Below the pieces are notes generated by a model that was not told the origin of the DNA, made no database searches, and saw only the letters and a program-made list of their open reading frames with translations. A DNA stretch of 64,000 nt, taken from assembly GCF_900176005.1 (NCBI RefSeq), contig NZ_LT838272.1:763587-827586 (forward strand), in the 5' to 3' direction. This document shows positions 1-64,000 of this stretch, piece by piece (within the stretch, counting starts at the first letter, position 1; the number at the start of each line of letters is the position of its first letter). The stretch is from Thermanaeromonas toyohensis ToBE. GTDB taxonomy: Bacteria; Bacillota; DSM-521; Neomoorellales; Neomoorellaceae. The translations under genes were made by a program, and so were the position numbers.

Positions 1-866
1 AAGCTCCCACCTTTGCGGAAAAGGGTGAGCCTGGAGAGGAACGCTGGCTTCTACTGGAGTTAAAACTGCTAGCTGATGTAGGCTTGATAGGGTTACCTAA
101 CGCGGGTAAATCCACTCTTCTTTCGCGAATCTCAGCGGCCCGGCCTAAAATCGCCGATTATCCCTTTACGACCTTAACCCCCAATCTGGGGGTAGTGCGT
201 CTAGATGAGGAACATTCCTTTGTAGTGGCAGATATCCCTGGCCTTATCGAAGGTGCCCACCGGGGAGCTGGGTTAGGCCTCAAGTTTTTACGCCACATAG
301 AGAGGACCCGGATTTTGGTCCATGTGTTAGAAGTAGGTCTGCTCACAAAAGAAGAAGTGCTCCGTAACTTTAGGATTGTAAATGAAGAGTTAAGCCATTA
401 TAGCCCTAAGCTTCTTGAGCGCCCCCAAGTGATCGCTGCTAACAAGATCGACCTGCCAGGTGGACAGGAAAATGTGGAGTTTATAAAGGCTAGCCTTGGG
501 TCATCCTACCGTATTTTCCCTATCTCGGCTCTAAAGGGCGAGGGTATTGAACCCCTCCTTTGGTATTTGACAGAGCTTCTGGCCAGTTTGCCGGAAACCG
601 GGCCTATAATCTTAAAGGATGAATACGAGGAGACTTCCGTAATAAAGCCCCCCGTGACTATACTGCGGCAGGGCGATGTTTTTCTTGTTTCTGGTCCGGA
701 GGTGGAGCGGCGGGTGGCCATGACAGATTTTAACAATGAAGCAGCTGTGTATAGACTCCAACAAGCTTTAAAACGTCTGGGAGTAGAAGAAGCTCTGCGG
801 CGTGCTGGGGCCCGGCCAGGGGATACCGTCCGCATCGGTAATCAGGAGTTTGAGTGGCAAGAATGA
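1..866 (+). CDS. obgE: GTPase Obg/CgtA, 3' part (5' end outside window)
   Basis: Ribosome-associated GTPase needed for late 50S assembly and stress control. The reading frame is open from base 3, so the N-terminal glycine-rich Obg fold lies upstream of the window. Visible are the P-loop GLPNAGKS, the G3 motif DIPGL, the G4 motif NKID and a G5-like SALKGEG. A C-terminal OCT domain of about 70 residues follows, ending in [11 protein letters not shown]. The order of G domain then OCT domain is the standard Firmicute Obg layout. It is the first gene of a run that continues into proB with about 20 bp between stop and next start. An internal ATG at 84 lies inside the conserved G domain and is not a real start. 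Identification is firm; only the start is missing. Confidence 0.95.
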
Positions 867-885
867 CGAAGCGGGGGATCTCCCA

Positions 886-2022
886 TTGACTGCAGCTGAA
901 TGCCGGCGAACCTTAAGGAACAGCAAGCGATTGGTGGTTAAGGTAGGGACTAGCACCCTTACTCACCCTTCCGGTAAGCTTAATCTTGAGCGTTTGGAAA
1001 GGGTGGTAAGGGAGCTGGCCGATCAGGTTAATGCTGGTCGACAGGTAATTTTGGTAACCTCTGGGGCTGTAGGAGCCGGAATGGGCCGCCTAGGTCTTAA
1101 AGAGAAACCTCGGACGCTACCCGAAAAACAGGCGGCGGCTGCTGTGGGCCAAGGGATTCTTATGCATATGTATGAGAAGCTTTTTGCTGAATATGGAATA
1201 ATTGTAGCCCAGATTCTCCTAACCCGGGATGATCTGGCTGACCGGCGCCGCTACCTCAACGCCCGGCATACTTTAGGCACCCTCTTGCGCTTGGGTGTAT
1301 TGCCCATTATAAATGAAAATGATACGGTGGCCGTGGAAGAGATCCGGGTAGGGGATAATGACACTTTATCAGCCTTGGTAGCCGGTCTGGTGGATGCGGA
1401 TGTACTTATTTTATTAACCGATAGCGAAGGACTATATACTTCTAATCCCCAAACTTGTCCCGAAGCTAAGCTTATCCATGTAGTGGAAGAGATCACGCCA
1501 GAAATAGAATCTCTTGCAGGAGGGTCCAGTTCTACCTGGTCCACAGGGGGCATGGTTACCAAGATCCAGGCGGCACGTTTGGCCACCAGCTTCGGCATAC
1601 CAGTCGTTATTGCCAGTGGCTTCCTCCCTGGTCAGGTAGCGGCCATCCTCCGGGGCGAAGAGGTGGGTACCCTGTTTCTTCCGCGCGAGCACCGGGCCCA
1701 GGCTCGCAAACGGTGGCTGGCTTATGGCCCGTCAGTTCAAGGGAAGATCATAGTAGATGCCGGGGCAGCGCGGGCCCTTATCCATAGCGGGAAGAGCCTG
1801 TTACCCAGCGGTATTGTAAGCGTGGAGGGCGAATTCGACCAGGGAAGCCTGGTAAGTATAATAGGTCCTGGGGGGCAGGAGATCGCCCGGGGCATGGCTA
1901 ATTACTCTGCAGAGGAGATAAGGCGTATCCAAGGTAAGAAGACAAGTGAGATCCTTGCAGTTTTAGGTTATAAGGATTATGATGAAGTAGTGCACCGTGA
2001 TAATCTAATCATATTAGTGTAA
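886..2022 (+). CDS. proB: glutamate 5-kinase
   Basis: Phosphorylates L-glutamate to glutamyl 5-phosphate, the first step of proline synthesis. The amino-acid kinase domain begins with VVKVGTSTLT and contains the GAVGAG, NENDTVA and GDNDTLSA motifs. A PUA domain occupies roughly the last 90 residues. Total length from this start is 378 aa, the usual size for kinase plus PUA. The frame is open further upstream (GTG at 802) but that would overlap obgE by 65 bp. I choose TTG at 886 because GGGGGAT lies about 8 bases before it and it starts 19 bp after the obgE stop. It is followed after 17 bp by proA, so both enzymes of the glutamyl phosphate pathway are probably co-transcribed. The cytosolic kinase is usually inhibited by proline. 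Confidence 0.93.
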   Translation: MTAAECRRTLRNSKRLVVKVGTSTLTHPSGKLNLERLERVVRELADQVNAGRQVILVTSGAVGAGMGRLGLKEKPRTLPEKQAAAAVGQGILMHMYEKLFAEYGIIVAQILLTRDDLADRRRYLNARHTLGTLLRLGVLPIINENDTVAVEEIRVGDNDTLSALVAGLVDADVLILLTDSEGLYTSNPQTCPEAKLIHVVEEITPEIESLAGGSSSTWSTGGMVTKIQAARLATSFGIPVVIASGFLPGQVAAILRGEEVGTLFLPREHRAQARKRWLAYGPSVQGKIIVDAGAARALIHSGKSLLPSGIVSVEGEFDQGSLVSIIGPGGQEIARGMANYSAEEIRRIQGKKTSEILAVLGYKDYDEVVHRDNLIILV

Positions 2023-2039
2023 AACGGGGGTGAACAAGA

Positions 2040-3296
2040 ATGGGTGTGCGGGAGGAAGTTATAGCCCTAGCCCAGCGAGCTAAAGTAGCGGCGGTGCAGC
2101 TAGCAACCCTCAGCACGGAAGTAAAAAACAAAGCCCTTCAGGCCATGGCCCAGGCCTTGAGGGAAAAGGCGCCTGAAATCCTGGAAGCTAATGCTAAAGA
2201 TATGGAAGCTGGACAGGCCCAGGGTCTGTCCCGTGCTTTGCTGGACCGCTTGCTCCTTAATGAAAAGCGCATTGAGGAGATGGCCCAGGGCTTGGAAGCC
2301 TTGGTTAGCCTTCCCGACCCTGTAGGGGAAATAACTTCCATGTGGACGCGGCCCAATGGCCTTAAAATTGGGCGTATGCGGGTACCCCTAGGAGTGATAG
2401 GTATAATTTATGAAGCCCGGCCCAATGTCACGGTGGATGCAGCTGGGTTATGTTTAAAAACAGGAAATGCTGTCATCCTGCGGGGCGGTTCAGAAGCCAT
2501 TAATTCTAACCGGGCTATCACCAGGATCATAAGTGCGGCTGCTGCGGCTAGTGGTATACCAGAAGGAGCTATCCAGCTAGTGGATACTACCGACCGTGAA
2601 GCTGTACATGTAATGCTGCGGCTTAACGAATACATCGATGTTCTCATACCCAGGGGAGGCGCAGGCCTTATCCGGACAGTGGTGGAAAACGCCACCGTCC
2701 CCGTTATTGAGACGGGAGTAGGGAACTGCCACGTTTATGTAGATGCTGAAGCCGATCTGGAGATGGCTGAGAAGATCGTTATAAATGCCAAGACCCAGCG
2801 GCCAGGCGTTTGCAATGCCATGGAAACCTTGCTTGTGCATAAGGATATTGCTCCAGCTTTTCTACCTGTGATAGCGGAAAAGTTGCGGGACCTGGGGGTG
2901 GAGCTCCGGGGCTGCGAGTATACCCGTGCTTTAGTACCCTTTGCTAAAGAGGCTACAGAAGAGGATTGGGCCACAGAGTATTTAGATCTCATCTTGGCGG
3001 TTAAAGTAGTGAACGATCTTGAGGAAGCTATAGAGCATATAGGTAAATATGGTACCAAACACTCGGAAGCCATCGTCACCAATAACTATTTAAAAGCCTG
3101 GGAGTTCCTGCAGCGGGTGGATGCGGCGGCAGTATATGTTAATGCTTCCACACGCTTTACTGATGGCTTCCAGTATGGTTTTGGCGCCGAAATTGGTATT
3201 AGCACCCAGAAACTTCATGCCAGGGGGCCCATGGGTCCCGAACAGTTGACAACTTTTAAGTATATTGTCTTCGGCAGTGGACAGATCCGGCAATAA
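2040..3296 (+). CDS. proA: gamma-glutamyl phosphate reductase
   Basis: NADPH-dependent reduction of glutamyl 5-phosphate to glutamate semialdehyde, the second step of proline synthesis. The 418-aa product has the aldehyde-dehydrogenase-like fold. The catalytic cysteine is in [11 protein letters not shown] at about residue 258. Other typical segments are IYEARPNVT and [15 protein letters not shown]. The start ATG at 2040 has GGGGTG about 9 bases upstream and lies 17 bp after proB. ProA commonly works as a complex with ProB because the phosphate intermediate is labile, which fits the tight pairing. Nothing looks truncated. Confidence 0.95.
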
Positions 3297-3336
3297 TTGC
3301 TAAAATACTCTTGAACTAAAGGCCCCGGAGGATAAT

Positions 3337-3963
3337 ATGGCCTTAGCTGATACCTTTAAACGCGTCGGTTTGATGGGGGGCACCTTCGACCCCATTCACT
3401 ATGGCCACTTAGTTACTGCCGAGGCTGCTCGCTGCGAGTTTAACTTGGACAAAGTTATCTTTATTCCTTCGGGGCAGCCGCCCCATAAGAAGGATTATGA
3501 GGTTACGTCAGCCGAGCACCGTTACCGCATGACTGTGCTGGCCACCGCTAGCAATCCGTACTTTGAGGTTTCGCGGATAGAAATAGATCGCCCAGGTCTT
3601 TCCTATACCGTGGATACGGTAAGCGAATACCGCAGGCTATGGGGGCCTGAGCCAGAAATTTACTTTATAACGGGGGCTGATGCTATCCTGGAGATTCTCC
3701 ACTGGAAGGATGTAGATATACTTTTAACCAGGTGCCATTTTATAGCAGCTACCCGGCCTGGTTTTCCCTTGGCTAGGCTGGAAGAAGTTAAACCTCGTCT
3801 GCCCCAGGACGCGGAACAGCGTATTCATCTTTTAGAGGTACCAGCTTTGGCTATTTCTTCCACAGACATTCGGCGGCGTGTGAGGGAGGGTAAGAGTATC
3901 AAATACCTTTTGCCCGAACCTGTAGAAGAGTATATAAGGGAGCAAGGGCTATATCGAGAATGA
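3337..3963 (+). CDS. nadD: nicotinate-nucleotide adenylyltransferase
   Basis: Transfers AMP from ATP to nicotinate mononucleotide to give deamido-NAD, in NAD synthesis. The nucleotidyltransferase signature GGTFDPIHYGH is at residues 15-25, and the ATP-binding ISSTDIRRR is near residue 175. Length is 208 aa, normal for the family. Its start codon ATG at 3337 follows a CCCGGAGG ribosome site. The stop overlaps the start of yqeK by 4 bp (ATGA), indicating translational coupling. The nadD-yqeK-rsfS order is conserved across Firmicutes. Confidence 0.93.
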   Translation: MALADTFKRVGLMGGTFDPIHYGHLVTAEAARCEFNLDKVIFIPSGQPPHKKDYEVTSAEHRYRMTVLATASNPYFEVSRIEIDRPGLSYTVDTVSEYRRLWGPEPEIYFITGADAILEILHWKDVDILLTRCHFIAATRPGFPLARLEEVKPRLPQDAEQRIHLLEVPALAISSTDIRRRVREGKSIKYLLPEPVEEYIREQGLYRE

Positions 3964-4529
3964 AGGAAACGCATTATGATAAACTCTTAGCTCAGAAGCT
4001 ATCCCCTGCACGCTACCGTCATAGCCAGGGGGTAGCTTCTTACGCTGCGGAGTTGGCCCTCAAGTACAGGGCAGAAATAGGAAAGGCTAGACTCGCTGGG
4101 TTGTTACATGATTATGCCCGGGACCTGCCGGATGAAGAGATATTAGCCTTAGCCGAAAAAGCTGGTCTGATAACCTGCGAAGTAGAGAGAAAATTACCTA
4201 TACTATTACACGGGCCGGTGGGAGCTTACCTTATACGGAGGGAGCTGGGCCTAGATGACGAGGAGATCTTGCAGGCCATCAGCCGTCATACTGTAGGCTC
4301 GGCAGATATGACCCTCCTAGATAAAATAATCTACCTGGCGGATGCTTTAGAACCTGGTCGACATTATCCGGGGGTGGAGTTTCTTCGTAGCTTGGTGGAG
4401 GAGGATCTGGATAAAGCCTTACTAAAAGCCCTGGAGAGCAGCATAACTTATGTCCTTAAAAAAGGCCAACTATTACACCCGGCTACAGTGGAGGCCAGGA
4501 ATTACCTGTTGTTAAAGGGGAATAGTTAA
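3960..4529 (+). CDS. yqeK: YqeK-family HD hydrolase, probable diadenosine tetraphosphatase
   Basis: HD-domain metal-dependent phosphohydrolase. Family members from Firmicutes hydrolyse Ap4A symmetrically to two ADP, which removes a stress dinucleotide. Metal ligands are visible as H21, the HD pair at residues 50-51 (LLHDYARD), a histidine in LLHGPVGA and a late aspartate in KIIYLADALEPGR. Length is 189 aa. It overlaps nadD by 4 bp and precedes rsfS by about 50 bp, the common arrangement. The assignment of substrate rests on the family, not on this sequence. Confidence 0.88.
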   Translation: MKETHYDKLLAQKLSPARYRHSQGVASYAAELALKYRAEIGKARLAGLLHDYARDLPDEEILALAEKAGLITCEVERKLPILLHGPVGAYLIRRELGLDDEEILQAISRHTVGSADMTLLDKIIYLADALEPGRHYPGVEFLRSLVEEDLDKALLKALESSITYVLKKGQLLHPATVEARNYLLLKGNS

Positions 4530-4580
4530 ATTCCAGGAAGGTATGTGGGGTAATCTTAATTTTAAGGGGGTTTTGCTTGC

Positions 4581-4931
4581 TTGGTAGATGCTTTGCGGGT
4601 GGCCCAGGTAGCCGCTCGGGCCGCTCGTGATAAAAAGGGGCAACAAGTTGTTATATTAGACATACGCAAGATTTCACTAATAGCTGACTACTTCGTTATA
4701 ACCCATGGTACCTCCATCCCCCAGGTGCAGGCTATTGCCCGAGAAGTGGAGGAGAAGGTCACGGCCTTGGGAGAAAGGCTTTTGCGGAGGGAGGGTTTTG
4801 ATTCTGCCCGGTGGATCCTCCTCGATTTTGGGGCCGTGGTAGTCCATGTGTTTATGGAGGAAGAGCGCAAGTTTTATGATCTGGAACGCCTGTGGGGGGA
4901 TGCCGAGGTGATAGAAGATAATGGTTTTTAA
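4581..4931 (+). CDS. rsfS: ribosomal silencing factor RsfS
   Basis: Binds ribosomal protein uL14 and blocks joining of 30S and 50S subunits when nutrients are limiting. The 116-aa product has the DUF143/Iojap fold, with a conserved YFVITHG-type segment, a run of ILLDFGAVVVHVF and the terminal FYDLERLWGDAE. The start is TTG at 4581, with AAGGGGG about 10 bases upstream; no ATG or GTG is available near the expected N-terminus. It sits between yqeK and leuS, a neighbour pattern seen widely in Clostridia. Confidence 0.92.
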   Translation: MVDALRVAQVAARAARDKKGQQVVILDIRKISLIADYFVITHGTSIPQVQAIAREVEEKVTALGERLLRREGFDSARWILLDFGAVVVHVFMEEERKFYDLERLWGDAEVIEDNGF

Positions 4932-4961
4932 AGGGTAGCTGGAAGGGAGTGAAAAAGAATC

Positions 4962-7457
4962 TTGGAGGCTAGATATAACTTTAAAGAGATAGAGCCCAAA
5001 TGGCAGCGTCGGTGGGAGGCTAACGAACTTTACAAAGTACGGGAGGATGACCCGCGTCCTAAGTTTTATTGCCTGGAGATGTTTCCCTATCCTTCAGGCA
5101 ACCTCCACATGGGACATGTGCGTAACTATACCATTGGAGACGTGGTAGCCCGCTTCAAGCGTATGCGTGGGTTTAATGTCCTGCACCCTATGGGCTGGGA
5201 TGCCTTCGGCCTGCCAGCAGAAAATGCTGCCATCAAGCACGGGATACATCCGGCGGAGTGGACTTGGAAGAACATTGCCAACATGCGCCGGCAGCTAAAG
5301 TCTATGGGTATAAGTTATGACTGGGACCGGGAGATTGCCACCTGCCATCCCAGCTATTACAGATGGACCCAGTGGCTGTTCCTCCAAATGTATAAACATG
5401 GATTGGCCTACCGCAAAAAGGCTGCCGTGAACTGGTGCCCTTCTTGTGCCACAGTGCTGGCCAATGAGCAGGTAGTAGGAGGGGCTTGTGAACGCTGTGG
5501 TACCCCTGTAACTCGCCGGGACTTGGAGCAGTGGTTCTTCCGTATTACAAAGTACGCGGACCGTTTACTAGAGGATTTAAAGAAGCTCCCTGGTTGGCCG
5601 GAAAAGGTCAAGGTGATGCAAGAAAACTGGATCGGTAAGAGCTTCGGTGCCGAGGTGGTCTTTCGCTTGGAGGGGAGCGAGGAGGAGATTCCTGTTTTTA
5701 CTACCCGTCCCGATACCCTTTTCGGGGTAACTTATATGGTGTTAGCTCCGGAGCATCCCCTAGTGGAAAAGCTTACGCGCGGTACGCCCTATGAAGAGGA
5801 AGTGCATAGGTTTGTAGAGGCTGCCCGCCATTTAAGCACCTTGGACCGTACTGCCACAGAGAAAGAAAAGGAAGGCATGTTCATTGGCGCTTATGCTGTA
5901 AATCCCGTCAATGGGGAAAAGATCCCTGTCTGGATCGCCAACTATGTGCTCATGGAATACGGTACGGGGGCAGTCATGGGTGTACCAGCCCACGACCAGC
6001 GGGACTTCGAGTTCGCCCGGAAATATGGGTTACCTATAAAGGTGGTTATCCAGCCTCCCGACCAAGAACTGAATCCCTCCACTATGGAGCAGGCCTATGT
6101 AGATCCGGGTATAATGGTGGATTCCGGCCCCTTTACTGGATTGCCCAGCGAAGAGGGTAAAGACAAGGTAATAGCTTACCTGGAAGAAAGAGGGTTGGGA
6201 AGACGGAAAGTTAATTATAAGCTACGGGATTGGCTCATTTCCCGACAGCGGTACTGGGGGGCTCCCATCCCCATAATCTACTGCGACCGTTGCGGTATTG
6301 TACCTGTGCCAGAAGAGGATTTGCCGGTTATCCTGCCGGAGGGGGTAGAGTTTAAACCTACAGGAGAATCTCCTCTTAAGGAATGCCCGGAGTTTGTGAA
6401 TACTACTTGCCCAGCCTGCGGGTCGCCGGCCCGGCGAGAGACGGACACCATGGATACCTTTGTCTGTTCTTCCTGGTACTTCCTGCGTTATACCAGCCCC
6501 CATAGCCAGGAAGTACCTTTCGAGCGGGAAAAGGTAGATTACTGGATGAACGTAGATCAATATATCGGGGGCGTGGAGCATGCCATCCTCCATCTCATGT
6601 ATGCCCGTTTCTTTACTAAAGCCCTGTACGATTTCGGATTGGTGGGGGTGGAGGAACCCTTTAAGAATCTACTTACCCAAGGTATGGTTCTTAAAGATGG
6701 GGGTAAGATGTCCAAATCCAAGGGAAATGTTGTAAGCCCGGAGGAGATCATCGACCGCTATGGCGCAGATACTGCCCGCCTCTTTATCTTATTTGCTGCT
6801 CCTCCAGAACGGGATCTGGAGTGGAGCGACCAGGGGGTAGAAGGTTGCTATCGTTTTTTAAACCGTGTCTGGAGGTTGGTCTATAATTATAGCAGCAGAG
6901 TACGGGGGATAGAGGAGAATAAAGGCATTAGACTCCTGAAAAAAGCTGACAAGGAGCTGTACCGCTTGCTCCATGCTACCATCAAAAAAGTAACGGAGGA
7001 TATAGAGGAACGTTTTAACTTTAATACGGCCATAAGCGCCATCATGGAGCTGGTCAATGGGCTCTACGATTACCAGGAGCAGGTTGTTCCTGAGGAGCAA
7101 AATTTACTTTTAGTAAAAGAAGCTTTGAGCAAATTAATCGTCCTTCTGGCGCCCTTTGCGCCCCATATAGCGGAGGAGCTCTGGCAGGGGATAGGTAAAG
7201 AGAAAAGCGTCCATTTGGAGAGTTGGCCGGAGTATGACCCCGAGGCTCTTGTGGCCGATGAGGTTACGGTGGTGGTCCAGATCAACGGTAAGGTCCGCGA
7301 CCGTATTCAGGTACCGGCTGGTCTAAAGGAGGAGGAGCTCCGGGAAGTTGTCCTTTCCCGGGAGAAGGTGGCTAATTGGTTAAAAGGGCAGCAGCTACTT
7401 AAAGTTATTGTGGTACCGGATAAACTGGTTAATCTGGTGGTGCGTAAAGCTGGCTAA
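4962..7457 (+). CDS. leuS: leucyl-tRNA synthetase
   Basis: Class I synthetase charging tRNA-Leu. The HIGH-type motif appears as PSGNLHMGH at residues 44-52 and KMSKS at about residue 582. A zinc-ribbon-like CPSC/CERCG pair is near residue 160, and a CP1 editing domain is inserted between the two halves of the catalytic core (TTRPDTLFG, then GVPAHDQRD). Length is 831 aa. The start is TTG at 4962 with GGAAGGGAG upstream. No T-box or other tRNA-sensing leader fits in the 30 bp before the gene, so it is probably transcribed with rsfS. Confidence 0.96.
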
Positions 7458-7471
7458 GGGGGGAAGAAATT

Positions 7472-7783
7472 ATGCCGGTGGCCCAGATAACAGTTATTCC
7501 CTTAGGGGGTCCAGGCTCACCCAGTATAAGCTCTTATGTAGCGGAGCTGCAGCGGCTTCTAGGAGAGACACCGGGGATCAAGTTCCAGCTTACGCCCATG
7601 GCTACAGTAGTGGAAGGGGACCTGGATATCCTTTTCCAGGTTTTCCGGCGGATGCACGAGCTCCCCTTTAAGAAAGGCGCCTTAAGGGTGATAACTTCCA
7701 TTAGCATAGACGATCGGAAGGATAAGGAGCTTACCATGGAAGGCAAGCTAGAATCCGTGCGAAAGAAGCTTAAGGAAGGGTAA
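7472..7783 (+). CDS. MTH1187/YqgV-family thiamine-binding-type protein
   Basis: A 103-aa protein of the MTH1187/YkoF-like superfamily (formerly DUF77). Members form ferredoxin-like tetramers and some bind thiamine or its precursor. Supporting segments are the N-terminal AQITVIPLGG, the LTPMATVVEG in the middle and the VITSISIDDR near the end. The ATG at 7472 is preceded by AAGGGGGGAAG. It begins 14 bp after leuS, so it is likely in the same transcript. The true ligand is unknown for this protein. Confidence 0.8.
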   Translation: MPVAQITVIPLGGPGSPSISSYVAELQRLLGETPGIKFQLTPMATVVEGDLDILFQVFRRMHELPFKKGALRVITSISIDDRKDKELTMEGKLESVRKKLKEG

Positions 7784-7812
7784 AGGCCAAGCAGGAATTT
7801 GACTTACATGTG

Positions 7813-7822
7813 TTGTATACAA
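7813..7822. promoter_or_regulatory. TTGTATACAA palindrome before the DUF1646 gene
   Basis: A perfect 10-bp palindrome in the 114-bp gap before the DUF1646 gene. It contains the same TTGTATAC half-site that forms the inverted repeat before the CBS/HTH repressor gene at 44050. A possible -10 sequence TACAAT (7818-7823) overlaps it. It may be a second operator of that repressor, but a single 10-bp match is weak evidence. Confidence 0.35.
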
Positions 7823-7897
7823 TTAACCTGTGTGTTTTTACGTATTTTTACGGTGCCACCTTTGCTGCCCAACTTTCTAGTCAAAGGGGATGGCCCA

Positions 7898-8917
7898 TTG
7901 ATCTTAGGGCTGATTATTATCCTCATTCTAGTATTAACTTTACCTTTCTTAGTTAAGCCTGTAGAGCATAACTTAGAGCCCTTCCTCTTTTTTATGGGTT
8001 TGCTGGCCACCATAGTCGCCGGCGTGTTAAGGAAGGAGCTGGTGGTAGAGATTTTAGAGAACCACCTGCTTTATATGATCACGCTAGCAGTGCTGCTAGC
8101 CGGCATCCTCTTTAAGATACTCCAGAAGAGGGTTAAGGGCGCTATCAATGGGATATTAAAGTTCCTCCCCTTAAAAGTGTTTTTGGCATTGATTATAATC
8201 CTTTTAGGCCTTCTTAGTAGTATTATTACGGCCATCATCGCTTCCCTAGTATTGGTGGAAATCATAAACAACCTGCCCCTGGACCGACGTAATAAGATAC
8301 GGTTAGATATTATAGCTTGCTTCTCCATAGGCTTGGGGGCGGCCCTGACCCCCATTGGTGAACCCCTTTCCACCATTGCTACTTCCAAACTGGATGTCGA
8401 CTTTTGGTACCTTATGCGGGAAATAGGGGATCTTATTATTCCAGGTATCGTAGCCTTGGGCCTCCTAGAGACTTACCTCCTCCGCACCCAGGGGAGGAGT
8501 GAAACACTGGTGGCTGAACAGGAGGAAGAGACCTACGCTGGAGTAATTATAAGGGCCCTAAAGGTTTTTCTATTCGTTCTGGCTTTAGAATTGCTGGGCG
8601 CTGGGTTTAAGCCGGTTATTGACACTTATATTATTCCCCTGGACAGCCGCCTCTTGTACTGGATAAATATCATTTCCGCCATCCTGGATAATGCTACCTT
8701 GGCGGCTGCCGAGATAAGCCCCAAGATGACCTCTACCCAGATCGAGGCTATCCTTATGGGCCTGCTTATAAGTGGAGGTATGCTCATCCCTGGTAATATT
8801 CCTAATATAGTGTCTGCGGGTAGGTTGAAGATTACTAGCAGGGAGTGGGCAGCCCTGGGCGTACCTCTGGGGCTTATAATCCTAACTATTTACTATTTGA
8901 TTATATTTGTGTTATAG
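7898..8917 (+). CDS. DUF1646 family polytopic membrane protein
   Basis: Integral membrane protein of the DUF1646 family, which belongs with ion-transporter-like folds and has no settled substrate. Most of the chain is hydrophobic, with about nine to eleven membrane segments. The conserved GAALTPIGEPLSTIA loop is near residue 145, and a second half has the related GGMLIPGNIPNIVSAGR segment, as in inverted-repeat transporters. I place the start at TTG 7898 because AAAGGGGA lies 7 bases before it and the chain then begins directly with a membrane helix. The frame is open back to 7799, but that adds an unlikely 33-residue leader. The protein may be a cation transporter; that is inference. Confidence 0.75.
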   Translation: MILGLIIILILVLTLPFLVKPVEHNLEPFLFFMGLLATIVAGVLRKELVVEILENHLLYMITLAVLLAGILFKILQKRVKGAINGILKFLPLKVFLALIIILLGLLSSIITAIIASLVLVEIINNLPLDRRNKIRLDIIACFSIGLGAALTPIGEPLSTIATSKLDVDFWYLMREIGDLIIPGIVALGLLETYLLRTQGRSETLVAEQEEETYAGVIIRALKVFLFVLALELLGAGFKPVIDTYIIPLDSRLLYWINIISAILDNATLAAAEISPKMTSTQIEAILMGLLISGGMLIPGNIPNIVSAGRLKITSREWAALGVPLGLIILTIYYLIIFVL

Positions 8918-8942
8918 CGTTACCACCTCTGGGGTGAAAAAA

Positions 8943-9584
8943 ATGTGGGAGTGGGATAGCCGGGCGCGTTGGGTACTAATCCTTATCATCGCGGCCCTCC
9001 TGTTTGGCGCTGGGGTACAATATGGGAAGTGGAGGCAGGCTGGGGAAATGGCTGGGCCTGCTGTGGAACGAGGGGTAGTAGGTTCGCCAGCTTTAAAGGA
9101 TAGGCCACGCGAGGGAGAGGATAGGCAGCCTCCTGTTTCAAAAGGGGAGGAGTTCATTAAGATCCACGTAGCGGGAGCCGTAGAACGGCCGGGGGTATAC
9201 CAGTTGCCTACAGGTGCCCGAGTAAATGAAGCCCTGAAACTGGCAGGGCTTCTTCCTGAAGCAGATCCCCATGCCCTTAATTTAGCCGCACCTTTAGCCG
9301 ACGGTCAGCAAATTATTGTACCGCGGATGGGTGAGGAAGGTAAGGTTATTCCTTCCGGACCTGTTGGTTCAGGGAGCAGTAAACTGCAAGGGAAGGTAAA
9401 TATAAACACTGCTGGCCTAGAAGAGCTGGATAGCCTTCCGGGGTTAGGGCCCAGCCTGGCCCAAAGGATCATCGAATACCGCCAACAGCATGGCCCCTTC
9501 CAGAACATCGAAGACCTGCAGAACGTGCCTGGTATCGGGGCCAAACGCTGGGAGAATCTTAAGGATTTAATTACTGTGCGTTAA
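8943..9584 (+). CDS. comEA: ComEA-type DNA-binding competence protein
   Basis: Membrane-anchored receptor that binds double-stranded DNA during natural transformation. The 213-aa product has an N-terminal transmembrane anchor (about residues 10-25), a linker, a SLBB domain starting at IKIHVAGAVERPGVY, and two C-terminal helix-hairpin-helix repeats (INTAGLEELDSLPGLG, LQNVPGIGAKRWEN). The start ATG at 8943 has GGGGTGA five bases upstream; an earlier in-frame start at 8907 would lack a ribosome site and overlap the upstream gene. comEC lies 2.4 kb downstream, separated by uppP, rpsT and holA. Confidence 0.9.
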   Translation: MWEWDSRARWVLILIIAALLFGAGVQYGKWRQAGEMAGPAVERGVVGSPALKDRPREGEDRQPPVSKGEEFIKIHVAGAVERPGVYQLPTGARVNEALKLAGLLPEADPHALNLAAPLADGQQIIVPRMGEEGKVIPSGPVGSGSSKLQGKVNINTAGLEELDSLPGLGPSLAQRIIEYRQQHGPFQNIEDLQNVPGIGAKRWENLKDLITVR

Positions 9585-9652
9585 GTAGGCTAGTTAAGCA
9601 AGTAGAAGAGCTTATTTTAGTAAAATATTAAGGCGAAGGAAGGTTCGATTAG

Positions 9653-10438
9653 ATGACTGTATTTCAAGCCTTAGTCCTGGGAGCTATCCAGGGGATAGCT
9701 GAATTTTTGCCCATCTCCAGTTCGGCCCATCTTATCTTGACCCGCTTTTTTTTCGGTTGGCCAGACCCGGGTTTGGCCTTCGATGTGGCCCTTCATGTAG
9801 GGACTTTGGTTGGTGTGGTAACCTACTTTTGGTCTGAATTGACTAGCCTACTTTTGGCTGGCTTTACCCAGCCCCGCAGCCAGGAAGGGCGCCTCTTCTG
9901 GTATATTATTGCGGCGTCCATACCTGGTGGGTTATTTGGGGTAACTTTGGAGGAACAGGCCCAGACTGTCTTTAGAACGCCTGCTTTAATTGCCGCTACC
10001 CTTACACTGATGGGTATCGGCCTCTGGGCTTCCGACCGATGGGGGCGTAAAAAGAGGGGGCTTAAAGAGATAAATATATGGGATACCTTTCTAGTAGGTT
10101 TTTCCCAGGCTTTGGCCATCATACCTGGGGTATCCCGTTCAGGTATAACTATGACTGCCGGTTTGTTAGGGGGATTAACCAGGGAAGCTGCGGCCCGTTT
10201 CTCTTTTTTGCTTTCAGTTCCCATCATAGCTGGTGCCGCCTTCTGGGAATTACGCCATATATCATGGCGACATATAGATCTTGCCTTTGCTGGAGGCGTC
10301 TTCACTTCGGCCCTTCTAGGATTTTTGGCCATCAAGTTTCTCCTTAGGTACTTACGCCGGGGTAGTTTCGGGGTTTTCGCCTGGTACCGTCTCCTTTTAG
10401 CTGGCATCATACTTTTAGTACTAGCCTGGAGAAAGTAA
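9653..10438 (+). CDS. uppP: undecaprenyl-diphosphate phosphatase
   Basis: Membrane enzyme (BacA/UppP) that recycles undecaprenyl diphosphate to the monophosphate lipid carrier of wall synthesis. The signatures are GIAEFLPISSSAHL near residue 14 and PGVSRSGIT near residue 159. Both carry the glutamate, serine and arginine residues known to be catalytic. The 261-aa chain has about eight hydrophobic segments. The ATG at 9653 is preceded by GAAGGAAGG. It can confer bacitracin tolerance when overproduced. Confidence 0.95.
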   Translation: MTVFQALVLGAIQGIAEFLPISSSAHLILTRFFFGWPDPGLAFDVALHVGTLVGVVTYFWSELTSLLLAGFTQPRSQEGRLFWYIIAASIPGGLFGVTLEEQAQTVFRTPALIAATLTLMGIGLWASDRWGRKKRGLKEINIWDTFLVGFSQALAIIPGVSRSGITMTAGLLGGLTREAAARFSFLLSVPIIAGAAFWELRHISWRHIDLAFAGGVFTSALLGFLAIKFLLRYLRRGSFGVFAWYRLLLAGIILLVLAWRK

Positions 10439-10457
10439 AGAAAATTACCTTTAAGGC

Positions 10458-10511
10458 AAACCTAAGTCCTGCCTGCGGGGGAAACTTTCGCGAGCGAAAG
10501 CCAAGAGGTTT
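10458..10511 (+). ncRNA. possible structured RNA between uppP and rpsT
   Basis: The 159-bp gap before rpsT contains a potential multi-helix fold. AAACC (10458-10462) can pair with GGTTT (10507-10511), enclosing a perfect CTTTCG-cgag-CGAAAG hairpin (10485-10500) and a weaker GC-rich hairpin. It contains GGCAAACC and GCGAAAGCC strings that resemble parts of the c-di-GMP-I aptamer, but the full consensus is absent. It lies upstream of the rpsT promoter. Function unknown. Confidence 0.25.
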
Positions 10512-10546
10512 CTGTTTAAAAGTGGGGTGTTTTTAGCTAATTTAAG

Positions 10547-10576
10547 TTGCACAGGGATTCCTTGCTGTGATAAAAT
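10547..10576 (+). promoter_or_regulatory. probable sigma-A promoter of rpsT
   Basis: TTGCAC (10547-10552) and TAAAAT (10571-10576) are separated by 18 bp. The expected transcription start, about 10583, would leave a leader of only about 15 nt that begins in the ribosome site, so the true start may differ by a few bases. Confidence 0.5.
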
Positions 10577-10597
10577 ACCACGGGAGGTGAGGGATAG

Positions 10598-10867
10598 GTG
10601 GCCCATACTAAATCGGCCAAAAAACGGATAAAGATCATTGAGAAACGTACTTTGCGGAATAAGGCCATTAAATCCAGGGTTAAGAACGCCATCAAGAAGT
10701 TTGAGAAGGCGTTGGCAGGCGGAGCCTTGGAAGAAGCCAAGGAGAACTTGCGGCAAGCACTGCGTATTATAGATAAGGCAGTTACCAAAGGAGTGTTACA
10801 CCGCAATACTGCGGCTAGGAAAAAATCGCGGCTGCAGCAGCGCTTTAACCGGGCCGTGGCCGGGTAA
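10598..10867 (+). CDS. rpsT: 30S ribosomal protein S20
   Basis: Small basic 30S protein bS20 that binds the 5' domain and h44 of 16S rRNA. The 89-aa chain starts AHTKSAKKRIKI and carries the usual lysine/arginine-rich helical pattern and the KGVLHRNTAARKKSRL segment. The start is GTG at 10598 with a strong GGGAGGTGAGG site 6-8 bases upstream. Its last 23 bp overlap the end of the convergent holA gene. It is probably a single-gene transcript. Confidence 0.96.
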   Translation: MAHTKSAKKRIKIIEKRTLRNKAIKSRVKNAIKKFEKALAGGALEEAKENLRQALRIIDKAVTKGVLHRNTAARKKSRLQQRFNRAVAG

Positions 10868-11825
10868 GGGTCCATATAAGTTGTTCTAAAATCAGGCGAG
10901 GCTCGGTTGCTCCTGTTTTTAAAGCCACGTCTGCTTTAAGGATTTTCTCCAGGGCTGAAGCGGCAGAAGCTAGGGAATACTTCTGGGCAAGGCGGGCTAT
11001 CTTTTTAGCCGCCCAAGGATGGAGACCCAGGACTTCCGTTAAAGGAGAATGTAGCCCATGTATATGGGCTAAAAGTATAAGACGAAACTGGCGGGCTATC
11101 ATGCCCAGGATGGCCAAGGGAGCTTCGCCGGAAGCTAGGAGCCTTCGACATAGGTCTATAGCTGTTGAACGATCTCCTTCTGTCAAGGCGTCCAGGAGCT
11201 GGAAGATAGCCTTAGAGTTTAAAGAGGTAGGGATCAAGGCTTCCACATCACGTAGGGTAATAGGGGTTCCAGGCGGGAGGTATAGATCTAGTTTTGCTAG
11301 TTCCTTTAGCCCCTGCTCGAGGCCTATAACAGTTTCGGCTAGAGCTTGAGCCGCCTCTTCTTCCATAGCACGGCCCTGTTTTCGGGCTTCTTCCTTAAAC
11401 CACTGGGCCAGATCGGTTGGTGGTAGACCCTTTAATTCCACTATCCGCCCTGCTTGTTGAACAGCTTTCACGAGCTTTTTTCTTTTATCTATCTCTTCCC
11501 CGGCTATAAGTACTAGGCAGGTGGTGGGGCAATATGGGGATAGGGCGGCGAGCAGGGCTTCTTCATTTAAAGGCGCATCCTTAACCACGATCAGGCGCCT
11601 GATAGATAGTACCGGCGGTGTTCGCGTGGCAGATAAGAGGCTTTCGTGAGTTACTTCTTCCCCTTCAAACTCCTGATAATCAAAAAGCTCGGCTCCCGGG
11701 CCGAGCAATTTATTTTTTAGGGCTTCAACCGCCCGGGCTATAAGATATTTTTCCTGGCCGTAAAAGAGGTAAACCGGAGCTACAAAACCGGTGGCCAGCT
11801 CTTTTTGGAATTCTTGCCAGGTCAT
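10845..11825 (-). CDS. holA: DNA polymerase III subunit delta
   Basis: Clamp-loader subunit that opens the sliding clamp. The 326-aa product shows the YLFYGQEKYLIARAVE N-terminal segment, a degenerate AAA+ module and the C-terminal helical domain (LLALIHGL-like, AILGMIARQFRLILL). I start at ATG 11825, since GGGGAG precedes it by about 7 bases; a longer frame to 11915 lacks support. It is encoded opposite to its neighbours and converges on rpsT with a 23-bp overlap. The gene is divergent from comEC across a gap of about 150 bp, a common holA/comEC arrangement. Confidence 0.92.
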   Translation of the reverse strand: MTWQEFQKELATGFVAPVYLFYGQEKYLIARAVEALKNKLLGPGAELFDYQEFEGEEVTHESLLSATRTPPVLSIRRLIVVKDAPLNEEALLAALSPYCPTTCLVLIAGEEIDKRKKLVKAVQQAGRIVELKGLPPTDLAQWFKEEARKQGRAMEEEAAQALAETVIGLEQGLKELAKLDLYLPPGTPITLRDVEALIPTSLNSKAIFQLLDALTEGDRSTAIDLCRRLLASGEAPLAILGMIARQFRLILLAHIHGLHSPLTEVLGLHPWAAKKIARLAQKYSLASAASALEKILKADVALKTGATEPRLILEQLIWTLTRPRPG

Positions 11826-11972
11826 TCTAAACTCCCCAGTTTCTAGTATAGAGGTATTAAACGCCTTACCATTATTATAGCAATTATAAAGCGGACTTTC
11901 GCGAACGCAATACAAGCTACCCAGCTTAAAAAATGGGGAACATATCAGCAGGAACCTAAGCTTAAGCGGAGT

Positions 11973-14450
11973 ATGATCTATTTTCTAATGGGACAATATT
12001 TTATCATTACCGGGACCCTCGCCTTTATAATTGGACTTTGGCTAGCCCGCTGGGTAGTCCTCCCTGTGATCCCGGCCTTAATTATAGCTTTGGGAGCATT
12101 GGTTCTATTATCCTTTTTTAACCTGCGGCCCCGTACTAGGATGGTTGTTTTTCTCCTCGCCCTTTTAAGCGGCGGTTATGCTAAAGCTAACTGGGATTAT
12201 ACTTACCGTTCTACCCAACTCGCGAGCAAATTAAATACCTTTCTCGAACTTCGGGGTGTAGTGATGGAGGAGCCTAAAATATACCCCCGCCGGGTGGTTT
12301 ACCTTTTGGAAGCCTGGGAAATAAAACAGAAGGATGACCAACGGAAAGTAAAGGAAAAGGTGGAAGTCGTCCAGTATTTTCAGAGGGGGAAAGCCCCACC
12401 TTGCTATAGGTATGGTGATGTTTTAAAGGTACAGGGTCGCTTGGAACTTCCTACTACTGCCCGCAATCCAGGAGAATTTGATTACCGGGCTTACCTAGCC
12501 CGCCGTTACATATATACCCAAGTGATTGTGGATAATCCCAATAATATAACCAAAATAGGAGAAGTTAGTGGCTACCCCTGGTGGCGTCTTGCTTTAAAGG
12601 CGAAGGAACGGGCCCGGACAGCTATAACTTCGGCCCTTCCTCCCCGCTTTAGCGGTCTTCTCCTAGCCCTCCTCTTCGGAGATAAAGAAAAATTGGAACA
12701 GGGAGATGTAGATGTTTTTAAAACTTTAGGGGTAATGCATGTCTTCGCTGTCTCCGGCCTCCATGTAGGCTTTGTGCTGCTTTTTCTCATGGGCTTGGCA
12801 GGGTTTATGGGATTACACTTGGGAACGGCAGTAACGATAAGCATAGCTGGCCTTCTTTTTTATGCAGCACTAGCCGGCTTTAGTCCCTCTATCACCCGAG
12901 CAGTAATCATGGGAAATCTGGGGTTATACGCTTACTTAAAACGTCAAAAGTTTTACTTTTACACTTCCCTCTCTTTAGCGGCTTTCCTTATCCTACTTTT
13001 TCAGCCACGCTCCTTATACGATACTGGCTTTCAACTATCCTTTCTGGCCACGTGGGGTCTTGTTTACTTTTATCCCTTAGGCGATGGTTTACTAGGCTGG
13101 CTACCTTCCTGGCGGCGCTACTTGATAGTACCCTTGGCTGCCCAGATCGCTGTACTGCCTTTGACCGCTTATTATTTTAACCTTCTCCCTCTTTTGAGCT
13201 TACCAGCTAACTTAATAACGGTAGCTTTAACTGGAGTGGTTACCCTTTTGGGTCTGGCTAGTTTCCTCGCCGCTCAAGTTTCCTTAGTGGCTGGTCAAGC
13301 CTTGGCTGCCACCACCGAACCTTTGCTAGCCTTACTTCTATATGTACTTTATAAGCTAGGCTCCTTGCCTGGCGCTGCCCTCCCGGTCCCTACTCCCTCC
13401 TTAGCCTGGATAGTTGGCTACTATACGGTCTTGATCTTGCTACGGGAAATTTATGTAAGGTGGGAACACCCGCGCCTCCTATGGTGGCGCACGCGCTATT
13501 TAAAGGCTAAGGCCTTGCCCAAGATCATCGGGTTTCTAGTTTTGATAACGGGTAGTATTTTTTTCTTTTGGAGTCCCTCCCAAGATCGAGAGCTCCAGGT
13601 TACCTTCCTTGATGTAGGCCAGGGCGACGCCATATATATCCGCACACCAGCTGGTAAGCATGTGCTCATAGATGGAGGGGGTCGACCAGAGGAGGATATG
13701 GGTAAAGAAGTAGGAGAAAAGGTAGTGATCCCCTTTTTGCGGCACCAGGGTATAAGGAAGCTAGATGTTATAATTAGTACCCATCCTGATGCTGATCACA
13801 TGGGAGGGTTACTAGCGGTGGTGAATAAGATACCTGTTTCCTTAGTGGTAGTACCACCCTTAAAGGGAAAGTTTCTATACGAATATGCGCCCTTGTTAGA
13901 AAGATTACGAGCTAACAATATTCCTTGGTCTGAGGCGGTCCGCGGGGACAGGCTTCGCCTTGATGATTCTGTAGAGGTTATTTTTTTTAATCCTGCAGGT
14001 GTTATACCAGAAACCAGATCCTCAGATAATAATTATTCTTTAGTTACCCGTTTTCAATATGGCCATATCGGATTTTTGTTCAGCGGGGATATAGAGGCTG
14101 AGGCCATGGAGGATATACTAAAGAGTGGGTTAGACATGGCCAGCACAGTTTTTCAGGTTCCCCATCACGGGAGTCGCTTCGGGTTACATGAAAAGTTTTT
14201 GGAGGAAGTAGGGCCCGCCCTGGTGGTCATCTCTGTGGGAGTGAAGAATAGCTTTGGTCATCCAAGCCACGAGAGCATTGACTACTGGCAATCCAAGGGA
14301 ATACCTATTTTGCGTACTGATCAGCAGGGTGCTATTACCTTTTTTAGCAACGGATGGGAACTTAAGATTAAAACCCGAGGCCAGGATCTTAAGATTCCGG
14401 CTGTTTTAAAGGGTTCTCGTGTTTTAAGTCCTGAAGGACCTCGGCTATGA
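11973..14450 (+). CDS. comEC: ComEC/Rec2 DNA internalization protein
   Basis: Polytopic channel that takes up single-stranded DNA in transformation. The 825-aa chain has an N-terminal membrane pair and a soluble DUF4131 domain (about residues 30-190). The Competence domain follows, with FAVSGLHVG near residue 260 and multiple membrane helices. A C-terminal metallo-beta-lactamase domain has DVGQGDA and the metal motif THPDADH near residue 604. All parts are full length. The ATG at 11973 has GCGGAG upstream. The 3' end overlaps spoIIP on the other strand by 62 bp. With comEA it suggests competence capacity, though comEB and regulators are not in view. Confidence 0.93.
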   Translation: MIYFLMGQYFIITGTLAFIIGLWLARWVVLPVIPALIIALGALVLLSFFNLRPRTRMVVFLLALLSGGYAKANWDYTYRSTQLASKLNTFLELRGVVMEEPKIYPRRVVYLLEAWEIKQKDDQRKVKEKVEVVQYFQRGKAPPCYRYGDVLKVQGRLELPTTARNPGEFDYRAYLARRYIYTQVIVDNPNNITKIGEVSGYPWWRLALKAKERARTAITSALPPRFSGLLLALLFGDKEKLEQGDVDVFKTLGVMHVFAVSGLHVGFVLLFLMGLAGFMGLHLGTAVTISIAGLLFYAALAGFSPSITRAVIMGNLGLYAYLKRQKFYFYTSLSLAAFLILLFQPRSLYDTGFQLSFLATWGLVYFYPLGDGLLGWLPSWRRYLIVPLAAQIAVLPLTAYYFNLLPLLSLPANLITVALTGVVTLLGLASFLAAQVSLVAGQALAATTEPLLALLLYVLYKLGSLPGAALPVPTPSLAWIVGYYTVLILLREIYVRWEHPRLLWWRTRYLKAKALPKIIGFLVLITGSIFFFWSPSQDRELQVTFLDVGQGDAIYIRTPAGKHVLIDGGGRPEEDMGKEVGEKVVIPFLRHQGIRKLDVIISTHPDADHMGGLLAVVNKIPVSLVVVPPLKGKFLYEYAPLLERLRANNIPWSEAVRGDRLRLDDSVEVIFFNPAGVIPETRSSDNNYSLVTRFQYGHIGFLFSGDIEAEAMEDILKSGLDMASTVFQVPHHGSRFGLHEKFLEEVGPALVVISVGVKNSFGHPSHESIDYWQSKGIPILRTDQQGAITFFSNGWELKIKTRGQDLKIPAVLKGSRVLSPEGPRL

Positions 14451-15399
14451 CACGAGCCAAGAGCTTAGCTGATCTTTCCGCTTGATCTAAAGTATTATTG
14501 CTGCTTCCTATTTCTAAAAGAAGGGCCCGGGGATGGAGGTGCTGGTTATATCGACCTTGCTGTACACGGATACCTCGGGATAGCCCAGGATAGAGTTTGT
14601 CCATTTTGGCGGCTAATTTTTGGGCAAAGACTTCGTTTTGGCGCCAGTTAGGATGTTCCAGCCGGGCGTTGCTACCTACGATGATCAATATTTGAGCTAC
14701 TTCTTGATTATTGATATAAGCCACCGGTGGCTGTTTAAGGCCAGCATCCCGGTGGATATCTAGCACAATTTGAATGGAAGGATTTTCGGCTAACATCCGG
14801 CGGACCGTTTTTTCCGAATTAGCGTAGGAAAGGGTAAAATCAGGATAATCGTGGATGGTTTCTGAGCGTACTACGGGAATGCCATAATCCTGCGTTAGGG
14901 TTTCGGCCAGGACAGCCGCCACCTGGACCACACCACCGTTTTGACCAGGAAGCTTTTCAGCTCCCTGGCTGGGTGCGTAGGATTCTGCGTTATGGGTGTT
15001 ATAAATAGCTACGAGGGGGTGCTTGCGGCCCTCTTCTAGCTGAGTAATATCTATGGGTGGAGGAGGCGGGGGACTTTCCAGTATGCCCGGGGAAGGATAC
15101 TCTTCTTCCTCGGCAGTTAACATCTTGACTAGGCCCGGGGCTAGGGCTTGAAGGTAAAAAGGCCATAAATTCCCTTCCTCAGGACGAGGAGGTTGGGAAG
15201 CCCTCAGCACAAGGGTGGGTAGACCGGCGTAGAGAACCCTTTCCCAAAAAGAAGAAGGTAGGGAGAAGGAAAAGGTGGCTAAGGTTTGTGGGATCTTAAG
15301 AAGATTTAAGGAGCGCGCCCCAAGTATAACCAATAAAAAAACAACTAAAATCCGAAAGAGATTTCTTTTCAAGGGCTTATCCCCCCTCGCTACACCCAT
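14389..15399 (-). CDS. spoIIP: stage II sporulation protein P
   Basis: Membrane-anchored amidase/endopeptidase that acts with SpoIID and SpoIIM to remove septal peptidoglycan during engulfment. The 336-aa chain has an N-terminal signal anchor (about residues 12-28), a proline-rich linker, and the catalytic domain with IYNTHNAESY, YANSEKTVRRML, VLDIHRDA and LLLEIGSSNN. The start ATG at 15399 follows GGGGGAGGA. It is expected to be under forespore or mother-cell sigma factors, but I could not assign a promoter. Its presence supports an endospore-forming host. Confidence 0.94.
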   Translation of the reverse strand: MGVARGDKPLKRNLFRILVVFLLVILGARSLNLLKIPQTLATFSFSLPSSFWERVLYAGLPTLVLRASQPPRPEEGNLWPFYLQALAPGLVKMLTAEEEEYPSPGILESPPPPPPIDITQLEEGRKHPLVAIYNTHNAESYAPSQGAEKLPGQNGGVVQVAAVLAETLTQDYGIPVVRSETIHDYPDFTLSYANSEKTVRRMLAENPSIQIVLDIHRDAGLKQPPVAYINNQEVAQILIIVGSNARLEHPNWRQNEVFAQKLAAKMDKLYPGLSRGIRVQQGRYNQHLHPRALLLEIGSSNNTLDQAERSAKLLARVIAEVLQDLKHENPLKQPES

Positions 15400-15505
15400 T
15401 TTATTCCTCCCCCATCCTTTTTAGACCAGGTTGGATGACAAGGAATTAAAGCTTGGAAGGGAAAATATAGTGTTGAAGCCTAAGATTTTTAAGGAGGGAG
15501 TTTCT

Positions 15506-16258
15506 TTGACAGAAAATAAGCTTAAAGAACTCCTTGAAGGTGTATACGCAAGGAAGATAAGTCCTGAGGAGGCTCTAAACCAGATAAAAAAGTTAAGTTA
15601 TGAAGAATTAGGATTCGCCAAGATCGACCATCACCGGGCCTTGCGCCAGGGTTTTCCTGAGGTTATTTTTGGGCCTGGAAAAACCAAGGATCAAATTTTA
15701 ACTATATGTCGTCGGCTTTATGCAGCAGGGAGTACAGTATTAGTAACCAGAACCACGGAAGAGGTTTTCCAGGCCATCTGCGCTGAACTACCTTCGGCTC
15801 AGTTTAACCCCTTGGCCCGAACTATAGTCATACCTGCCGGAGAGATTCCTCCTACAGGAGGTAAAGTGACTGTTTTAAGCGCGGGTACAGCGGATCTGCC
15901 AGTAGCTGAAGAGGCAGCAGTTACGGCAGAAGTCATGGGTAACGAGGTGGAAAGAATTTATGATGTAGGAGTAGCAGGTCTCCACCGGTTGCTGGACCAG
16001 ATGGATAAAGTGCGGGAAGCCGACGTGATTATCGTAGTGGCGGGGATGGAGGGAGCCCTAGCTAGTGTGGTGGCGGGTATGGTTTCCCAGCCGGTCATTG
16101 CGGTACCTACGAGCGTGGGATACGGGGCTAGCTTCGGGGGGTTAGCTGCCCTTTTAACCATGCTTAACAGTTGCGCTATAGGTGTGGGTGTAGTCAATAT
16201 TGATAACGGCTTTGGTGCGGCAGCCTTGGCTACGGCTATTACCCGGCGGAAAAGGTAA
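15506..16258 (+). CDS. larB: LarB-type pyridinium-3,5-biscarboxylate mononucleotide synthase
   Basis: AIR-carboxylase-like enzyme that carboxylates and hydrolyses nicotinate adenine dinucleotide, the first step toward the nickel-pincer cofactor of lactate racemase and related LarA enzymes. The 250-aa chain contains FGPGKTKDQI, the GTADLPVAEEA segment, YDVGVAGLHRLL and the phosphate-binding PTSVGYGASFGG loop. I start at TTG 15506 because AAGGAGGGAG lies 7 bases ahead; the open frame back to 15431 lacks this site. larC, larE and larA are not seen in this window. Confidence 0.88.
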   Translation: MTENKLKELLEGVYARKISPEEALNQIKKLSYEELGFAKIDHHRALRQGFPEVIFGPGKTKDQILTICRRLYAAGSTVLVTRTTEEVFQAICAELPSAQFNPLARTIVIPAGEIPPTGGKVTVLSAGTADLPVAEEAAVTAEVMGNEVERIYDVGVAGLHRLLDQMDKVREADVIIVVAGMEGALASVVAGMVSQPVIAVPTSVGYGASFGGLAALLTMLNSCAIGVGVVNIDNGFGAAALATAITRRKR

Positions 16259-16323
16259 GGAATAGTATAATCCACCTCCTTTTGGGTAAAGCTATGGGAG
16301 GAATGGGAAAGGAGGTGGAGTAA

Positions 16324-16662
16324 ATGCAAAACTGGCTAGGGACAGTGGTCAGGTTTATTGTATCGGCTCTGGTATTAATGCTAGTCGCTTACTTGCTGCC
16401 GGGTATCAGGGTAGCAGGCTTTACCGGGGCTCTTGTGGCAGCAGTGGTCATAGCTGTTCTAGGTTGGGTAATAGAAACCCTTTTGGGCAAGCGCATTTCA
16501 CCCCACGCACGCGGTATTGTAGGTTTTTTAGTGGCAGCGGTAGTAATTTATCTAGCTCAATTTCTTATCCCTAGATTTTTACAAGTAAATGTTTTGGGAG
16601 CCCTGCTCGCTGCTCTGGTGATCGGTGTTATTGATGCCTTCGTACCCACAGAGCTGCGTTAA
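16324..16662 (+). CDS. YvlD-like small membrane protein (Phage_holin_4_2 family)
   Basis: A 112-aa protein with four hydrophobic segments, matching the bacterial family named after mycobacteriophage holin-like proteins (YvlD in Bacillus). Chromosomal members are not lysis proteins; several are linked to envelope stress. The ATG at 16324 has an ideal AAAGGAGGTGGAG site. It follows larB by 65 bp and is ended by a strong terminator. No phage genes are nearby, so the family name should not be read as evidence of a prophage. Confidence 0.8.
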   Translation: MQNWLGTVVRFIVSALVLMLVAYLLPGIRVAGFTGALVAAVVIAVLGWVIETLLGKRISPHARGIVGFLVAAVVIYLAQFLIPRFLQVNVLGALLAALVIGVIDAFVPTELR

Positions 16663-16726
16663 AGGTTAAAGGGCTGGGATGTACCAGCAGGAACTATTGA
16701 CGCAGGTTGCTAAAGATGTACCGGTG

Positions 16727-16755
16727 GGCCCGGCTTTAAGCCGGGCCTGCTTTTT
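16727..16755 (+). terminator. Rho-independent terminator before lepA
   Basis: GGCCCGGC (16727-16734) and GCCGGGCC (16740-16747) form an 8-bp stem around TTTAA, followed by TGCTTTTT. It separates the larB/YvlD-like unit from lepA. Confidence 0.85.
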
Positions 16756-16763
16756 GCTATAAT
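16755..16763 (+). promoter_or_regulatory. extended -10 promoter of lepA
   Basis: TGC directly followed by TATAAT (16758-16763) gives an extended -10 element. The -35 position would fall in the preceding terminator stem and shows no good match. The lepA start lies 25 bp downstream. Confidence 0.5.
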
Positions 16764-16787
16764 CAGGGCCAGGAGGTCCAGGTTAAC

Positions 16788-18587
16788 TTGACCAGGCAAG
16801 AGCGTATCCGGAATTTTTGTATTATAGCCCATATAGATCATGGTAAATCTACCTTAGCTGATCGTTTGCTAGAGTATACTGGTGCCCTCAGCCCTCGCGA
16901 AATGGTAGACCAGGTGTTGGATACCATGGAGCTGGAACGCGAGAGGGGTATCACTATTAAACTTCAGGCTGTGCGGTTAACTTACCGGGCTCGCGACGGC
17001 CAGGAGTATATCCTTAATCTCATCGACACTCCTGGACATGTGGATTTCACGTATGAAGTATCCCGTAGTTTGGCTGCCTGCGAAGGGGCCCTATTGGTGG
17101 TGGATGCTACCCAGGGAGTAGAAGCTCAAACCTTGGCTAACTTATACCTAGCCTTAGAGCATAACTTAGAGATTATACCTATTATCAATAAAATCGATCT
17201 TCCCAATGCAGAGCCCGAGCGGGTGCGCCGCGAGCTAGAGGAGATCTTAGGCTTGGATGGAAGCCAGGCTATACTGGCCTCAGCCAAGACAGGATACGGG
17301 ACAGAAGAGATCTTAGAAGCCATTGTCCAGCGGATCCCCCCACCCCAAGGGGACTCACACGCACCCCTACAGGCCCTCATTTTCGATTCCCATTTCGATT
17401 CTTACCGCGGAGCTATTCCTTACGTGCGGGTTGCCAATGGTCGTTTGACCAAGGGGATGGTCATCCGCATGATGTCCACAGGTAAGGAATTTGAGGTTAC
17501 TGAAGTAGGGGTGTTTACTCCCTGGCCGCGGCCGGTGGAAGTTTTGGAAGCTGGAGAGGTGGGGTACCTGGCGGCCAGCATCAAAAACGTGCGGGATACC
17601 CGGGTTGGGGATACAATAACCTCGGCGGAAAGGCCGGCCGTTCATCCTCTGCCTGGGTACCGGCGCGTAACCCCTATGGTTTACTGCGGGCTTTACCCGG
17701 TGGATTCGGAGAAATATGACGACCTCAAGGAAGCCCTGGAAAAACTCCAGCTTAATGACGCTGCCCTAGTCTTCGAACCGGAGACTTCAGCAGCCCTTGG
17801 TTTTGGTTTCCGCTGTGGTTTTCTAGGCCTTTTACACATGGAGATCGTCCAAGAACGGTTGGAGAGGGAATATGGCTTGGAACTTATTACCACGGCACCT
17901 AGCGTAGTCTACCGGGTTACCCGGACTAATGGGGAGATTCTCCATATAGACAACCCCACTCGCCTTCCACCGCCGGGAAGTATAACTACCATAGAAGAAC
18001 CTTATGTTAAGGCTACCCTGATGCTTCCGGCAGAATACATGGGCCCGGTTATGGAGCTCTGCCAGGAGAGGCGTGGTGAGTTTGTGTCCATGGACTATCT
18101 TTCGGAAAAAAGGGTGGTACTGACTTATGAGCTACCCTTGGCGGAAATTATATATGATTTCTTTGACCAGCTTAAGTCCAGGACCCGAGGGTACGCCTCC
18201 CTAGATTATGAACTCATAGGTTACCGGGCTTCCGATTTAGTAAAGCTAGATATTTTAATCAACAATGAAGTAGTAGATGCCCTGTCAGTGATCGTCCATC
18301 GGGACCGGGCCTACCAGCGAGGTAGAGCCCTGGTCGAACGATTAAAGGAGCTTATTCCCCGGCAGCTCTTCGATGTGCCTATACAGGCCGCTATCGGGAG
18401 CCGGGTTATCGCCCGGGAGACCATCCGGGCCTTACGCAAGAACGTCCTGGCCAAGTGCTATGGCGGTGACGTTACCCGGAAGCGTAAACTTCTAGAAAAG
18501 CAAAAAGAAGGGAAGAAGAGGCTTAAAAGACTAGGGAAGGTAGAAATCCCCCAGGAAGCTTTTATGGCTGTTCTAAGGATAGATTAA
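16788..18587 (+). CDS. lepA: elongation factor 4 (LepA)
   Basis: Ribosome-binding GTPase that back-translocates or aids biogenesis of ribosomes under stress. The G1 motif AHIDHGKST is near residue 14, the G3 motif DTPGHVDF near 80 and the G4 motif NKIDLP near 131. The family-specific C-terminal domain ends in [11 protein letters not shown]. Length is 599 aa. The start is TTG at 16788 with AGGAGGTCC about 9 bases before it. hemW follows after one base, a pairing widely conserved in Firmicutes. Confidence 0.96.
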
Positions 18588-18588
18588 G

Positions 18589-19716
18589 ATGCACCTTTAT
18601 ATTCATATCCCTTTTTGTCTTAAGAAGTGCAACTATTGTGATTTTATATCCTACGCCGGGATTCCTCCCAGGGAGGTGCGCCGGTACTTGGCCGCCTTGG
18701 CCAAGGAAAGTGAGCTGGTAGCCGCCCGTTTCCGGCCGGGAAAGATTTCCACCCTTTACTTGGGCGGAGGGACTCCCACTTATCTTTCTGGGGAGGAGCT
18801 GTTTGGTATAATTCAGGGGATCAGGAATATTTTTGGTATGGAGGAAGAAGCTGAGATTACTGTGGAAGCTAATCCTGGTACCCTAACCCCTAAGAAACTT
18901 GAGCTTCTACGGTTGGCCGGTGTTAATCGTTTATCCCTGGGGGCGCAAAGCTTTGATGATGGGTTGCTTAAGGTAATGGGGAGGGTTCACCGGGTCGAAG
19001 ATATCTACCAGGCTTTCCGTTGGGCCCGGGAGGCCGGTTTTAACAATATCGGTCTAGACTTAATTTACGGGTTACCTGGCCAAACCCTCTCCCAGTGGGA
19101 AGATACCCTCGACCGGGCTTTAGAGCTTTATCCCGAGCACCTTTCTACTTACGCCCTGGAGCTATCTTTAGATTCTCCTTGGGGACGAAAGCAAAAGCTG
19201 GGTGAATTGCTTCTGCCCAGGGAGGAAGAAGTTCTATCTATGTATGAGCTGGCTCGCCAGAAACTTAAGGAAGCGGGCTTCGAGCACTACGAGATCTCCA
19301 ACTTCGCCCGGGCGGGCTTCCAGTGCCGCCATAATTTAAGTTATTGGGAGAATAGGGATTACTTGGGGTTAGGTGCAGCTGCCGCTTCCCATTGGAAGGG
19401 TAGGAGATGGCAAAATAAAGCTATATTAGAAGATTACTGCCGAACTCTAGAAGAGGGTAGGCTTTCAGTGGCCGAAGAAGAAGAACTAGACCAGCGGCGT
19501 AGCATGGAGGAGACCCTTTTCTTGGGATTGCGCCTACGTAAGGGGGTAAGCCTTAAAGAATTTAAAGCCCGGTTTGGTGAGGAACTCCTGACTATGTACG
19601 GAGCAGAAATAGAGCGCCTTGTTAGCTTAGGCCTAGTAGAGATCAAGGGGGAACGTTTGGTGATAACGGAAAAAGGTTTACCCTTAGCCAATGAGGTCTT
19701 CCTGGCTTTCGTATGA
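18589..19716 (+). CDS. hemW: HemW-type heme chaperone (radical SAM, coproporphyrinogen III oxidase-like)
   Basis: Radical-SAM protein of the HemN/HemW family. The cluster motif is C10-x3-C14-x2-C17 (PFCLKKCNYC), then YLGGGTPTYL and LGAQSFDD. A HemN C-terminal domain follows. The extra cysteine immediately after the motif that marks true HemN oxidases is not present: the residue is aspartate-phenylalanine (CDF). This and the lepA neighbourhood favour HemW, a heme chaperone. Length is 375 aa, ATG start one base after lepA, so translation is probably coupled. Confidence 0.9.
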   Translation: MHLYIHIPFCLKKCNYCDFISYAGIPPREVRRYLAALAKESELVAARFRPGKISTLYLGGGTPTYLSGEELFGIIQGIRNIFGMEEEAEITVEANPGTLTPKKLELLRLAGVNRLSLGAQSFDDGLLKVMGRVHRVEDIYQAFRWAREAGFNNIGLDLIYGLPGQTLSQWEDTLDRALELYPEHLSTYALELSLDSPWGRKQKLGELLLPREEEVLSMYELARQKLKEAGFEHYEISNFARAGFQCRHNLSYWENRDYLGLGAAAASHWKGRRWQNKAILEDYCRTLEEGRLSVAEEEELDQRRSMEETLFLGLRLRKGVSLKEFKARFGEELLTMYGAEIERLVSLGLVEIKGERLVITEKGLPLANEVFLAFV

Positions 19717-19730
19717 CCTCCTGAATTTGC

Positions 19731-19759
19731 TTGACAAATCAAAGTACCGATGCTATGTT
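19731..19759 (+). promoter_or_regulatory. sigma-A promoter of hrcA operon
   Basis: TTGACA (19731-19736), a 17-bp spacer and TATGTT (19754-19759). The predicted start, about 19766, places the CIRCE operator in the first 35 transcribed bases, the normal arrangement for HrcA control. Confidence 0.85.
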
Positions 19760-19771
19760 GTTAATGAAAGT

Positions 19772-19798
19772 TTAGCACTCTATAATTTAGAGTGCTAA
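19772..19798. promoter_or_regulatory. CIRCE operator (HrcA binding site)
   Basis: Perfect TTAGCACTC-N9-GAGTGCTAA inverted repeat, identical to the CIRCE consensus. It lies between the sigma-A promoter and hrcA, so HrcA should repress its own gene and the dnaK cluster until heat shock titrates GroE. Confidence 0.97.
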
Positions 19799-19820
19799 GT
19801 TAAAGATAAGGTGAGGCCAT

Positions 19821-20855
19821 ATGCGGGTGGAGGGACGGAAGAGAAAAATTTTGGAAGCCATAATATTGGATTATATCGCCACCGGCGAACCGGTGGGATC
19901 GCGTACCATTGCCCGGCGTTATAATTTGGGGGTAAGTCCGGCCACCATCCGCAACGAAATGGCCGATCTGGAGGAGCTTGGCTTACTTGAGCAGCCCCAT
20001 ACTTCGGCTGGCCGAGTTCCTTCTGACCTGGGCTATCGGTATTATGTAGATTGCCTTATGGAGCGGCACGAGCTTTCCCAGGCCGAAAAGGATTACATTC
20101 GTAGCCGGTTTGAGCAAAAACTAGGGGAAATTGAACAGGTGCTGGCCGAGGCTACCCGCCTCCTGGCCGAGATGACTAATCTTGCTGCTGTAGGCTTAGG
20201 ACCTTATCAGGGCCGGGCTTATATTAGGCAGGTCCAGCTTTTCCACATCTCCTATGGCCGGGCCCTGCTGGTGGTAGTTACTAGCAACGGTTTGGTAGAA
20301 CACCATTTCTTCACCGTACCCCGGGGGGTTAGCCAGTTTGAGTTAGAGCGCCTTTCTCGCTTTTTAAATAAGCGCCTTCAGGGTATAATGCTGGAAGACC
20401 TTAGGACTGGTGTGTTGAATGATATTTATCGGGATTTAGTAGCCGAGCACCGTGAGCTTTGTTCCTTGTTGATAGAGCTCCTGGAAAGGTTGAGCAAGCT
20501 AGAAAAGGAAGAGAGAATTTTCCTGGAGGGCACCCTTAACCTCTTCGAGCAACCTGAATTTAGGGATATCAACAAGGTAAAAGGGTTGCTATCCATCTTA
20601 GGGCAGGCTGAGACCTTACGGGAACTTTTTGCCCAGGGGCCACCAGCTGGTCTGACCATTAAGATCGGCCGGGAAAACAAATATCAAGGCGTAAGTAATT
20701 GTAGTGTCTTGACCGTTACCTATGAAATAAATGGCGAGGTTATTGGGAATGTGGGGGTTTTAGGGCCCACCCGTATGGATTACTCCCGCACAATTTCTGT
20801 TTTAGAGTACGTGGCCCAAAATCTATCGCGGGCCTTAGAAAAACTTTGTGGATAG
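19821..20855 (+). CDS. hrcA: heat-inducible transcription repressor HrcA
   Basis: Repressor of class I heat-shock genes that binds CIRCE and needs GroE for folding. The N-terminal winged helix includes TGEPVGSRTIARRYNL and SPATIRNEMADLEELG, followed by the characteristic QPHTSAGRVPSDLGYR. A GAF-like C-terminal domain completes the 344 aa. The ATG at 19821 follows AAGGTGAGG. It is the first gene after the CIRCE promoter and is followed by a hairpin before grpE. Confidence 0.97.
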   Translation: MRVEGRKRKILEAIILDYIATGEPVGSRTIARRYNLGVSPATIRNEMADLEELGLLEQPHTSAGRVPSDLGYRYYVDCLMERHELSQAEKDYIRSRFEQKLGEIEQVLAEATRLLAEMTNLAAVGLGPYQGRAYIRQVQLFHISYGRALLVVVTSNGLVEHHFFTVPRGVSQFELERLSRFLNKRLQGIMLEDLRTGVLNDIYRDLVAEHRELCSLLIELLERLSKLEKEERIFLEGTLNLFEQPEFRDINKVKGLLSILGQAETLRELFAQGPPAGLTIKIGRENKYQGVSNCSVLTVTYEINGEVIGNVGVLGPTRMDYSRTISVLEYVAQNLSRALEKLCG

Positions 20856-20880
20856 GTTAGGGAAAGTATAGAGGGACCCA

Positions 20881-20911
20881 AAGGCCGGTGCATATGGCGC
20901 TGGCCTTTTTT
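20881..20911 (+). terminator. hairpin with T-tract between hrcA and grpE
   Basis: An 11-bp stem (20881-20891 with 20897-20907, two G-T pairs) and a 5-nt loop are followed by a run of T to 20911. It may be a partial terminator or a processing site that sets the hrcA to grpE-dnaK ratio. Confidence 0.7.
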
Positions 20912-20939
20912 CCGGAAGGAAATGGAGGAAAGGTCTGAT

Positions 20940-21758
20940 ATGGTTCAGGAAGAGCCTAAAATTAAAACCCAAGAAGCGCAAGGAGTAAAATTAGAACCAG
21001 AAGGGAGAGAAGTAGAGCAGCCCAATGGAGGAACAGGGGAGGCTTCTAATAAAGGGGGAGCACCAGAGCCGGAAAAAGCAACTGCAGAAGCTGCTAAAGA
21101 GGAAGTAGAGGCAGCGGAAGAAGGCGAAGTTGAGGAGGAAAGGGATACCAGGGAGGCGGAGATAGCTTCCTTAAAAGAGCAAGTAGAATCCTTGCGCTCC
21201 CAGCTCATACGCTTGCATGCTGACTTTGATAACTACCGCAAGCGTGTCCGTCGGGAACAGCAAGAGATAAAGGAAACAGCAGCGGCTAGCCTTATTAAAG
21301 AATTGTTGCCAGTGCTAGATAACCTGGAGTTGGCTTTAACAGCAGCTAAGGCAGAGGGGAAAAATGAAGCGTTGGTATCCGGTATAGAAATGGTTTGGCG
21401 CCAGCTTCTTAATGTTTTAAGCCGGGAGGGACTTACTCCCATAGAAGCAGTGGGTCGACCTTTTGATCCTTTCCATCACGAGGCGGTAGCCACGGAAGAA
21501 GCTTCGGAAGCTAGCCAGTATAATATGATAACTGCAGAGCTTCGTAAGGGTTATCTTTTGCGGGGGCGGCTTTTACGGCCTGCTTTAGTAAAGGTGGCTG
21601 TACCCCCTGCTCCTCCGCCAGCAACTGCTTCTAAACCAGAACAGAAGAGGGAAGAAGAAACTAAGCAAACAGAATCCGAAGAAGTAAAACCAGAAGAAAC
21701 AAAAGTTCGAGAAGAACTTGGAAACCAATCGTGCGACCAAGAAACTAAAGAAAACTAG
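20940..21758 (+). CDS. grpE: nucleotide exchange factor GrpE
   Basis: Releases ADP from DnaK. The core is conserved: a long coiled coil beginning around LRSQLIRLHADFDNYRKR, then the beta domain with PFDPFHHEAV. Both ends are extended. About 75 acidic, low-complexity residues precede the coiled coil, and about 50 Glu/Lys/Thr-rich residues follow the beta domain (PPAPPPATASK onward). At 272 aa it is longer than the usual 180-220. I use ATG 20940 since GGAGGAAAGG lies 6 bases before it; ATG 20922 is an alternative with a weaker site. Confidence 0.93.
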   Translation: MVQEEPKIKTQEAQGVKLEPEGREVEQPNGGTGEASNKGGAPEPEKATAEAAKEEVEAAEEGEVEEERDTREAEIASLKEQVESLRSQLIRLHADFDNYRKRVRREQQEIKETAAASLIKELLPVLDNLELALTAAKAEGKNEALVSGIEMVWRQLLNVLSREGLTPIEAVGRPFDPFHHEAVATEEASEASQYNMITAELRKGYLLRGRLLRPALVKVAVPPAPPPATASKPEQKREEETKQTESEEVKPEETKVREELGNQSCDQETKEN

Positions 21759-21806
21759 CTTTAACAAATTCCTTACCAAAGCCTTACCAGGAGGTGCTTC
21801 TTAAGT

Positions 21807-23660
21807 ATGGCTAAGAAAGGCAAAGTTCTGGGTATCGATTTGGGAACTACTAACTCCTGTATGGCTATAATGGAAGGCGGTGAAGCAGTCGTAATACCCA
21901 ACGCCGAAGGCGGTAGAACCACACCTTCGGTAGTAGCCTTTACTAAAGATGGTGAACGCCTGGTAGGTCTAGCCGCTAAGCGCCAGGCCATTACCAACCC
22001 CGAGCGTACTATTCTTTCTATTAAACGGCACATGGGAACGAATTATAAGGTAAGGATAGATGATAAAGAATACACTCCCCAGGAGATCTCGGCTATGATC
22101 CTTCAGAAGCTTAAGGCGGATGCCGAGGCTTATCTGGGCGAGAAGATTACCCAGGCTGTCATCACGGTTCCGGCTTACTTTACCGATAGCCAGCGGCAGG
22201 CCACCAGGGATGCTGGCCGTATAGCTGGGCTCGAGGTGTTGCGCATCATCAACGAACCCACAGCCGCATCTTTAGCTTACGGCCTGGACAAGGGCGAGAA
22301 TCAAACTATTCTGGTGTACGATCTGGGCGGCGGTACCTTCGATGTATCTATTTTAGAGCTAGGTGATGGCGTCTTTGAAGTTAAAGCTACCAGCGGTAAC
22401 AATCGCCTAGGTGGCGACGACTTTGATGAGAGGATAATGAATTGGCTTATCGATATTTGCCGGCGCGAATACGGCGTGGATCTCCGGCAAGATCGTATGG
22501 CCATGCAGCGACTAAAGGAAGCGGCTGAAAGGGCTAAGATCGAGCTTTCCAGCGTTACCAGTACCAATATCAATCTTCCCTTTATCGCAGTCACTTCTAG
22601 CGGCCCAGTACACTTGGATGTCACTTTGACTCGGGCCAAATTTGAAGAACTTATCGCTGACCTGGTAGAAAAAACGGTGGAGCCTATACGGCAAGCTATG
22701 GCCGATGCAGGGCTCAAACCCGAAGATATAGATAAAGTCCTGCTCGTAGGCGGTTCTACCCGGGTACCTTTGGTACAAGAGACAGTACGCAGGGTACTGG
22801 GTAAAGAACCCCATAAGGGTATTAACCCGGATGAATGCGTGGCTATGGGAGCTGCCATCCAGGGTGCCGTGCTGGCTGGAGAAGTTAAAGATATTCTGTT
22901 GTTAGATGTAACGCCATTATCCTTGGGCGTAGAGACCATGGGTGGTGTGTTCACCAAGATTATTGAGCGGAACACCACTATCCCTACGTCCAAGAGCCAG
23001 ATCTTTACTACTGCGGCTGATAACCAAACTACAGTGGAGATTCACGTCCTCCAGGGCGAGCGTCCCATGGCGGCGGATAACAAGAGTTTGGGCCGCTTCC
23101 AGCTTACCGGTATCCCGCCTGCGCCGCGGGGAGTACCTCAGATCGAGGTCAAATTCGACATCGACGCCAACGGCATTGTACATGTGTCAGCTAAGGACCT
23201 GGCTACTGGGAAACAGCAGGCCATTACCATTAAATCTTCTAGTGGTCTGACGGAAGAAGAGATCCAGCGCATGATCAAGGAAGCTGAAATGTACGCTGAG
23301 GCTGATCGGCGGCGTAAGGAGGAAGCGGAAACCCGGAACCAGGCGGATTCTCTCATTTACCAAGCTGAGCGTACCCTTAAAGAGTTCAAAGAAAAAGCCG
23401 ATAAGAGCGATGTAGACCGGATCGAGCAGGCTAAGAAGGATCTGCAGGATGCCTTGGCTGGTAAGGATGTAGCTAAGATCAAGGAAAAGATGGAGGCTCT
23501 CTCCCAGGCTATCTTCGCCCTGACCACCAAAGTATACCAGCAAGCAGGTCAGCAAGCGGGCGGCCAAGCCTGGCAGGCCACAGGTACTGAAGGGCCCTCT
23601 TCAGGTCGCGATAACGTAGTAGATGCTGAGTATAAAGTTATGGATGACGATAAGAAATAA
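21807..23660 (+). CDS. dnaK: molecular chaperone DnaK (Hsp70)
   Basis: ATP-dependent chaperone. GIDLGTTNS opens the nucleotide-binding domain, with [10 protein letters not shown] and VGGSTRVP later; the substrate-binding domain starts near [14 protein letters not shown]. The lid ends in a Gln/Gly-rich tail and [10 protein letters not shown]. Length is 617 aa. The ATG at 21807 follows AGGAGGTGC. It is the third gene of the CIRCE-controlled cluster and is followed 17 bp later by dnaJ. Confidence 0.98.
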
Positions 23661-23671
23661 AATACTGGTGA

Positions 23672-24838
<1,167 letters not shown>

Positions 24839-24897
24839 AGTTTAGATTTTCAATTTAAGGGGATAACGCTTAAAATGATTATCTGGGATATGAAGTT

Positions 24898-25761
24898 ATG
24901 AAGTGGCAGGAGATAACTGTTGCTACCCAGAGGTGTGCGGCGGAAGCAGTGGCCCACCTGTTTTATGAAGCAGGCGCCCAGGGGCTCGTTGTAGAAGAGG
25001 CAAAGGATCAGATTATCCTCCGGGGTTATCTTCCGGAGGATCCTTTGCTTATCTTACGAGTCGAGAGATTAAGGGAGCAGGTAGAAAAGCTTAAGTATTT
25101 TTTTCCTGGCTTCTATGTTCACTTCTCTACCAGGTGGCTGCAGGAAGAAGATTGGGCTACCTCCTGGAAAGCCTATTATAAACCGACCAAGGTAACCGAA
25201 CGCTTAGTGGTGAAGCCCAGCTGGGAGGAGTATTCTGCCCGGCCAGGGGAAATAATAATTGAACTGGATCCCGGGATGGCTTTCGGAACTGGTACCCACG
25301 CCACCACCATTATGGCCCTTAAGTTCCTGGAAGAATTCTTAAAGCCGGGCTTTATAGTTTATGATGTGGGTACGGGTTCCGGCATCTTAGCCATCGCGGC
25401 TGCTTTGCTGGGGGCCAGTGAGGTTATAGCCATCGACAAGGATTTAGTAGCCCTACAGGTTGCCCAAGAGAATATAGAACGGAATCGGGTTGGGAACATA
25501 GTACGCGTGGAAGAAGGGGACTTACTCCAGGGATTTACTCAGAAGGCGGATCTGGTAGTAGCTAATATTGTGGCTAGCGTACTCCTCCGGCTTATCCCCC
25601 AGGTTGCCGGGATCTTAAGACCAGGGGGCTATGTTATTTTAGGCGGTATCCTCGCCCCGCGCCGGGCCGAATTGCTGGGAGCGCTAGATATCCATGGCTT
25701 CCAATTGGTAAAAGAAGACAGCCAGGGTGAGTGGGTAACCTTAGGGGCAAGGAAAGGGTGA
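24898..25761 (+). CDS. prmA: ribosomal protein L11 methyltransferase
   Basis: SAM-dependent trimethylation of ribosomal protein uL11. The N-terminal recognition domain is followed by the Rossmann methyltransferase fold with YDVGTGSGILAIAA near residue 155 and VANIVASVLL near 222. Length is 287 aa. It lies between dnaJ and rsmE as in many Firmicutes. Confidence 0.94.
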   Translation: MKWQEITVATQRCAAEAVAHLFYEAGAQGLVVEEAKDQIILRGYLPEDPLLILRVERLREQVEKLKYFFPGFYVHFSTRWLQEEDWATSWKAYYKPTKVTERLVVKPSWEEYSARPGEIIIELDPGMAFGTGTHATTIMALKFLEEFLKPGFIVYDVGTGSGILAIAAALLGASEVIAIDKDLVALQVAQENIERNRVGNIVRVEEGDLLQGFTQKADLVVANIVASVLLRLIPQVAGILRPGGYVILGGILAPRRAELLGALDIHGFQLVKEDSQGEWVTLGARKG

Positions 25762-25767
25762 GGCGGA

Positions 25768-26526
25768 TTGGCCCACCATTTTTTTATACCCGGCCAACAT
25801 TTTAAAGGCGGCAAAGTAATGCTTACAGGGGAAACTGGACACCATGCTGCCCGCGTTTTGCGCCTTAAAGCTGGAGAAGAGATCACCTTAGCCGACGAAC
25901 GGGGAGCTTGTTTCCGGGGTAGGGTCACAGCGGTTCTAGAAGGAGAGGTGGAGGCGGAGCTCTTGGAAGATTTGCCGTCGCTGGAGCCGCCTTTGGCCGT
26001 CACTTTGCTACAAGGGTTGCCGAAAGGCGAGAAGATGGATTTAATCATCGAAAAATGTACAGAATTAGGGGTAAAGCGGATAGTACCCCTGTTGACAGAG
26101 AGGGTAATAGTCCGTGTGGATGAGCAGGTTGCTCACCATAAAAGGGAACGGTGGCAAAGGGTGGCCCGGGCGGCGGCACAACAGAGCCGACGTTCTCGCA
26201 TACCAGTAGTTGAGCTACCCCAGACGCTAAGGGCGGCTTTGGCCGGACTCCCTGCGGACACTTTACTCTTGGTCCTTTGGGAAGGGGAAAGGAGCCTGGG
26301 GCTTAAGAAAGTATTGGCCCGAGCATCCCCTGGTCAGCCCGTGGCTTTAGTCGTCGGGCCGGAGGGCGGTTTAAGCCAGGAGGAAGTAAAGTTGGCTTGC
26401 CAGGCGGGGGGGATACCGGTGGGTTTGGGTCCACGGATTTTACGCACGGAGACAGCTGGTTTAGCCTGTCTCGCTATTCTCATGTACGAATTAGGGGACT
26501 TAGGTGGGGGAATCGAATATCCTTAA
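25768..26526 (+). CDS. rsmE: 16S rRNA m3U1498 methyltransferase
   Basis: SPOUT-class enzyme that methylates U1498 of 16S rRNA. The N-terminal PUA-like part (GHHAARVLRLKAGE) is followed by the knotted domain with KCTELGVKRIVPL, AQQSRRSRIP, VGPEGGLSQEEV and GPRILRTETAGL. Length is 252 aa. The start is TTG at 25768, six bases after the prmA stop, with GGAAAGGGTGAGG overlapping that stop. Confidence 0.94.
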   Translation: MAHHFFIPGQHFKGGKVMLTGETGHHAARVLRLKAGEEITLADERGACFRGRVTAVLEGEVEAELLEDLPSLEPPLAVTLLQGLPKGEKMDLIIEKCTELGVKRIVPLLTERVIVRVDEQVAHHKRERWQRVARAAAQQSRRSRIPVVELPQTLRAALAGLPADTLLLVLWEGERSLGLKKVLARASPGQPVALVVGPEGGLSQEEVKLACQAGGIPVGLGPRILRTETAGLACLAILMYELGDLGGGIEYP

Positions 26527-26579
26527 GCGGCCAAAGCAAGGCGAAAGCCAAGAAATTGTTGACCTTCGGAGGTGAAACC

Positions 26580-27884
26580 GTGGCTTCCCGGCGGGTGGCC
26601 CTTACCAGCCTAGGGTGCAAGGTTAACCAAAACGAATTGGAAGCCCTTAAGGGCCTGTTCCGGCAGGCTGGGTATGAAATAGTGCCCTTTGAAGAGACTG
26701 CTGATGTATATGTTATTCACACTTGTACAGTTACCCACTTAAGCGATCGAAAATCGCGCAAGTTAGTCCGCCGAGCCACCCGCCAAAACCCGGAGGCTGT
26801 GGTGGCGGTGACGGGCTGTTATTCCCAGGTGGCTCCGGAGGAAGTTTTAAAGATCCCTGGTGTAGATGTAGTGGTAGGTACCCGCGACCGTGCCCGGCTG
26901 GTAGAACTTGTGGAAGAGGCGCGGCGTACTGGTCAAGTCATAAATGCTGTACGTCCGCACGAAAAAGGTGAACCCTTTGAAGAGCTACCCCTTACTCAGG
27001 TCTCACGGGTCCGCGCTTTCGTTAAGATCCAGGAAGGTTGCGAGGAATATTGTACATATTGTATCGTACCTTACGCTCGGGGGCCTTTACGTAGTCGCTC
27101 GCCAGAAGCCATTATCGCTGAGATTAAAAAGTTAGTTGCTGCCGGATATCAGGAGATAGTCCTCACAGGAGTCCACATAGGAGCCTACGGCCGGGATCTA
27201 GGGAATATAGATCTGGAGCGACTTTTAAAGCTTGTAGTGTCTATTCCCGACCTAGGCCGGGTACGGGTTAGCTCCATCGATCCCCCAGATTTTACACCAG
27301 GGCTTGTCGCCACTTTGACGGGTTCAGAAAAGATCTGTCCTCATTATCATGTACCTTTGCAGAGCGGTGACGACTGGATTTTAAGGCGTATGGGTCGACG
27401 CTATACCGTTCAACAATACCTGGATTTGATTGCCAGCCTCCGCGCTGGTCGACCTCGGGCGGCTATTACCACAGATATTATAGTAGGGTTTCCCGGGGAA
27501 AAAGAAGAACATTTCCAGCACACCTTAAGTATAGTTAAACAGGTTAAGTTTTCCCGTGTCCATGTTTTTCCCTTTTCACCCCGGGCGCATACTCCAGCAG
27601 CTTTAATGCCTGAGCAGGTGACTGCTGAAGTTAAAAAGGATAGGGTAGATAGGCTTTTGTCCCTAGCCCGCGGACTCGCAGAAGAGTATGCTAAAGGATT
27701 TTTAGGTGAGACTTTAGAAGTATTGGTTGAGCAGGAAATGATTGAAAAACCTGGTCTCTGGGAGGGTCATACTGAAAATTACCTGTTAGTATCCTTCCCA
27801 GCCCAGGAGCCCTTAACAGGTCAATTGGTGCCTATAAAGATATTGGAGTACCGGGAAGGAAGGCTGTGGGGTCGGATTTTTTGA
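26580..27884 (+). CDS. mtaB: tRNA t6A37 methylthiotransferase MtaB
   Basis: Converts t6A37 of ANN-decoding tRNAs to ms2t6A, using two 4Fe-4S clusters and SAM. The UPF0004 domain starts with LTSLGCKVNQNE and contains HTCTVTHLSDRKS; the radical-SAM motif is CEEYCTYC; a TRAM-like domain ends the protein. Length is 434 aa from GTG 26580, which has GGAGGTGA 4-7 bases upstream. The frame is open through the end of rsmE, but those residues have no family match. A terminator follows the stop directly. Confidence 0.93.
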   Translation: MASRRVALTSLGCKVNQNELEALKGLFRQAGYEIVPFEETADVYVIHTCTVTHLSDRKSRKLVRRATRQNPEAVVAVTGCYSQVAPEEVLKIPGVDVVVGTRDRARLVELVEEARRTGQVINAVRPHEKGEPFEELPLTQVSRVRAFVKIQEGCEEYCTYCIVPYARGPLRSRSPEAIIAEIKKLVAAGYQEIVLTGVHIGAYGRDLGNIDLERLLKLVVSIPDLGRVRVSSIDPPDFTPGLVATLTGSEKICPHYHVPLQSGDDWILRRMGRRYTVQQYLDLIASLRAGRPRAAITTDIIVGFPGEKEEHFQHTLSIVKQVKFSRVHVFPFSPRAHTPAALMPEQVTAEVKKDRVDRLLSLARGLAEEYAKGFLGETLEVLVEQEMIEKPGLWEGHTENYLLVSFPAQEPLTGQLVPIKILEYREGRLWGRIF

Positions 27885-27888
27885 ACAT

Positions 27889-27912
27889 AAAAATCCTGGC
27901 CAATGGATTTTT
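27889..27912 (+). terminator. Rho-independent terminator after mtaB
   Basis: AAAAATCC (27889-27896) pairs with GGATTTTT (27905-27912) around an 8-nt loop, giving an AT-rich stem whose 3' arm ends in five T. It closes the heat-shock/rRNA-modification unit. Confidence 0.65.
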
Positions 27913-28014
27913 GGAGGAGTAAAGGTAGAGGGGCAGGATTTTCTAAAAGACAAGTCGAAAGTAAACATGTACTGGACTTTTGAATACTTTTTTGAAAGGA
28001 GGAAAACCTTATCG

Positions 28015-28356
28015 ATGTCCGATTGCATTTTTTGCAAAATAGCCGCGGGAGATCTCCCTTCAGAGATAGTTTATCAAGATGACCGTGTGGTAGCTTTCAA
28101 AGATATACGCCCTGTGGCGCCAATACATATCCTTATTATCCCCCGTAAGCACATCCCTGACCTTACGGCCATTACCGAGGAGGATGCCGAACTTATTGGG
28201 TATCTGCACCTGGTAGCTGTCAAAGTGGCCCAGGAGCAAGGTCTAGCTGACCGGGGTTTCCGTCTAGTTAACAATTGCAAGCAAGAAGGCGGCCAGGTAA
28301 TCTACCATCTCCATTACCACCTCTTGGGTGGGCGGCAGATGAGGAACTTATGTTAA
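28015..28356 (+). CDS. HIT-family nucleotide-binding protein (HinT-like)
   Basis: Purine nucleoside phosphoramidase-type protein of 113 aa. It has the N-terminal zinc-like pair CIFCKI, IIPRKHIPDL, and the histidine triad in HLHYHLLGGR. The start is ATG 28015 with GAAAGGAGG about 11 bases before it; an open frame back to 27967 encodes an unrelated aromatic stretch. It stands alone between mtaB and an EamA-type gene. Its natural substrate in bacteria is not settled. Confidence 0.9.
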   Translation: MSDCIFCKIAAGDLPSEIVYQDDRVVAFKDIRPVAPIHILIIPRKHIPDLTAITEEDAELIGYLHLVAVKVAQEQGLADRGFRLVNNCKQEGGQVIYHLHYHLLGGRQMRNLC

Positions 28357-28422
28357 AGCCCCTTTTTTATTTAGTTCTTATTCCCTGGCCAAGTGAATAA
28401 TCTTTCCTATGGGGGTGAGGAG

Positions 28423-28851
28423 ATGAGAACCCTGGGCTTCGCCCTCCTGGGAGCCTTTTGCTGGGGTATAGCCCCCCTATTTGCCAAGCTCGCTCTTCTA
28501 GAAGTTTCGGCTACAACAGTATTGGTAGCCCGTACCTTTCTGGCTGGAGGCTTGGTAGCTCCCTGGGTAATTTATCAGGGCGGCCTGGGATATTTTTTGT
28601 CTATCCCTCCTAAAGCTTGGTTTTTGCTTGCTGTAGAAGCTTTTTTTACTGCAGTAGCTGGTGACCTAGCTTACTATAAAGCTTTAAAATATGGACACCC
28701 AGCGGAAGTGAATCTTATTATATCGTCTGCACCCTTCATTACCCTTATTTTTTCTGGCCTTCTCTTTTCTGAAAAGATTAGCTGGAATAAAGCGTTAGGA
28801 GGTTTGCTTATTTGCTTGGGCGTATTTCTAGTAGGATTGGCCGGAAAGTAA
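28423..28851 (+). CDS. half-size EamA/DMT-family membrane protein
   Basis: A 142-aa protein with one EamA repeat: four or five hydrophobic segments, starting LGFALLGAFCWGIAPLFAKLA and ending LLICLGVFLVGLAG. Full-length drug/metabolite transporters have two such repeats, so this one probably acts as a dimer like SMR-type half transporters. The ATG at 28423 has GGGGGTGAGG directly upstream. Substrate unknown. No partner half gene is adjacent. Confidence 0.8.
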   Translation: MRTLGFALLGAFCWGIAPLFAKLALLEVSATTVLVARTFLAGGLVAPWVIYQGGLGYFLSIPPKAWFLLAVEAFFTAVAGDLAYYKALKYGHPAEVNLIISSAPFITLIFSGLLFSEKISWNKALGGLLICLGVFLVGLAGK

Positions 28852-28943
28852 AGGTCTTGCTGAAAGATGTATAAGCTTAAAACTGGGCCCGATGAGGCGC
28901 GTTATATCAAACAAGGAAGGCTTAGCTAAAGGGGTGTAACCCT

Positions 28944-29834
28944 TTGCGCCTTATCCATATATTAGCCTTTCTATTGGCCTGTCTCCTCTTAGGCTGGCTG
29001 TGGTGGGAGCATCCTAAAGGAGGGCAGGCCTTCTCTCTCCCTTCAGGTCCTTCCCGAGATAAGTTAGAAGAAAGCTCCTCGGCCGAGGAAGCATTGCCCT
29101 GGGCGGGGAACAGGGATCTAGAGGAATTTTTAAGGAAATACAATACGCCTGTTTTATTAGCTTCCTACCACGCCAGTTTGCCTGATCCCATCCTTTGGGA
29201 AGCCTACAACGTGGCTTTAGCTGCTGATAGGTTAGCCGGTACTGTGGTCCAGCCTGGGGAAATATTTTCCCAGAATAGACTTTTAGGCCCCTATACCAAA
29301 GAGCGCGGCTACCGGGAAGGTCCAATGTATGCGGGTAACAAGATAATCCCTAGCGAGGGTGGCGGAGTCTGCAAAGTGGCTTCGGTACTTTACAATGTGG
29401 CTATACTAGCTAACCTAGAGATTATCGAGCGCCACCCTCATTCCCTAACGGTGCCTTACGTCCCGCCAGGCCAGGATGCCACGGTAGTTTATGGTAAATA
29501 TGATTTTCGCTTTCGCAATAATACTTCTAGCCCTATTGTCATATGGGCTGATACTTATAATGATACTCTATATATAGCCTTTTACGGCCGGGAAAAACCA
29601 CCTAAGGTAACCTGGCACCATGAAACCCTGGAGAAAAAGAAAACCTGGACAGAATACAGGAATAATCCTGCTCTGCCACCAGGTACCGAAAGGGTGGTCT
29701 TCCCCGGGCAGGATGGTGTAACAGTACACTCCTGGATAACCATTGAGTATCCAGACGGGAGGGTTATCCGCAAAGATTTAGGGATAAGCCGTTATCAACC
29801 TAGCCCGTGCCTAGTTGAACGGGGGCCTTCGTGA
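28944..29834 (+). CDS. VanW-domain exported protein
   Basis: A 296-aa protein with an N-terminal signal or anchor helix (LAFLLACLLLGWLWW) and a VanW domain. The domain is recognised by VVQPGEIFSQNRLLGPYTKERGY, GGGVCKVASVLYNVAI and FRFRNNTSSPIVIWADT. Despite the name, most VanW proteins are not tied to vancomycin resistance; they are thought to act at the cell envelope. The start is TTG at 28944 after AAAGGGGTG. Its 3' end overlaps a small 4Fe-4S ORF in another frame. Confidence 0.87.
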   Translation: MRLIHILAFLLACLLLGWLWWEHPKGGQAFSLPSGPSRDKLEESSSAEEALPWAGNRDLEEFLRKYNTPVLLASYHASLPDPILWEAYNVALAADRLAGTVVQPGEIFSQNRLLGPYTKERGYREGPMYAGNKIIPSEGGGVCKVASVLYNVAILANLEIIERHPHSLTVPYVPPGQDATVVYGKYDFRFRNNTSSPIVIWADTYNDTLYIAFYGREKPPKVTWHHETLEKKKTWTEYRNNPALPPGTERVVFPGQDGVTVHSWITIEYPDGRVIRKDLGISRYQPSPCLVERGPS

Positions 29835-29922
29835 AACTGGCATTAGCTGCTCTCCCGAAAAGTGCATACTCTGCGGCTACTGTACTGAAGTTTGCCCCCA
29901 GTTCGCTATCCGGATGATATAG
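29815..29922 (+). CDS. candidate 35-aa single-cluster 4Fe-4S ORF or ferredoxin relic
   Basis: In the +1 frame relative to the VanW gene, a TTG-initiated ORF of 35 codons spans the end of that gene and the gap before the M23 peptidase. It encodes CILCGYCTEVCPQFAIRM, a textbook C-x2-C-x2-C-x3-C-P 4Fe-4S site with an extra upstream cysteine (SCSPEKC). No ribosome site is visible before the TTG. Three readings are possible: a tiny Fe-S protein, the tail of a gene joined by frameshift, or the remnant of a lost ferredoxin-domain gene. The motif is too specific for chance, so the frame was coding at some time. Confidence 0.45.
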   Translation: MNGGLRETGISCSPEKCILCGYCTEVCPQFAIRMI

Positions 29923-29926
29923 CCAG

Positions 29927-30871
29927 ATGATCAAAAAGGAAAACGGCAGTAGATGTGGAATACATATATTTATGAGGAAGCGTACCAACCGCTACTTCAC
30001 CCTGCTGCTGGTGCCTGAAGGGGGTTCAAAAACTCTTTACCTGCGGCTACCCTGGTGGGGTTTAAAATTAGCCGTTATCTTAATCATTTTTATTTTGGTA
30101 GCTACTACCTTCCTGGGGTATCTTTCCTTTAGGCTAGCTCGGCAGGCTCAAAATTTGCGGCATTTGGAGTTTGAAAACTTAAAGCAAGCCCAGGAAATAG
30201 CTAGGCTCCGAGCTGATACCCAGGCCCTGGAGGATAAAATAAATGAAGTAGAGGCCCTAGAGAATAAAGTGCGGCAGATATTAGGAGTGGAACGCCAGCG
30301 CTCTACTTTAAGCTCTCGGGGTTCTCACGCAAGTCGCAGGGACGCCGCCCCACAAGAACTTTTACCGGAGCTGGTGGTAGTTTCTACCAGGATAGCCCAA
30401 TTAAAAGATAGGCTCCCTGAAATAGCAAGGCGTCTTCAGGATCTGGACCAGCAGATAGCAGAGCATCTAGCTTATCTTCAAGCTCGTCCCTCTTTGTGGC
30501 CGGTGGAAGGGGAAGTAACATCGCCCTTCGGTTACCGTCGTTCCCCCACTAACCGCTGGCGGTGGGAGTTTCATGATGGCCTGGATATTGCGGCCCCTCC
30601 TGGCACGCCCGTAAGGGCAGCTGGCGGCGGGCAGGTAGTTTACGCCGGGTGGATGGGGGTTTACGGGTTAGTAGTAATTATAGACCACGGGTATAGTTAT
30701 CGTACTTTTTATGGTCACAATTCTTCCCTCCTAGTAAAGGAGGGGGACAGGGTAGCTAAGGGGCAGCCTATTGCCCGGGTAGGTAGCACAGGCCGGAGCA
30801 CCGGGCCTCATCTACACTTTCGAATAGAAGTTGATGGCCAAGCGGTAGATCCGAGGCCATTTTTACCCTAG
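29927..30871 (+). CDS. M23-family murein endopeptidase with coiled coil
   Basis: Envelope protein of 314 aa with a membrane anchor near residues 45-65, a coiled coil of about 100 residues, and a C-terminal LytM/M23 domain. The metal and catalytic residues are visible in FHDGLDIAAPPGTPV (zinc ligands H and D) and HLHFRIEVDG (last HxH motif). This layout resembles SpoIIQ-like and EnvC-like proteins that cut or sense peptidoglycan. An internal ATG at 29972 is a possible alternative start; neither has a clear ribosome site. A bactofilin gene follows after 10 bp, an association seen in many bacteria where both shape the wall. Confidence 0.88.
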   Translation: MIKKENGSRCGIHIFMRKRTNRYFTLLLVPEGGSKTLYLRLPWWGLKLAVILIIFILVATTFLGYLSFRLARQAQNLRHLEFENLKQAQEIARLRADTQALEDKINEVEALENKVRQILGVERQRSTLSSRGSHASRRDAAPQELLPELVVVSTRIAQLKDRLPEIARRLQDLDQQIAEHLAYLQARPSLWPVEGEVTSPFGYRRSPTNRWRWEFHDGLDIAAPPGTPVRAAGGGQVVYAGWMGVYGLVVIIDHGYSYRTFYGHNSSLLVKEGDRVAKGQPIARVGSTGRSTGPHLHFRIEVDGQAVDPRPFLP

Positions 30872-30881
30872 GAGGTAAAGG

Positions 30882-31259
30882 ATGCTGGGACGCAAAACAG
30901 TCTCCTTGCAGGAAAATAGCCCAGTAAGCACAGTCATCGGGCAGGGGACCCGGATTAAAGGGACACTTGTTACCTCAGACTCCCTTCGTATAGATGGCTT
31001 TCTAGAAGGGGAGATAGATGCTTCCGGAGACCTCATTATAGGAGAGACGGGGGAAGTAGTAGCCACAGTTAAAGCACGTAACTTAGTAGTGGTGGGAAAA
31101 TTGAAGGGTAATGTACATACTACAGGCAAGTTGGAAATACTGGCTAAGGGGGCTATTTATGGTGATGTTAAAGTAGGCGAACTAGCGGTAGAAGCAGGAG
31201 CTATTTTGTGCGGGAACTGTAGTATGGAAAAAGAGGGAAAGGAACCTGCCCTTAAGTAA
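30882..31259 (+). CDS. bactofilin (polymer-forming cytoskeletal protein)
   Basis: A 125-aa member of the DUF583/bactofilin family, built from a right-handed beta helix. Repeating segments such as GTLVTSDSLRIDGFLEGEI, GDLIIGETGEVVATVKA and GKLEILAKGAIYGDV show the periodic pattern. Bactofilins polymerise without nucleotide and often recruit peptidoglycan hydrolases. The M23 peptidase gene is immediately upstream (10 bp), so the pair probably works together in cell or spore envelope morphogenesis. Confidence 0.9.
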   Translation: MLGRKTVSLQENSPVSTVIGQGTRIKGTLVTSDSLRIDGFLEGEIDASGDLIIGETGEVVATVKARNLVVVGKLKGNVHTTGKLEILAKGAIYGDVKVGELAVEAGAILCGNCSMEKEGKEPALK

Positions 31260-31303
31260 GGGTATAGCAGTTGCCACCGGTTACGGGGGGAGGGAGATAG
31301 TGG

Positions 31304-31480
31304 ATGAGCGAAGTACGCGTGGGTAAAGATGAGAGCCTGGATAGTGCTCTGCGGCGTTTCAAGCGCCTTTGCCAGAAGGCTGGACTGATGGCAGAGATGC
31401 GCAAGCGCGAGCATTATGAAAAGCCTAGTGTGAGGCGAAAGAAGAAGTCCCAGGCCGCCAGGAAGCGGCGCTGGCGTTAA
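31304..31480 (+). CDS. rpsU: 30S ribosomal protein S21
   Basis: Short gene of 58 codons, easy to miss. The product starts [20 protein letters not shown] and ends with the basic AARKRRWR tail typical of bS21. Conserved [15 protein letters not shown] is present. The ATG at 31304 has GGGGGGAGGGAG about 8 bases upstream. bS21 base-pairs the 3' end of 16S rRNA with mRNA leaders. A terminator lies about 80 bp downstream, and the sporulation gene yqfC follows, as in Bacillus and many Clostridia. Confidence 0.96.
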
Positions 31481-31562
31481 AGCTTTTAGCCCTTCCTCCC
31501 GGCGAAGGGATAAGACTCTATACTATCCGGTAAGGCGACTGCTTTTAAATAAAGAATAACCT

Positions 31563-31600
31563 GCCCGGCTACTTTACGGCCGGGCTTTTCTATTATTTTT
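31563..31600 (+). terminator. Rho-independent terminator after rpsU
   Basis: GCCCGGC (31563-31569) and GCCGGGC (31579-31585) form a 7-bp stem with a 9-nt loop, followed by TTTTCTATTATTTTT. It ends the bactofilin-rpsU transcript. Confidence 0.85.
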
Positions 31601-31669
31601 AGGAGGCCTTAAAGGGGTCTTTTTCCATAATGAAAGGCATAGATTGAGTAAGAGGGGGCGGATTTAATT

Positions 31670-32002
31670 ATGCCGAAGCGGCGCAAAAAGGGTTGGAAGG
31701 TAACCCAGTCTACGCAAGTAAAGACTTTGAGAGCACAGGCGCCGGGAGCGAAAGCCCATATGGCCAGCTTTTTAGATCTGCCCCAGGAAGTAGTCTGTGA
31801 TTGGCCTCGTCTAACCTTGATCGGAAACAGCCGCTTACTATTAGAAAACCACCGTGGGGTAATTATTTATGAAAACGATCTGGTGCGAGTAAATATAACC
31901 TTAGGGCAATTGGAAATAACCGGGCAAGATTTAAGACTTAAGGTCGTCCGGCCTGACGCCATCGCTGTAGAAGGGGCCATAAAATCGATACAGTTTTGCT
32001 AA
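31670..32002 (+). CDS. yqfC: sporulation protein YqfC
   Basis: A 110-aa YabP/YqfC-family protein, expected in the mother cell under sigma-E. The region from LPQEVVCDWPRLTLIGN to LEITGQDLRLKVV matches the family, after a basic N-terminal extension. The exact role is unknown. It is followed by yqfD with a gap of about 66 bp, the conserved sporulation pair. I could not assign a convincing sigma-E promoter in the 70 bp after the rpsU terminator. Confidence 0.9.
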   Translation: MPKRRKKGWKVTQSTQVKTLRAQAPGAKAHMASFLDLPQEVVCDWPRLTLIGNSRLLLENHRGVIIYENDLVRVNITLGQLEITGQDLRLKVVRPDAIAVEGAIKSIQFC

Positions 32003-32068
32003 GACAGCACAAATGTAAGAAACTAAGGGGACAAGTAGGCCATGGCTAAAAGGAGGAAGGAGCTGGTA

Positions 32069-33310
32069 ATGGGTTGGGAGTGGCAAGCTCTTTTTAGAAA
32101 CTATGTGGAAATTGAAGTAGAGGGAAAGAATAGGGAAGAATTCTTGAATGTTGCCTTACTCCAGGGCCTTGTTTTTTGGGATATAATTCAAAGCCCAGGC
32201 TCTAAAAAATTTAGGGCCAAAATACCGGTGGCTTCCTTTGCCCAACTCCGGCCGGTAGCCAGGAGAACCCGTTGCCGCGTTCGCCTTTTGGACAAGCGGG
32301 GTCCTCTCTTCTGGTGGCGGCGTCTTAAAAGCCGGGAGATGTTTTTGGTAGGGGCTGTTCTTTTTCTATTAGGGCTTTTTCTCCTTTCTAATTTTGTTTG
32401 GGCAGTGGAGGTGCTGCCACAAGGAGAGCTTATGAGGGTGGATCCCAGCCGGGTAAAGGCCGTGGCTGCGGAAGCGGGTTTAAAACCAGGTACTTGGAAA
32501 GGGAAATTAGATGTACGTACTCTAGAACATAAGATACTCCTTAAAGTGCCAGAACTCGCCTGGGTGGGGGTGAACTTCCAGGGTACCCGGGCGCATATTA
32601 AAGTGGTAGAGAAAATCTTTCCTTCGCAGGATGAGATGGGATCTGCGCCTGCCCATATAATAGCCACTAAAAATGGTATAATATCCGAAATTCTTGTCCT
32701 GGCCGGCCAGGCCCGGGTCAGCGTAGGCGATACTGTGCGCCAGGGAGATATCCTTATTTCTGGTCTCATTCTACCACTCCAGGAAAAGCCTCCCGGACCG
32801 GAAGAGCAACCCAAGCTCCCTGTACTACCTCGATTGGTCCGGGCCAAGGGGATCGTCCGGGCGCGGGTTTGGTACGAGGCCGAAGGAACAGCTCTTAGGG
32901 AGGAAATAAAGGAAGCCCTTACTGGACAGCGCAGTACAGCCCTTATATTGCGTACCCCCGGCCGGGAATATGTACTTAAAGGCTCCCTGGAGCCCCCTTA
33001 TTCAACCTTTCGGCAGGAAAGTAGGGTTATGAAAGCCCCTACGTGGAGGAATTTTACTCTCCCTGTCGAACTGATTATTGTGACTTATTTTGAAACCTCG
33101 GTGGAGCGGAGATGGCTCAGCCAGGAAGAGGCGATAAATAAAGCTAAACAAGAGGCTTTATCAACCTTGCGGCAGGGCCTCCCGGCCCGGAGCAAAGTTT
33201 TAAGCGAGAGGGTCATCAGGGTTACGGAGGAGCCTGGCCTAGTACGGGTTAAGGTCCTCCTAGAAGCTGAGGAAGATATAGGACAGACAATCAACCTTAA
33301 GGAGCGTTAA
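32069..33310 (+). CDS. yqfD: sporulation protein YqfD (SpoIV-family)
   Basis: Membrane protein of the YqfD family needed for efficient sporulation. The chain starts WEWQALFRNYVEIEVEGK, has one membrane helix near residues 90-110 (MFLVGAVLFLLGLFLL), and an extracytoplasmic part with AWVGVNFQGTRAHIKVVEK. A biotinyl-lipoyl-like segment (ARVSVGDTVRQGDILISG) follows, then a tail. Length is 413 aa from ATG 32069, which has GGAAGGAG 6 bases before it and matches the family N-terminus; ATG 32042 is an alternative. Confidence 0.9.
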   Translation: MGWEWQALFRNYVEIEVEGKNREEFLNVALLQGLVFWDIIQSPGSKKFRAKIPVASFAQLRPVARRTRCRVRLLDKRGPLFWWRRLKSREMFLVGAVLFLLGLFLLSNFVWAVEVLPQGELMRVDPSRVKAVAAEAGLKPGTWKGKLDVRTLEHKILLKVPELAWVGVNFQGTRAHIKVVEKIFPSQDEMGSAPAHIIATKNGIISEILVLAGQARVSVGDTVRQGDILISGLILPLQEKPPGPEEQPKLPVLPRLVRAKGIVRARVWYEAEGTALREEIKEALTGQRSTALILRTPGREYVLKGSLEPPYSTFRQESRVMKAPTWRNFTLPVELIIVTYFETSVERRWLSQEEAINKAKQEALSTLRQGLPARSKVLSERVIRVTEEPGLVRVKVLLEAEEDIGQTINLKER

Positions 33311-33381
33311 TTGTTAGCTTGGATGGGATTTCCGCTAAAGCTTGAGCTCTAGTGCTATTAAGTGCTAGGTTTGGTTCCGGC

Positions 33382-33410
33382 TTTACTCTCCCAGGAGAAT
33401 GGAGTATAAT
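33382..33410 (+). promoter_or_regulatory. probable sigma-A promoter upstream of phoH
   Basis: TTTACT (33382-33387), a 17-bp spacer and a perfect TATAAT (33405-33410). The predicted start is about 33417, leaving a 36-nt leader to the phoH TTG codon. A second TATAAT at 33428 has no -35 match at proper distance. Confidence 0.6.
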
Positions 33411-33452
33411 AAATTGTCGCACAAGTATATAATGGGAGGTTGATTATTAAGT

Positions 33453-34451
33453 TTGGCCGAACATCTGGAGGTTAAAGTAGTTGTAGGTAATAATGGGGAG
33501 GCGGCTAACCTTTTTGGCCTCCATGATGAAAACCTAAAATATATTGAAAGCCAAGCGGGTGCTCGTATTGTAGCTAGAGGGAATGAGGTTTATATTTCGG
33601 GAGAAAAACAAGAAGTTGAAGAACTGGAGGAGCTTTTTCATCAACTCCTGGGCTTGGTAAGGGTGGGTTCTAGTATTAACACTACCACCATTAACTATGC
33701 CTGGAATCAAGTACGCCAGCGAAAAAAGGAAAAGGATACTTCATCCCCTGACTTAGCTGAGGCGCTGGGAGAAGTGCTTTATGTAACACCCCGTGGAAAG
33801 CACATACGGCCCAAAACTTTAGGGCAGTTGCGTTATGTTCAGGCTATACGCCAATATGATATAGTCTTCGGTATAGGGCCTGCGGGGACAGGTAAGACCT
33901 ATTTAGCGGTGGTTATGGCGGTTAACGCTTTACGTTCCCGAAGCGTAGAAAGAATAATCTTGGCCCGGCCGGCTGTGGAGGCGGGTGAAAAGCTAGGGTT
34001 TTTGCCTGGTGACCTCCAGGAAAAGGTTAACCCTTATCTCCGTCCCCTTTACGACGGACTATACGATGTATTGGGAATGGAAATAGCACAAAAGTATATG
34101 GAAAAAAATATTATAGAAATAGCGCCCTTGGCTTACATGCGGGGGCGCACCTTGGATGATGCCTTTATAATTTTAGATGAGGCCCAGAATACCACTTCTG
34201 AACAGATGAAGATGTTTTTGACGCGTCTCGGTTTCGGTTCCCGGGCGGTAATAACTGGAGATATAACCCAGATAGATTTACCTCGTGATGTCCCTTCTGG
34301 CCTAGTAGAGGCCCAGCGTATCCTCCAAGGTATAGAAGGGATAGCCTTTGAATACCTGACTGAAGCTGACGTAGTACGGCATCCTCTTGTACAGAAGATT
34401 ATCAAGGCCTACGAAAGGAGTGAACGGGCTTGGCGTGGCAATGGCTCGTAG
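33453..34451 (+). CDS. phoH: PhoH-family ATPase
   Basis: A 332-aa protein with an N-terminal KH-like/R3H-like segment and a P-loop ATPase domain. Walker A is GPAGTGKT near residue 147, and Walker B is FIILDEAQN near 243. It is linked to RNA metabolism because it is almost always next to ybeY. The start is TTG 33453 after GGGAGG. Its 3' end overlaps yqfF by 22 bp. The operon phoH-yqfF-ybeY-dgkA-(cdd)-era is standard in Firmicutes. Confidence 0.93.
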   Translation: MAEHLEVKVVVGNNGEAANLFGLHDENLKYIESQAGARIVARGNEVYISGEKQEVEELEELFHQLLGLVRVGSSINTTTINYAWNQVRQRKKEKDTSSPDLAEALGEVLYVTPRGKHIRPKTLGQLRYVQAIRQYDIVFGIGPAGTGKTYLAVVMAVNALRSRSVERIILARPAVEAGEKLGFLPGDLQEKVNPYLRPLYDGLYDVLGMEIAQKYMEKNIIEIAPLAYMRGRTLDDAFIILDEAQNTTSEQMKMFLTRLGFGSRAVITGDITQIDLPRDVPSGLVEAQRILQGIEGIAFEYLTEADVVRHPLVQKIIKAYERSERAWRGNGS

Positions 34452-36598
34452 GCCAGCTACGCTTGCTATGGGCCCGTGGGGGGCAGATAGGTCTGTTAAA
34501 CAGGCGAACCCTCTGGGGAGGGATTTTATTTTTCCTGGCTGTAGCTATTATTGCGGCGGATTTCTTGCCTCAAAAGCTCGATCTCAAAGTGGGTCAGCCG
34601 AGCCCCAGGGATATCAAGGCTCCCCAAGGTATCGTTTACGAAAGCGAGGTATTAACTGCTCGAGCCCGCGAGGAAGCGGAACGCAAGGTGGAGCCTGTTT
34701 ATAGAATTGATAATACGGTGGCTGAGAAGCTGGTAGAGGAGGCTCGGGTTCCCTTTCGGAATGTGCGCCAGATCCTCCTTCAAACCCCGGAGGGGGGGGC
34801 GCGGGAAGAAAAACTAGCGGCTGCCTTGGTAGGTTGGGAACTAGATGCCTCCACCAGGAAGGCTTTAGCCTCGGTCGATCAGAACAGCTTAAACACCTTG
34901 GAAGAACAGCTCGTTCAAGTTATACGCCGGCATATGCAGGGTGCTATATCCCGGGAAGCCCTGGAAACTACCCGCGAGAAAATGCTCACCGAGGTAGGGA
35001 CGTTAAATGTAGAGGCTAAATATAAACCTTTCCTGGCTGCTATTATCCGGAAATTAGAGCTTAAGCCCACCCTAGTATATGATGTCGCCGCTACCCTGCA
35101 GCGCCGGGAAAAGGCCCGGGCTGAGGTGGTTCCCGTACAAGTGACTATCCGTCAGGGAGAGAAAATTGTAGGGGACGGGGAGATCGTTACTGAAGAAGAT
35201 ATCGAGGCTTTACAAAAGTTGGGTTTGTTACGTCCGGGAACACCTTGGAGAAGTCTGGTAGGTTTAATTTTGCTCCAAGGGGTTTTGGTATTTTTAGTAC
35301 TTTTTTACTTGCGTACTTTTAAAAAGCAGATTTATGCCAGCGATCGTCTTCTTTTGCTTTTGGGACTCCTCTGGGTGGTTTTCCTTCTTTTCTCCCGGGG
35401 AGTAACCGCCATCAGCCTGGGGAATCGCCCTGAGATGTCCAGGCTAGTAGGGTATCTCATCCCTGTAGCTGCTGGATCCATGCTTACAGCTATTCTTCTC
35501 GATGGCCAGGTGGCGTTAATTTTTACAGTTTTTCTAGCCCTGGAGGCAGGTATCCTCGGAGGAAATTATTTCCAGCTAGTAGCCGCTGGAATTGTAAGCG
35601 GATTAACTGGTGTATATTGTGTAACCCATCTCGACCAACGTTCTAGCTTGGCTCGTTCCAGCCTTTTCCTTACTTTGGCTAACATGTTGGCCGTCCTGGC
35701 TTTAGGCTTACTTTTAGGGCACTCCTTATTGGAGATAAGTTTGGGTTTAGGTTTGGCCCTGGCCAACGGGGTGCTCTCGGCAGTTTTAACCATTGGTTTT
35801 TTACCCTTCTTAGAAAGTACCTTCGGTATTACTACCGCAGTCAAGCTCCTAGAACTATCTAACCCCAACCATCCTCTCTTAAAAAGGCTTTTATTGGAAG
35901 CACCGGGCACTTATCACCATAGTTTATTGGTGGCTAATTTAGCTGAAGCAGCAGCCGATGCTATAGGAGCGGATTCCTTACTTGCACGTATCGGAGCTTA
36001 TTACCATGATATTGGTAAGCTCAAGCGACCTTACTTTTTTATTGAAAATCAAGTGGGCACAGAGAATCCCCACGATAAATTGTCTCCTTCCTTGAGTAGT
36101 TTGATCATTTCTTGCCATGTCAAGGATGGGCTAGAGCTGGCCCGTGAATTTGGGCTCCCCTCTGTAGTACAAGATATTATCGCTCAGCACCACGGGACAA
36201 CCCTCATGTCCTTCTTTTACCATAAGGCTTGTGAAAAGAGCCGGGGCTTAGAGGTAGATGAAGGAGAGTTCCGGTACGAAACACCCAAACCCCAAAGTAA
36301 AGAGGCCGCCATTGTCATGTTGGCCGATAGCGTGGAGGCGGGTATCCGATCCTTACCCAAGCTTACGCCGAGCCGTATGGAAAGTTTCGTACGTAAGATT
36401 ATAAAGGAAAAACTGGAAGACGGCCAGCTGGAAAACAGCGATTTAACTTTCCGGGATCTGGCCATAATAGGGGATGCTTTTTTAAGGGTGCTAAATGGCA
36501 TTTATCATTCCCGGGTAGAATATCCAGAAGCTGTTTTGCGGGAAATGGAAAGGAGAAAGAACCGCAATGGAATGCTTCATAAACAATCAGCTGGCTAG
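34430..36598 (+). CDS. pgpH: 7TM-HD family cyclic-di-AMP phosphodiesterase (PgpH/YqfF)
   Basis: Membrane phosphodiesterase that cleaves c-di-AMP to pApA. The 722-aa chain has an extracellular 7TMR-HDED domain after an N-terminal helix (about residues 25-45), seven membrane segments between about residues 280 and 470, and an HD domain. Metal ligands are visible in YHHSLLVANLAE, YHDIGKLKRPYFF and AQHHGTT. Start TTG 34430 with AAAGGAG upstream, inside the end of phoH. It probably helps control potassium and turgor through c-di-AMP. Confidence 0.93.
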   Translation: MAWQWLVGQLRLLWARGGQIGLLNRRTLWGGILFFLAVAIIAADFLPQKLDLKVGQPSPRDIKAPQGIVYESEVLTARAREEAERKVEPVYRIDNTVAEKLVEEARVPFRNVRQILLQTPEGGAREEKLAAALVGWELDASTRKALASVDQNSLNTLEEQLVQVIRRHMQGAISREALETTREKMLTEVGTLNVEAKYKPFLAAIIRKLELKPTLVYDVAATLQRREKARAEVVPVQVTIRQGEKIVGDGEIVTEEDIEALQKLGLLRPGTPWRSLVGLILLQGVLVFLVLFYLRTFKKQIYASDRLLLLLGLLWVVFLLFSRGVTAISLGNRPEMSRLVGYLIPVAAGSMLTAILLDGQVALIFTVFLALEAGILGGNYFQLVAAGIVSGLTGVYCVTHLDQRSSLARSSLFLTLANMLAVLALGLLLGHSLLEISLGLGLALANGVLSAVLTIGFLPFLESTFGITTAVKLLELSNPNHPLLKRLLLEAPGTYHHSLLVANLAEAAADAIGADSLLARIGAYYHDIGKLKRPYFFIENQVGTENPHDKLSPSLSSLIISCHVKDGLELAREFGLPSVVQDIIAQHHGTTLMSFFYHKACEKSRGLEVDEGEFRYETPKPQSKEAAIVMLADSVEAGIRSLPKLTPSRMESFVRKIIKEKLEDGQLENSDLTFRDLAIIGDAFLRVLNGIYHSRVEYPEAVLREMERRKNRNGMLHKQSAG

Positions 36599-37037
36599 TG
36601 AGCTAGATCCTAACTTAGAAAAGATGATAAGGGTACTCCTCGAAGAGGCGGCCCGGCTTGAGGGGGTACCGGAAGAGGCTGAGGTAAGCTTGACTTTGGT
36701 GGATGATGAGGAGATGCGCCGCCTGAATCGTAATTTTCGAGGGATAGATGCTCCCACCGATGTCCTTTCCTTTGCTTTGCAGGAGAAAGTTCCTGGAGAA
36801 CCAGAGATCCAGGGAGGGGAGGGTGAGCTGCTCCTTGGGGATATCTTTATCTCCTTAGATACAGCCCGTCGTCAGGCTAAAGCTTACGGTCATTCCCTGG
36901 AAAGAGAAATAGGGTTGCTTACCATACATGGTTTTTTACATCTTCTAGGTTACGACCATGACACTCCGGAGGCAGAAGAAACAATGTTCCGTCGGCAGCA
37001 GGAGCTGTTAAGTAGGGTGGGGCTAGGGGATGATTAA
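36567..37037 (+). CDS. ybeY: endoribonuclease YbeY (rRNA maturation factor)
   Basis: Zinc endoribonuclease that matures the 3' end of 16S rRNA and does late 70S quality control. The zinc motif HGFLHLLGYDHD is near residue 116, and TDVLSFAL is in the middle. Length is 156 aa. It overlaps the end of yqfF by 32 bp and dgkA by 8 bp, so translation is coupled along the operon. Confidence 0.95.
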   Translation: MECFINNQLASELDPNLEKMIRVLLEEAARLEGVPEEAEVSLTLVDDEEMRRLNRNFRGIDAPTDVLSFALQEKVPGEPEIQGGEGELLLGDIFISLDTARRQAKAYGHSLEREIGLLTIHGFLHLLGYDHDTPEAEETMFRRQQELLSRVGLGDD

Positions 37038-37377
37038 AAAGTTCGAGGCGGCCCTGGCTGGCCTTTTGTATACCTTACGTACTCAGGTTAATATGGCCAT
37101 TCACTTGGGAGCGGCTGTAGCTGTATTTTTACTAGGCTACTATTTCCAGCTGGAGGGCTGGGAATGGGGTGTCTTAATTCTAACAGTAACTTTAGTGCTT
37201 GCTGCGGAAACCTTTAATACAGCCCTGGAGCTAGCCGTAAATTTATCTTGCCCCCATTATCACCCTCTGGCGCAGAAGGCCAAAGACGTGGCCGCCGGAG
37301 CTGTCTTGGTTACCGCTTTAGGAGCTGTAATAGCTGGTATCCTCATTTTTTTACCTAAGTTTCTCAGAGCCTTTTAA
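37030..37377 (+). CDS. dgkA: DgkA-family undecaprenol/diacylglycerol kinase
   Basis: Small membrane kinase of 115 aa. The Gram-positive enzyme phosphorylates undecaprenol to refill the lipid carrier pool. Three membrane helices are visible, with the active-site segment AAETFNTALELAVN near residue 57. The gene overlaps ybeY by 8 bp, and its last 27 bp overlap the convergent Nudix gene. Together with uppP it serves recycling of the lipid carrier. Confidence 0.93.
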   Translation: MIKKFEAALAGLLYTLRTQVNMAIHLGAAVAVFLLGYYFQLEGWEWGVLILTVTLVLAAETFNTALELAVNLSCPHYHPLAQKAKDVAAGAVLVTALGAVIAGILIFLPKFLRAF

Positions 37378-37872
37378 TTGGGTGGCGACTAAGTCCCTTC
37401 GCCGGATAGTACGGTAAAAAAGCCGGGGGGGTTCGTCCAGGGGTTTACCGGACAACAGTCCCAAGTGCTGGAGGAGATCTAAGGTTCCGGAGGTAAGTTC
37501 ATACTTCCGAATTTCCTTTAGGGCAATCCAGCGAGCTTCTGCTACGTCCGAAGCCGGCCTCAGCTCCCCGGAAACGTATCGAGCCCAAAAATCTACAAGG
37601 ACAAAGTGGTACTTAACCCGGCCCAGTTCATCCAGGTAAATGCTGTCTAATACCGCTATTGGTGGCCCAACTTGGATAACGATACCGCATTCCTCAGCCA
37701 CTTCCCTTTCTAGAGCTTGGCTTAAGGTTTCCCCTGCTTCTACCCGGCCTCCTGGAATACTCCATAAGCCTTGGGCGGGGGGTTGTCCGCGGAGTACAAG
37801 GAGTAGCTTTTCTTCCCTTATAATAACGGCTCCCACACCCACTAGAGGCTGGCTTGGGTAGGTACGCGACAC
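37351..37872 (-). CDS. Nudix hydrolase
   Basis: A 173-aa protein with a complete Nudix box: GGRVEAGETLSQALEREV followed by AEECGI, matching GX5EX7REUXEEXGU. Substrate is probably a nucleoside diphosphate derivative; an ADP-ribose pyrophosphatase type is plausible but not shown. It begins SRTYPSQPLVGVGAVII. The gene is on the reverse strand inside an otherwise forward operon, converging on dgkA. The ATG at 37872 has GGAGGGG about 8 bases upstream. Confidence 0.9.
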   Translation of the reverse strand: MSRTYPSQPLVGVGAVIIREEKLLLVLRGQPPAQGLWSIPGGRVEAGETLSQALEREVAEECGIVIQVGPPIAVLDSIYLDELGRVKYHFVLVDFWARYVSGELRPASDVAEARWIALKEIRKYELTSGTLDLLQHLGLLSGKPLDEPPRLFYRTIRRRDLVATQLKGSEKLR

Positions 37873-37916
37873 CTGTTTATTCCCCTCCTAAGTTTTCTTT
37901 TAGGTAGGCTAGACAA

Positions 37917-37945
37917 TTCACCTTTTATTCCGAGTATGGTACAAT
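37917..37945 (+). promoter_or_regulatory. probable sigma-A promoter of cdd-era
   Basis: TTCACC (37917-37922), a 17-bp spacer and TACAAT (37940-37945) in the 131-bp gap between the divergent Nudix gene and cdd. A further TTGACA (37967) and TATAAT (37995) are 22 bp apart, too far to pair, and start after 38000 would miss the cdd start. Confidence 0.5.
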
Positions 37946-38003
37946 GATACCAACTGGAAAATATCCTTGACAAGTACCAGGAAGAGAATGGGGGTATAAT
38001 AAA

Positions 38004-38390
38004 ATTAGAGAGAGACTTTTATATTTAGCTTACGAAGCCAAAGCGAAGGCTTATGCTCCCTACTCCCATTTCCCGGTGGGAGCTGCCTTGCTGGCTACCT
38101 CGGGTCGCATTTATCAGGGTTGTAATATAGAAAATGCTTCTTACGGGCTAACTGTGTGCGCCGAGAGGGTGGCCCTATGGAAGGCTATTTCTGAAGGTGA
38201 ACGCGAGTTTGTGGCCTTGGCTGTGGTAGGTGGGGAACTTGCGGCTTGTTTCCCTTGCGGTGCTTGTCGGCAGGTTTTAGCAGAATTCGCACCTAACTTG
38301 GAGATCATTACCGGCCAGCCTGGACAAAGATATCTTACTCGCAAGCTTAAGGATCTTTTACCGGAAACCTTTACTTTCAAGGAGACGTAA
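38004..38390 (+). CDS. cdd: cytidine deaminase (apparent ATT start)
   Basis: Zinc enzyme converting (deoxy)cytidine to (deoxy)uridine in pyrimidine salvage. Motifs are PYSHFPVGAAL, GCNIENASYGLTVCAERVAL with the catalytic CAE, and PCGACRQVL. Between the in-frame stop at 37968 and GTG 38076 there is no ATG, GTG or TTG. GTG 38076 falls inside PVGAAL and would remove conserved helix 1. ATT 38004 gives 128 aa, fits family N-termini, and has TGGGGG 9 bases before it. I infer ATT as the start. The stop overlaps the era ATG (TAATG). Confidence 0.85.
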   Translation: MRERLLYLAYEAKAKAYAPYSHFPVGAALLATSGRIYQGCNIENASYGLTVCAERVALWKAISEGEREFVALAVVGGELAACFPCGACRQVLAEFAPNLEIITGQPGQRYLTRKLKDLLPETFTFKET

Positions 38391-39313
38391 TGTCTATGCT
38401 GGAAACCCCCTCCTACCGTTCGGGTTTCGCAGGTTTAATTGGCCGGCCCAATGCAGGCAAATCTACTCTACTCAATACCTTGGTGGGCCGCAAGGTGGCC
38501 ATCATATCAGATAAACCTCAGACTACCCGTAATAAGATTTTGGGGGTTTACACTGATGAGCAAGCCCAGATTATTTTTTTAGACACCCCTGGTATTCATA
38601 AACCACGGCACCGTCTAGGGGAATATATGGTTCAAGTAGCCCAACAAACCTTAAAGGAAGTAGACGTAGTCGTATATGTGGTAGATGCTGCCGTGGAACC
38701 GGGGGCAGGGGAAGAATATATACTTAACTCCCTGAAGGGTATTTCCACACCCGTGATCCTTGTTTTAAATAAAATAGATTTAATTTCTGAAGAGCAACTC
38801 CTTAGGGTGCAACAGTTTTTCCAAAGCCGGTTCGAACCGGCTGGGATGGTGGCCCTTTCTGCCTTACAGGGTACTAACGTCGAGCAGCTACCACCTTTGA
38901 TAATTCAACATCTTCCTCCAGGACCACAGTACTACCCGCCAGAACAGATTACCGACCAACCTGCCAGACTCATCATAGCTGAACTCATCCGGGAGAAGAT
39001 CCTCCTTTTAACTGAGGAAGAGGTGCCCCACGCGGTAGCTGTGGTAGTGGAAGATATGCTGGAAAGACCTGGAGGGATCCTTTACGTACCGGCTACTATT
39101 TATGTAGAAAGGGATTCCCAAAAGGGGATTCTTATCGGGAAGGGAGGTCGTATGCTTAAAGAAATTGGAATCCTAGCACGCCAAGAGATAGAAGCCCTTC
39201 TAGGTAATAAAATTTATTTGGATCTCCGGGTGCGGGTGAAAAAAGATTGGCGGCGGCAGGAAGGAGCCTTGCGACAGCTGGGCTATGAGGTTGGTAGAAG
39301 GAGACCAGTATAG
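38390..39313 (+). CDS. era: GTPase Era
   Basis: Essential ribosome-assembly GTPase that binds the 3' end of 16S rRNA. G1 is GRPNAGKST near residue 17, G3 DTPGIH near 65, and G4 NKIDL near 125; a C-terminal KH domain ends with GYEVGRRRPV. Length is 307 aa. The start codon overlaps the cdd stop. Era works near YbeY, which is in the preceding operon. Confidence 0.96.
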   Translation: MSMLETPSYRSGFAGLIGRPNAGKSTLLNTLVGRKVAIISDKPQTTRNKILGVYTDEQAQIIFLDTPGIHKPRHRLGEYMVQVAQQTLKEVDVVVYVVDAAVEPGAGEEYILNSLKGISTPVILVLNKIDLISEEQLLRVQQFFQSRFEPAGMVALSALQGTNVEQLPPLIIQHLPPGPQYYPPEQITDQPARLIIAELIREKILLLTEEEVPHAVAVVVEDMLERPGGILYVPATIYVERDSQKGILIGKGGRMLKEIGILARQEIEALLGNKIYLDLRVRVKKDWRRQEGALRQLGYEVGRRRPV

Positions 39314-39378
39314 GCTGATGATTTTGGGTCAGAATTATAAGGAAGAGGCTTTCGCCTTTAAGAGGAGGAGAAACCCCT

Positions 39379-39537
39379 GTGCGACCCAGCGACGCTTTAT
39401 GGCAAATTTTTGCCGCAACAGGTCATATAGGAATTTACTTGTTGTATAAACGGCAACGAGATTATGAATTAAGGGCTTGCGGGCAAGAAACCCAAGGGGA
39501 GGTTTTTATAGAGCAGCCTAGCTCTATTACAGGTTAA
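39379..39537 (+). CDS. yqzL: YqzL-like small protein
   Basis: A 52-codon GTG-initiated gene between era and recO, where Bacillus and many Firmicutes have yqzL. The product contains LWQIFAATGHIGIYLLYKRQ, matching the short YqzL pattern of W-x2-F-x3-G-x-I-x2-YLLYK. The tail of about 25 residues is longer than in Bacillus. AGAGGAGG lies about 11 bases before the GTG, and the recO ATG is 4 bp downstream. Function unknown. Confidence 0.8.
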   Translation: MRPSDALWQIFAATGHIGIYLLYKRQRDYELRACGQETQGEVFIEQPSSITG

Positions 39538-39540
39538 GAC

Positions 39541-40302
39541 ATGGGCAAACTTTATCAGGTAAGAGGTATAGTCTTATCCACCCGGGATTTTCAGGAAAAC
39601 GATCGGATATTAAATATCTTAACTCCAAGCAAAGGTAAAATCACAGCTATAGCCAAAGGGGTACGCAAGGCCACAAGCAGCTTACGCAGCGGCACCCAGC
39701 GGTTGTGTTTGGCTCGGTTTCTCCTTTATGAAGGTAAAAGCCTGGCCATAGTTACCCAGTGCCAGGTGGAAGATTTTTTTGGCCCTGTGAGGGAAAGCCT
39801 GGAAAGGCTTTTAACAGCTTGTTATTTGGCGGAGATAGCTGAAGCGGTTACGGTACCTGGACAGCCTAGTTCCGGTATGTTTGGGCTCCTTAAGGGAAGT
39901 TTAACCCTTCTTACTAGAGAAGATCCGTTTCTGGTAGCCCGTACTTTTGAAGCCAGGACCATTAGTCTCCTAGGATTAGCTCCCCGGTTGGGTTCTTGCG
40001 CTGCCTGTGGAGGAACTTTAAGTTCACGAGGACCGGTAGCGGTATCCCCGGCTGCGGGGGGTGCTTTATGTCCTTCCTGCCAGGGAGGTTATGGCCCAGA
40101 ATATTACCTTTCGCGGGAGAGTTTGGGTGCCTGGCAACGTTTAAGCGATTTAAGGGGGAAAAACCTCCATTGTTTAAAACTTTCCGCCCGATGTCGGGGA
40201 GAATTAGAGGAAGTTTTGCCTGCCTATTTGGAATACTATCTAGAAAGAAAGCTAAAATCCCGGAGACTACTCCACCTTGAGGAGGATGGACATGAGCACT
40301 GA
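39541..40302 (+). CDS. recO: DNA repair protein RecO
   Basis: Recombination mediator that loads RecA with RecF and RecR. An OB fold at the N-terminus (VRGIVLSTRDFQENDRILNI) is followed by a helical domain with a zinc finger: CAACGG and LCPSC near residues 157-182. Length is 253 aa. Position after era-yqzL is conserved. Its 3' end overlaps the DUF4342 gene by 11 bp. Confidence 0.94.
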   Translation: MGKLYQVRGIVLSTRDFQENDRILNILTPSKGKITAIAKGVRKATSSLRSGTQRLCLARFLLYEGKSLAIVTQCQVEDFFGPVRESLERLLTACYLAEIAEAVTVPGQPSSGMFGLLKGSLTLLTREDPFLVARTFEARTISLLGLAPRLGSCAACGGTLSSRGPVAVSPAAGGALCPSCQGGYGPEYYLSRESLGAWQRLSDLRGKNLHCLKLSARCRGELEEVLPAYLEYYLERKLKSRRLLHLEEDGHEH

Positions 40303-40741
40303 ATTGGATAAAATCGATATCCTCCGGAAGCGCTTGGGGCTGACTTATCGTGAAGCTAAGAAAGCCCTAGACGAGGCAGGAGGGGATGTTATCGAAGCCT
40401 TGATCAGGTATGAGGAGGGGAAGAAATCCGAAGTAGTTGAACAAATAGAAACCTGGAGCAGCAAAATTTTGGCCCGGATTAAGGAAATATTGCAAAAAGG
40501 TCAGGCTACTAAAATTAAGATTAAAAAGGATGGAAAAACAGTAGCAGAGATACCGGCCACGGCTGGTGCCTTGGGTGTACTGGGGGTCTTAGCCAGTACG
40601 GAGCTAGCTATCCTGGCCGGGATCAGTACAGTGGCAGCCCTCTTTAACCGCTATACCTTGGAAATAGAGCGTCCAGGCGGGCAGGTAGAAGAGCACGCCC
40701 TCGATTTAAGGGATAAAGAGCAGGAAATGGGTAGAAGTTGA
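40292..40741 (+). CDS. DUF4342 protein with UBA-like N-terminus
   Basis: A 149-aa protein. Residues about 5-45 form a UBA/TS-N-like three-helix module ([28 protein letters not shown]) like that of EF-Ts or NAC. The C-terminal half matches DUF4342, with a short amphipathic or membrane-associated segment ([22 protein letters not shown]). Start ATG 40292 has GGAGG 6 bases upstream. Function unknown; the gene is translationally coupled to recO and precedes glyQ. Confidence 0.78.
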
Positions 40742-40766
40742 CAATCTCCACCTCCTTTGATAAATT
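40738..40766 (+). promoter_or_regulatory. probable sigma-A promoter of glyQS
   Basis: A perfect TTGACA (40738-40743) overlapping the DUF4342 stop, a 17-bp spacer and TAAATT (40761-40766). The transcript would begin about 40773, directly before a terminator-like hairpin. Confidence 0.7.
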
Positions 40767-40784
40767 ATCAAGCGGAGGAAGGCT

Positions 40785-40810
40785 CCCGTCCCTGGTGGGG
40801 CGGGTTTTTT
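40785..40810 (+). terminator. attenuator-like terminator in the glyQ leader
   Basis: CCCGTCCC (40785-40792) pairs with GGGGCGGG (40797-40804) around TGGT, followed by six T. It lies only about 12 bases after the predicted transcription start and before the glyQ start. GGAG (40774-40777) could pair with CTCC (40783-40786) and compete with the stem. The CGTCCCT string resembles T-box terminators, but the T-box bulge TGGNACC and stem I are absent. Confidence 0.7.
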
Positions 40811-40860
40811 ATGTAGGACGGTACCCAATTATCTTTATAGTGAAGGAGTGCCCGAAGCAC

Positions 40861-41856
40861 GTGAATTTCCAGGAGTTGATCCTTGCCCTCCAGGAATTTT
40901 GGGCCCGGCAAGGCTGTGTTATCCAGCAGCCTTATGATTTAGAAAAAGGGGCGGGGACTATGCACCCGGCCACTTTCTTGCGCGTTTTGGGACCTGAGCC
41001 CTGGCGCGTGGCTTACGTGGAACCATCTCGCCGGCCTACTGACGGACGTTACGGAGAGAATCCCAACCGCCTTCAGCATTACTACCAGTTCCAGGTTATA
41101 CTTAAACCTTCTCCCCCAGACGTTCAGGATATTTATCTAAAAAGCTTGGAATACATAGGTATAAATCCACTGGAGCATGATATCCGGTTTGTAGAGGATA
41201 ACTGGGAATCACCTACCTTGGGGGCCTGGGGGCTGGGCTGGGAGGTATGGTTGGATGGCATGGAGATCACTCAATTTACTTATTTCCAACAATGCGGAGG
41301 TTATGACTTAAAGCCAGTGAGCGCAGAGATTACCTACGGCCTGGAACGTCTGGCCATGTATATTCAGCAGGTGGATAGCATTTTTGACATTGAGTGGGTA
41401 GATGGTATCACTTATGGAGATATTCACCACCAAGGAGAGGTAGATTACTCCCACTATAATTTTACCGCGGCTGATATCTCTATGTTGTTTTCCCTTTTCA
41501 ATGCTTATGAAGCGGAAGCCAAACGGGTGATTGAGCAAGGGCTGGTTCAGCCTGCCTACGATTATGTCCTTAAATGTTCCCACACCTTTAATTTGCTTGA
41601 CGCCCGGGGGGCCATAAGCGTTACAGAGAGGACAGCCTATATAAGCAGGGTTCGTCACCTAGCCCGCCTTTGCGCGACCGCGTATCTCGAGCAGAGGGAG
41701 AGGTTGGGTTATCCCCTCCTTAAGAAATGCTCTCCAAGGCTTCCGGGACCGGGAGAAGGAGCAGTTCATATGAAGGTCCCCGTGAGAGGAACTAAAGAAG
41801 GAGCCTACGGCACCCGGCAAGACCTTAAAGATAGCCTCGACATCAAGGAGGGGTAG
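40861..41856 (+). CDS. glyQ: glycyl-tRNA synthetase alpha subunit
   Basis: Class II catalytic subunit of the alpha2-beta2 bacterial enzyme. It starts [18 protein letters not shown] and includes [17 protein letters not shown], the class II motif 2 region [17 protein letters not shown], and the motif 3 region [10 protein letters not shown]. Length is 331 aa, about 35 more than usual because of a C-terminal tail. The GTG start at 40861 is set by the family N-terminus; AAGGAG lies 12 bases upstream. The longer frame from 40738 would run through the terminator. glyS follows after 3 bp. Confidence 0.94.
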
Positions 41857-41859
41857 AAC

Positions 41860-43950
41860 GTGGCCCGGGACTTTATCTTGGAAATAGGTACGGAAGAGAT
41901 GCCAGCACGAGTGATACCTTCTACCTTAGAGCAATTGGAAGAACTGGCTTCCAACCTCTTCCGAGAAGAGCGTTTGGTATATCAAAATTTGGTAGCCTAC
42001 GCTACTCCACGACGCCTGGTTTTATATGTAACCGGACTGGCTGAGGAACAAGAGGAGCTGGTGAAAGAAGTAAAAGGTCCGCCGGTAAGGACAGCCTTTA
42101 CTCCCGAGGGCCAGCCTACCCGGGCGGCTTTGGGCTTCGCCCAAAGCCAAGGTGTGGCAGTAGAAGAGTTGGTGATCCGTTCTTTACCCGGGGGAGATTA
42201 TGTGTTTGCTATTAAGAAGGAAGTTGGCCGGCCGACTTTAGAGGCCTTGCCTGGTATCTTGACCAAATTAGTAGAAGGTCTAAATTTTCCCCGCCCTATG
42301 CGCTGGGGTGATCTGGACTGGCGGTTCATTCGACCGGTAAGGTGGCTTCTGGCCCTCTTTGGTAGCGAAGTTGTTCCTTGGGAATTGGCGGGGCTCAAAG
42401 CTGATCGGTTTACTTACGGTCACCGATTTTTAGCTCCGGGACCGCACCCGGTACCTTCTCCCCAGGCTTATTTCCAAGTACTGGAGAAGAACTATGTAAT
42501 AGTGGATCACCGGCGCCGGCGGCAACTCATATGGCAGCAAGTGCAGAACCTGGCTCAAGAAGCTAATGGGCGGGTGGAAGAAGATCCTGAACTTCTAGAG
42601 GAGATAACCTTCCTAGTAGAGTATCCCACAGCTTTACTCGGCAGGATAGAAGAAAAATACCTCAATCTTCCTGAGGAAGTAGTTACCACCCCCATGCGCG
42701 GACACCAGCGCTATTTTCCTGTACGGGATGGCCAGGGGAAGCTTTTACCCCTCTTTATTGCTGTCCACAATGGTACAAAAACCTACGTTGATAACATACG
42801 GCCGGGGTACGAGAAGGTCCTCAAAGCCCGCCTGGCCGATGCAGCTTTCTTCTACCAGGAAGATCGCAAAAGCCCCTTGGCCAGTAAAGTGGCTAAGCTT
42901 AAGGAGATACTTTTCCAGGAGAACTTGGGTACCATGTTGGACAAGACCCGGCGGATAAAACAACTTTCTTTATACTTAGCTCGGGTTTTAGATCTACCGG
43001 ATAAAATTTACCCTTACATAGAACGTACTGCTGAGCTGGCCAAAGCCGATTTAGTTACCAATATGGTCTATGAATTTCCGGAGCTCCAGGGTATTATGGG
43101 ATACTACTACGCTACAGCAGATGGGGAGGAAAGGGAAGTTTGTGAAGGGATAAGGCAGCATTATTGGCCCCGTTTTTCTGGGGACCGCATACCAGAGTCC
43201 CTTACAGGCATGGTTGTAGGCCTGGCCGATCGATTGGATACGTTGGTGGGTTGCTTTGCTTGTGGCCTTATTCCTACAGGTTCCCAGGATCCCTACGGGT
43301 TGCGCCGTCAAGCCCTAGGGATGGTGATCATGGCCGTGGAATTGGGATTAAAATTTTCCCTAACAGAGGCCATTTCTACTGCATATAAGACCTATATGAA
43401 CGAACGCATTGTGCTCCCCCGGTCCTTAGAAGAGGTTAAAGAAGAACTCATGCAGTTTTTCCGGGGAAGGATGGAATATATCTTAAGCGAAAAAGGAGTA
43501 CGCTATGATGTGGCAGATGCTGTACTGGCCGTAGGTTGGGATGATTTAGCGGATTCTTATGCTCGGGCCCGCGATCTGGAAACTTTTCGCCAGGAGGGTG
43601 ATTTCGCCGGTCTTCATACTGCCTTTACCCGGGCCTTTAACCTAGCCCGCCAGGCTCCTGAGAAGGCAGAAGTGCTCGAAGAAAGCTGCTTGACGGAAGA
43701 AGCTGAACGAAGATTATACTTGGCCTTACAGGAAGCTAGGGCAAAGGTTCTCCCTTATTTGGCTCAAGGGGATTACCTTAAGGCCCTACAAATTTTAACC
43801 TCTTTACGGGAACCTATTGATGTCTTCTTTGATAAGGTTCTTGTTATGGCCCCGGATCCTGAGGTACGGCGCAACCGGTTAGCTCTGCTGCAAGGGGTAA
43901 CGAACCTTGTGTTGCAGGTGGCTGATTTTTCCCGCCTGGTTCCTGCATAG
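41860..43950 (+). CDS. glyS: glycyl-tRNA synthetase beta subunit
   Basis: Beta subunit, needed for tRNA-Gly binding. The 696-aa product starts FILEIGTEEMPARVI and has the GPPVRTAFTPEGQPTRAALGF and PMRWGDLDWRFIRPVRWLLAL segments. The HD-like region DLVTNMVYEFPELQGIMG follows, then a C-terminal DALR anticodon domain. GTG start at 41860 after AAGGAGGGG. It forms a two-gene unit with glyQ. Confidence 0.96.
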   Translation: MARDFILEIGTEEMPARVIPSTLEQLEELASNLFREERLVYQNLVAYATPRRLVLYVTGLAEEQEELVKEVKGPPVRTAFTPEGQPTRAALGFAQSQGVAVEELVIRSLPGGDYVFAIKKEVGRPTLEALPGILTKLVEGLNFPRPMRWGDLDWRFIRPVRWLLALFGSEVVPWELAGLKADRFTYGHRFLAPGPHPVPSPQAYFQVLEKNYVIVDHRRRRQLIWQQVQNLAQEANGRVEEDPELLEEITFLVEYPTALLGRIEEKYLNLPEEVVTTPMRGHQRYFPVRDGQGKLLPLFIAVHNGTKTYVDNIRPGYEKVLKARLADAAFFYQEDRKSPLASKVAKLKEILFQENLGTMLDKTRRIKQLSLYLARVLDLPDKIYPYIERTAELAKADLVTNMVYEFPELQGIMGYYYATADGEEREVCEGIRQHYWPRFSGDRIPESLTGMVVGLADRLDTLVGCFACGLIPTGSQDPYGLRRQALGMVIMAVELGLKFSLTEAISTAYKTYMNERIVLPRSLEEVKEELMQFFRGRMEYILSEKGVRYDVADAVLAVGWDDLADSYARARDLETFRQEGDFAGLHTAFTRAFNLARQAPEKAEVLEESCLTEEAERRLYLALQEARAKVLPYLAQGDYLKALQILTSLREPIDVFFDKVLVMAPDPEVRRNRLALLQGVTNLVLQVADFSRLVPA

Positions 43951-43990
43951 TGAAATTTTTCGATCCTTAAGAAGGAAAAAGGCTGGTAAT

Positions 43991-44016
43991 GTTGTATACG
44001 TTATCATGTATACAAC
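43991..44016. promoter_or_regulatory. candidate autoregulatory operator of the CBS/HTH repressor
   Basis: A perfect 9-bp inverted repeat, GTTGTATAC-N8-GTATACAAC, centred 46 bp before the repressor start. Symmetry and position suggest a dimeric HTH target. It has partial likeness to the CcpN site TRTGHYATAYW known in Bacillus. The half-site recurs as TTGTATACAA at 7813. Confidence 0.65.
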
Positions 44017-44049
44017 TGTGCCGGCGGGTGATTTGAGGGTGGTGACGCC

Positions 44050-44688
44050 GTGCAACTTTCGCCGCGGCAGGAAAAGATTGTGGAGATTGTCAAGCGCCAT
44101 GGCCCTATTACCAGCCACCAGATTGCGGAAATGCTTAATTTGACTAGGGCAGCCTTGCGGCCTGATTTGGCTATCTTGACCATGTCAGGTATACTAGAAG
44201 CCCGGCCTCGAGTGGGATATTTTTACCAGGGGAGACCCGCCCGGGCCCTGGTAGCCGAGGAACTAAAAAAAATAAAAGTGGGAGATGTAAAGGGGTTACC
44301 TAAAGTCATAAGATACGATGCTTCAGTATATGATGCCATAGTGACCTTATTTTTGGAAGATGTAGGGACGCTTATGGTGGTAGATAGCGAGGGCCATCTA
44401 GAGGGGGTAGTATCTCGTAAGGACTTACTTAAGGCGGCAATAGGTGGCACTGCCAATCTACAGACCATGCCGGTTTCTGTAGTTATGACCCGTATGCCTA
44501 ACATTATCTGCACCACCCCTGAAGAAAGCGTCCTGACTGCAGCCCAAAAAATAATTGAGCATGAAGTAGATGCCCTGCCGGTAGTGCGCCCAGTGGCGGG
44601 TAAAGAAAAAAAATTGGAGGTTATCGGCCGGATCACTAAAACCACCATCACTCGCCTATTTGTAGAACTGGGCACGGCCGACAGGTAG
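44050..44688 (+). CDS. ccpN: CcpN-type repressor with HTH and two CBS domains
   Basis: A 212-aa regulator with an N-terminal winged helix ([20 protein letters not shown]) and a CBS pair covering about residues 75-205 ([24 protein letters not shown]). The CcpN family represses gluconeogenic genes in Bacillus and responds to nucleotide signals through CBS domains. Here it heads ccpN-ppsR-ppdK, which control pyruvate/PEP interconversion. GTG start at 44050 follows GGGTGGTGA. Self-control by the inverted repeat upstream is likely but untested. Confidence 0.88.
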
Positions 44689-44704
44689 AAAGGGGGGCTC
44701 CACC

Positions 44705-45517
44705 ATCGGAGTCATATATGTTGTTTCCGACTCCTTAGGTGAAACCGCCGAATATGTGGCCCGGGCGGCAGCCAGTCAGTTTGACGGGAGTGACTTCGAC
44801 ATCCGCCGGATCCCTTATGTAACTGAGCTAGAGCACTTAGAAGAAATAGTGAACGCCGCAGCCCAGGAAAAAGGGATCATTGCCTTCACCTTAGTGCTTC
44901 CGGAACTTAAAAGAAGGCTTCTTGAGCTGGCTGGTGAATATAAAGTGCCGGCGGTGGACTTACTTGGGCCTATGCTAGAAGCCATTGCTACAGTTACTGG
45001 CAAGTCTCCCCGCCTGGAGCCAGGTCTTATAAGACGCCTGGATGAGGATTATTTCCGCAAGATGGAAGCCATCGAGTTTGCTGTTAAATACGATAATGGG
45101 AAAGATCCCCGAGGGCTCTTATATGCTGATCTTATCCTTATAGGAGTTTCTCGTACTTCCAAGACTCCTGTATGCATGTATCTGGCCCACAAGCGTATAC
45201 GAGCTGCCAACTTGGCTTTGGTGCCGGAAGTACCCCTTCCTGAGGAGCTCTTGGCCGTTCCCCGGGAAAGGATAATTGGGCTGACCATCTCTGCTGACAA
45301 ACTTTACCAAATACGCCAGGAGCGCCTTAAAACCATGGGTTTTTCTGGGCCTGCCGATTATGCCACTTTAACCCGTATCAAGCAGGAACTGGCCTATGCT
45401 GAAGAAGTTATGCATCGTTTAGGCTGTCCTGTAATCGACGTTACCAATAAGGCCGTGGAAGACACGGCTATAAAGATATTACAAATTTATAATCGGAGGG
45501 AGAAGGATGGCAGGTAA
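44705..45517 (+). CDS. ppsR: PPDK regulatory protein, kinase/pyrophosphorylase (apparent ATC start)
   Basis: Bifunctional DUF299 enzyme that inactivates pyruvate phosphate dikinase by ADP-dependent threonine phosphorylation and reactivates it by phosphorolysis. The P-loop is GVSRTSKT. The conserved N-terminus [11 protein letters not shown] lies upstream of GTG 44756. In this frame no ATG, GTG or TTG occurs between the stop at 44663 and that region. ATC 44705 begins GVIYVVSDS and has AAGGGGGG 7 bases before it, so I place the start there (270 aa). It overlaps ppdK by 11 bp, its direct target. Confidence 0.88.
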
Positions 45518-48179
45518 AAAGTACATCTACATGTTTTCTGAAGGTCGAGCTGATATGCGGAACTTACTAGGCGGCAAAGGAGCCAATCTCGCTGAGATGA
45601 CTAACATAGGTCTCCCCGTACCGCCAGGTATTACCATTACCTGTGAAGCTTGTAATGAGTACAACCGGCTGGGGAAAGAGTTTCCTCCGGGTTTAGAAGA
45701 AGAACTCGAAGAGCGTCTTAAGGACCTGGAAAGGATTAACGGGAAAAAGTTAGGAGATCCCCAGAATCCCTTGCTGGTTTCCGTCCGCTCCGGCGCTCCT
45801 GTATCTATGCCCGGGATGATGGATACCATCCTAAACTTGGGCTTAAACGACCAGTCTGTTCAAGGTTTAGCAGCCAATACAGGGGATGAGCGGTTTGCCC
45901 TGGACTGCTATCGGCGCTTTATACAAATGTTCGGGGATGTTGTTTTAGGGATAGATCACCATAAATTCGAAGCCATCCTAGAGAAGCATAAAGAGCGCCT
46001 TGGAGTGAAGTTCGATCACGAGCTTACTCCGGCGGCACTTAAAGAAGTTATAGCGGAATATAAGGATCTGGTAAAAACCGAGACAGGTCGCGAGTTTCCC
46101 CAGGAACCCCAAGAACAGCTCCGGATGGCTATACGGGCGGTCTTCGATTCCTGGAATAACCCGCGGGCTATTGTATACCGTAAGATCAACAAGATTCCCG
46201 ATGACCTAGGTACCGCTGTGAATATCCAGACCATGGTTTTTGGGAACATGGGTTCCACCAGTGGCACAGGTGTAGCTTTTACCCGGAATCCCTCTACTGG
46301 AGAAAAGGGTCTCTATGGTGAGTATCTCCTCAATGCCCAGGGCGAAGACGTGGTGGCCGGTATCCGGACGCCCAAACCCCTGGCCCAACTCAAAGAAGAG
46401 ATGCCCGAAACTTACCGGCAGTTCGAGGAGATCTGCGAGCTTTTGGAGAAGCATTATCGGGATATGCAGGATATTGAGTTTACCATTGAAAGGGGCAAGC
46501 TTTACATCCTACAGACCCGTGCCGGGAAACGCACTGCAGCAGCCGCGGTTAAGATAGCTGTAGATATGGTACAGGAAGGTCTTATTACCAAAGAGGAAGC
46601 TATCTTGCGGGTGGACCCGGATCAGGTGGTCCAGCTTCTGCACCGCCGTGTGGATCCTAAAGCGAAGGTAGAGGTCATCGCTAAAGGGCTCCCAGCTTCT
46701 CCCGGTGCAGCTTGCGGGAAGGTTGTCTTCGATGCTGATGAGGCCGAAAGATTGGGTCTTGAAGGCGAAAAGGTAATTTTAGTTCGTAACGAGACCACCC
46801 CTGACGATATCCACGGCATTGTCCAGGCCCAAGGAGTGCTGACAGCCAGGGGAGGTATGACCAGCCATGCGGCAGTAGTGGCCCGAGGCATGGGTAAGCC
46901 GGCTGTGGTCGGCTGCGGGGACATTAAGATCGATGTAGGTGGTAAGAGGTTCTTCGTGGGCGACCTGGAGGTTAAAGAAGGGGATATTATCTCCATCGAC
47001 GGGGCCACGGGGAACGTTATGCTGGGTGAAGTACCCCTGATAGAACCCCAACTTACTGGCGAGTTTAAGACCTTACTCCAGTGGGCTGATGAAGTCCGGC
47101 GCCTGAAGGTGCGTGCCAATGCCGACACTCCTGAAGATGCGCGGCGTGCCCGGGAATTCGGTGCCGAAGGTATAGGCCTTTGCCGTACAGAGCATATGTT
47201 TATGGCCGTGGATCGTCTCCCGGTGGTTCAGCAGATGATTCTGGCCAAGACCAAGGAGGAACGGGAAGAGGCTTTAGCTAAGCTCTTGCCCATGCAGCAG
47301 GGCGATTTCTACGAGATCTTAAAGGTAATGGAAGGATTGCCGGTTACTATCCGGTTGCTGGATCCGCCTTTGCACGAATTCCTGCCTAGCTCGGAGGAGC
47401 TGTTGGTGGAGATCACCAGGCTAGAAGCTACTAATGGAGATAAAGCGGAGATAGAAGCCAAACGGGCCCTCTTGCGGGAGGTCCGGGCCCGGGAGGAGTT
47501 CAATCCTATGCTGGGCCATCGTGGGTGCCGTTTAGGTATCACCTATCCTGAAGTCTACGCTATGCAGGCCCGGGCGATTTTCCAAGCCGTAGCCCAGCTT
47601 AAAAAAGAAGGTATCAATGTGTTACCTGAGGTAGAGATCCCACTGGTAATACATGTTAATGAGTTGCGCCGCCTGCGGCAGCTAGTGGAAGAAGTAGCAG
47701 AACAGGTTAAGAAGGAGACCGGTGTCGACTTCGAATATAAGGTTGGTACTATGATAGAAATGCCACGGGCTTGTGCTACCGCGGATGAGATAGCCGAAGA
47801 GGCGGAATTCTTCTCCTTCGGCACCAACGATCTTACCCAGACTACCTTTGGCTTCAGCCGTGATGATGCGGAAGCTAAATTCCTACCTCAGTACTTGGAA
47901 GAAAAGATTCTAAAAGATAACCCCTTTATTGTTCTCGATAGAGCTGGGGTAGGCAAGTTCATGCGGATGGGTGTAGAATTGGGCCGCAAGACCAGGCCTA
48001 CTTTAGAGATAGGTATCTGCGGTGAACACGGTGGTGAGCCGAGTTCTGTGGAATTCTGCCACCAGATAGGGTTGGATTATGTAAGCTGCTCACCCTTCCG
48101 TGTACCTGTGGCCCGTCTAGCCGCTGCTCAAGCTGCCCTGAAGGAGAGAAAGGCGCAAGTTTTTGAGCGCGATGTATAA
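45507..48179 (+). CDS. ppdK: pyruvate, phosphate dikinase
   Basis: Interconverts pyruvate + ATP + Pi and PEP + AMP + PPi. The 890-aa chain has the ATP-grasp domain at the N-terminus and a central phosphohistidine domain with [13 protein letters not shown] (catalytic H454, with the threonine that PPSR modifies two residues before). The C-terminal PEP-binding barrel follows ([21 protein letters not shown]). The start ATG 45507 lies within the end of ppsR. In acetogens and thermophilic Clostridia PPDK links pyruvate from acetyl-CoA to gluconeogenesis. Confidence 0.97.
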
Positions 48180-48214
48180 AGAGGTAGGGAAGGTTAAGAG
48201 CCTAGGTTTTAAGG

Positions 48215-48254
48215 GGGATGCCGGATCTAGGCGGTCAGCCAGGAACGGCATCCC
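48215..48254. terminator. hairpin between ppdK and the convergent DUF523 gene
   Basis: GGGATGCCG (48215-48223) pairs perfectly with CGGCATCCC (48246-48254) around a 22-nt loop. T-rich sequence follows only weakly (TATTTC). It lies between two convergent genes, so it may terminate both. Confidence 0.55.
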
Positions 48255-48260
48255 TATTTC

Positions 48261-48725
48261 TCATTCTTTCCAAGTTTCCTCGCTGAAAAGCTGAAGGCCT
48301 TGCCTTAACAGCAGGGCAGCGGTGACCCCGCAGCCGGTCCTAGTGCAGCCGCTGAAGGTACCGTTATAGATGGCCCGGATTCCGCAGGAGGGGCTTCTTT
48401 CTTTAAGGATGGCTACCCTAGTGCCCAGGGCACGGGCTAACTCTGCTGTGGCCCTGGCTCCTTGTAGAAAGGCGGCTGTGACATCGCGGCCCTCTTTATC
48501 TACAACCCGCGCCCGGCCTTCCAGGACGTCAAAGCCGTCGCCACCCTGTATTTCCGCTGGCGGACGAGGTATGGATAGCCCCCCTAATTTTTCCGGACAT
48601 ACAGGTATAGCCTGGCGCCGGGTCACAAGTTCTTTAATTTCTGGTACCAGATTAGAGCCCCCATTATACTTACAGTGATATCCTGCCAGGCAAGCGCTTA
48701 CAAGAATAGGGGGTCGGTTTTCCAT
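48261..48725 (-). CDS. DUF523 family protein
   Basis: A 154-aa protein of the DUF523 (YbbK) family. The conserved cysteine/glycine segments are VSACLAGYHCKYNGG, VCPEKLGGL, and LKERSPSCG near residue 110. The cysteine pattern hints at metal or Fe-S binding, but function is unknown. It is encoded on the reverse strand with ATG 48725 preceded by a GGGGAT-type site. Confidence 0.88.
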   Translation of the reverse strand: MENRPPILVSACLAGYHCKYNGGSNLVPEIKELVTRRQAIPVCPEKLGGLSIPRPPAEIQGGDGFDVLEGRARVVDKEGRDVTAAFLQGARATAELARALGTRVAILKERSPSCGIRAIYNGTFSGCTRTGCGVTAALLLRQGLQLFSEETWKE

Positions 48726-48852
48726 AAATATATCCCCACTTTAACTAAAAAGTGTTTTCCTTAATTTTATCTTTAAGCACTACTCCTAACAAGTATGACC
48801 GAATCTACTTTCCTAGGGCGAATCCAATTGTCGGAGGGAGGCATATACTATT

Positions 48853-49062
48853 ATGGCTCAGTGCGTTAATATAGCTGAAAATAAAAAGATGTGTACTTGT
48901 ACGTATGAACCTTGTCCTAGAAAGGGTAACTGTTGTGCTTGCCTTCTTTACCATAGGAGGCATGGCGAGCTACCAGGGTGTTTGTTCCCACCAGAAGTAG
49001 AACGGACCTATGACCGCAGCATAGATCGCTTTGTAGCCTGGTTTAACCGGGGGCGGAAGTAA
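48853..49062 (+). CDS. small cysteine-rich protein (DUF6485-like)
   Basis: A 69-aa protein with seven cysteines ([18 protein letters not shown], then [10 protein letters not shown] and GCLF). This pattern matches small DUF6485-type proteins of anaerobes and probably binds a metal or Fe-S cluster. The ATG at 48853 has GGAGGGAGG about 13 bases upstream. rnhA starts 16 bp after its stop. No function is known. Confidence 0.75.
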
Positions 49063-49078
49063 GGCGGTGCTATTCTTT

Positions 49079-49534
49079 ATGAAGCCGCTTAAAGAAGTAA
49101 CCATTTATACTGATGGGGCTTGTAGCGGAAACCCTGGACCGGGAGGTTGGGCTGCTATCCTCCTTTACGGCAGTCACCGAAAGGAACTTTCCGGGGCTGT
49201 GCCAGATACGACAAATCAGCGCATGGAGCTTACAGCTGCCCTGGAAGCTTTGAGGGCCCTGAAGGAGCCGTGCCGAGTAAAACTTTACAGTGATAGTGCT
49301 TATCTAGTGAACGCCTTCCGGGAAGGGTGGATTAAGCGGTGGCAAGAAAACGGTTGGCGGACAGCTAAAAAGGAACCGGTGGAAAACCAAGACTTATGGC
49401 AAGAGCTGGTACGGGTGGCTTCCCAACACCAGGTGGAATGGGTGAAAGTAACTGGCCATAGTGATGACGAAGAGAATAACCGGTGTGATGCGTTAGCCCG
49501 GGCGGCCATTTCTAGACTTCTCAAGGGAGAATAA
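49079..49534 (+). CDS. rnhA: ribonuclease HI
   Basis: Cleaves RNA in RNA-DNA hybrids. Active-site acidic residues lie in YTDGACSGNPGPGGW, RMELTAALEAL, YSDSAYLVNAF and GHSDDEENNRCD. Length is 151 aa from ATG 49079, which has AAGGCGG upstream; GTG 49067 is unlikely because it overlaps that site. The HhH-free short form is typical of bacterial type HI. Confidence 0.94.
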   Translation: MKPLKEVTIYTDGACSGNPGPGGWAAILLYGSHRKELSGAVPDTTNQRMELTAALEALRALKEPCRVKLYSDSAYLVNAFREGWIKRWQENGWRTAKKEPVENQDLWQELVRVASQHQVEWVKVTGHSDDEENNRCDALARAAISRLLKGE

Positions 49535-49635
49535 GCCTAAAGAACATTTTAGGTATAGATATGATAAGTGCCAGCAGGAAAAAGCTCCCCGGTGTCGAAC
49601 CTTTTCCCGAAAGTAGAAGATGAAGGGTGGCCTTA

Positions 49636-50241
49636 ATGCTGATCATAGGTATCAATGGAAGCCCTAACAGAACAGGTAATACAGCATATCTAATCCAGGA
49701 GGGATTAAAGGCGGCTGCCTCGACCGGTGCACAAACTGTGCTTATTCACGTGACGGATGTCCTAGCTGACCAAAAACATCCTTTTTGCAACCAGTGTAGC
49801 TCTCCCTGCCAGGGTTCCTGTTCCCGGGGTAACCGGTTAGGGGAAGCTTACGACTTATTGCGCCGGGCCGACGGTATACTTTTAGGTAGCCCGGTGTACT
49901 TCGGGAGCGTTTCTGCCCAGCTCAAAGCTTTCTGGGATAAAAGCCGTATTTTACGTAAAGAGAAAGCTTTGTTAAATGTAGTTGGGGCTGCCCTAGCTGT
50001 AGGTGGCAGCCGCTTCGGCGGGCAGGAGACTACTTTGAAGGCCCTTTTTGATATGATGTTGGTTCAGGGTATGATGATAATCGGGGATGGATACCAGGAT
50101 TATGATTGTGGTCATCACGGAGGTTGTAGCCAGGCCCCTGCTGAGGAGGATGAATTTGCCCGGCAGCGAGTAAGGATTTTAGGCTTGCGGTTGGCTGAGG
50201 TAGCTGCTGCTACTATGTCCCTTCGTCGGAGGGACTTATAA
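49636..50241 (+). CDS. Fe-S flavoprotein / NADPH-dependent FMN reductase family
   Basis: A 201-aa flavodoxin-fold protein. It starts IIGINGSPNRTGNTAYL (FMN phosphate loop). A compact cysteine cluster, CNQCSSPCQGSC, lies near residue 50, as in iron-sulfur flavoproteins of anaerobes. GSPVYFGSVSAQLKAFWD is the second FMN segment, and a His/Cys patch (CGHHGGC) lies near 160. Such proteins pass electrons from ferredoxin, often to O2 or peroxide. ATG 49636 has AAGGGTGG 5 bases upstream. Confidence 0.82.
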   Translation: MLIIGINGSPNRTGNTAYLIQEGLKAAASTGAQTVLIHVTDVLADQKHPFCNQCSSPCQGSCSRGNRLGEAYDLLRRADGILLGSPVYFGSVSAQLKAFWDKSRILRKEKALLNVVGAALAVGGSRFGGQETTLKALFDMMLVQGMMIIGDGYQDYDCGHHGGCSQAPAEEDEFARQRVRILGLRLAEVAAATMSLRRRDL

Positions 50242-50269
50242 AGAAGCAAACCGGAGGGCAAGGATTTGG

Positions 50270-51265
50270 ATGAAGTTACTTCTGCGGGAAGAAGCTGAAC
50301 GTTTGGAGGAGGAATTGTTATCTCCTTTTGCCTCTTTAAGCAGCCGTACTCGAGGCCGGGACCGGCCGGAAGAGCCCTGCCGAGTACGTACCGAATTTCA
50401 AAGGGATAGGGATAGAATTATCCATTCTAAAGCCTTTCGACGCCTAAAACATAAAACCCAGGTCTTCATAGCTCCTGAGGGCGATCATTATCGTACCCGT
50501 CTCACCCACACCTTAGAAGTAGCTCAAATAGCGCGTACCATCGCCCGCGCTCTACGTCTCAATGAAGACTTAACTGAAGCTATAGCCCTGGGGCATGATC
50601 TGGGGCATACTCCTTTTGGGCACGCAGGCGAAGAAGCCTTAAATGAAGTGGTACCTGGGGGTTTTAAACATAATGAGCAGAGCTTGCGGGTAGTGGAGGT
50701 ATTGGAAGGCGAAGGGGGGCTTAATCTCACTTGGGAAGTACGGGACGGTATTGCCCACCATACTGGGCCTGTTAAGCCCCAGACCTTGGAAGGGCAAGTG
50801 ATCTGCTATGCTGATCGTATTGCCTATATCAACCACGATATAGATGATGCTTTGCGCGCTGGGATAATTACTTTAGAAGATTTACCTCAAGATTGTCTGG
50901 AAGTTCTAGGTTATGAGCATCGTCAGCGCATTAATACCATGGTTTTGGATATCATTCAAAACAGTTGGGGGAAAGATCATATCACCATGAGCTCGCGAGT
51001 TCAGGAAGCTACAGATACTTTGCGAGCTTTTCTTTTTAAACATGTATATATAGGCTCGCGGGCTAAGGCGGAGGAGGGCAAGGCTAAGAGGATGCTAAAG
51101 GATCTCTATTATTTTTACCTGGAACACCCCGAACTCCTTCCCCCAGCTAAAAGACCGGAAGATGATTTGCCCCGGCGCGTATGTGATTATATAGCAGGCA
51201 TGACAGACCGCTTCGCCATCTTACAATACCAAAAGCTATTTGTACCTACCGGTTTTCCACTGTAA
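50270..51265 (+). CDS. dgt: dGTPase-like HD triphosphohydrolase
   Basis: Deoxyguanosinetriphosphate triphosphohydrolase-like protein of 331 aa. The HD residues are seen in TRLTHTLEVAQIAR, LGHDLGHTPFGHAGE and YADRIAYINHDIDDAL. The N-terminal arginine-rich RTEFQRDRDRIIHSKAFRRL is conserved. Members control dNTP pools. It lies upstream of dnaG-rpoD as in many Clostridia. ATG 50270 follows GGAGGGCAAGG. Confidence 0.93.
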   Translation: MKLLLREEAERLEEELLSPFASLSSRTRGRDRPEEPCRVRTEFQRDRDRIIHSKAFRRLKHKTQVFIAPEGDHYRTRLTHTLEVAQIARTIARALRLNEDLTEAIALGHDLGHTPFGHAGEEALNEVVPGGFKHNEQSLRVVEVLEGEGGLNLTWEVRDGIAHHTGPVKPQTLEGQVICYADRIAYINHDIDDALRAGIITLEDLPQDCLEVLGYEHRQRINTMVLDIIQNSWGKDHITMSSRVQEATDTLRAFLFKHVYIGSRAKAEEGKAKRMLKDLYYFYLEHPELLPPAKRPEDDLPRRVCDYIAGMTDRFAILQYQKLFVPTGFPL

Positions 51266-51288
51266 ATAAAATAAAAAGAGGAATAATG

Positions 51289-51373
51289 GGAAGGTACCTG
51301 GAAAATCTCTTCGCTCGTCAGGCTATCCGGCGCTTGACGAAGGCGCCGGCAGGATTTCCCTTGGGTACCTTCC
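51289..51373. repeat. 85-bp imperfect palindrome downstream of dgt
   Basis: GGAAGGTACC (51289-51298) pairs exactly with GGTACCTTCC (51364-51373). Inside, GG/CC and AAATC/GATTT continue the stem, and TCGTCA/TGACGA or CCGGCGC/GCGCCGG can form an inner hairpin. No long T-run follows (CCAAGCTTATT). It may be a terminator-like RNA fold, a transcript stabiliser or a protein site. Confidence 0.6.
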
Positions 51374-51421
51374 AAGCTTATTATAACCATGAATCCCATA
51401 TTTTATACTAAACTAAGTTTT

Positions 51422-51538
51422 TTACTGGCGGGTTTTAAAATAAGGTTCAAAGAGGGGGAGGATAACCCCCTTATATAAAACATAAAGGGTACTTCCACCG
51501 AGCAGCGCTATTAACAAAAAGGCAATGAATTTTCCCAT
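51422..51538 (-). CDS. small single-pass membrane protein
   Basis: A 38-aa reverse-strand ORF in the 459-bp gap between dgt and dnaG. It encodes MGKFIAFLLIALLGGSTLYV and a short charged tail ending FKTRQ. It has one membrane helix and a good GGGGTGA ribosome site 5 bases before the ATG at 51538. It is not recognisable as a known family. The strong start signal and hydrophobic composition make it plausible. The rest of the gap (51540-51700) shows no gene. Confidence 0.5.
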   Translation of the reverse strand: MGKFIAFLLIALLGGSTLYVLYKGVILPLFEPYFKTRQ

Positions 51539-51724
51539 GTAGGTCACCCCGTTTTTATTATGGCCAGCCGTACAGGAAGCTAAACTTAAGAGCGAGGTAT
51601 ATTATGGTAAATAGTTACAAATAATAGATTAGGCCAATATTCCCCTAAAAAAAGAGGATATTTGCCTTCAATGGCGAATACAATAAAAACATTTGGGCCG
51701 AAAGATTATAAGGGGGCACCCTTC

Positions 51725-53548
51725 TTGCTGGCCGCCTTTCGGGAGAACTTGATCGAGGAGATTAAGACTAGGGTGGATATTATAGACTTGATAAGTGAAT
51801 ATGTCCCTTTAAAGAGGCGGGGCCAGAATTATGTAGGTCTATGCCCTTTTCATACTGAGAAAACCCCTTCCTTTACTGTTAGCCCAAGTAAGCAACTGTT
51901 TTATTGTTTTGGATGCGGGGTGGGGGGCGATGCCTTCACCTTTTTAATGAAGCGTGAGGGATTAAACTTTAGTGAGGCCTTGACACGGCTAGCTGAGCGG
52001 GTAGGAATAAACTTAGAAGAAGGGGAAGGGGCAGGGATCTTTAAGCTCCGCCGGGAAAAGGAGAGACTATATCAGATCGGTGCCCTAGCAGCGAGATTTT
52101 ATCATCTTATCCTGCTCCGGCATCCTACTGCAGCGCAGGCCAGGGAATACCTCCAGCGCCGCCGGGTAAGCCTGGAAGCCGTAAGAAAGTTTGAACTTGG
52201 ATATGCTCCGGACAGCCCTAGGGCTTTAGTGGATTATCTTAAGCGCCATGGATTTCATCCCCGGGAGATTGCTTTGGCAGGGTTGGCGGCTTCTAGAGCC
52301 CCGGAAGGTAGCTTTGATCGCTTTCGTCGACGGCTAATGTTCCCGGTGAAGGATCCAGCGGGTAAGGTGATTGGCTTTGGCGGCCGAGCTCTGGACAATA
52401 GCGAACCTAAATATCTAAACACCCCAGAAACACCACTCTTCCGCAAAGGGCATCATCTTTATGGGTTGCACCTGGCCGTAGCTGGGATAAGACGCCGCGG
52501 TAAGGCGGTGGTAGTGGAAGGGTACCTGGATGCTATTTCTGCCTGGCAACATGGTGTGGATAATGTGGTAGCTACTCTAGGTACTGCTTTAACCATAGAA
52601 CAGGCCCGAGCGCTCAAACGATATACGGAAGAGGTTATTATCGCTTACGATGCAGATGCGGCTGGAAGGGCGGCAGCTTTACGCGTCCTTGGTGTCCTGG
52701 CAGATATGGGGTTAAGGGTCCGTGTATTACTCTTACCAGAAGGAAAGGACCCCGATGAATTTTTACAGAGGCAGGGAGGCCAAGCATTCCAGAAATTAGT
52801 AGAAGAGGCTCCACCCTGGCTAGTGTATATAATTGAACAGGTCGCCCAGTCCTATAATCTAGCCGATCCTAGCGAGTGTGTAAAGGCGATCCAGAAAATA
52901 ATACCCTATTTGGCCAAAATAGAGGACGCTGTGGAACGGGATAATTACGTTCGTATCTTAAGTAGACGCACTGGCCAATTAGAAACAGCCATCTACGAAG
53001 AATTGCACAAATTCCGAGCCCGGCAAATGGGAAGACCCAGGCGGCTAATATTGGATGGGGATATTCGGGATAGTCAGGGTACGGCAGTGACCACTTTTCA
53101 GGGTCCGGAAGTATATCTTTTATGTGCTTATTTGGCCAGTGAAGAGTGGGCTGACCGGATCGAAGCTTCTTTAGGGCCAGCCTTTTGGAGTTTACCCCAA
53201 GCGGGTATTATAGCTTCAGCAGCTAAGGAGTTGAGGGAGGAATACCCAGGCTTAGAAGGAGAAGATTTTCAGGATAAGCTAAGCAAAAAACTTCCACCGG
53301 ACGCTCTTCCTTTGCTCGCTCGGGTAGCCCTAAAAGAGGGCCAGGAACCCTTAGAGCCTAAGGCCCTTGAACAGGCTATAAAATCCATACAGCTTAAAAA
53401 ATGGGAGGACGAAATGCAAGCTTGCCGGCGAAGTTTAAGCTTAGCTGAAGCAGCCGGGCGGGAGGATGAAGTGAAAGCCCTGCAAACAAGAATTTTAGAC
53501 CTAGCTAGGAATATAAAAAATTTAAAGGCAGGAAGGGGGGAAACTTGA
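51725..53548 (+). CDS. dnaG: DNA primase
   Basis: Makes RNA primers for replication. An N-terminal zinc-binding domain has C40 and H43 (CPFH) with C61 and C64 (CFGCG). The TOPRIM core has [10 protein letters not shown] and [13 protein letters not shown]-terminal DnaB-binding helical region of about 150 residues follows. Length is 607 aa from TTG 51725, which has AGGGGG 8 bases upstream. Earlier starts (ATG 51671, TTG 51662) would add residues with no family match. The stop overlaps the rpoD start (TGATG), the classic dnaG-rpoD pair. Confidence 0.94.
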
Positions 53549-54639
53549 TGAAAGAAGAAGTACACAAGTACCAGGATTTGGTGAAAGAACTCATCGAAAA
53601 GGGAAAGAAGCGCGGTTCCCTGACCTATCAGGAAATAATGGATACCTTGCAGTCAGTGGAACTCACCCCCGAACAGATCGATGATATTTATGAACAGCTT
53701 CATCAGATGGGTATTGAGATTATACCTGAAGTGGCAGAGCTTGAGGCTTTGGAAAGGGAAAACGGCGCTCCCGCAGAAGAAGATCTCGATCTCTCGATTC
53801 CGGAAGGCGTGGGAATCGATGATCCGGTGCGCATGTATCTAAAAGAGATCGGCCGGATTCCACTTCTTACGCCTGAAGAAGAGATTGAGCTTGCTAAACG
53901 CATGGAGCAAGGGGACGAGGAGGCCAAGCGCAGGCTGATCGAGGCTAATCTACGCCTGGTAGTTAGCATTGCTAAACGCTATGTTGGCCGGGGTATGCTT
54001 TTTTTGGATCTGATCCAGGAAGGAAATTTAGGACTGATCAAGGCTGTAGAAAAATTCGATTACCGTAAAGGGTACAAGTTTAGCACTTATGCTACCTGGT
54101 GGATCCGGCAGGCCATCACCCGCGCCATTGCTGACCAGGCGCGCACCATCCGGATACCTGTACACATGGTGGAGACCATCAACAAGCTTATCCGCGTTTC
54201 GCGTAATCTCCTCCAGGAGCTAGGCCGGGAACCTACTCCAGAGGAGATTGCCAAGGAGATGGATATTCCTGTAGAACGGGTCCGGGAAATTATGAAGATA
54301 GCCCAAGAGCCTGTCTCCTTAGAGACGCCCATAGGCGAGGAAGAGGATAGCCACTTGGGTGACTTCATTGAGGATGAGGATGCCCTCGCTCCGGCGGATG
54401 CTGCCTCTTATATGCTTTTACGGGAGCAATTAGAAGAGGTACTGGATTCTTTGACCCCGCGAGAAAGGAAGGTTCTCCGCCTACGCTTTGGCCTCGATGA
54501 TGGACGTTCTCGTACTTTAGAAGAAGTAGGCCAAGAGTTTGGGGTTACGCGGGAGCGCATCCGCCAGATCGAAGCTAAGGCCTTGCGTAAGTTGCGCCAT
54601 CCTAGCCGTAGTAAAAAACTTAAAGATTACTTGGAATAA
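53548..54639 (+). CDS. rpoD: principal sigma factor SigA (RpoD)
   Basis: Housekeeping sigma-70 factor of 363 aa. Region 1.1 is present (residues about 1-80), then region 1.2 [18 protein letters not shown], region 2 with [18 protein letters not shown] and [14 protein letters not shown], region 3, and region 4.2 [19 protein letters not shown]. The ATG at 53548 shares its A with the dnaG TGA stop. It matches the -35/-10 promoters found in this window. Confidence 0.97.
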
Positions 54640-54675
54640 ATCAAGGCCTAAATCGGGCATGGTATTTAGGAGGGG

Positions 54676-54704
54676 TTGACCGATCCAACCCTATTGCGTA
54701 TAAT
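54676..54704 (+). promoter_or_regulatory. strong sigma-A promoter of the tRNA pair
   Basis: TTGACC (54676-54681), 17 bp, TATAAT (54699-54704). The mature tRNA-Asn begins 15 bp later, so the 5' leader is very short. Confidence 0.85.
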
Positions 54705-54718
54705 ATCAGTAGTGGCTT

Positions 54719-54793
54719 TCCTCGGTAGCTCAATGGTAGAGCGCCCGGCTGTTAACCGGGTGGTTGCAGGTTCGAGTCCTGCCCGGGGAGCCA
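54719..54793 (+). tRNA. tRNA-Asn (GTT)
   Basis: 75 nt with CCA encoded. The acceptor stem TCCTCGG/CCGGGGA is complete, with discriminator G as expected for Asn. The anticodon loop is CTGTTAA on a CCCGG/CCGGG stem, and the T arm is GCAGG-TTCGAGT-CCTGC. Confidence 0.97.
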
Positions 54794-54798
54794 ATAAA

Positions 54799-54873
<75 letters not shown>

Positions 54874-54905
54874 CCCTTGAAAAATTTAGCTTTCTTCCAG
54901 ATTAG

Positions 54906-54946
54906 CCCCCCAAAAAAGTGTCTGTTAGTGCTGACAGGGGGGTTTT
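54906..54946 (+). terminator. terminator after the tRNA genes
   Basis: CCCCCC (54906-54911) pairs with GGGGGG (54937-54942), with inner TGTC/GACA, followed by TTTTATT. It closes the tRNA transcript. Confidence 0.75.
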
Positions 54947-54949
54947 ATT

Positions 54950-55120
54950 ATGCCCAAAATTGCTAAACTTAACCCTAGGGTAGCCGTCTTAAATCAAGCA
55001 GACTTAAGCTAGGCCCTGGAAGAAATTTTCCTTTTCAAGCGGGCCAATAGTGCAGCCCAGTAAACCCTGGAAGACTTAGCGTAATTGAGGAACCGGCATA
55101 GCCATCTTTAACTGCCGGTT
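54950..55120 (+). pseudogene. relic of a tyrosine-recombinase N-terminus
   Basis: Starting at ATG 54950, directly after the tRNA terminator, one frame reads like the SAM-like core-binding domain of phage/XerD-type integrases: LNQADLS, then ALEEIFLFKRA, then TLEDLA. It is broken by in-frame stops at 55010 (TAG), 55061 (TAA) and 55082 (TAA). The catalytic domain is absent. A perfect AACCGGCA/TGCCGGTT hairpin (55091-55120) followed by T-rich sequence ends it. It suggests an old integration next to the tRNA gene. The similarity is by eye and short. Confidence 0.5.
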
Positions 55121-55159
55121 TTATATTTTAGAATTTCATGGAAGGAGATTAGCGAAATT

Positions 55160-55360
55160 ATGAAGAAAAATGTTATGAAGAAAAAGATTGGCTTTAAGGG
55201 AAAGCTAAATGGTGAGCTTAATCGATGGATAGAGATGAGGGAGAGGCTTACTCAGTGTTTAAAGGTTTAGCTGGCTTACAAACCTTATGAACGGATAGAG
55301 CTTTTGGTAAAAGTTTTAAGCCTTAGAGGTAGCGACTGGGTTATCTTACCGGAAAATTGA
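55160..55360 (+). pseudogene. interrupted ORF with one in-frame TAG
   Basis: An ATG at 55160 with GGAAGGAG about 12 bases upstream opens 36 codons (start MKKNVMKKKIGFKGKL), a TAG stop at 55268, and then 29 more codons in the same frame to TGA 55360 (LAYKPYERIELLVKVL and on). The two parts read as one basic 66-residue protein split by a single stop. No family is recognised. It shares the frame and setting of the recombinase relic upstream. The 40 bp to the next gene hold only its ribosome site. Confidence 0.45.
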
Positions 55361-55400
55361 TTTTTCTGCCTACCATGTCCGTGGATAAGGAGAGATAAGG

Positions 55401-57503
55401 ATGGGACTGTTGGGGAATTTTTATGACCCCTCCTCAGTAGCCGTTATCGGAGCATCGAAAACACCGGGCAAAGTAGGCCATTCCCTGGTAAAAAACCTTT
55501 TAAATTCGGGTTATCCAGGCCGTATATATCCCGTAAATCCTAAGGAAAAGGAAATTGAAGGACTGAAAGCCTATCCTTCTGTCCTGGATATCCCCGAAAA
55601 AGTAGAGATGGCCATCGTGGCTATTCCGGCGGCAGGGGTGCCGGCAGTGGCCGAGGAGTGCGGAAAGAAGGGTGTAGAAAACCTCATCGTAGTAAGTGCT
55701 GGCTTTAAAGAAACTGGTAAGGAGGGATTAGACCTAGAAAAAAGATTAATACATACTTGTAAGCATTATGGCATACGCCTTTTAGGCCCTAATTGCGTAG
55801 GCATGATGGATACCCACACTCCCATTAATGCCTCTTTTACTAAGAATTTTCCCCTGAAAGGGGATATAGCTTTTTTATCTCAGAGTGGGGCCACCCTTAT
55901 AGCCATTCTAGATTGGAGTTTGTCGGCCGGTATTGGGTTTAGTAAGATGGTAAGCTTGGGGAACAAAGCCCTCCTTTCTGAGATTGATTTTATTGCCGAG
56001 GCGGCTGAAGATCCCTATACCCGGGTCATCGCTTGTTATTTGGAGGATGTAGTGGACGGTGAACGCTTTCTAAAGGTAGTCCGTGAGGCCACGCGTAAAA
56101 AGCCTGTTATTATTTTAAAATCAGGGACTAGCCAGGCTGGTGCACGAGCTGCTTCTTCTCATACAGGTGCCCTTGCCGGAAGCGATTTAGCTTACGAGAT
56201 CGCCTTCCGGCAATGCGGAGTCATCCGGGCTCGTACCATGACCGAACTTTTTGACCTGGCCATCACTTTTTCCCGGTGTCCGCTCCCTGCTGGAAAGCGA
56301 GTGGCCATCGTTACCAATGCCGGGGGGCCGGGGATTGTAGCTACAGATGCAGTGGAAGCTAAAGCTTTACATATGGCAAGGTTTACCAAAGAGACTATTG
56401 AAGAATTACGGGCTGGACTTCCCGTTGAGGCAGCTTTGTATAATCCTGTAGATGTGTTAGGGGATGCCAGGGGCTCGCGGTACCGGTTAGCCTTAGAAAA
56501 GATTTTGGCGGACCCCAACGTAGATAGTATAGTGTTTATAATGTGTGCTACGGCCATGGCAGAACCCATTGAAACAGCCCAGGCGGTTATCGAACTGCAT
56601 AAGCAATATCCCCAAAAGCCGGTGCTAGGGGTTTTTTTAGGAGGAGAATCCTTGGCTGAAGGAGCTCGGCTTTTAACCGAGGCGGGGATACCCTGCTTTA
56701 CTTTTCCAGAGCCGGCTATTGAAGCATTAAGAGGGTTATCCACTTATAGAGAGTACCGGGAGATGCCTAAAGAAGATCTCGATTTAAATTACCCTAACTT
56801 GGACAAGAAAACGGTCAAGGCCATTTTTTACGACGTGTTACGGGATAAACGTTTGGTATTATTAGGTAGTGAAGCGGCCGCAGTGGCCCAGGCTTATGGC
56901 ATTTCTGTAGCTCCCATATACCTAGCTACTAGCCCTGAGGAAGCAGTGGAAATAGCTCAAAAAATAGGTTATCCGGTAGTCCTTAAGGTGGCTTCTCCCA
57001 AGATATTACATAAGACTGATCTAGGTGGCGTCAGGGTGGGGTTGGATTTACCGGAAAAGGTTCACAAGGCCTTTATTGAAATAATGGAGAATGTCTACCG
57101 GTTACTACCTCAAGCGGAAATCTATGGTGTTGAAGTCCAGAAGATGATGCCTAAAGGGATAGAAATGATCATTGGCATGACCCGAGACGTGCAGTTTGGG
57201 CCTTTAATCGCCTGCGGTCTGGGAGGTATTTACGTTAACCTTATCAAGGATGTTTCCTTCCGCCTTGCCCATGGTCTAACCTATAAGGAAATAGAAGCTA
57301 TGCTGGCAGAAACCAAAGCTTATACCTTGCTCCGCGGTTATCGGGGAAGCCCGCCGGCTGATATACCTGCATTGATCGAAGCTATCGGGCGGACCGCTCG
57401 CTTATGTTTAGATTTTCCTGAGATAGTCGAACTAGATATTAATCCGGTATTTGTATACCCTGAAGGGTTAAGCGCTCTGGATATTAAAATAACTATATCG
57501 TGA
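55401..57503 (+). CDS. ADP-forming acetyl-CoA synthetase, fused alpha-beta
   Basis: Makes ATP, acetate (or another acid) and CoA from the acyl-CoA thioester, ADP and Pi. The 700-aa chain joins the CoA-binding and ligase alpha domains (SVAVIGASKTPGKVG at the start) to an ATP-grasp beta domain (GYPVVLKVASPKILHKTD near residue 530). The catalytic histidine is in SSHTGALAG at about residue 254. This archaeal-style enzyme is an alternative to acetate kinase for substrate-level phosphorylation. ATG 55401 follows AAGGAGAGATAAGG. The DRTGG protein starts 12 bp after its stop. Confidence 0.92.
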   Translation: MGLLGNFYDPSSVAVIGASKTPGKVGHSLVKNLLNSGYPGRIYPVNPKEKEIEGLKAYPSVLDIPEKVEMAIVAIPAAGVPAVAEECGKKGVENLIVVSAGFKETGKEGLDLEKRLIHTCKHYGIRLLGPNCVGMMDTHTPINASFTKNFPLKGDIAFLSQSGATLIAILDWSLSAGIGFSKMVSLGNKALLSEIDFIAEAAEDPYTRVIACYLEDVVDGERFLKVVREATRKKPVIILKSGTSQAGARAASSHTGALAGSDLAYEIAFRQCGVIRARTMTELFDLAITFSRCPLPAGKRVAIVTNAGGPGIVATDAVEAKALHMARFTKETIEELRAGLPVEAALYNPVDVLGDARGSRYRLALEKILADPNVDSIVFIMCATAMAEPIETAQAVIELHKQYPQKPVLGVFLGGESLAEGARLLTEAGIPCFTFPEPAIEALRGLSTYREYREMPKEDLDLNYPNLDKKTVKAIFYDVLRDKRLVLLGSEAAAVAQAYGISVAPIYLATSPEEAVEIAQKIGYPVVLKVASPKILHKTDLGGVRVGLDLPEKVHKAFIEIMENVYRLLPQAEIYGVEVQKMMPKGIEMIIGMTRDVQFGPLIACGLGGIYVNLIKDVSFRLAHGLTYKEIEAMLAETKAYTLLRGYRGSPPADIPALIEAIGRTARLCLDFPEIVELDINPVFVYPEGLSALDIKITIS

Positions 57504-57515
57504 GGTGACCAAGGC

Positions 57516-58565
57516 GTGAAAAGTTTATATATCATAGGAACCCCGGCCAGTGGTAAAACGGCCTTGGCCCTGGGGCTTGCGCAGAAACTCCAGAAGGAAG
57601 GCTTCAAGGTGGCCTATTTTAAGCCCATCGGGACTCCCTCCCGGGGTGGGGAACAATCTGATGAGGATGCTGTTTTGATGCGGGAAGTTTTAGGGATGGA
57701 AGTACCTTTAGAGGTAGTAGTCCCCTGTATGATCGGGCCTTCTTACCTTTCTGGTGAACGGTGTCCGGGAGCATTATCCCGGATCCGCCGTGCTTACCAT
57801 GAGATTACCCAAAACGTGGATGTACTTCTCATCGGCGGAGCCCTTTACCCCTATGCCTATACTTCTTGTGGCCTGGATGACATCGCCCTAGCTAAAGAAT
57901 GGGGTGCACTAGTTATATTAGTAGTGACCCTGGAAAGCGATTTTAGCTTGGATCAGACTCTTTTCTTTAACCGGAGTCTGAGCAGCGCCGGGTTAACCCT
58001 GTTAGGAAATATTTTTAACAATATCCCGCGTTCCCTCTTAGCTAAAGCTGAAGGTATTTATAGACCCATCCTAGAAGAAAATGGGTACCGCACCTTAGGG
58101 TTAATACCCCGCCGACCGGAGATAGCTTCTCCTACTGCTAAGGAATACTATGAAGCTTTGGGAGGAGAAATACTAGCTGGTAAAGATAATCTAGGTCGGC
58201 TGGTAGAGGAAGTTATGGTAGGAGCCATGACGGCAGAAAGCGCCCTTACCTATTTCCGACGCTCAGCTGACAAGGCAGTGATCTTAGGGGGTGACCGAAC
58301 AGATGTAGCCCTGGCTGCCTTAGAAACGAGCACTTCAGTACTTATCCTGACTGGTGGCTTATACCCAGACTTGCGGGTCATTTCCCGGGCCCAGGAAAAG
58401 GGGGTTCCCTTAATCCTTGTTCAATATGATACCTATACTACAGTGGAAAAGGTTAGCCATTTATCTCGCCGTTTAAGGCCCGATGATACCGTTGGGATCC
58501 GGATAGCCCTAGAAAATGTAGAAAAGTACTGTCAATGGGAGACCATACTGGAAGCCTTACGATAA
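57516..58565 (+). CDS. P-loop/DRTGG domain protein (BioD-like plus Pta N-terminal-like)
   Basis: A 349-aa protein with an N-terminal BioD/cobyrinate-synthase-like P-loop domain (IIGTPASGKTALALGL, KPIGTPSRGG, LLIGG) and a C-terminal DRTGG domain (residues about 220-330). The same two modules form the N-terminal half of long phosphotransacetylases. The catalytic transferase domain is absent, so it is probably a sensor or regulator of the adjacent acetyl-CoA synthetase rather than an enzyme of its own. GTG start at 57516. Start 12 bp after the synthetase points to a functional pair. Confidence 0.85.
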   Translation: MKSLYIIGTPASGKTALALGLAQKLQKEGFKVAYFKPIGTPSRGGEQSDEDAVLMREVLGMEVPLEVVVPCMIGPSYLSGERCPGALSRIRRAYHEITQNVDVLLIGGALYPYAYTSCGLDDIALAKEWGALVILVVTLESDFSLDQTLFFNRSLSSAGLTLLGNIFNNIPRSLLAKAEGIYRPILEENGYRTLGLIPRRPEIASPTAKEYYEALGGEILAGKDNLGRLVEEVMVGAMTAESALTYFRRSADKAVILGGDRTDVALAALETSTSVLILTGGLYPDLRVISRAQEKGVPLILVQYDTYTTVEKVSHLSRRLRPDDTVGIRIALENVEKYCQWETILEALR

Positions 58566-58681
58566 AAAATTACAAGGGGTGAAAGCTCCGTGCGGCGCTC
58601 CCTGGCAAGTTCTGAAATTATATAGTATCTACGAAGATATTTTTCGCTACGACTGGGAGCAGAAGGGGAGTGGAAGTGGAG

Positions 58682-58843
58682 AAATACCATATCAGAAATT
58701 CCTAAGCGGCCGACGGGTTTAAGTACCCGGAAAGCTTCCTTAAGCACCCTGGCTTTGTCCGTAGCCAAGGGTAACATATCATTTCCGTTGGCCGTTACAA
58801 AAAACGAAAGTAAGAGCGAAGCCTTATGAGAGTAGAGGCGCAA
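58682..58843 (-). pseudogene. relic of a SAM-dependent methyltransferase (ArsM/UbiE-like)
   Basis: On the reverse strand, residues of an ORF starting at 58843 read DKARVLKEAFRVLKPVGRL then GISDMVF. This is the post-motif III segment of class I methyltransferases, closest by eye to arsenite methyltransferases (DK-x-EAFRVLKPGGRL-x-SD-V). The SAM-binding motif I and the rest of the domain are missing and the downstream part is unlike the family. It appears to be a decayed fragment about 40 residues long. Confidence 0.55.
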
Positions 58844-59120
58844 AATTAATTATTTCACGAAGCAGGAATAAATTATTGTACCTAGTATTTAAAAAACTGA
58901 GATTAAACACCAGGTAGTAGGAAATCAACTATGAAAAGGTTATACTAGAAGTCAAAATACACGAAAAGGCCGGTGAAAAAGGTAGGAAATTTGTCGAGAG
59001 AAGAGGCAAAAGAGGAGAAAATAGTTTTAGTTATATCAAAAAAATTAAATATAAGAAAAAGGCCCACGCCATAAGAGAGGAGCATTCCCAAATTTTTTTA
59101 GAATTATTGGGGGGCTGCTC
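58844..59120. other. AT-rich spacer before the sigma-54 activator, no gene seen
   Basis: This 277-bp stretch is clearly more AT-rich than its surroundings. It contains only short ORFs such as a 33-codon GTG frame at 58973-59074 without a ribosome site. Apart from the GGGGGG site before the next gene I could not support any gene or repeat. Confidence 0.5.
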
Positions 59121-60092
59121 ATGTCAGGCTCGAGCCTAAGAGCTCAATTTACTCTGGAAGATATTCGGGGGTCTTCGCCTGCCATCACCCATTTAAAAGA
59201 AATGGCCAAGCGCGTAGCCCAAACAGATTTCCCTGTTCTCCTTGAAGGGGAAAGTGGAACTGGCAAGGAGTTATTTGCCCATGCCATTCATAATTTGAGC
59301 CCCAGGGCACAAGGGCCATTTTTGACACTAAATTGTGCAGCTATCCCGGAGGCTTTAATGGAATCTGAGCTTTTTGGGTATGAAGCAGGTGCTTTTACTG
59401 GTGCTCGCAAAAGCGGTAAGCCGGGTAAGTTCGAACTCGCCCATGGCGGAACTGTGTTTTTAGATGAGATTAGCTGTTTGCCCCCGCCGCTACAGGCCAA
59501 GCTGTTACGCTTCCTGCAGTATGGCGATATAGAGAAAGTTGGCGGTATTTCCCGGACTAAAGTAGATGTAAGAGTTATCGCCGCCTCCAACAGGCCCCTA
59601 GAGGCCATGGTAGCCGAAGGGCTTTTCCGGGAAGACTTGTTCTATCGCCTGAATGTAGTTCGTTTAGCAATACCCCCCTTGCGAGAACGTGCCGAAGATA
59701 TACCCGCTATTGCAGCAGCCATAATGGAAAAACTTAATCGCAAGTATCCCCACCTGAAAAAACAAATTTCCCCGGAAACTATGGTCATGCTACAAAGCTA
59801 TGTTTGGCCCGGCAACGTCCGCGAGTTGGAAAATGTGTTACAGCGGCTTTTTGCTTTAGTAGAAGGAGAAACCATTTTGCCCCATCATCTGGCAGCTTTC
59901 TTGCCTGTGGGACCATGGGAAGTTACAGCCGACAGACCAAGCCTTAGTCAGCAATTGGCCATGATGGAACGTGATATGATCCAGCAGGCCTTACGGTCAA
60001 CAGGAGGGAATAAAGCCCGCGCAGCCAGGCTACTTGGTATGCCGCGGTCGAGCCTCTATGAAAAACTGAAGACCTATAAACTAGGCTACTGA
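59121..60092 (+). CDS. stand-alone sigma-54-dependent activator (bEBP)
   Basis: A 323-aa AAA+ activator that drives open-complex formation by sigma-54 polymerase. Walker A GESGTGKE is at residues 43-50 and the sigma-54 contact loop AGAFTGA near residue 91. Walker B follows as TVFLDE, with an R-finger region after it. A Fis-type HTH forms the C-terminus (KARAARLLGMPRSSLYEKL). Unlike NtrC-type proteins it has no receiver, PAS, GAF or V4R domain before the AAA+ module; only about 20 residues precede it. A -24/-12 promoter is just downstream, before hdrC, making that operon the likely target. Confidence 0.93.
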   Translation: MSGSSLRAQFTLEDIRGSSPAITHLKEMAKRVAQTDFPVLLEGESGTGKELFAHAIHNLSPRAQGPFLTLNCAAIPEALMESELFGYEAGAFTGARKSGKPGKFELAHGGTVFLDEISCLPPPLQAKLLRFLQYGDIEKVGGISRTKVDVRVIAASNRPLEAMVAEGLFREDLFYRLNVVRLAIPPLRERAEDIPAIAAAIMEKLNRKYPHLKKQISPETMVMLQSYVWPGNVRELENVLQRLFALVEGETILPHHLAAFLPVGPWEVTADRPSLSQQLAMMERDMIQQALRSTGGNKARAARLLGMPRSSLYEKLKTYKLGY

Positions 60093-60154
60093 AGTGTCGA
60101 GTTTTGGACATATTAGGTGTCGGCCGTCCGACGTTTCTAAACAGAAATTGGGTT

Positions 60155-60182
60155 AAAAAAGCCGCCAGTAGGGCGGTTTTTT
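60155..60182 (+). terminator. Rho-independent terminator after the activator gene
   Basis: An 11-bp stem with CCGCC/GGCGG core (60162-60166 with 60172-60176) flanked by A-run and T-run, loop AGTAG, ending in six T. It isolates the activator gene from hdrCBA. Confidence 0.85.
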
Positions 60183-60196
60183 AGTTACTTTTTTAC

Positions 60197-60212
60197 TGGC
60201 ACACATCTTGCT
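60197..60212 (+). promoter_or_regulatory. sigma-54 (-24/-12) promoter of hdrCBA
   Basis: TGGCAC (60197-60202), five bases, TTGCT (60208-60212), preceded by C and followed by A: a full match to YTGGCAC-N5-TTGCW with the correct GG-GC spacing. Transcription would begin about 60224, 12 bp before the hdrC ATG. The upstream activator binding site was not identified. Confidence 0.88.
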
Positions 60213-60235
60213 ATACCCAAATAATTGGGGGCGTT

Positions 60236-60769
60236 ATGGAAGCAGAATATGGGTTTTCTAAAATTGTAGAGTGCTTGGCGGGTAACGTTTCAGCAGCAAC
60301 CTGTCAGCAGTGCGGTGCTTGTTCCTCAGTATGCCCGCAGGTAGGTTATCCTGGCACTGTTCGCCAGGTGCTCCAGGCCGTAAACAGTGGGTTAAGGGCC
60401 TGGGTTTTAAACTCTGAGCTAGTACAGGCTTGCTCCGTTTGCGGCCGTTGTTCTGAGGTTTGCCCGGAAAATATTGAGGTAGCAGAAATTGTATATGCTC
60501 TAAAGCGGCTGAGCCTCGCCAGCCGGGCAGATCGAGCCTCTTTCTTCCAGGACTGCTTTGGTCAATTGGCCAGGTTGATGGTGGAGAAGACCGGTACCCA
60601 AAACCTTGAGGTCTTATTGCAAAAGGAGCCTATTGCTCTATTGGCGTTTGGTCCTTTGGCCCTTTCCATGGTGGAGGGGAAGGAGGTCAGGATTTCCTCC
60701 GAAAGGCAAGTCACGCTAGAAGAAGTACGGGTAATTTATCATGCCTCTATGGAGCTTGGTGAAAGGTGA
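60236..60769 (+). CDS. hdrC: heterodisulfide reductase-type subunit HdrC
   Basis: Small Fe-S electron carrier of 177 aa that links HdrA to HdrB. Two 4Fe-4S motifs are visible: C23/C26/C29/C33 (CQQCGACSSVCP) and C66/C69/C72/C76 (CSVCGRCSEVCP). The C-terminal extension of about 80 residues is hydrophobic in part. ATG 60236 is 24 bp after the -12 element, with TTGGGGGCG as ribosome site. The stop overlaps hdrB by 4 bp. Hosts without methanogenesis use HdrABC for flavin-based bifurcation with other partners. Confidence 0.9.
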   Translation: MEAEYGFSKIVECLAGNVSAATCQQCGACSSVCPQVGYPGTVRQVLQAVNSGLRAWVLNSELVQACSVCGRCSEVCPENIEVAEIVYALKRLSLASRADRASFFQDCFGQLARLMVEKTGTQNLEVLLQKEPIALLAFGPLALSMVEGKEVRISSERQVTLEEVRVIYHASMELGER

Positions 60770-61530
60770 ATACTTATGCTTACTACGCCGGATGCACTTT
60801 AAGTTCAATATTTCCCCACTACGATACTGCCAATCGTCTGGTGGCTGAAAACGTTGATTGCCAGTTAGCACCTTTGGAGGCATGGAACTGCTGTGGGGCT
60901 CTTTCCTTACCTACGGCTAACCACCTGCTTTCGTTAGCCTTACCCTTGCGCAACCTGGCCCTAGCAGAAGAAAAAGGCCTGGAGCTTTTAGTGGCTTGTG
61001 GTACCTGCCTGGCAGCTTTGCGCCGGAGCTATAACGCGTACCTGACCCGCAGGACATGGCAGTCAGCAATAAGCGAAGTTTTGGCTAGGGCCGGGCGTTC
61101 CTATACAGGTAAAGCCAAGGTCCACCATATTGTGGAAATGTTCACTGCCCCTTTGGCCATCGCCCGTTTCCGGCGGCAATCACGTAAGACTTTCTTTCGG
61201 GGTATGCGGTTAGCAGTTTATTACGGTTGCCAAGTAAGAGACGGGTCTCTGGAATCTCTGCTATTTATGGCAGGAGCAACAGTTTTACCCTTTGACCAAA
61301 AGAATCGCTGCTGCGGTAGTCATGCGGGTGCTACCGGGAGAAACCTTCAGGCCGCCTTTGACCTTTTTAAAGAAGCTTTAGCTCGCCAGGCCAGTCACTT
61401 GGTAGCGGTTTGCTCCCTATGTTATTTGACACTTACCGAAGCGTGGAATAGGTTTCCTGGGCCTAACTCCTTGCAAGTTTCTTATTTCAGTGAGATCTTA
61501 GCAGAAGCTCTTGGGGTAATGGTGTCATGA
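60766..61530 (+). CDS. hdrB: heterodisulfide reductase-type subunit HdrB
   Basis: Catalytic thiol/disulfide subunit of 254 aa. It has both CCG domains: the first with C10, C42-C43 and C78-x2-C81, following CX31CCX34CXXC; the second with YYGCQ, NRCCGSH and CSLC. These bind the unusual noncubane clusters that split the heterodisulfide in methanogens. In acetogens the substrate is unknown. GTG start 60766 inside the hdrC stop; ATGA overlap with hdrA. Confidence 0.9.
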   Translation: MNTYAYYAGCTLSSIFPHYDTANRLVAENVDCQLAPLEAWNCCGALSLPTANHLLSLALPLRNLALAEEKGLELLVACGTCLAALRRSYNAYLTRRTWQSAISEVLARAGRSYTGKAKVHHIVEMFTAPLAIARFRRQSRKTFFRGMRLAVYYGCQVRDGSLESLLFMAGATVLPFDQKNRCCGSHAGATGRNLQAAFDLFKEALARQASHLVAVCSLCYLTLTEAWNRFPGPNSLQVSYFSEILAEALGVMVS

Positions 61531-64000
61531 AGGAACCTCAAATGGGAGATGGCTTTAGCCCTACCGTAGGCTTGTACCTTTGCCATTGTGGCAACAATAT
61601 TGCCGGTCAGATAGATATGGCTGCCTTGACGCGCTGGGCAAAAGAACAGCCACAGGTCAAGGTAGTCAGGCAAACAAGCCACCTTTGTTCAGTAGCGGGG
61701 CAGGAACTACTGACCAGAGATATAAGGGACGAGCATCTTGAGCGCATAGTCATAGCCGCTTGCTCTCCTCGCTTGCACGAAGCCACTTTCCGCCGCGCTC
61801 TTGATAAGGCGGGCCTGAATCCATTCTTGCTAGAAATAGCCAATATTCGTGAGGGTTGCGCATGGTTAACGCCTGATCCACGGGACGCCCTCGCTAAGGC
61901 CAAGGCTATTCTGGCCGGGGCCCTGGCCAAGGTAAAGTGGCTCTGTCCTCCTAAGCCGCGCACGCTAAAAGTTAATCAGGAGGTATTAGTGGTAGGTGGG
62001 GGGATTGCCGGAATACAGGCTACCCTTAAGCTGGCAGAAGCGGGCCACAAGGTATATCTGGTGGAACGGGAACCAAGCCTAGGTGGCAATATGGCACGGT
62101 TTGACCGGACTTTCCCCACCATGGACTGCGCTGCATGTACCTTAAGTGCGCTCATGGCGAGGGTAGCTGCCAATCCCAATGTCCATCTCCTAACCCTCAG
62201 TGAAGTAACGAAAGTAGAGGGGCATTTTGGCGCCTTTCGGGTAGAAGTGAAACAAAAACCGCGACGTGTAAAGGATGGATGTACTGGCTGCGGCGATTGT
62301 GAGCAGGTGTGTCCGGTAAAGGTACCAGATCCCTATAACGAAGGTCTTAGCACCACCAAGGCTATAACAAGACCGTTTGCTTATGCTGTACCTCCAACGT
62401 TTTACGTTTCCCACAGGGGTGAGGCCCCCTGCCAAAAGGTATGCCCGGCAGGGGTCAATATTCCGGGGCTTCTTGCTTTAATCCGTGCCGGGCGGCGAGA
62501 TAAGGCCCAGGAGTTACTAGAAAAAGCACTTGTACTGCCCTCTTTAACGGCAGCTTTTTGCCGCGCCCCCTGTCGCCTTGCCTGTGGGGAGCATACGGGG
62601 GAAACAGGGATTAACCTTCCTTTGATAGAAAAGTCGTTGGCCCAGGAGAGGGAGGTAAAGAGGCTGAAAAGAGAGGGCCTTCGCTCCGGGCCCGCCCTAC
62701 GAGTAGCTGTAATTGGCTCAGGACCTACCGGCCTAGCGGCTGCTTACCGCCTGGCAACTTATGGGTATAGCGTGACCATACTGGAGCGACGATCTGAACC
62801 TGGCGGTATGTTGCTGTTAGCGAAAGTCCTTAACCCACCCTCGTTTGCTGCCCTTGAACAGGAGATCCACCATTTACAAGAACTGGGGGTGGAGATAATC
62901 ACCAATGTAGAGGTGGATGATGGTAGTCTATCCCTTAAGCGTTTGGCTCGAGAATATGATGCCATCATTGTGGCTCAAGGAGCGTGGCATCCCCGTTCTT
63001 TAGGTGTCCCGGGTGAGGGAATGGAAGGTATTTGGCCGGCCCTATCTTTCTTGGAGGCAATATGCGAGGAGAAGATCTGCTTACAAAAACAGCGCGTTGG
63101 CATAGTTGGTGCCGGAGATACGGGAAAAGAATTAGCTTTGCTGGCCGCCCGGGAGGGAGCCTCCTTGATAGTGGTAATGGAGCAACGGGAGGAGCCCCCT
63201 GGCTTCCGGTGGCCTCCAGTACCCGTTGCGGTTCCTATTTACTTTTATTGGCAATTCCGAGTTACTGGTTTTACCAAGAAACAAGGCGCAATAATCGTCA
63301 AAGGGCCGCAGGAGGTAGAAGTCGATTTAGTAATTATCGCTGCCGGTCAGGATGTGGAATATCAACATCTGCGGTCGCAAGGGCTAATGGTAGATGAAGC
63401 AGGATATCTCGTGGTCGATAATTTCGGGCGTACGTCATATCCTGGTGTTTTTGCTGCCGGGGATGTTGTGGGAAATTGCGGCAGCGTTCCTGCTGCCCTT
63501 GCTGCAGGTGGCCGAGTAGCCGAAGCGGTGCACCGCTTTTTGCGTACAGCCCCAGAAGTCCGGTGGCAGTTTAATGGTCGAGCAGAAAGGGAAGCCAGCC
63601 TGGCAGCTACTGAACCCGAACAAAAACAGTGCGCTTATAGAGTGCAACCCTTTGACACCGGAGAAAGAGATAACTTTGATGCGGCAGTTGATCCTCTCCT
63701 CCAGGAAGCCCTTCGTTGTCGCCATTGCGGGGGTTGCGCCCTGTGTGGCCTCTGTGCTGAAGCCTGCCCGGTAGGTGCTGTTGATCTAGGGGAACCAGCG
63801 CGGTTCTTTAACTTTGAGGTTGGAGCCATTATTCTGGCTACGGGTTACCAAACCTTTGACCCTGCGAAAGAGCCAGCTTTTGGCTATGGGATTTACCCCA
63901 ATATTCTTACTGGTTTAGAGTTTGAGCGCCTTTCCAGCCCCCTAGGGCCCACCGGAGGCCGCATCATAACTTGCGAAGGTTACGAACCAGAGGCAGTAGC
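61527..64000 (+). CDS. hdrA: HdrA with inserted GltD-like flavoprotein module (3' end outside window)
   Basis: Flavoprotein that bifurcates electrons in Hdr complexes; 824 residues are seen with no stop. Residues about 1-300 are HdrA: FAD-binding VVGGGIAGIQATL near 155, DCAACTLSALMARVA, and a 4Fe-4S motif CTGCGDCEQVCPVKVP at 252. From residue about 302 (CQKVCPAGVNIPGLLALI) the chain switches to a GltD/glutamate-synthase small-subunit-like module: an N-terminal Fe-S segment, a Rossmann fold VIGSGPTGLAAAYRL near 395 and a second one VGIVGAGDTGKE near 523. Past residue 731 (CRHCGGCALCGLCAEACP) HdrA resumes. The insertion suggests direct NAD(P)H coupling. The gene overlaps hdrB by 4 bp. Confidence 0.9.
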   Translation, partial: MKEPQMGDGFSPTVGLYLCHCGNNIAGQIDMAALTRWAKEQPQVKVVRQTSHLCSVAGQELLTRDIRDEHLERIVIAACSPRLHEATFRRALDKAGLNPFLLEIANIREGCAWLTPDPRDALAKAKAILAGALAKVKWLCPPKPRTLKVNQEVLVVGGGIAGIQATLKLAEAGHKVYLVEREPSLGGNMARFDRTFPTMDCAACTLSALMARVAANPNVHLLTLSEVTKVEGHFGAFRVEVKQKPRRVKDGCTGCGDCEQVCPVKVPDPYNEGLSTTKAITRPFAYAVPPTFYVSHRGEAPCQKVCPAGVNIPGLLALIRAGRRDKAQELLEKALVLPSLTAAFCRAPCRLACGEHTGETGINLPLIEKSLAQEREVKRLKREGLRSGPALRVAVIGSGPTGLAAAYRLATYGYSVTILERRSEPGGMLLLAKVLNPPSFAALEQEIHHLQELGVEIITNVEVDDGSLSLKRLAREYDAIIVAQGAWHPRSLGVPGEGMEGIWPALSFLEAICEEKICLQKQRVGIVGAGDTGKELALLAAREGASLIVVMEQREEPPGFRWPPVPVAVPIYFYWQFRVTGFTKKQGAIIVKGPQEVEVDLVIIAAGQDVEYQHLRSQGLMVDEAGYLVVDNFGRTSYPGVFAAGDVVGNCGSVPAALAAGGRVAEAVHRFLRTAPEVRWQFNGRAEREASLAATEPEQKQCAYRVQPFDTGERDNFDAAVDPLLQEALRCRHCGGCALCGLCAEACPVGAVDLGEPARFFNFEVGAIILATGYQTFDPAKEPAFGYGIYPNILTGLEFERLSSPLGPTGGRIITCEGYEPEAV

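Follow-up and report, generated by a model that had tools for sequence, protein, structure and literature searches.

The glyQS genes of Thermanaeromonas toyohensis ToBE raise the question of why an intrinsic terminator should stand at the very start of the transcript of an essential aminoacyl-tRNA synthetase gene, and of how this terminator is related to the T-box whose last part it seems to contain. We addressed this question in a stretch of 64,000 nucleotides (the window, to which all coordinates refer; the glyQS locus and the gene preceding it lie on its forward strand), and by comparing the glyQ leaders of related genomes. The answer that we prefer, to which we give a probability of roughly 0.58, is that a glyQS T-box survives here only as its frame, which works as a fixed promoter-proximal attenuator and not as a sensor.

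Organization of the glyQS leader

The genes glyQ (40861-41856, GTG start; PF02091, E = 2.8e-155) and glyS (41860-43950; PF02092, E = 4.4e-213) encode the alpha and beta subunits of glycyl-tRNA synthetase, and AAGGAG at 40843-40848, as read from the sequence, is the likely Shine-Dalgarno sequence of glyQ. They are preceded by a gene for a DUF4342 protein (40286-40741, its exact start being uncertain; PF14242, E = 5.2e-23 when scanned as 40295-40741), whose stop codon overlaps the -35 box of the glyQS promoter. This promoter (40738-40766), recognized from its sequence and from its conservation in the family, consists of TTGACA at 40738-40743, a spacer of 17 nt, the dinucleotide TG at 40758-40759 and TAAATT at 40761-40766. 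An earlier note on this DNA described it as perfect. The -35 box indeed agrees with the consensus at 6/6 positions and the spacer is 17 nt long, but the -10 box matches TATAAT at only 4/6 positions, so that the description holds for the -35 box only. If transcription starts 7 nt past the -10 box, at about 40773, the predicted leader ahead of the terminator (40773-40784, with GGAG at 40774-40777) is only about 12 nt long, and a stem I with its specifier loop cannot fit in it. The terminator itself (40785-40810) is of the intrinsic kind, a GC-rich hairpin followed by a U run: an 8-bp stem-loop at 40785-40804, with CGTCCCT at 40787-40793 inside it, is followed by six T (40805-40810). Taking 40773 as +1, it begins at about +13, and it ends 50 nt ahead of the glyQ start codon. 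The same note had proposed an attenuator-like arrangement on glyQS, in which the predicted transcript runs into the terminator almost at once, and this is borne out.

Three further features of the locus were considered. The perfect 15-nt palindrome TTGATAAATTATCAA at 40756-40770, which spans the -10 box, was dropped as a candidate operator because it is not kept in G001 or G006. An N-terminal extension of GlyQ, or a leader frame joined to glyQ, was rejected as well: it contains stops in 10 of the 17 family genomes, and is open in seven, that of the window included. After glyS, a gene for a protein with HTH and CBS domains, probably a transcription regulator, is located at 44050-44688 and possibly belongs to the same operon.

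As to the strength of the two signals, the exact string TTGACA-N14-TG-N-TAAATT is present in three copies in the 3.33 Mb genome, and its reversed control in none. The computed energy of the terminator stem-loop is about -16.1 to -16.2 kcal/mol, and -10.3 kcal/mol at 60 C, a temperature at which every computed folding energy is weaker. Hairpins of -13 kcal/mol or below directly before at least five T occur twice on the plus strand of the window and not at all on its minus strand, and none was found in ten first-order Markov sequences of window length (one strand each). Loose scans of 1.2 kb revealed no excess, either of consensus promoters (two found, shuffle mean 1.4) or of terminators (two found, shuffle mean 1.2), and the fold of the 40-nt window leader had a z-score of -1.85, with 11/200 shuffles equally good. 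Conservation among relatives is stronger evidence than these loose scans or the leader fold, and it is on conservation that our case rests.

Conservation in the host family

A glyQ match was obtained in 50 of 61 genomes, and the upstream region was usable in 49 of them, that of G021 being cut by a contig end. These 49 leaders comprise 20 from the host order (17 from the host family and 3 others) and 29 from elsewhere in the phylum sample. Within the family the match was present in 17 of 18 genomes; the one lacking it, G017, is 58% complete. The promoter pattern TTGACA-N17/18-TGnTA...T was found upstream of glyQ in all 17 family genomes (that of G007 needs a longer upstream reach, and a shorter search gave 16/17), and in 16 of them the promoter is followed by a hairpin with a T-rich tail. 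The remaining leader, G005, has a hairpin with a poor T run, as read from its letters. In seven relatives, the distance between the end of the hairpin and the glyQ start codon is only 23-34 nt. No separate promoter fits in such a gap, and transcription of glyQ in these genomes must therefore cross the terminator.

In the leaders L014 (G007), L017 (G009) and L018 (G015) the corresponding gap measures 105-450 nt, versus the 23-34 nt of the seven relatives. The extra stretch in G007 and G009 ends with a GGGCTGGC...GCCAGCCC hairpin ahead of glyQ, and is perhaps an inserted element.

A search across the family for sites of the form CTCCCGTCCCTG gave 37 matches in 16 of the 18 genomes. Among the 27 that were looked at, 11 correspond to the glyQ element and one (L165) is located at a T-box on the reverse strand of G006, which our T-box regular expression did not catch.

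Probable loss of the tRNA-reading part of a T-box

Several lines of evidence show that the T-box features that read tRNA are absent from these leaders. First, Rfam gave no match at the site of the element, with no T-box at 40600-41000 of the window up to E = 10, and no T-box up to E = 5 at the glyQ loci of the 17 family genomes and the 3 other genomes of the order; likewise, among the matches listed for all 18 family genomes, none is located at glyQ. Second, the T-box motif (of the GGTGGNACC type), which was searched over as much as 600 nt ahead of glyQ, was found in 0/17 family genomes and in 0/20 genomes of the order, and in 21 of the 29 phylum genomes outside the order. Third, TGGNACC occurs in 0/17 family leaders, and TGGA, the partner of the UCCA end of tRNA, in 1/17. 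The earlier statement that the specifier and TGGNACC are missing from the window leader was thus correct, and a full T-box further upstream, looked for with Rfam and with the motif, was not found. The window genome does retain five other T-boxes, located in front of genes which, named from their translations, encode an Lrp-type regulator plus an aminotransferase, DAHP synthase, cysE-cysS, thrS and a serine-pyruvate-type aminotransferase. Among the matches listed, each of the 18 family genomes has from three to at least six Rfam T-boxes. Since other T-boxes are retained in all of them, T-box control as such has not been lost from the family.

The string CGTCCCT points to the origin of the terminator. 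It is present in 47/47 T-box-bearing glyQ leaders, namely 21/21 of the phylum sample and 26/26 of a set of 80 named loci, the other 54 of which have no T-box. Within 300 nt of glyQ, it is found in none of the 65 non-family leaders that lack a T-box, a set made up of 3 leaders from the order, 8 from the phylum and the 54 named ones (L105 among them with only 77 nt of upstream sequence); at 300-450 nt upstream it occurs in 3/54 of the named T-box-less loci (L047, L055 and L112). In the family, 12 of the 17 leaders contain CGTCCCT, none of them with a T-box, and the exact string is missing in the other five. Judging from these comparisons, CGTCCCT in the terminator is very probably the last part of a T-box, as had been suspected from the window alone.

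The promoter gives a similar picture. In 13 of the 21 T-box relatives, the pattern TTGACA-N17/18-TGnTA...T is located 169-247 nt before CGTCCCT, no promoter of this pattern being recognized in the other eight, and it is present in 1/11 T-box-less leaders outside the family. The distance from the -10 box to CGTCCCT is 20 nt in the window genome (G000) and in G001, and ten members of genus g7 show distances of 57-59 nt. Together, the distribution of CGTCCCT and the promoter spacing of the relatives indicate that the sensing part was lost, and that the promoter and the terminator stayed. The simplest reading would be that the stretch between them disappeared at the root of the order or close to it.

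A DUF4342 homologue is located upstream of glyQ in 17/17 family genomes, in G018, and in 8/10 of the T-box genomes compared (G025 being weak and distant). A GlyQ tree was built from 30 of the 49 genomes; one branch (97/87) parts the family from ten T-box rows, but only 6/27 of the inner branches are well supported. Among the ungrouped rows without a T-box, G018 is placed among the family, G020 next to the T-box rows and G027 within them, which implies that other losses of a T-box occur. Two relatives from the order, G018 (L026) and G019 (L128), also lack a T-box and show a hairpin with a T-rich tail upstream of glyQ, its letters differing from those of the family; by eye, no terminator was seen before glyQ in G020.

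A fixed attenuator as the best explanation

The promoter, the terminator, their conservation and the lack of tRNA-reading parts are established by sequence comparison, which also argues strongly for descent from a T-box. In the explanation that we favor, the ancestral promoter and the T-box terminator would have been kept, and the tRNA-reading body, some 150-230 nt that began with stem I and ended with the TGGNACC bulge, would be gone. The strong extended -10 promoter would fire, most RNAs would terminate at a length of about 38 nt, and those that escape termination would become the glyQS mRNA, the strength of the promoter compensating for the loss at the terminator. The latter would also halt read-through from the era-recO-DUF4342 genes upstream. 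Since the tRNA-sensing part seems to have been lost, the element probably acts as a constant brake and does not sense; we infer the start site, the termination efficiency and the absence of regulation at the window leader. It should be noted that, if an essential gene carried nothing but a fixed brake, this brake would be expected to disappear easily, and yet a terminator persists.

The locus offers a readable case of a riboswitch minus its sensor, in which the promoter and the terminator are kept family-wide in genomes that still hold other T-boxes. With it, one can study directly how an essential aminoacyl-tRNA synthetase gene is affected by a T-box terminator that stands alone, and whether a new signal can take over an existing expression platform.

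Alternative explanations

A possible, though doubtful, alternative is that the element is a regulated attenuator that does not depend on tRNA, in which the switch portion of the T-box persisted and came under the control of a protein, a small molecule or an RNA acting in trans. The observations in its favor come from relatives of the window genome. Genus g7, G002 and G005 have a longer leader with a first hairpin (of the GGCUGGCC/GGCCGGCC type). This hairpin sequesters the 5' strand of a second helix, GCCAGGGGC/GUCCCUGGC with two additional pairs, in which that strand can pair with the 5' arm of the terminator, and which is predicted to block the terminator. When the RNA was cut before the terminator 3' arm, a nine-pair helix formed in 7 of 12 leaders (G005, G007, G008, G009, G011, G012 and G014) and a shorter one in G002, G010 and G016, whereas G013 and G015 folded otherwise. 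Compared with dinucleotide shuffles, pairing of the upstream stretch with the arm gave p values of 0.002 in G002, 0.03 in G005 and 0.004-0.14 across genus g7 except for its tenth genome, G015 (0.53), where no excess was seen; G003 (0.40) and G004 (0.30) showed none either, and under mononucleotide shuffles some of the g7 values were weaker (up to 0.20, apart from G015). In the 12 leaders, 97.7% of the cells of the antiterminator-like helix pair, a proportion reached by 4/500 shuffles, although related rows can beat such shuffles without any structure; the corresponding figures are 93.4% (500/500 shuffles as high) for the first hairpin and 93.3% (78/500) for the terminator. No double (compensatory) base changes were found in any helix.

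The window genus and G006, on the other hand, do not possess these parts. The pairing of GGAG (40774-40777) with CTCC (40783-40786), which the earlier note had put forward, is present in the letters, but is not supported as a meaningful antiterminator in the window genome: the 10-nt stretch before the terminator pairs with the terminator 5' arm no better than dinucleotide shuffles do (p = 0.78), and the values for G001 and G006 (0.80 and 0.71) show no excess either.

The extra hairpin and the antiterminator-like helix in most sister-clade genomes suggest regulation there. In our own reading, the helix of g7, G002 and G005 resembles the A1 and A2 helices of the T-box antiterminator minus the tRNA-binding bulge. 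That the bulge was exactly deleted from the g7 antiterminator is no more than a suggestion, since g7 has a longer linker to the terminator than T-boxes do. A further, rather unlikely reading is that in this family the switching half of the T-box survived the loss of the tRNA sensor and became, in g7, G002 and G005, a new three-state, tRNA-independent glyQS attenuator (first hairpin, bulge-less antiterminator, terminator), and that the window clade was cut down to, or never went beyond, a bare promoter-terminator pair.

It is improbable that the terminator merely ends the era-recO-DUF4342 operon, with the glyQS promoter sitting after it. Such an arrangement would agree with the position of the hairpin, which begins 43 nt past the DUF4342 stop codon. 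However, a scan of 40201-41400 found no promoter-like site downstream of 40810, the 23-34 nt available in the seven relatives leave no room for one, and the conserved family promoter precedes the terminator. A start of glyQS past 40810, which the earlier note had set against the attenuator, finds no support in these data. Very improbable, too, is a short regulatory RNA that ends at the terminator, with glyQS being made by leakage: in genus g7, the terminated RNA is predicted to have about 80 nt, and the single g7 leader tested (L013) folds better than most shuffles (z = -2.23), but the RNA would measure only about 38 nt in the window, no second copy of the leader was found elsewhere in the genome, and both the descent from a T-box and the place upstream of glyQ are more in keeping with a leader. 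Finally, the idea that this is a shortened but working T-box, still sensing tRNA-Gly, is hardly credible, since the T-box-derived look of CGTCCCT and the terminator, and the five other T-boxes of the genome, are set against the lack of room for a stem I, the absence of an Rfam match, and 17/17 family leaders devoid of both the T-box motif and TGGNACC (with TGGA in one).

Comparison with known systems

No description of the window leader was found in the passages of running text examined from the literature searched, which included PMC2494555, PMC7583486, PMC7778990 and PMC9413887; the word Moorella is absent from the main text of PMC2494555.

Like the attenuators of trp and his operons that work through a leader peptide (PMC9413887), the window leader would have a terminator that sets the level of read-through. 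Unlike them, it has about 12 nt before the terminator, which is too short to hold a ribosome site and a peptide, and the one leader frame that was checked, which is continuous with glyQ, is interrupted by stops in 10/17 genomes. The translational T-boxes with an ultrashort stem I (ileS type; PMC7583486) are similar in that they are T-boxes reduced in their tRNA-binding part. They retain an abbreviated stem I together with stem II and the discriminator, and bind tRNA, whereas the window leader is without these parts and its output is a terminator. With respect to the glyQS T-box itself (RF00230), the window leader differs in having no stem I with specifier, no stem III region and no TGGNACC antiterminator bulge, and in the 20 nt, instead of 169-247 nt, that separate the -10 box from CGTCCCT; the gene, the kind of promoter, the position of the terminator and the presence of CGTCCCT in the terminator 5' arm are the same in both.
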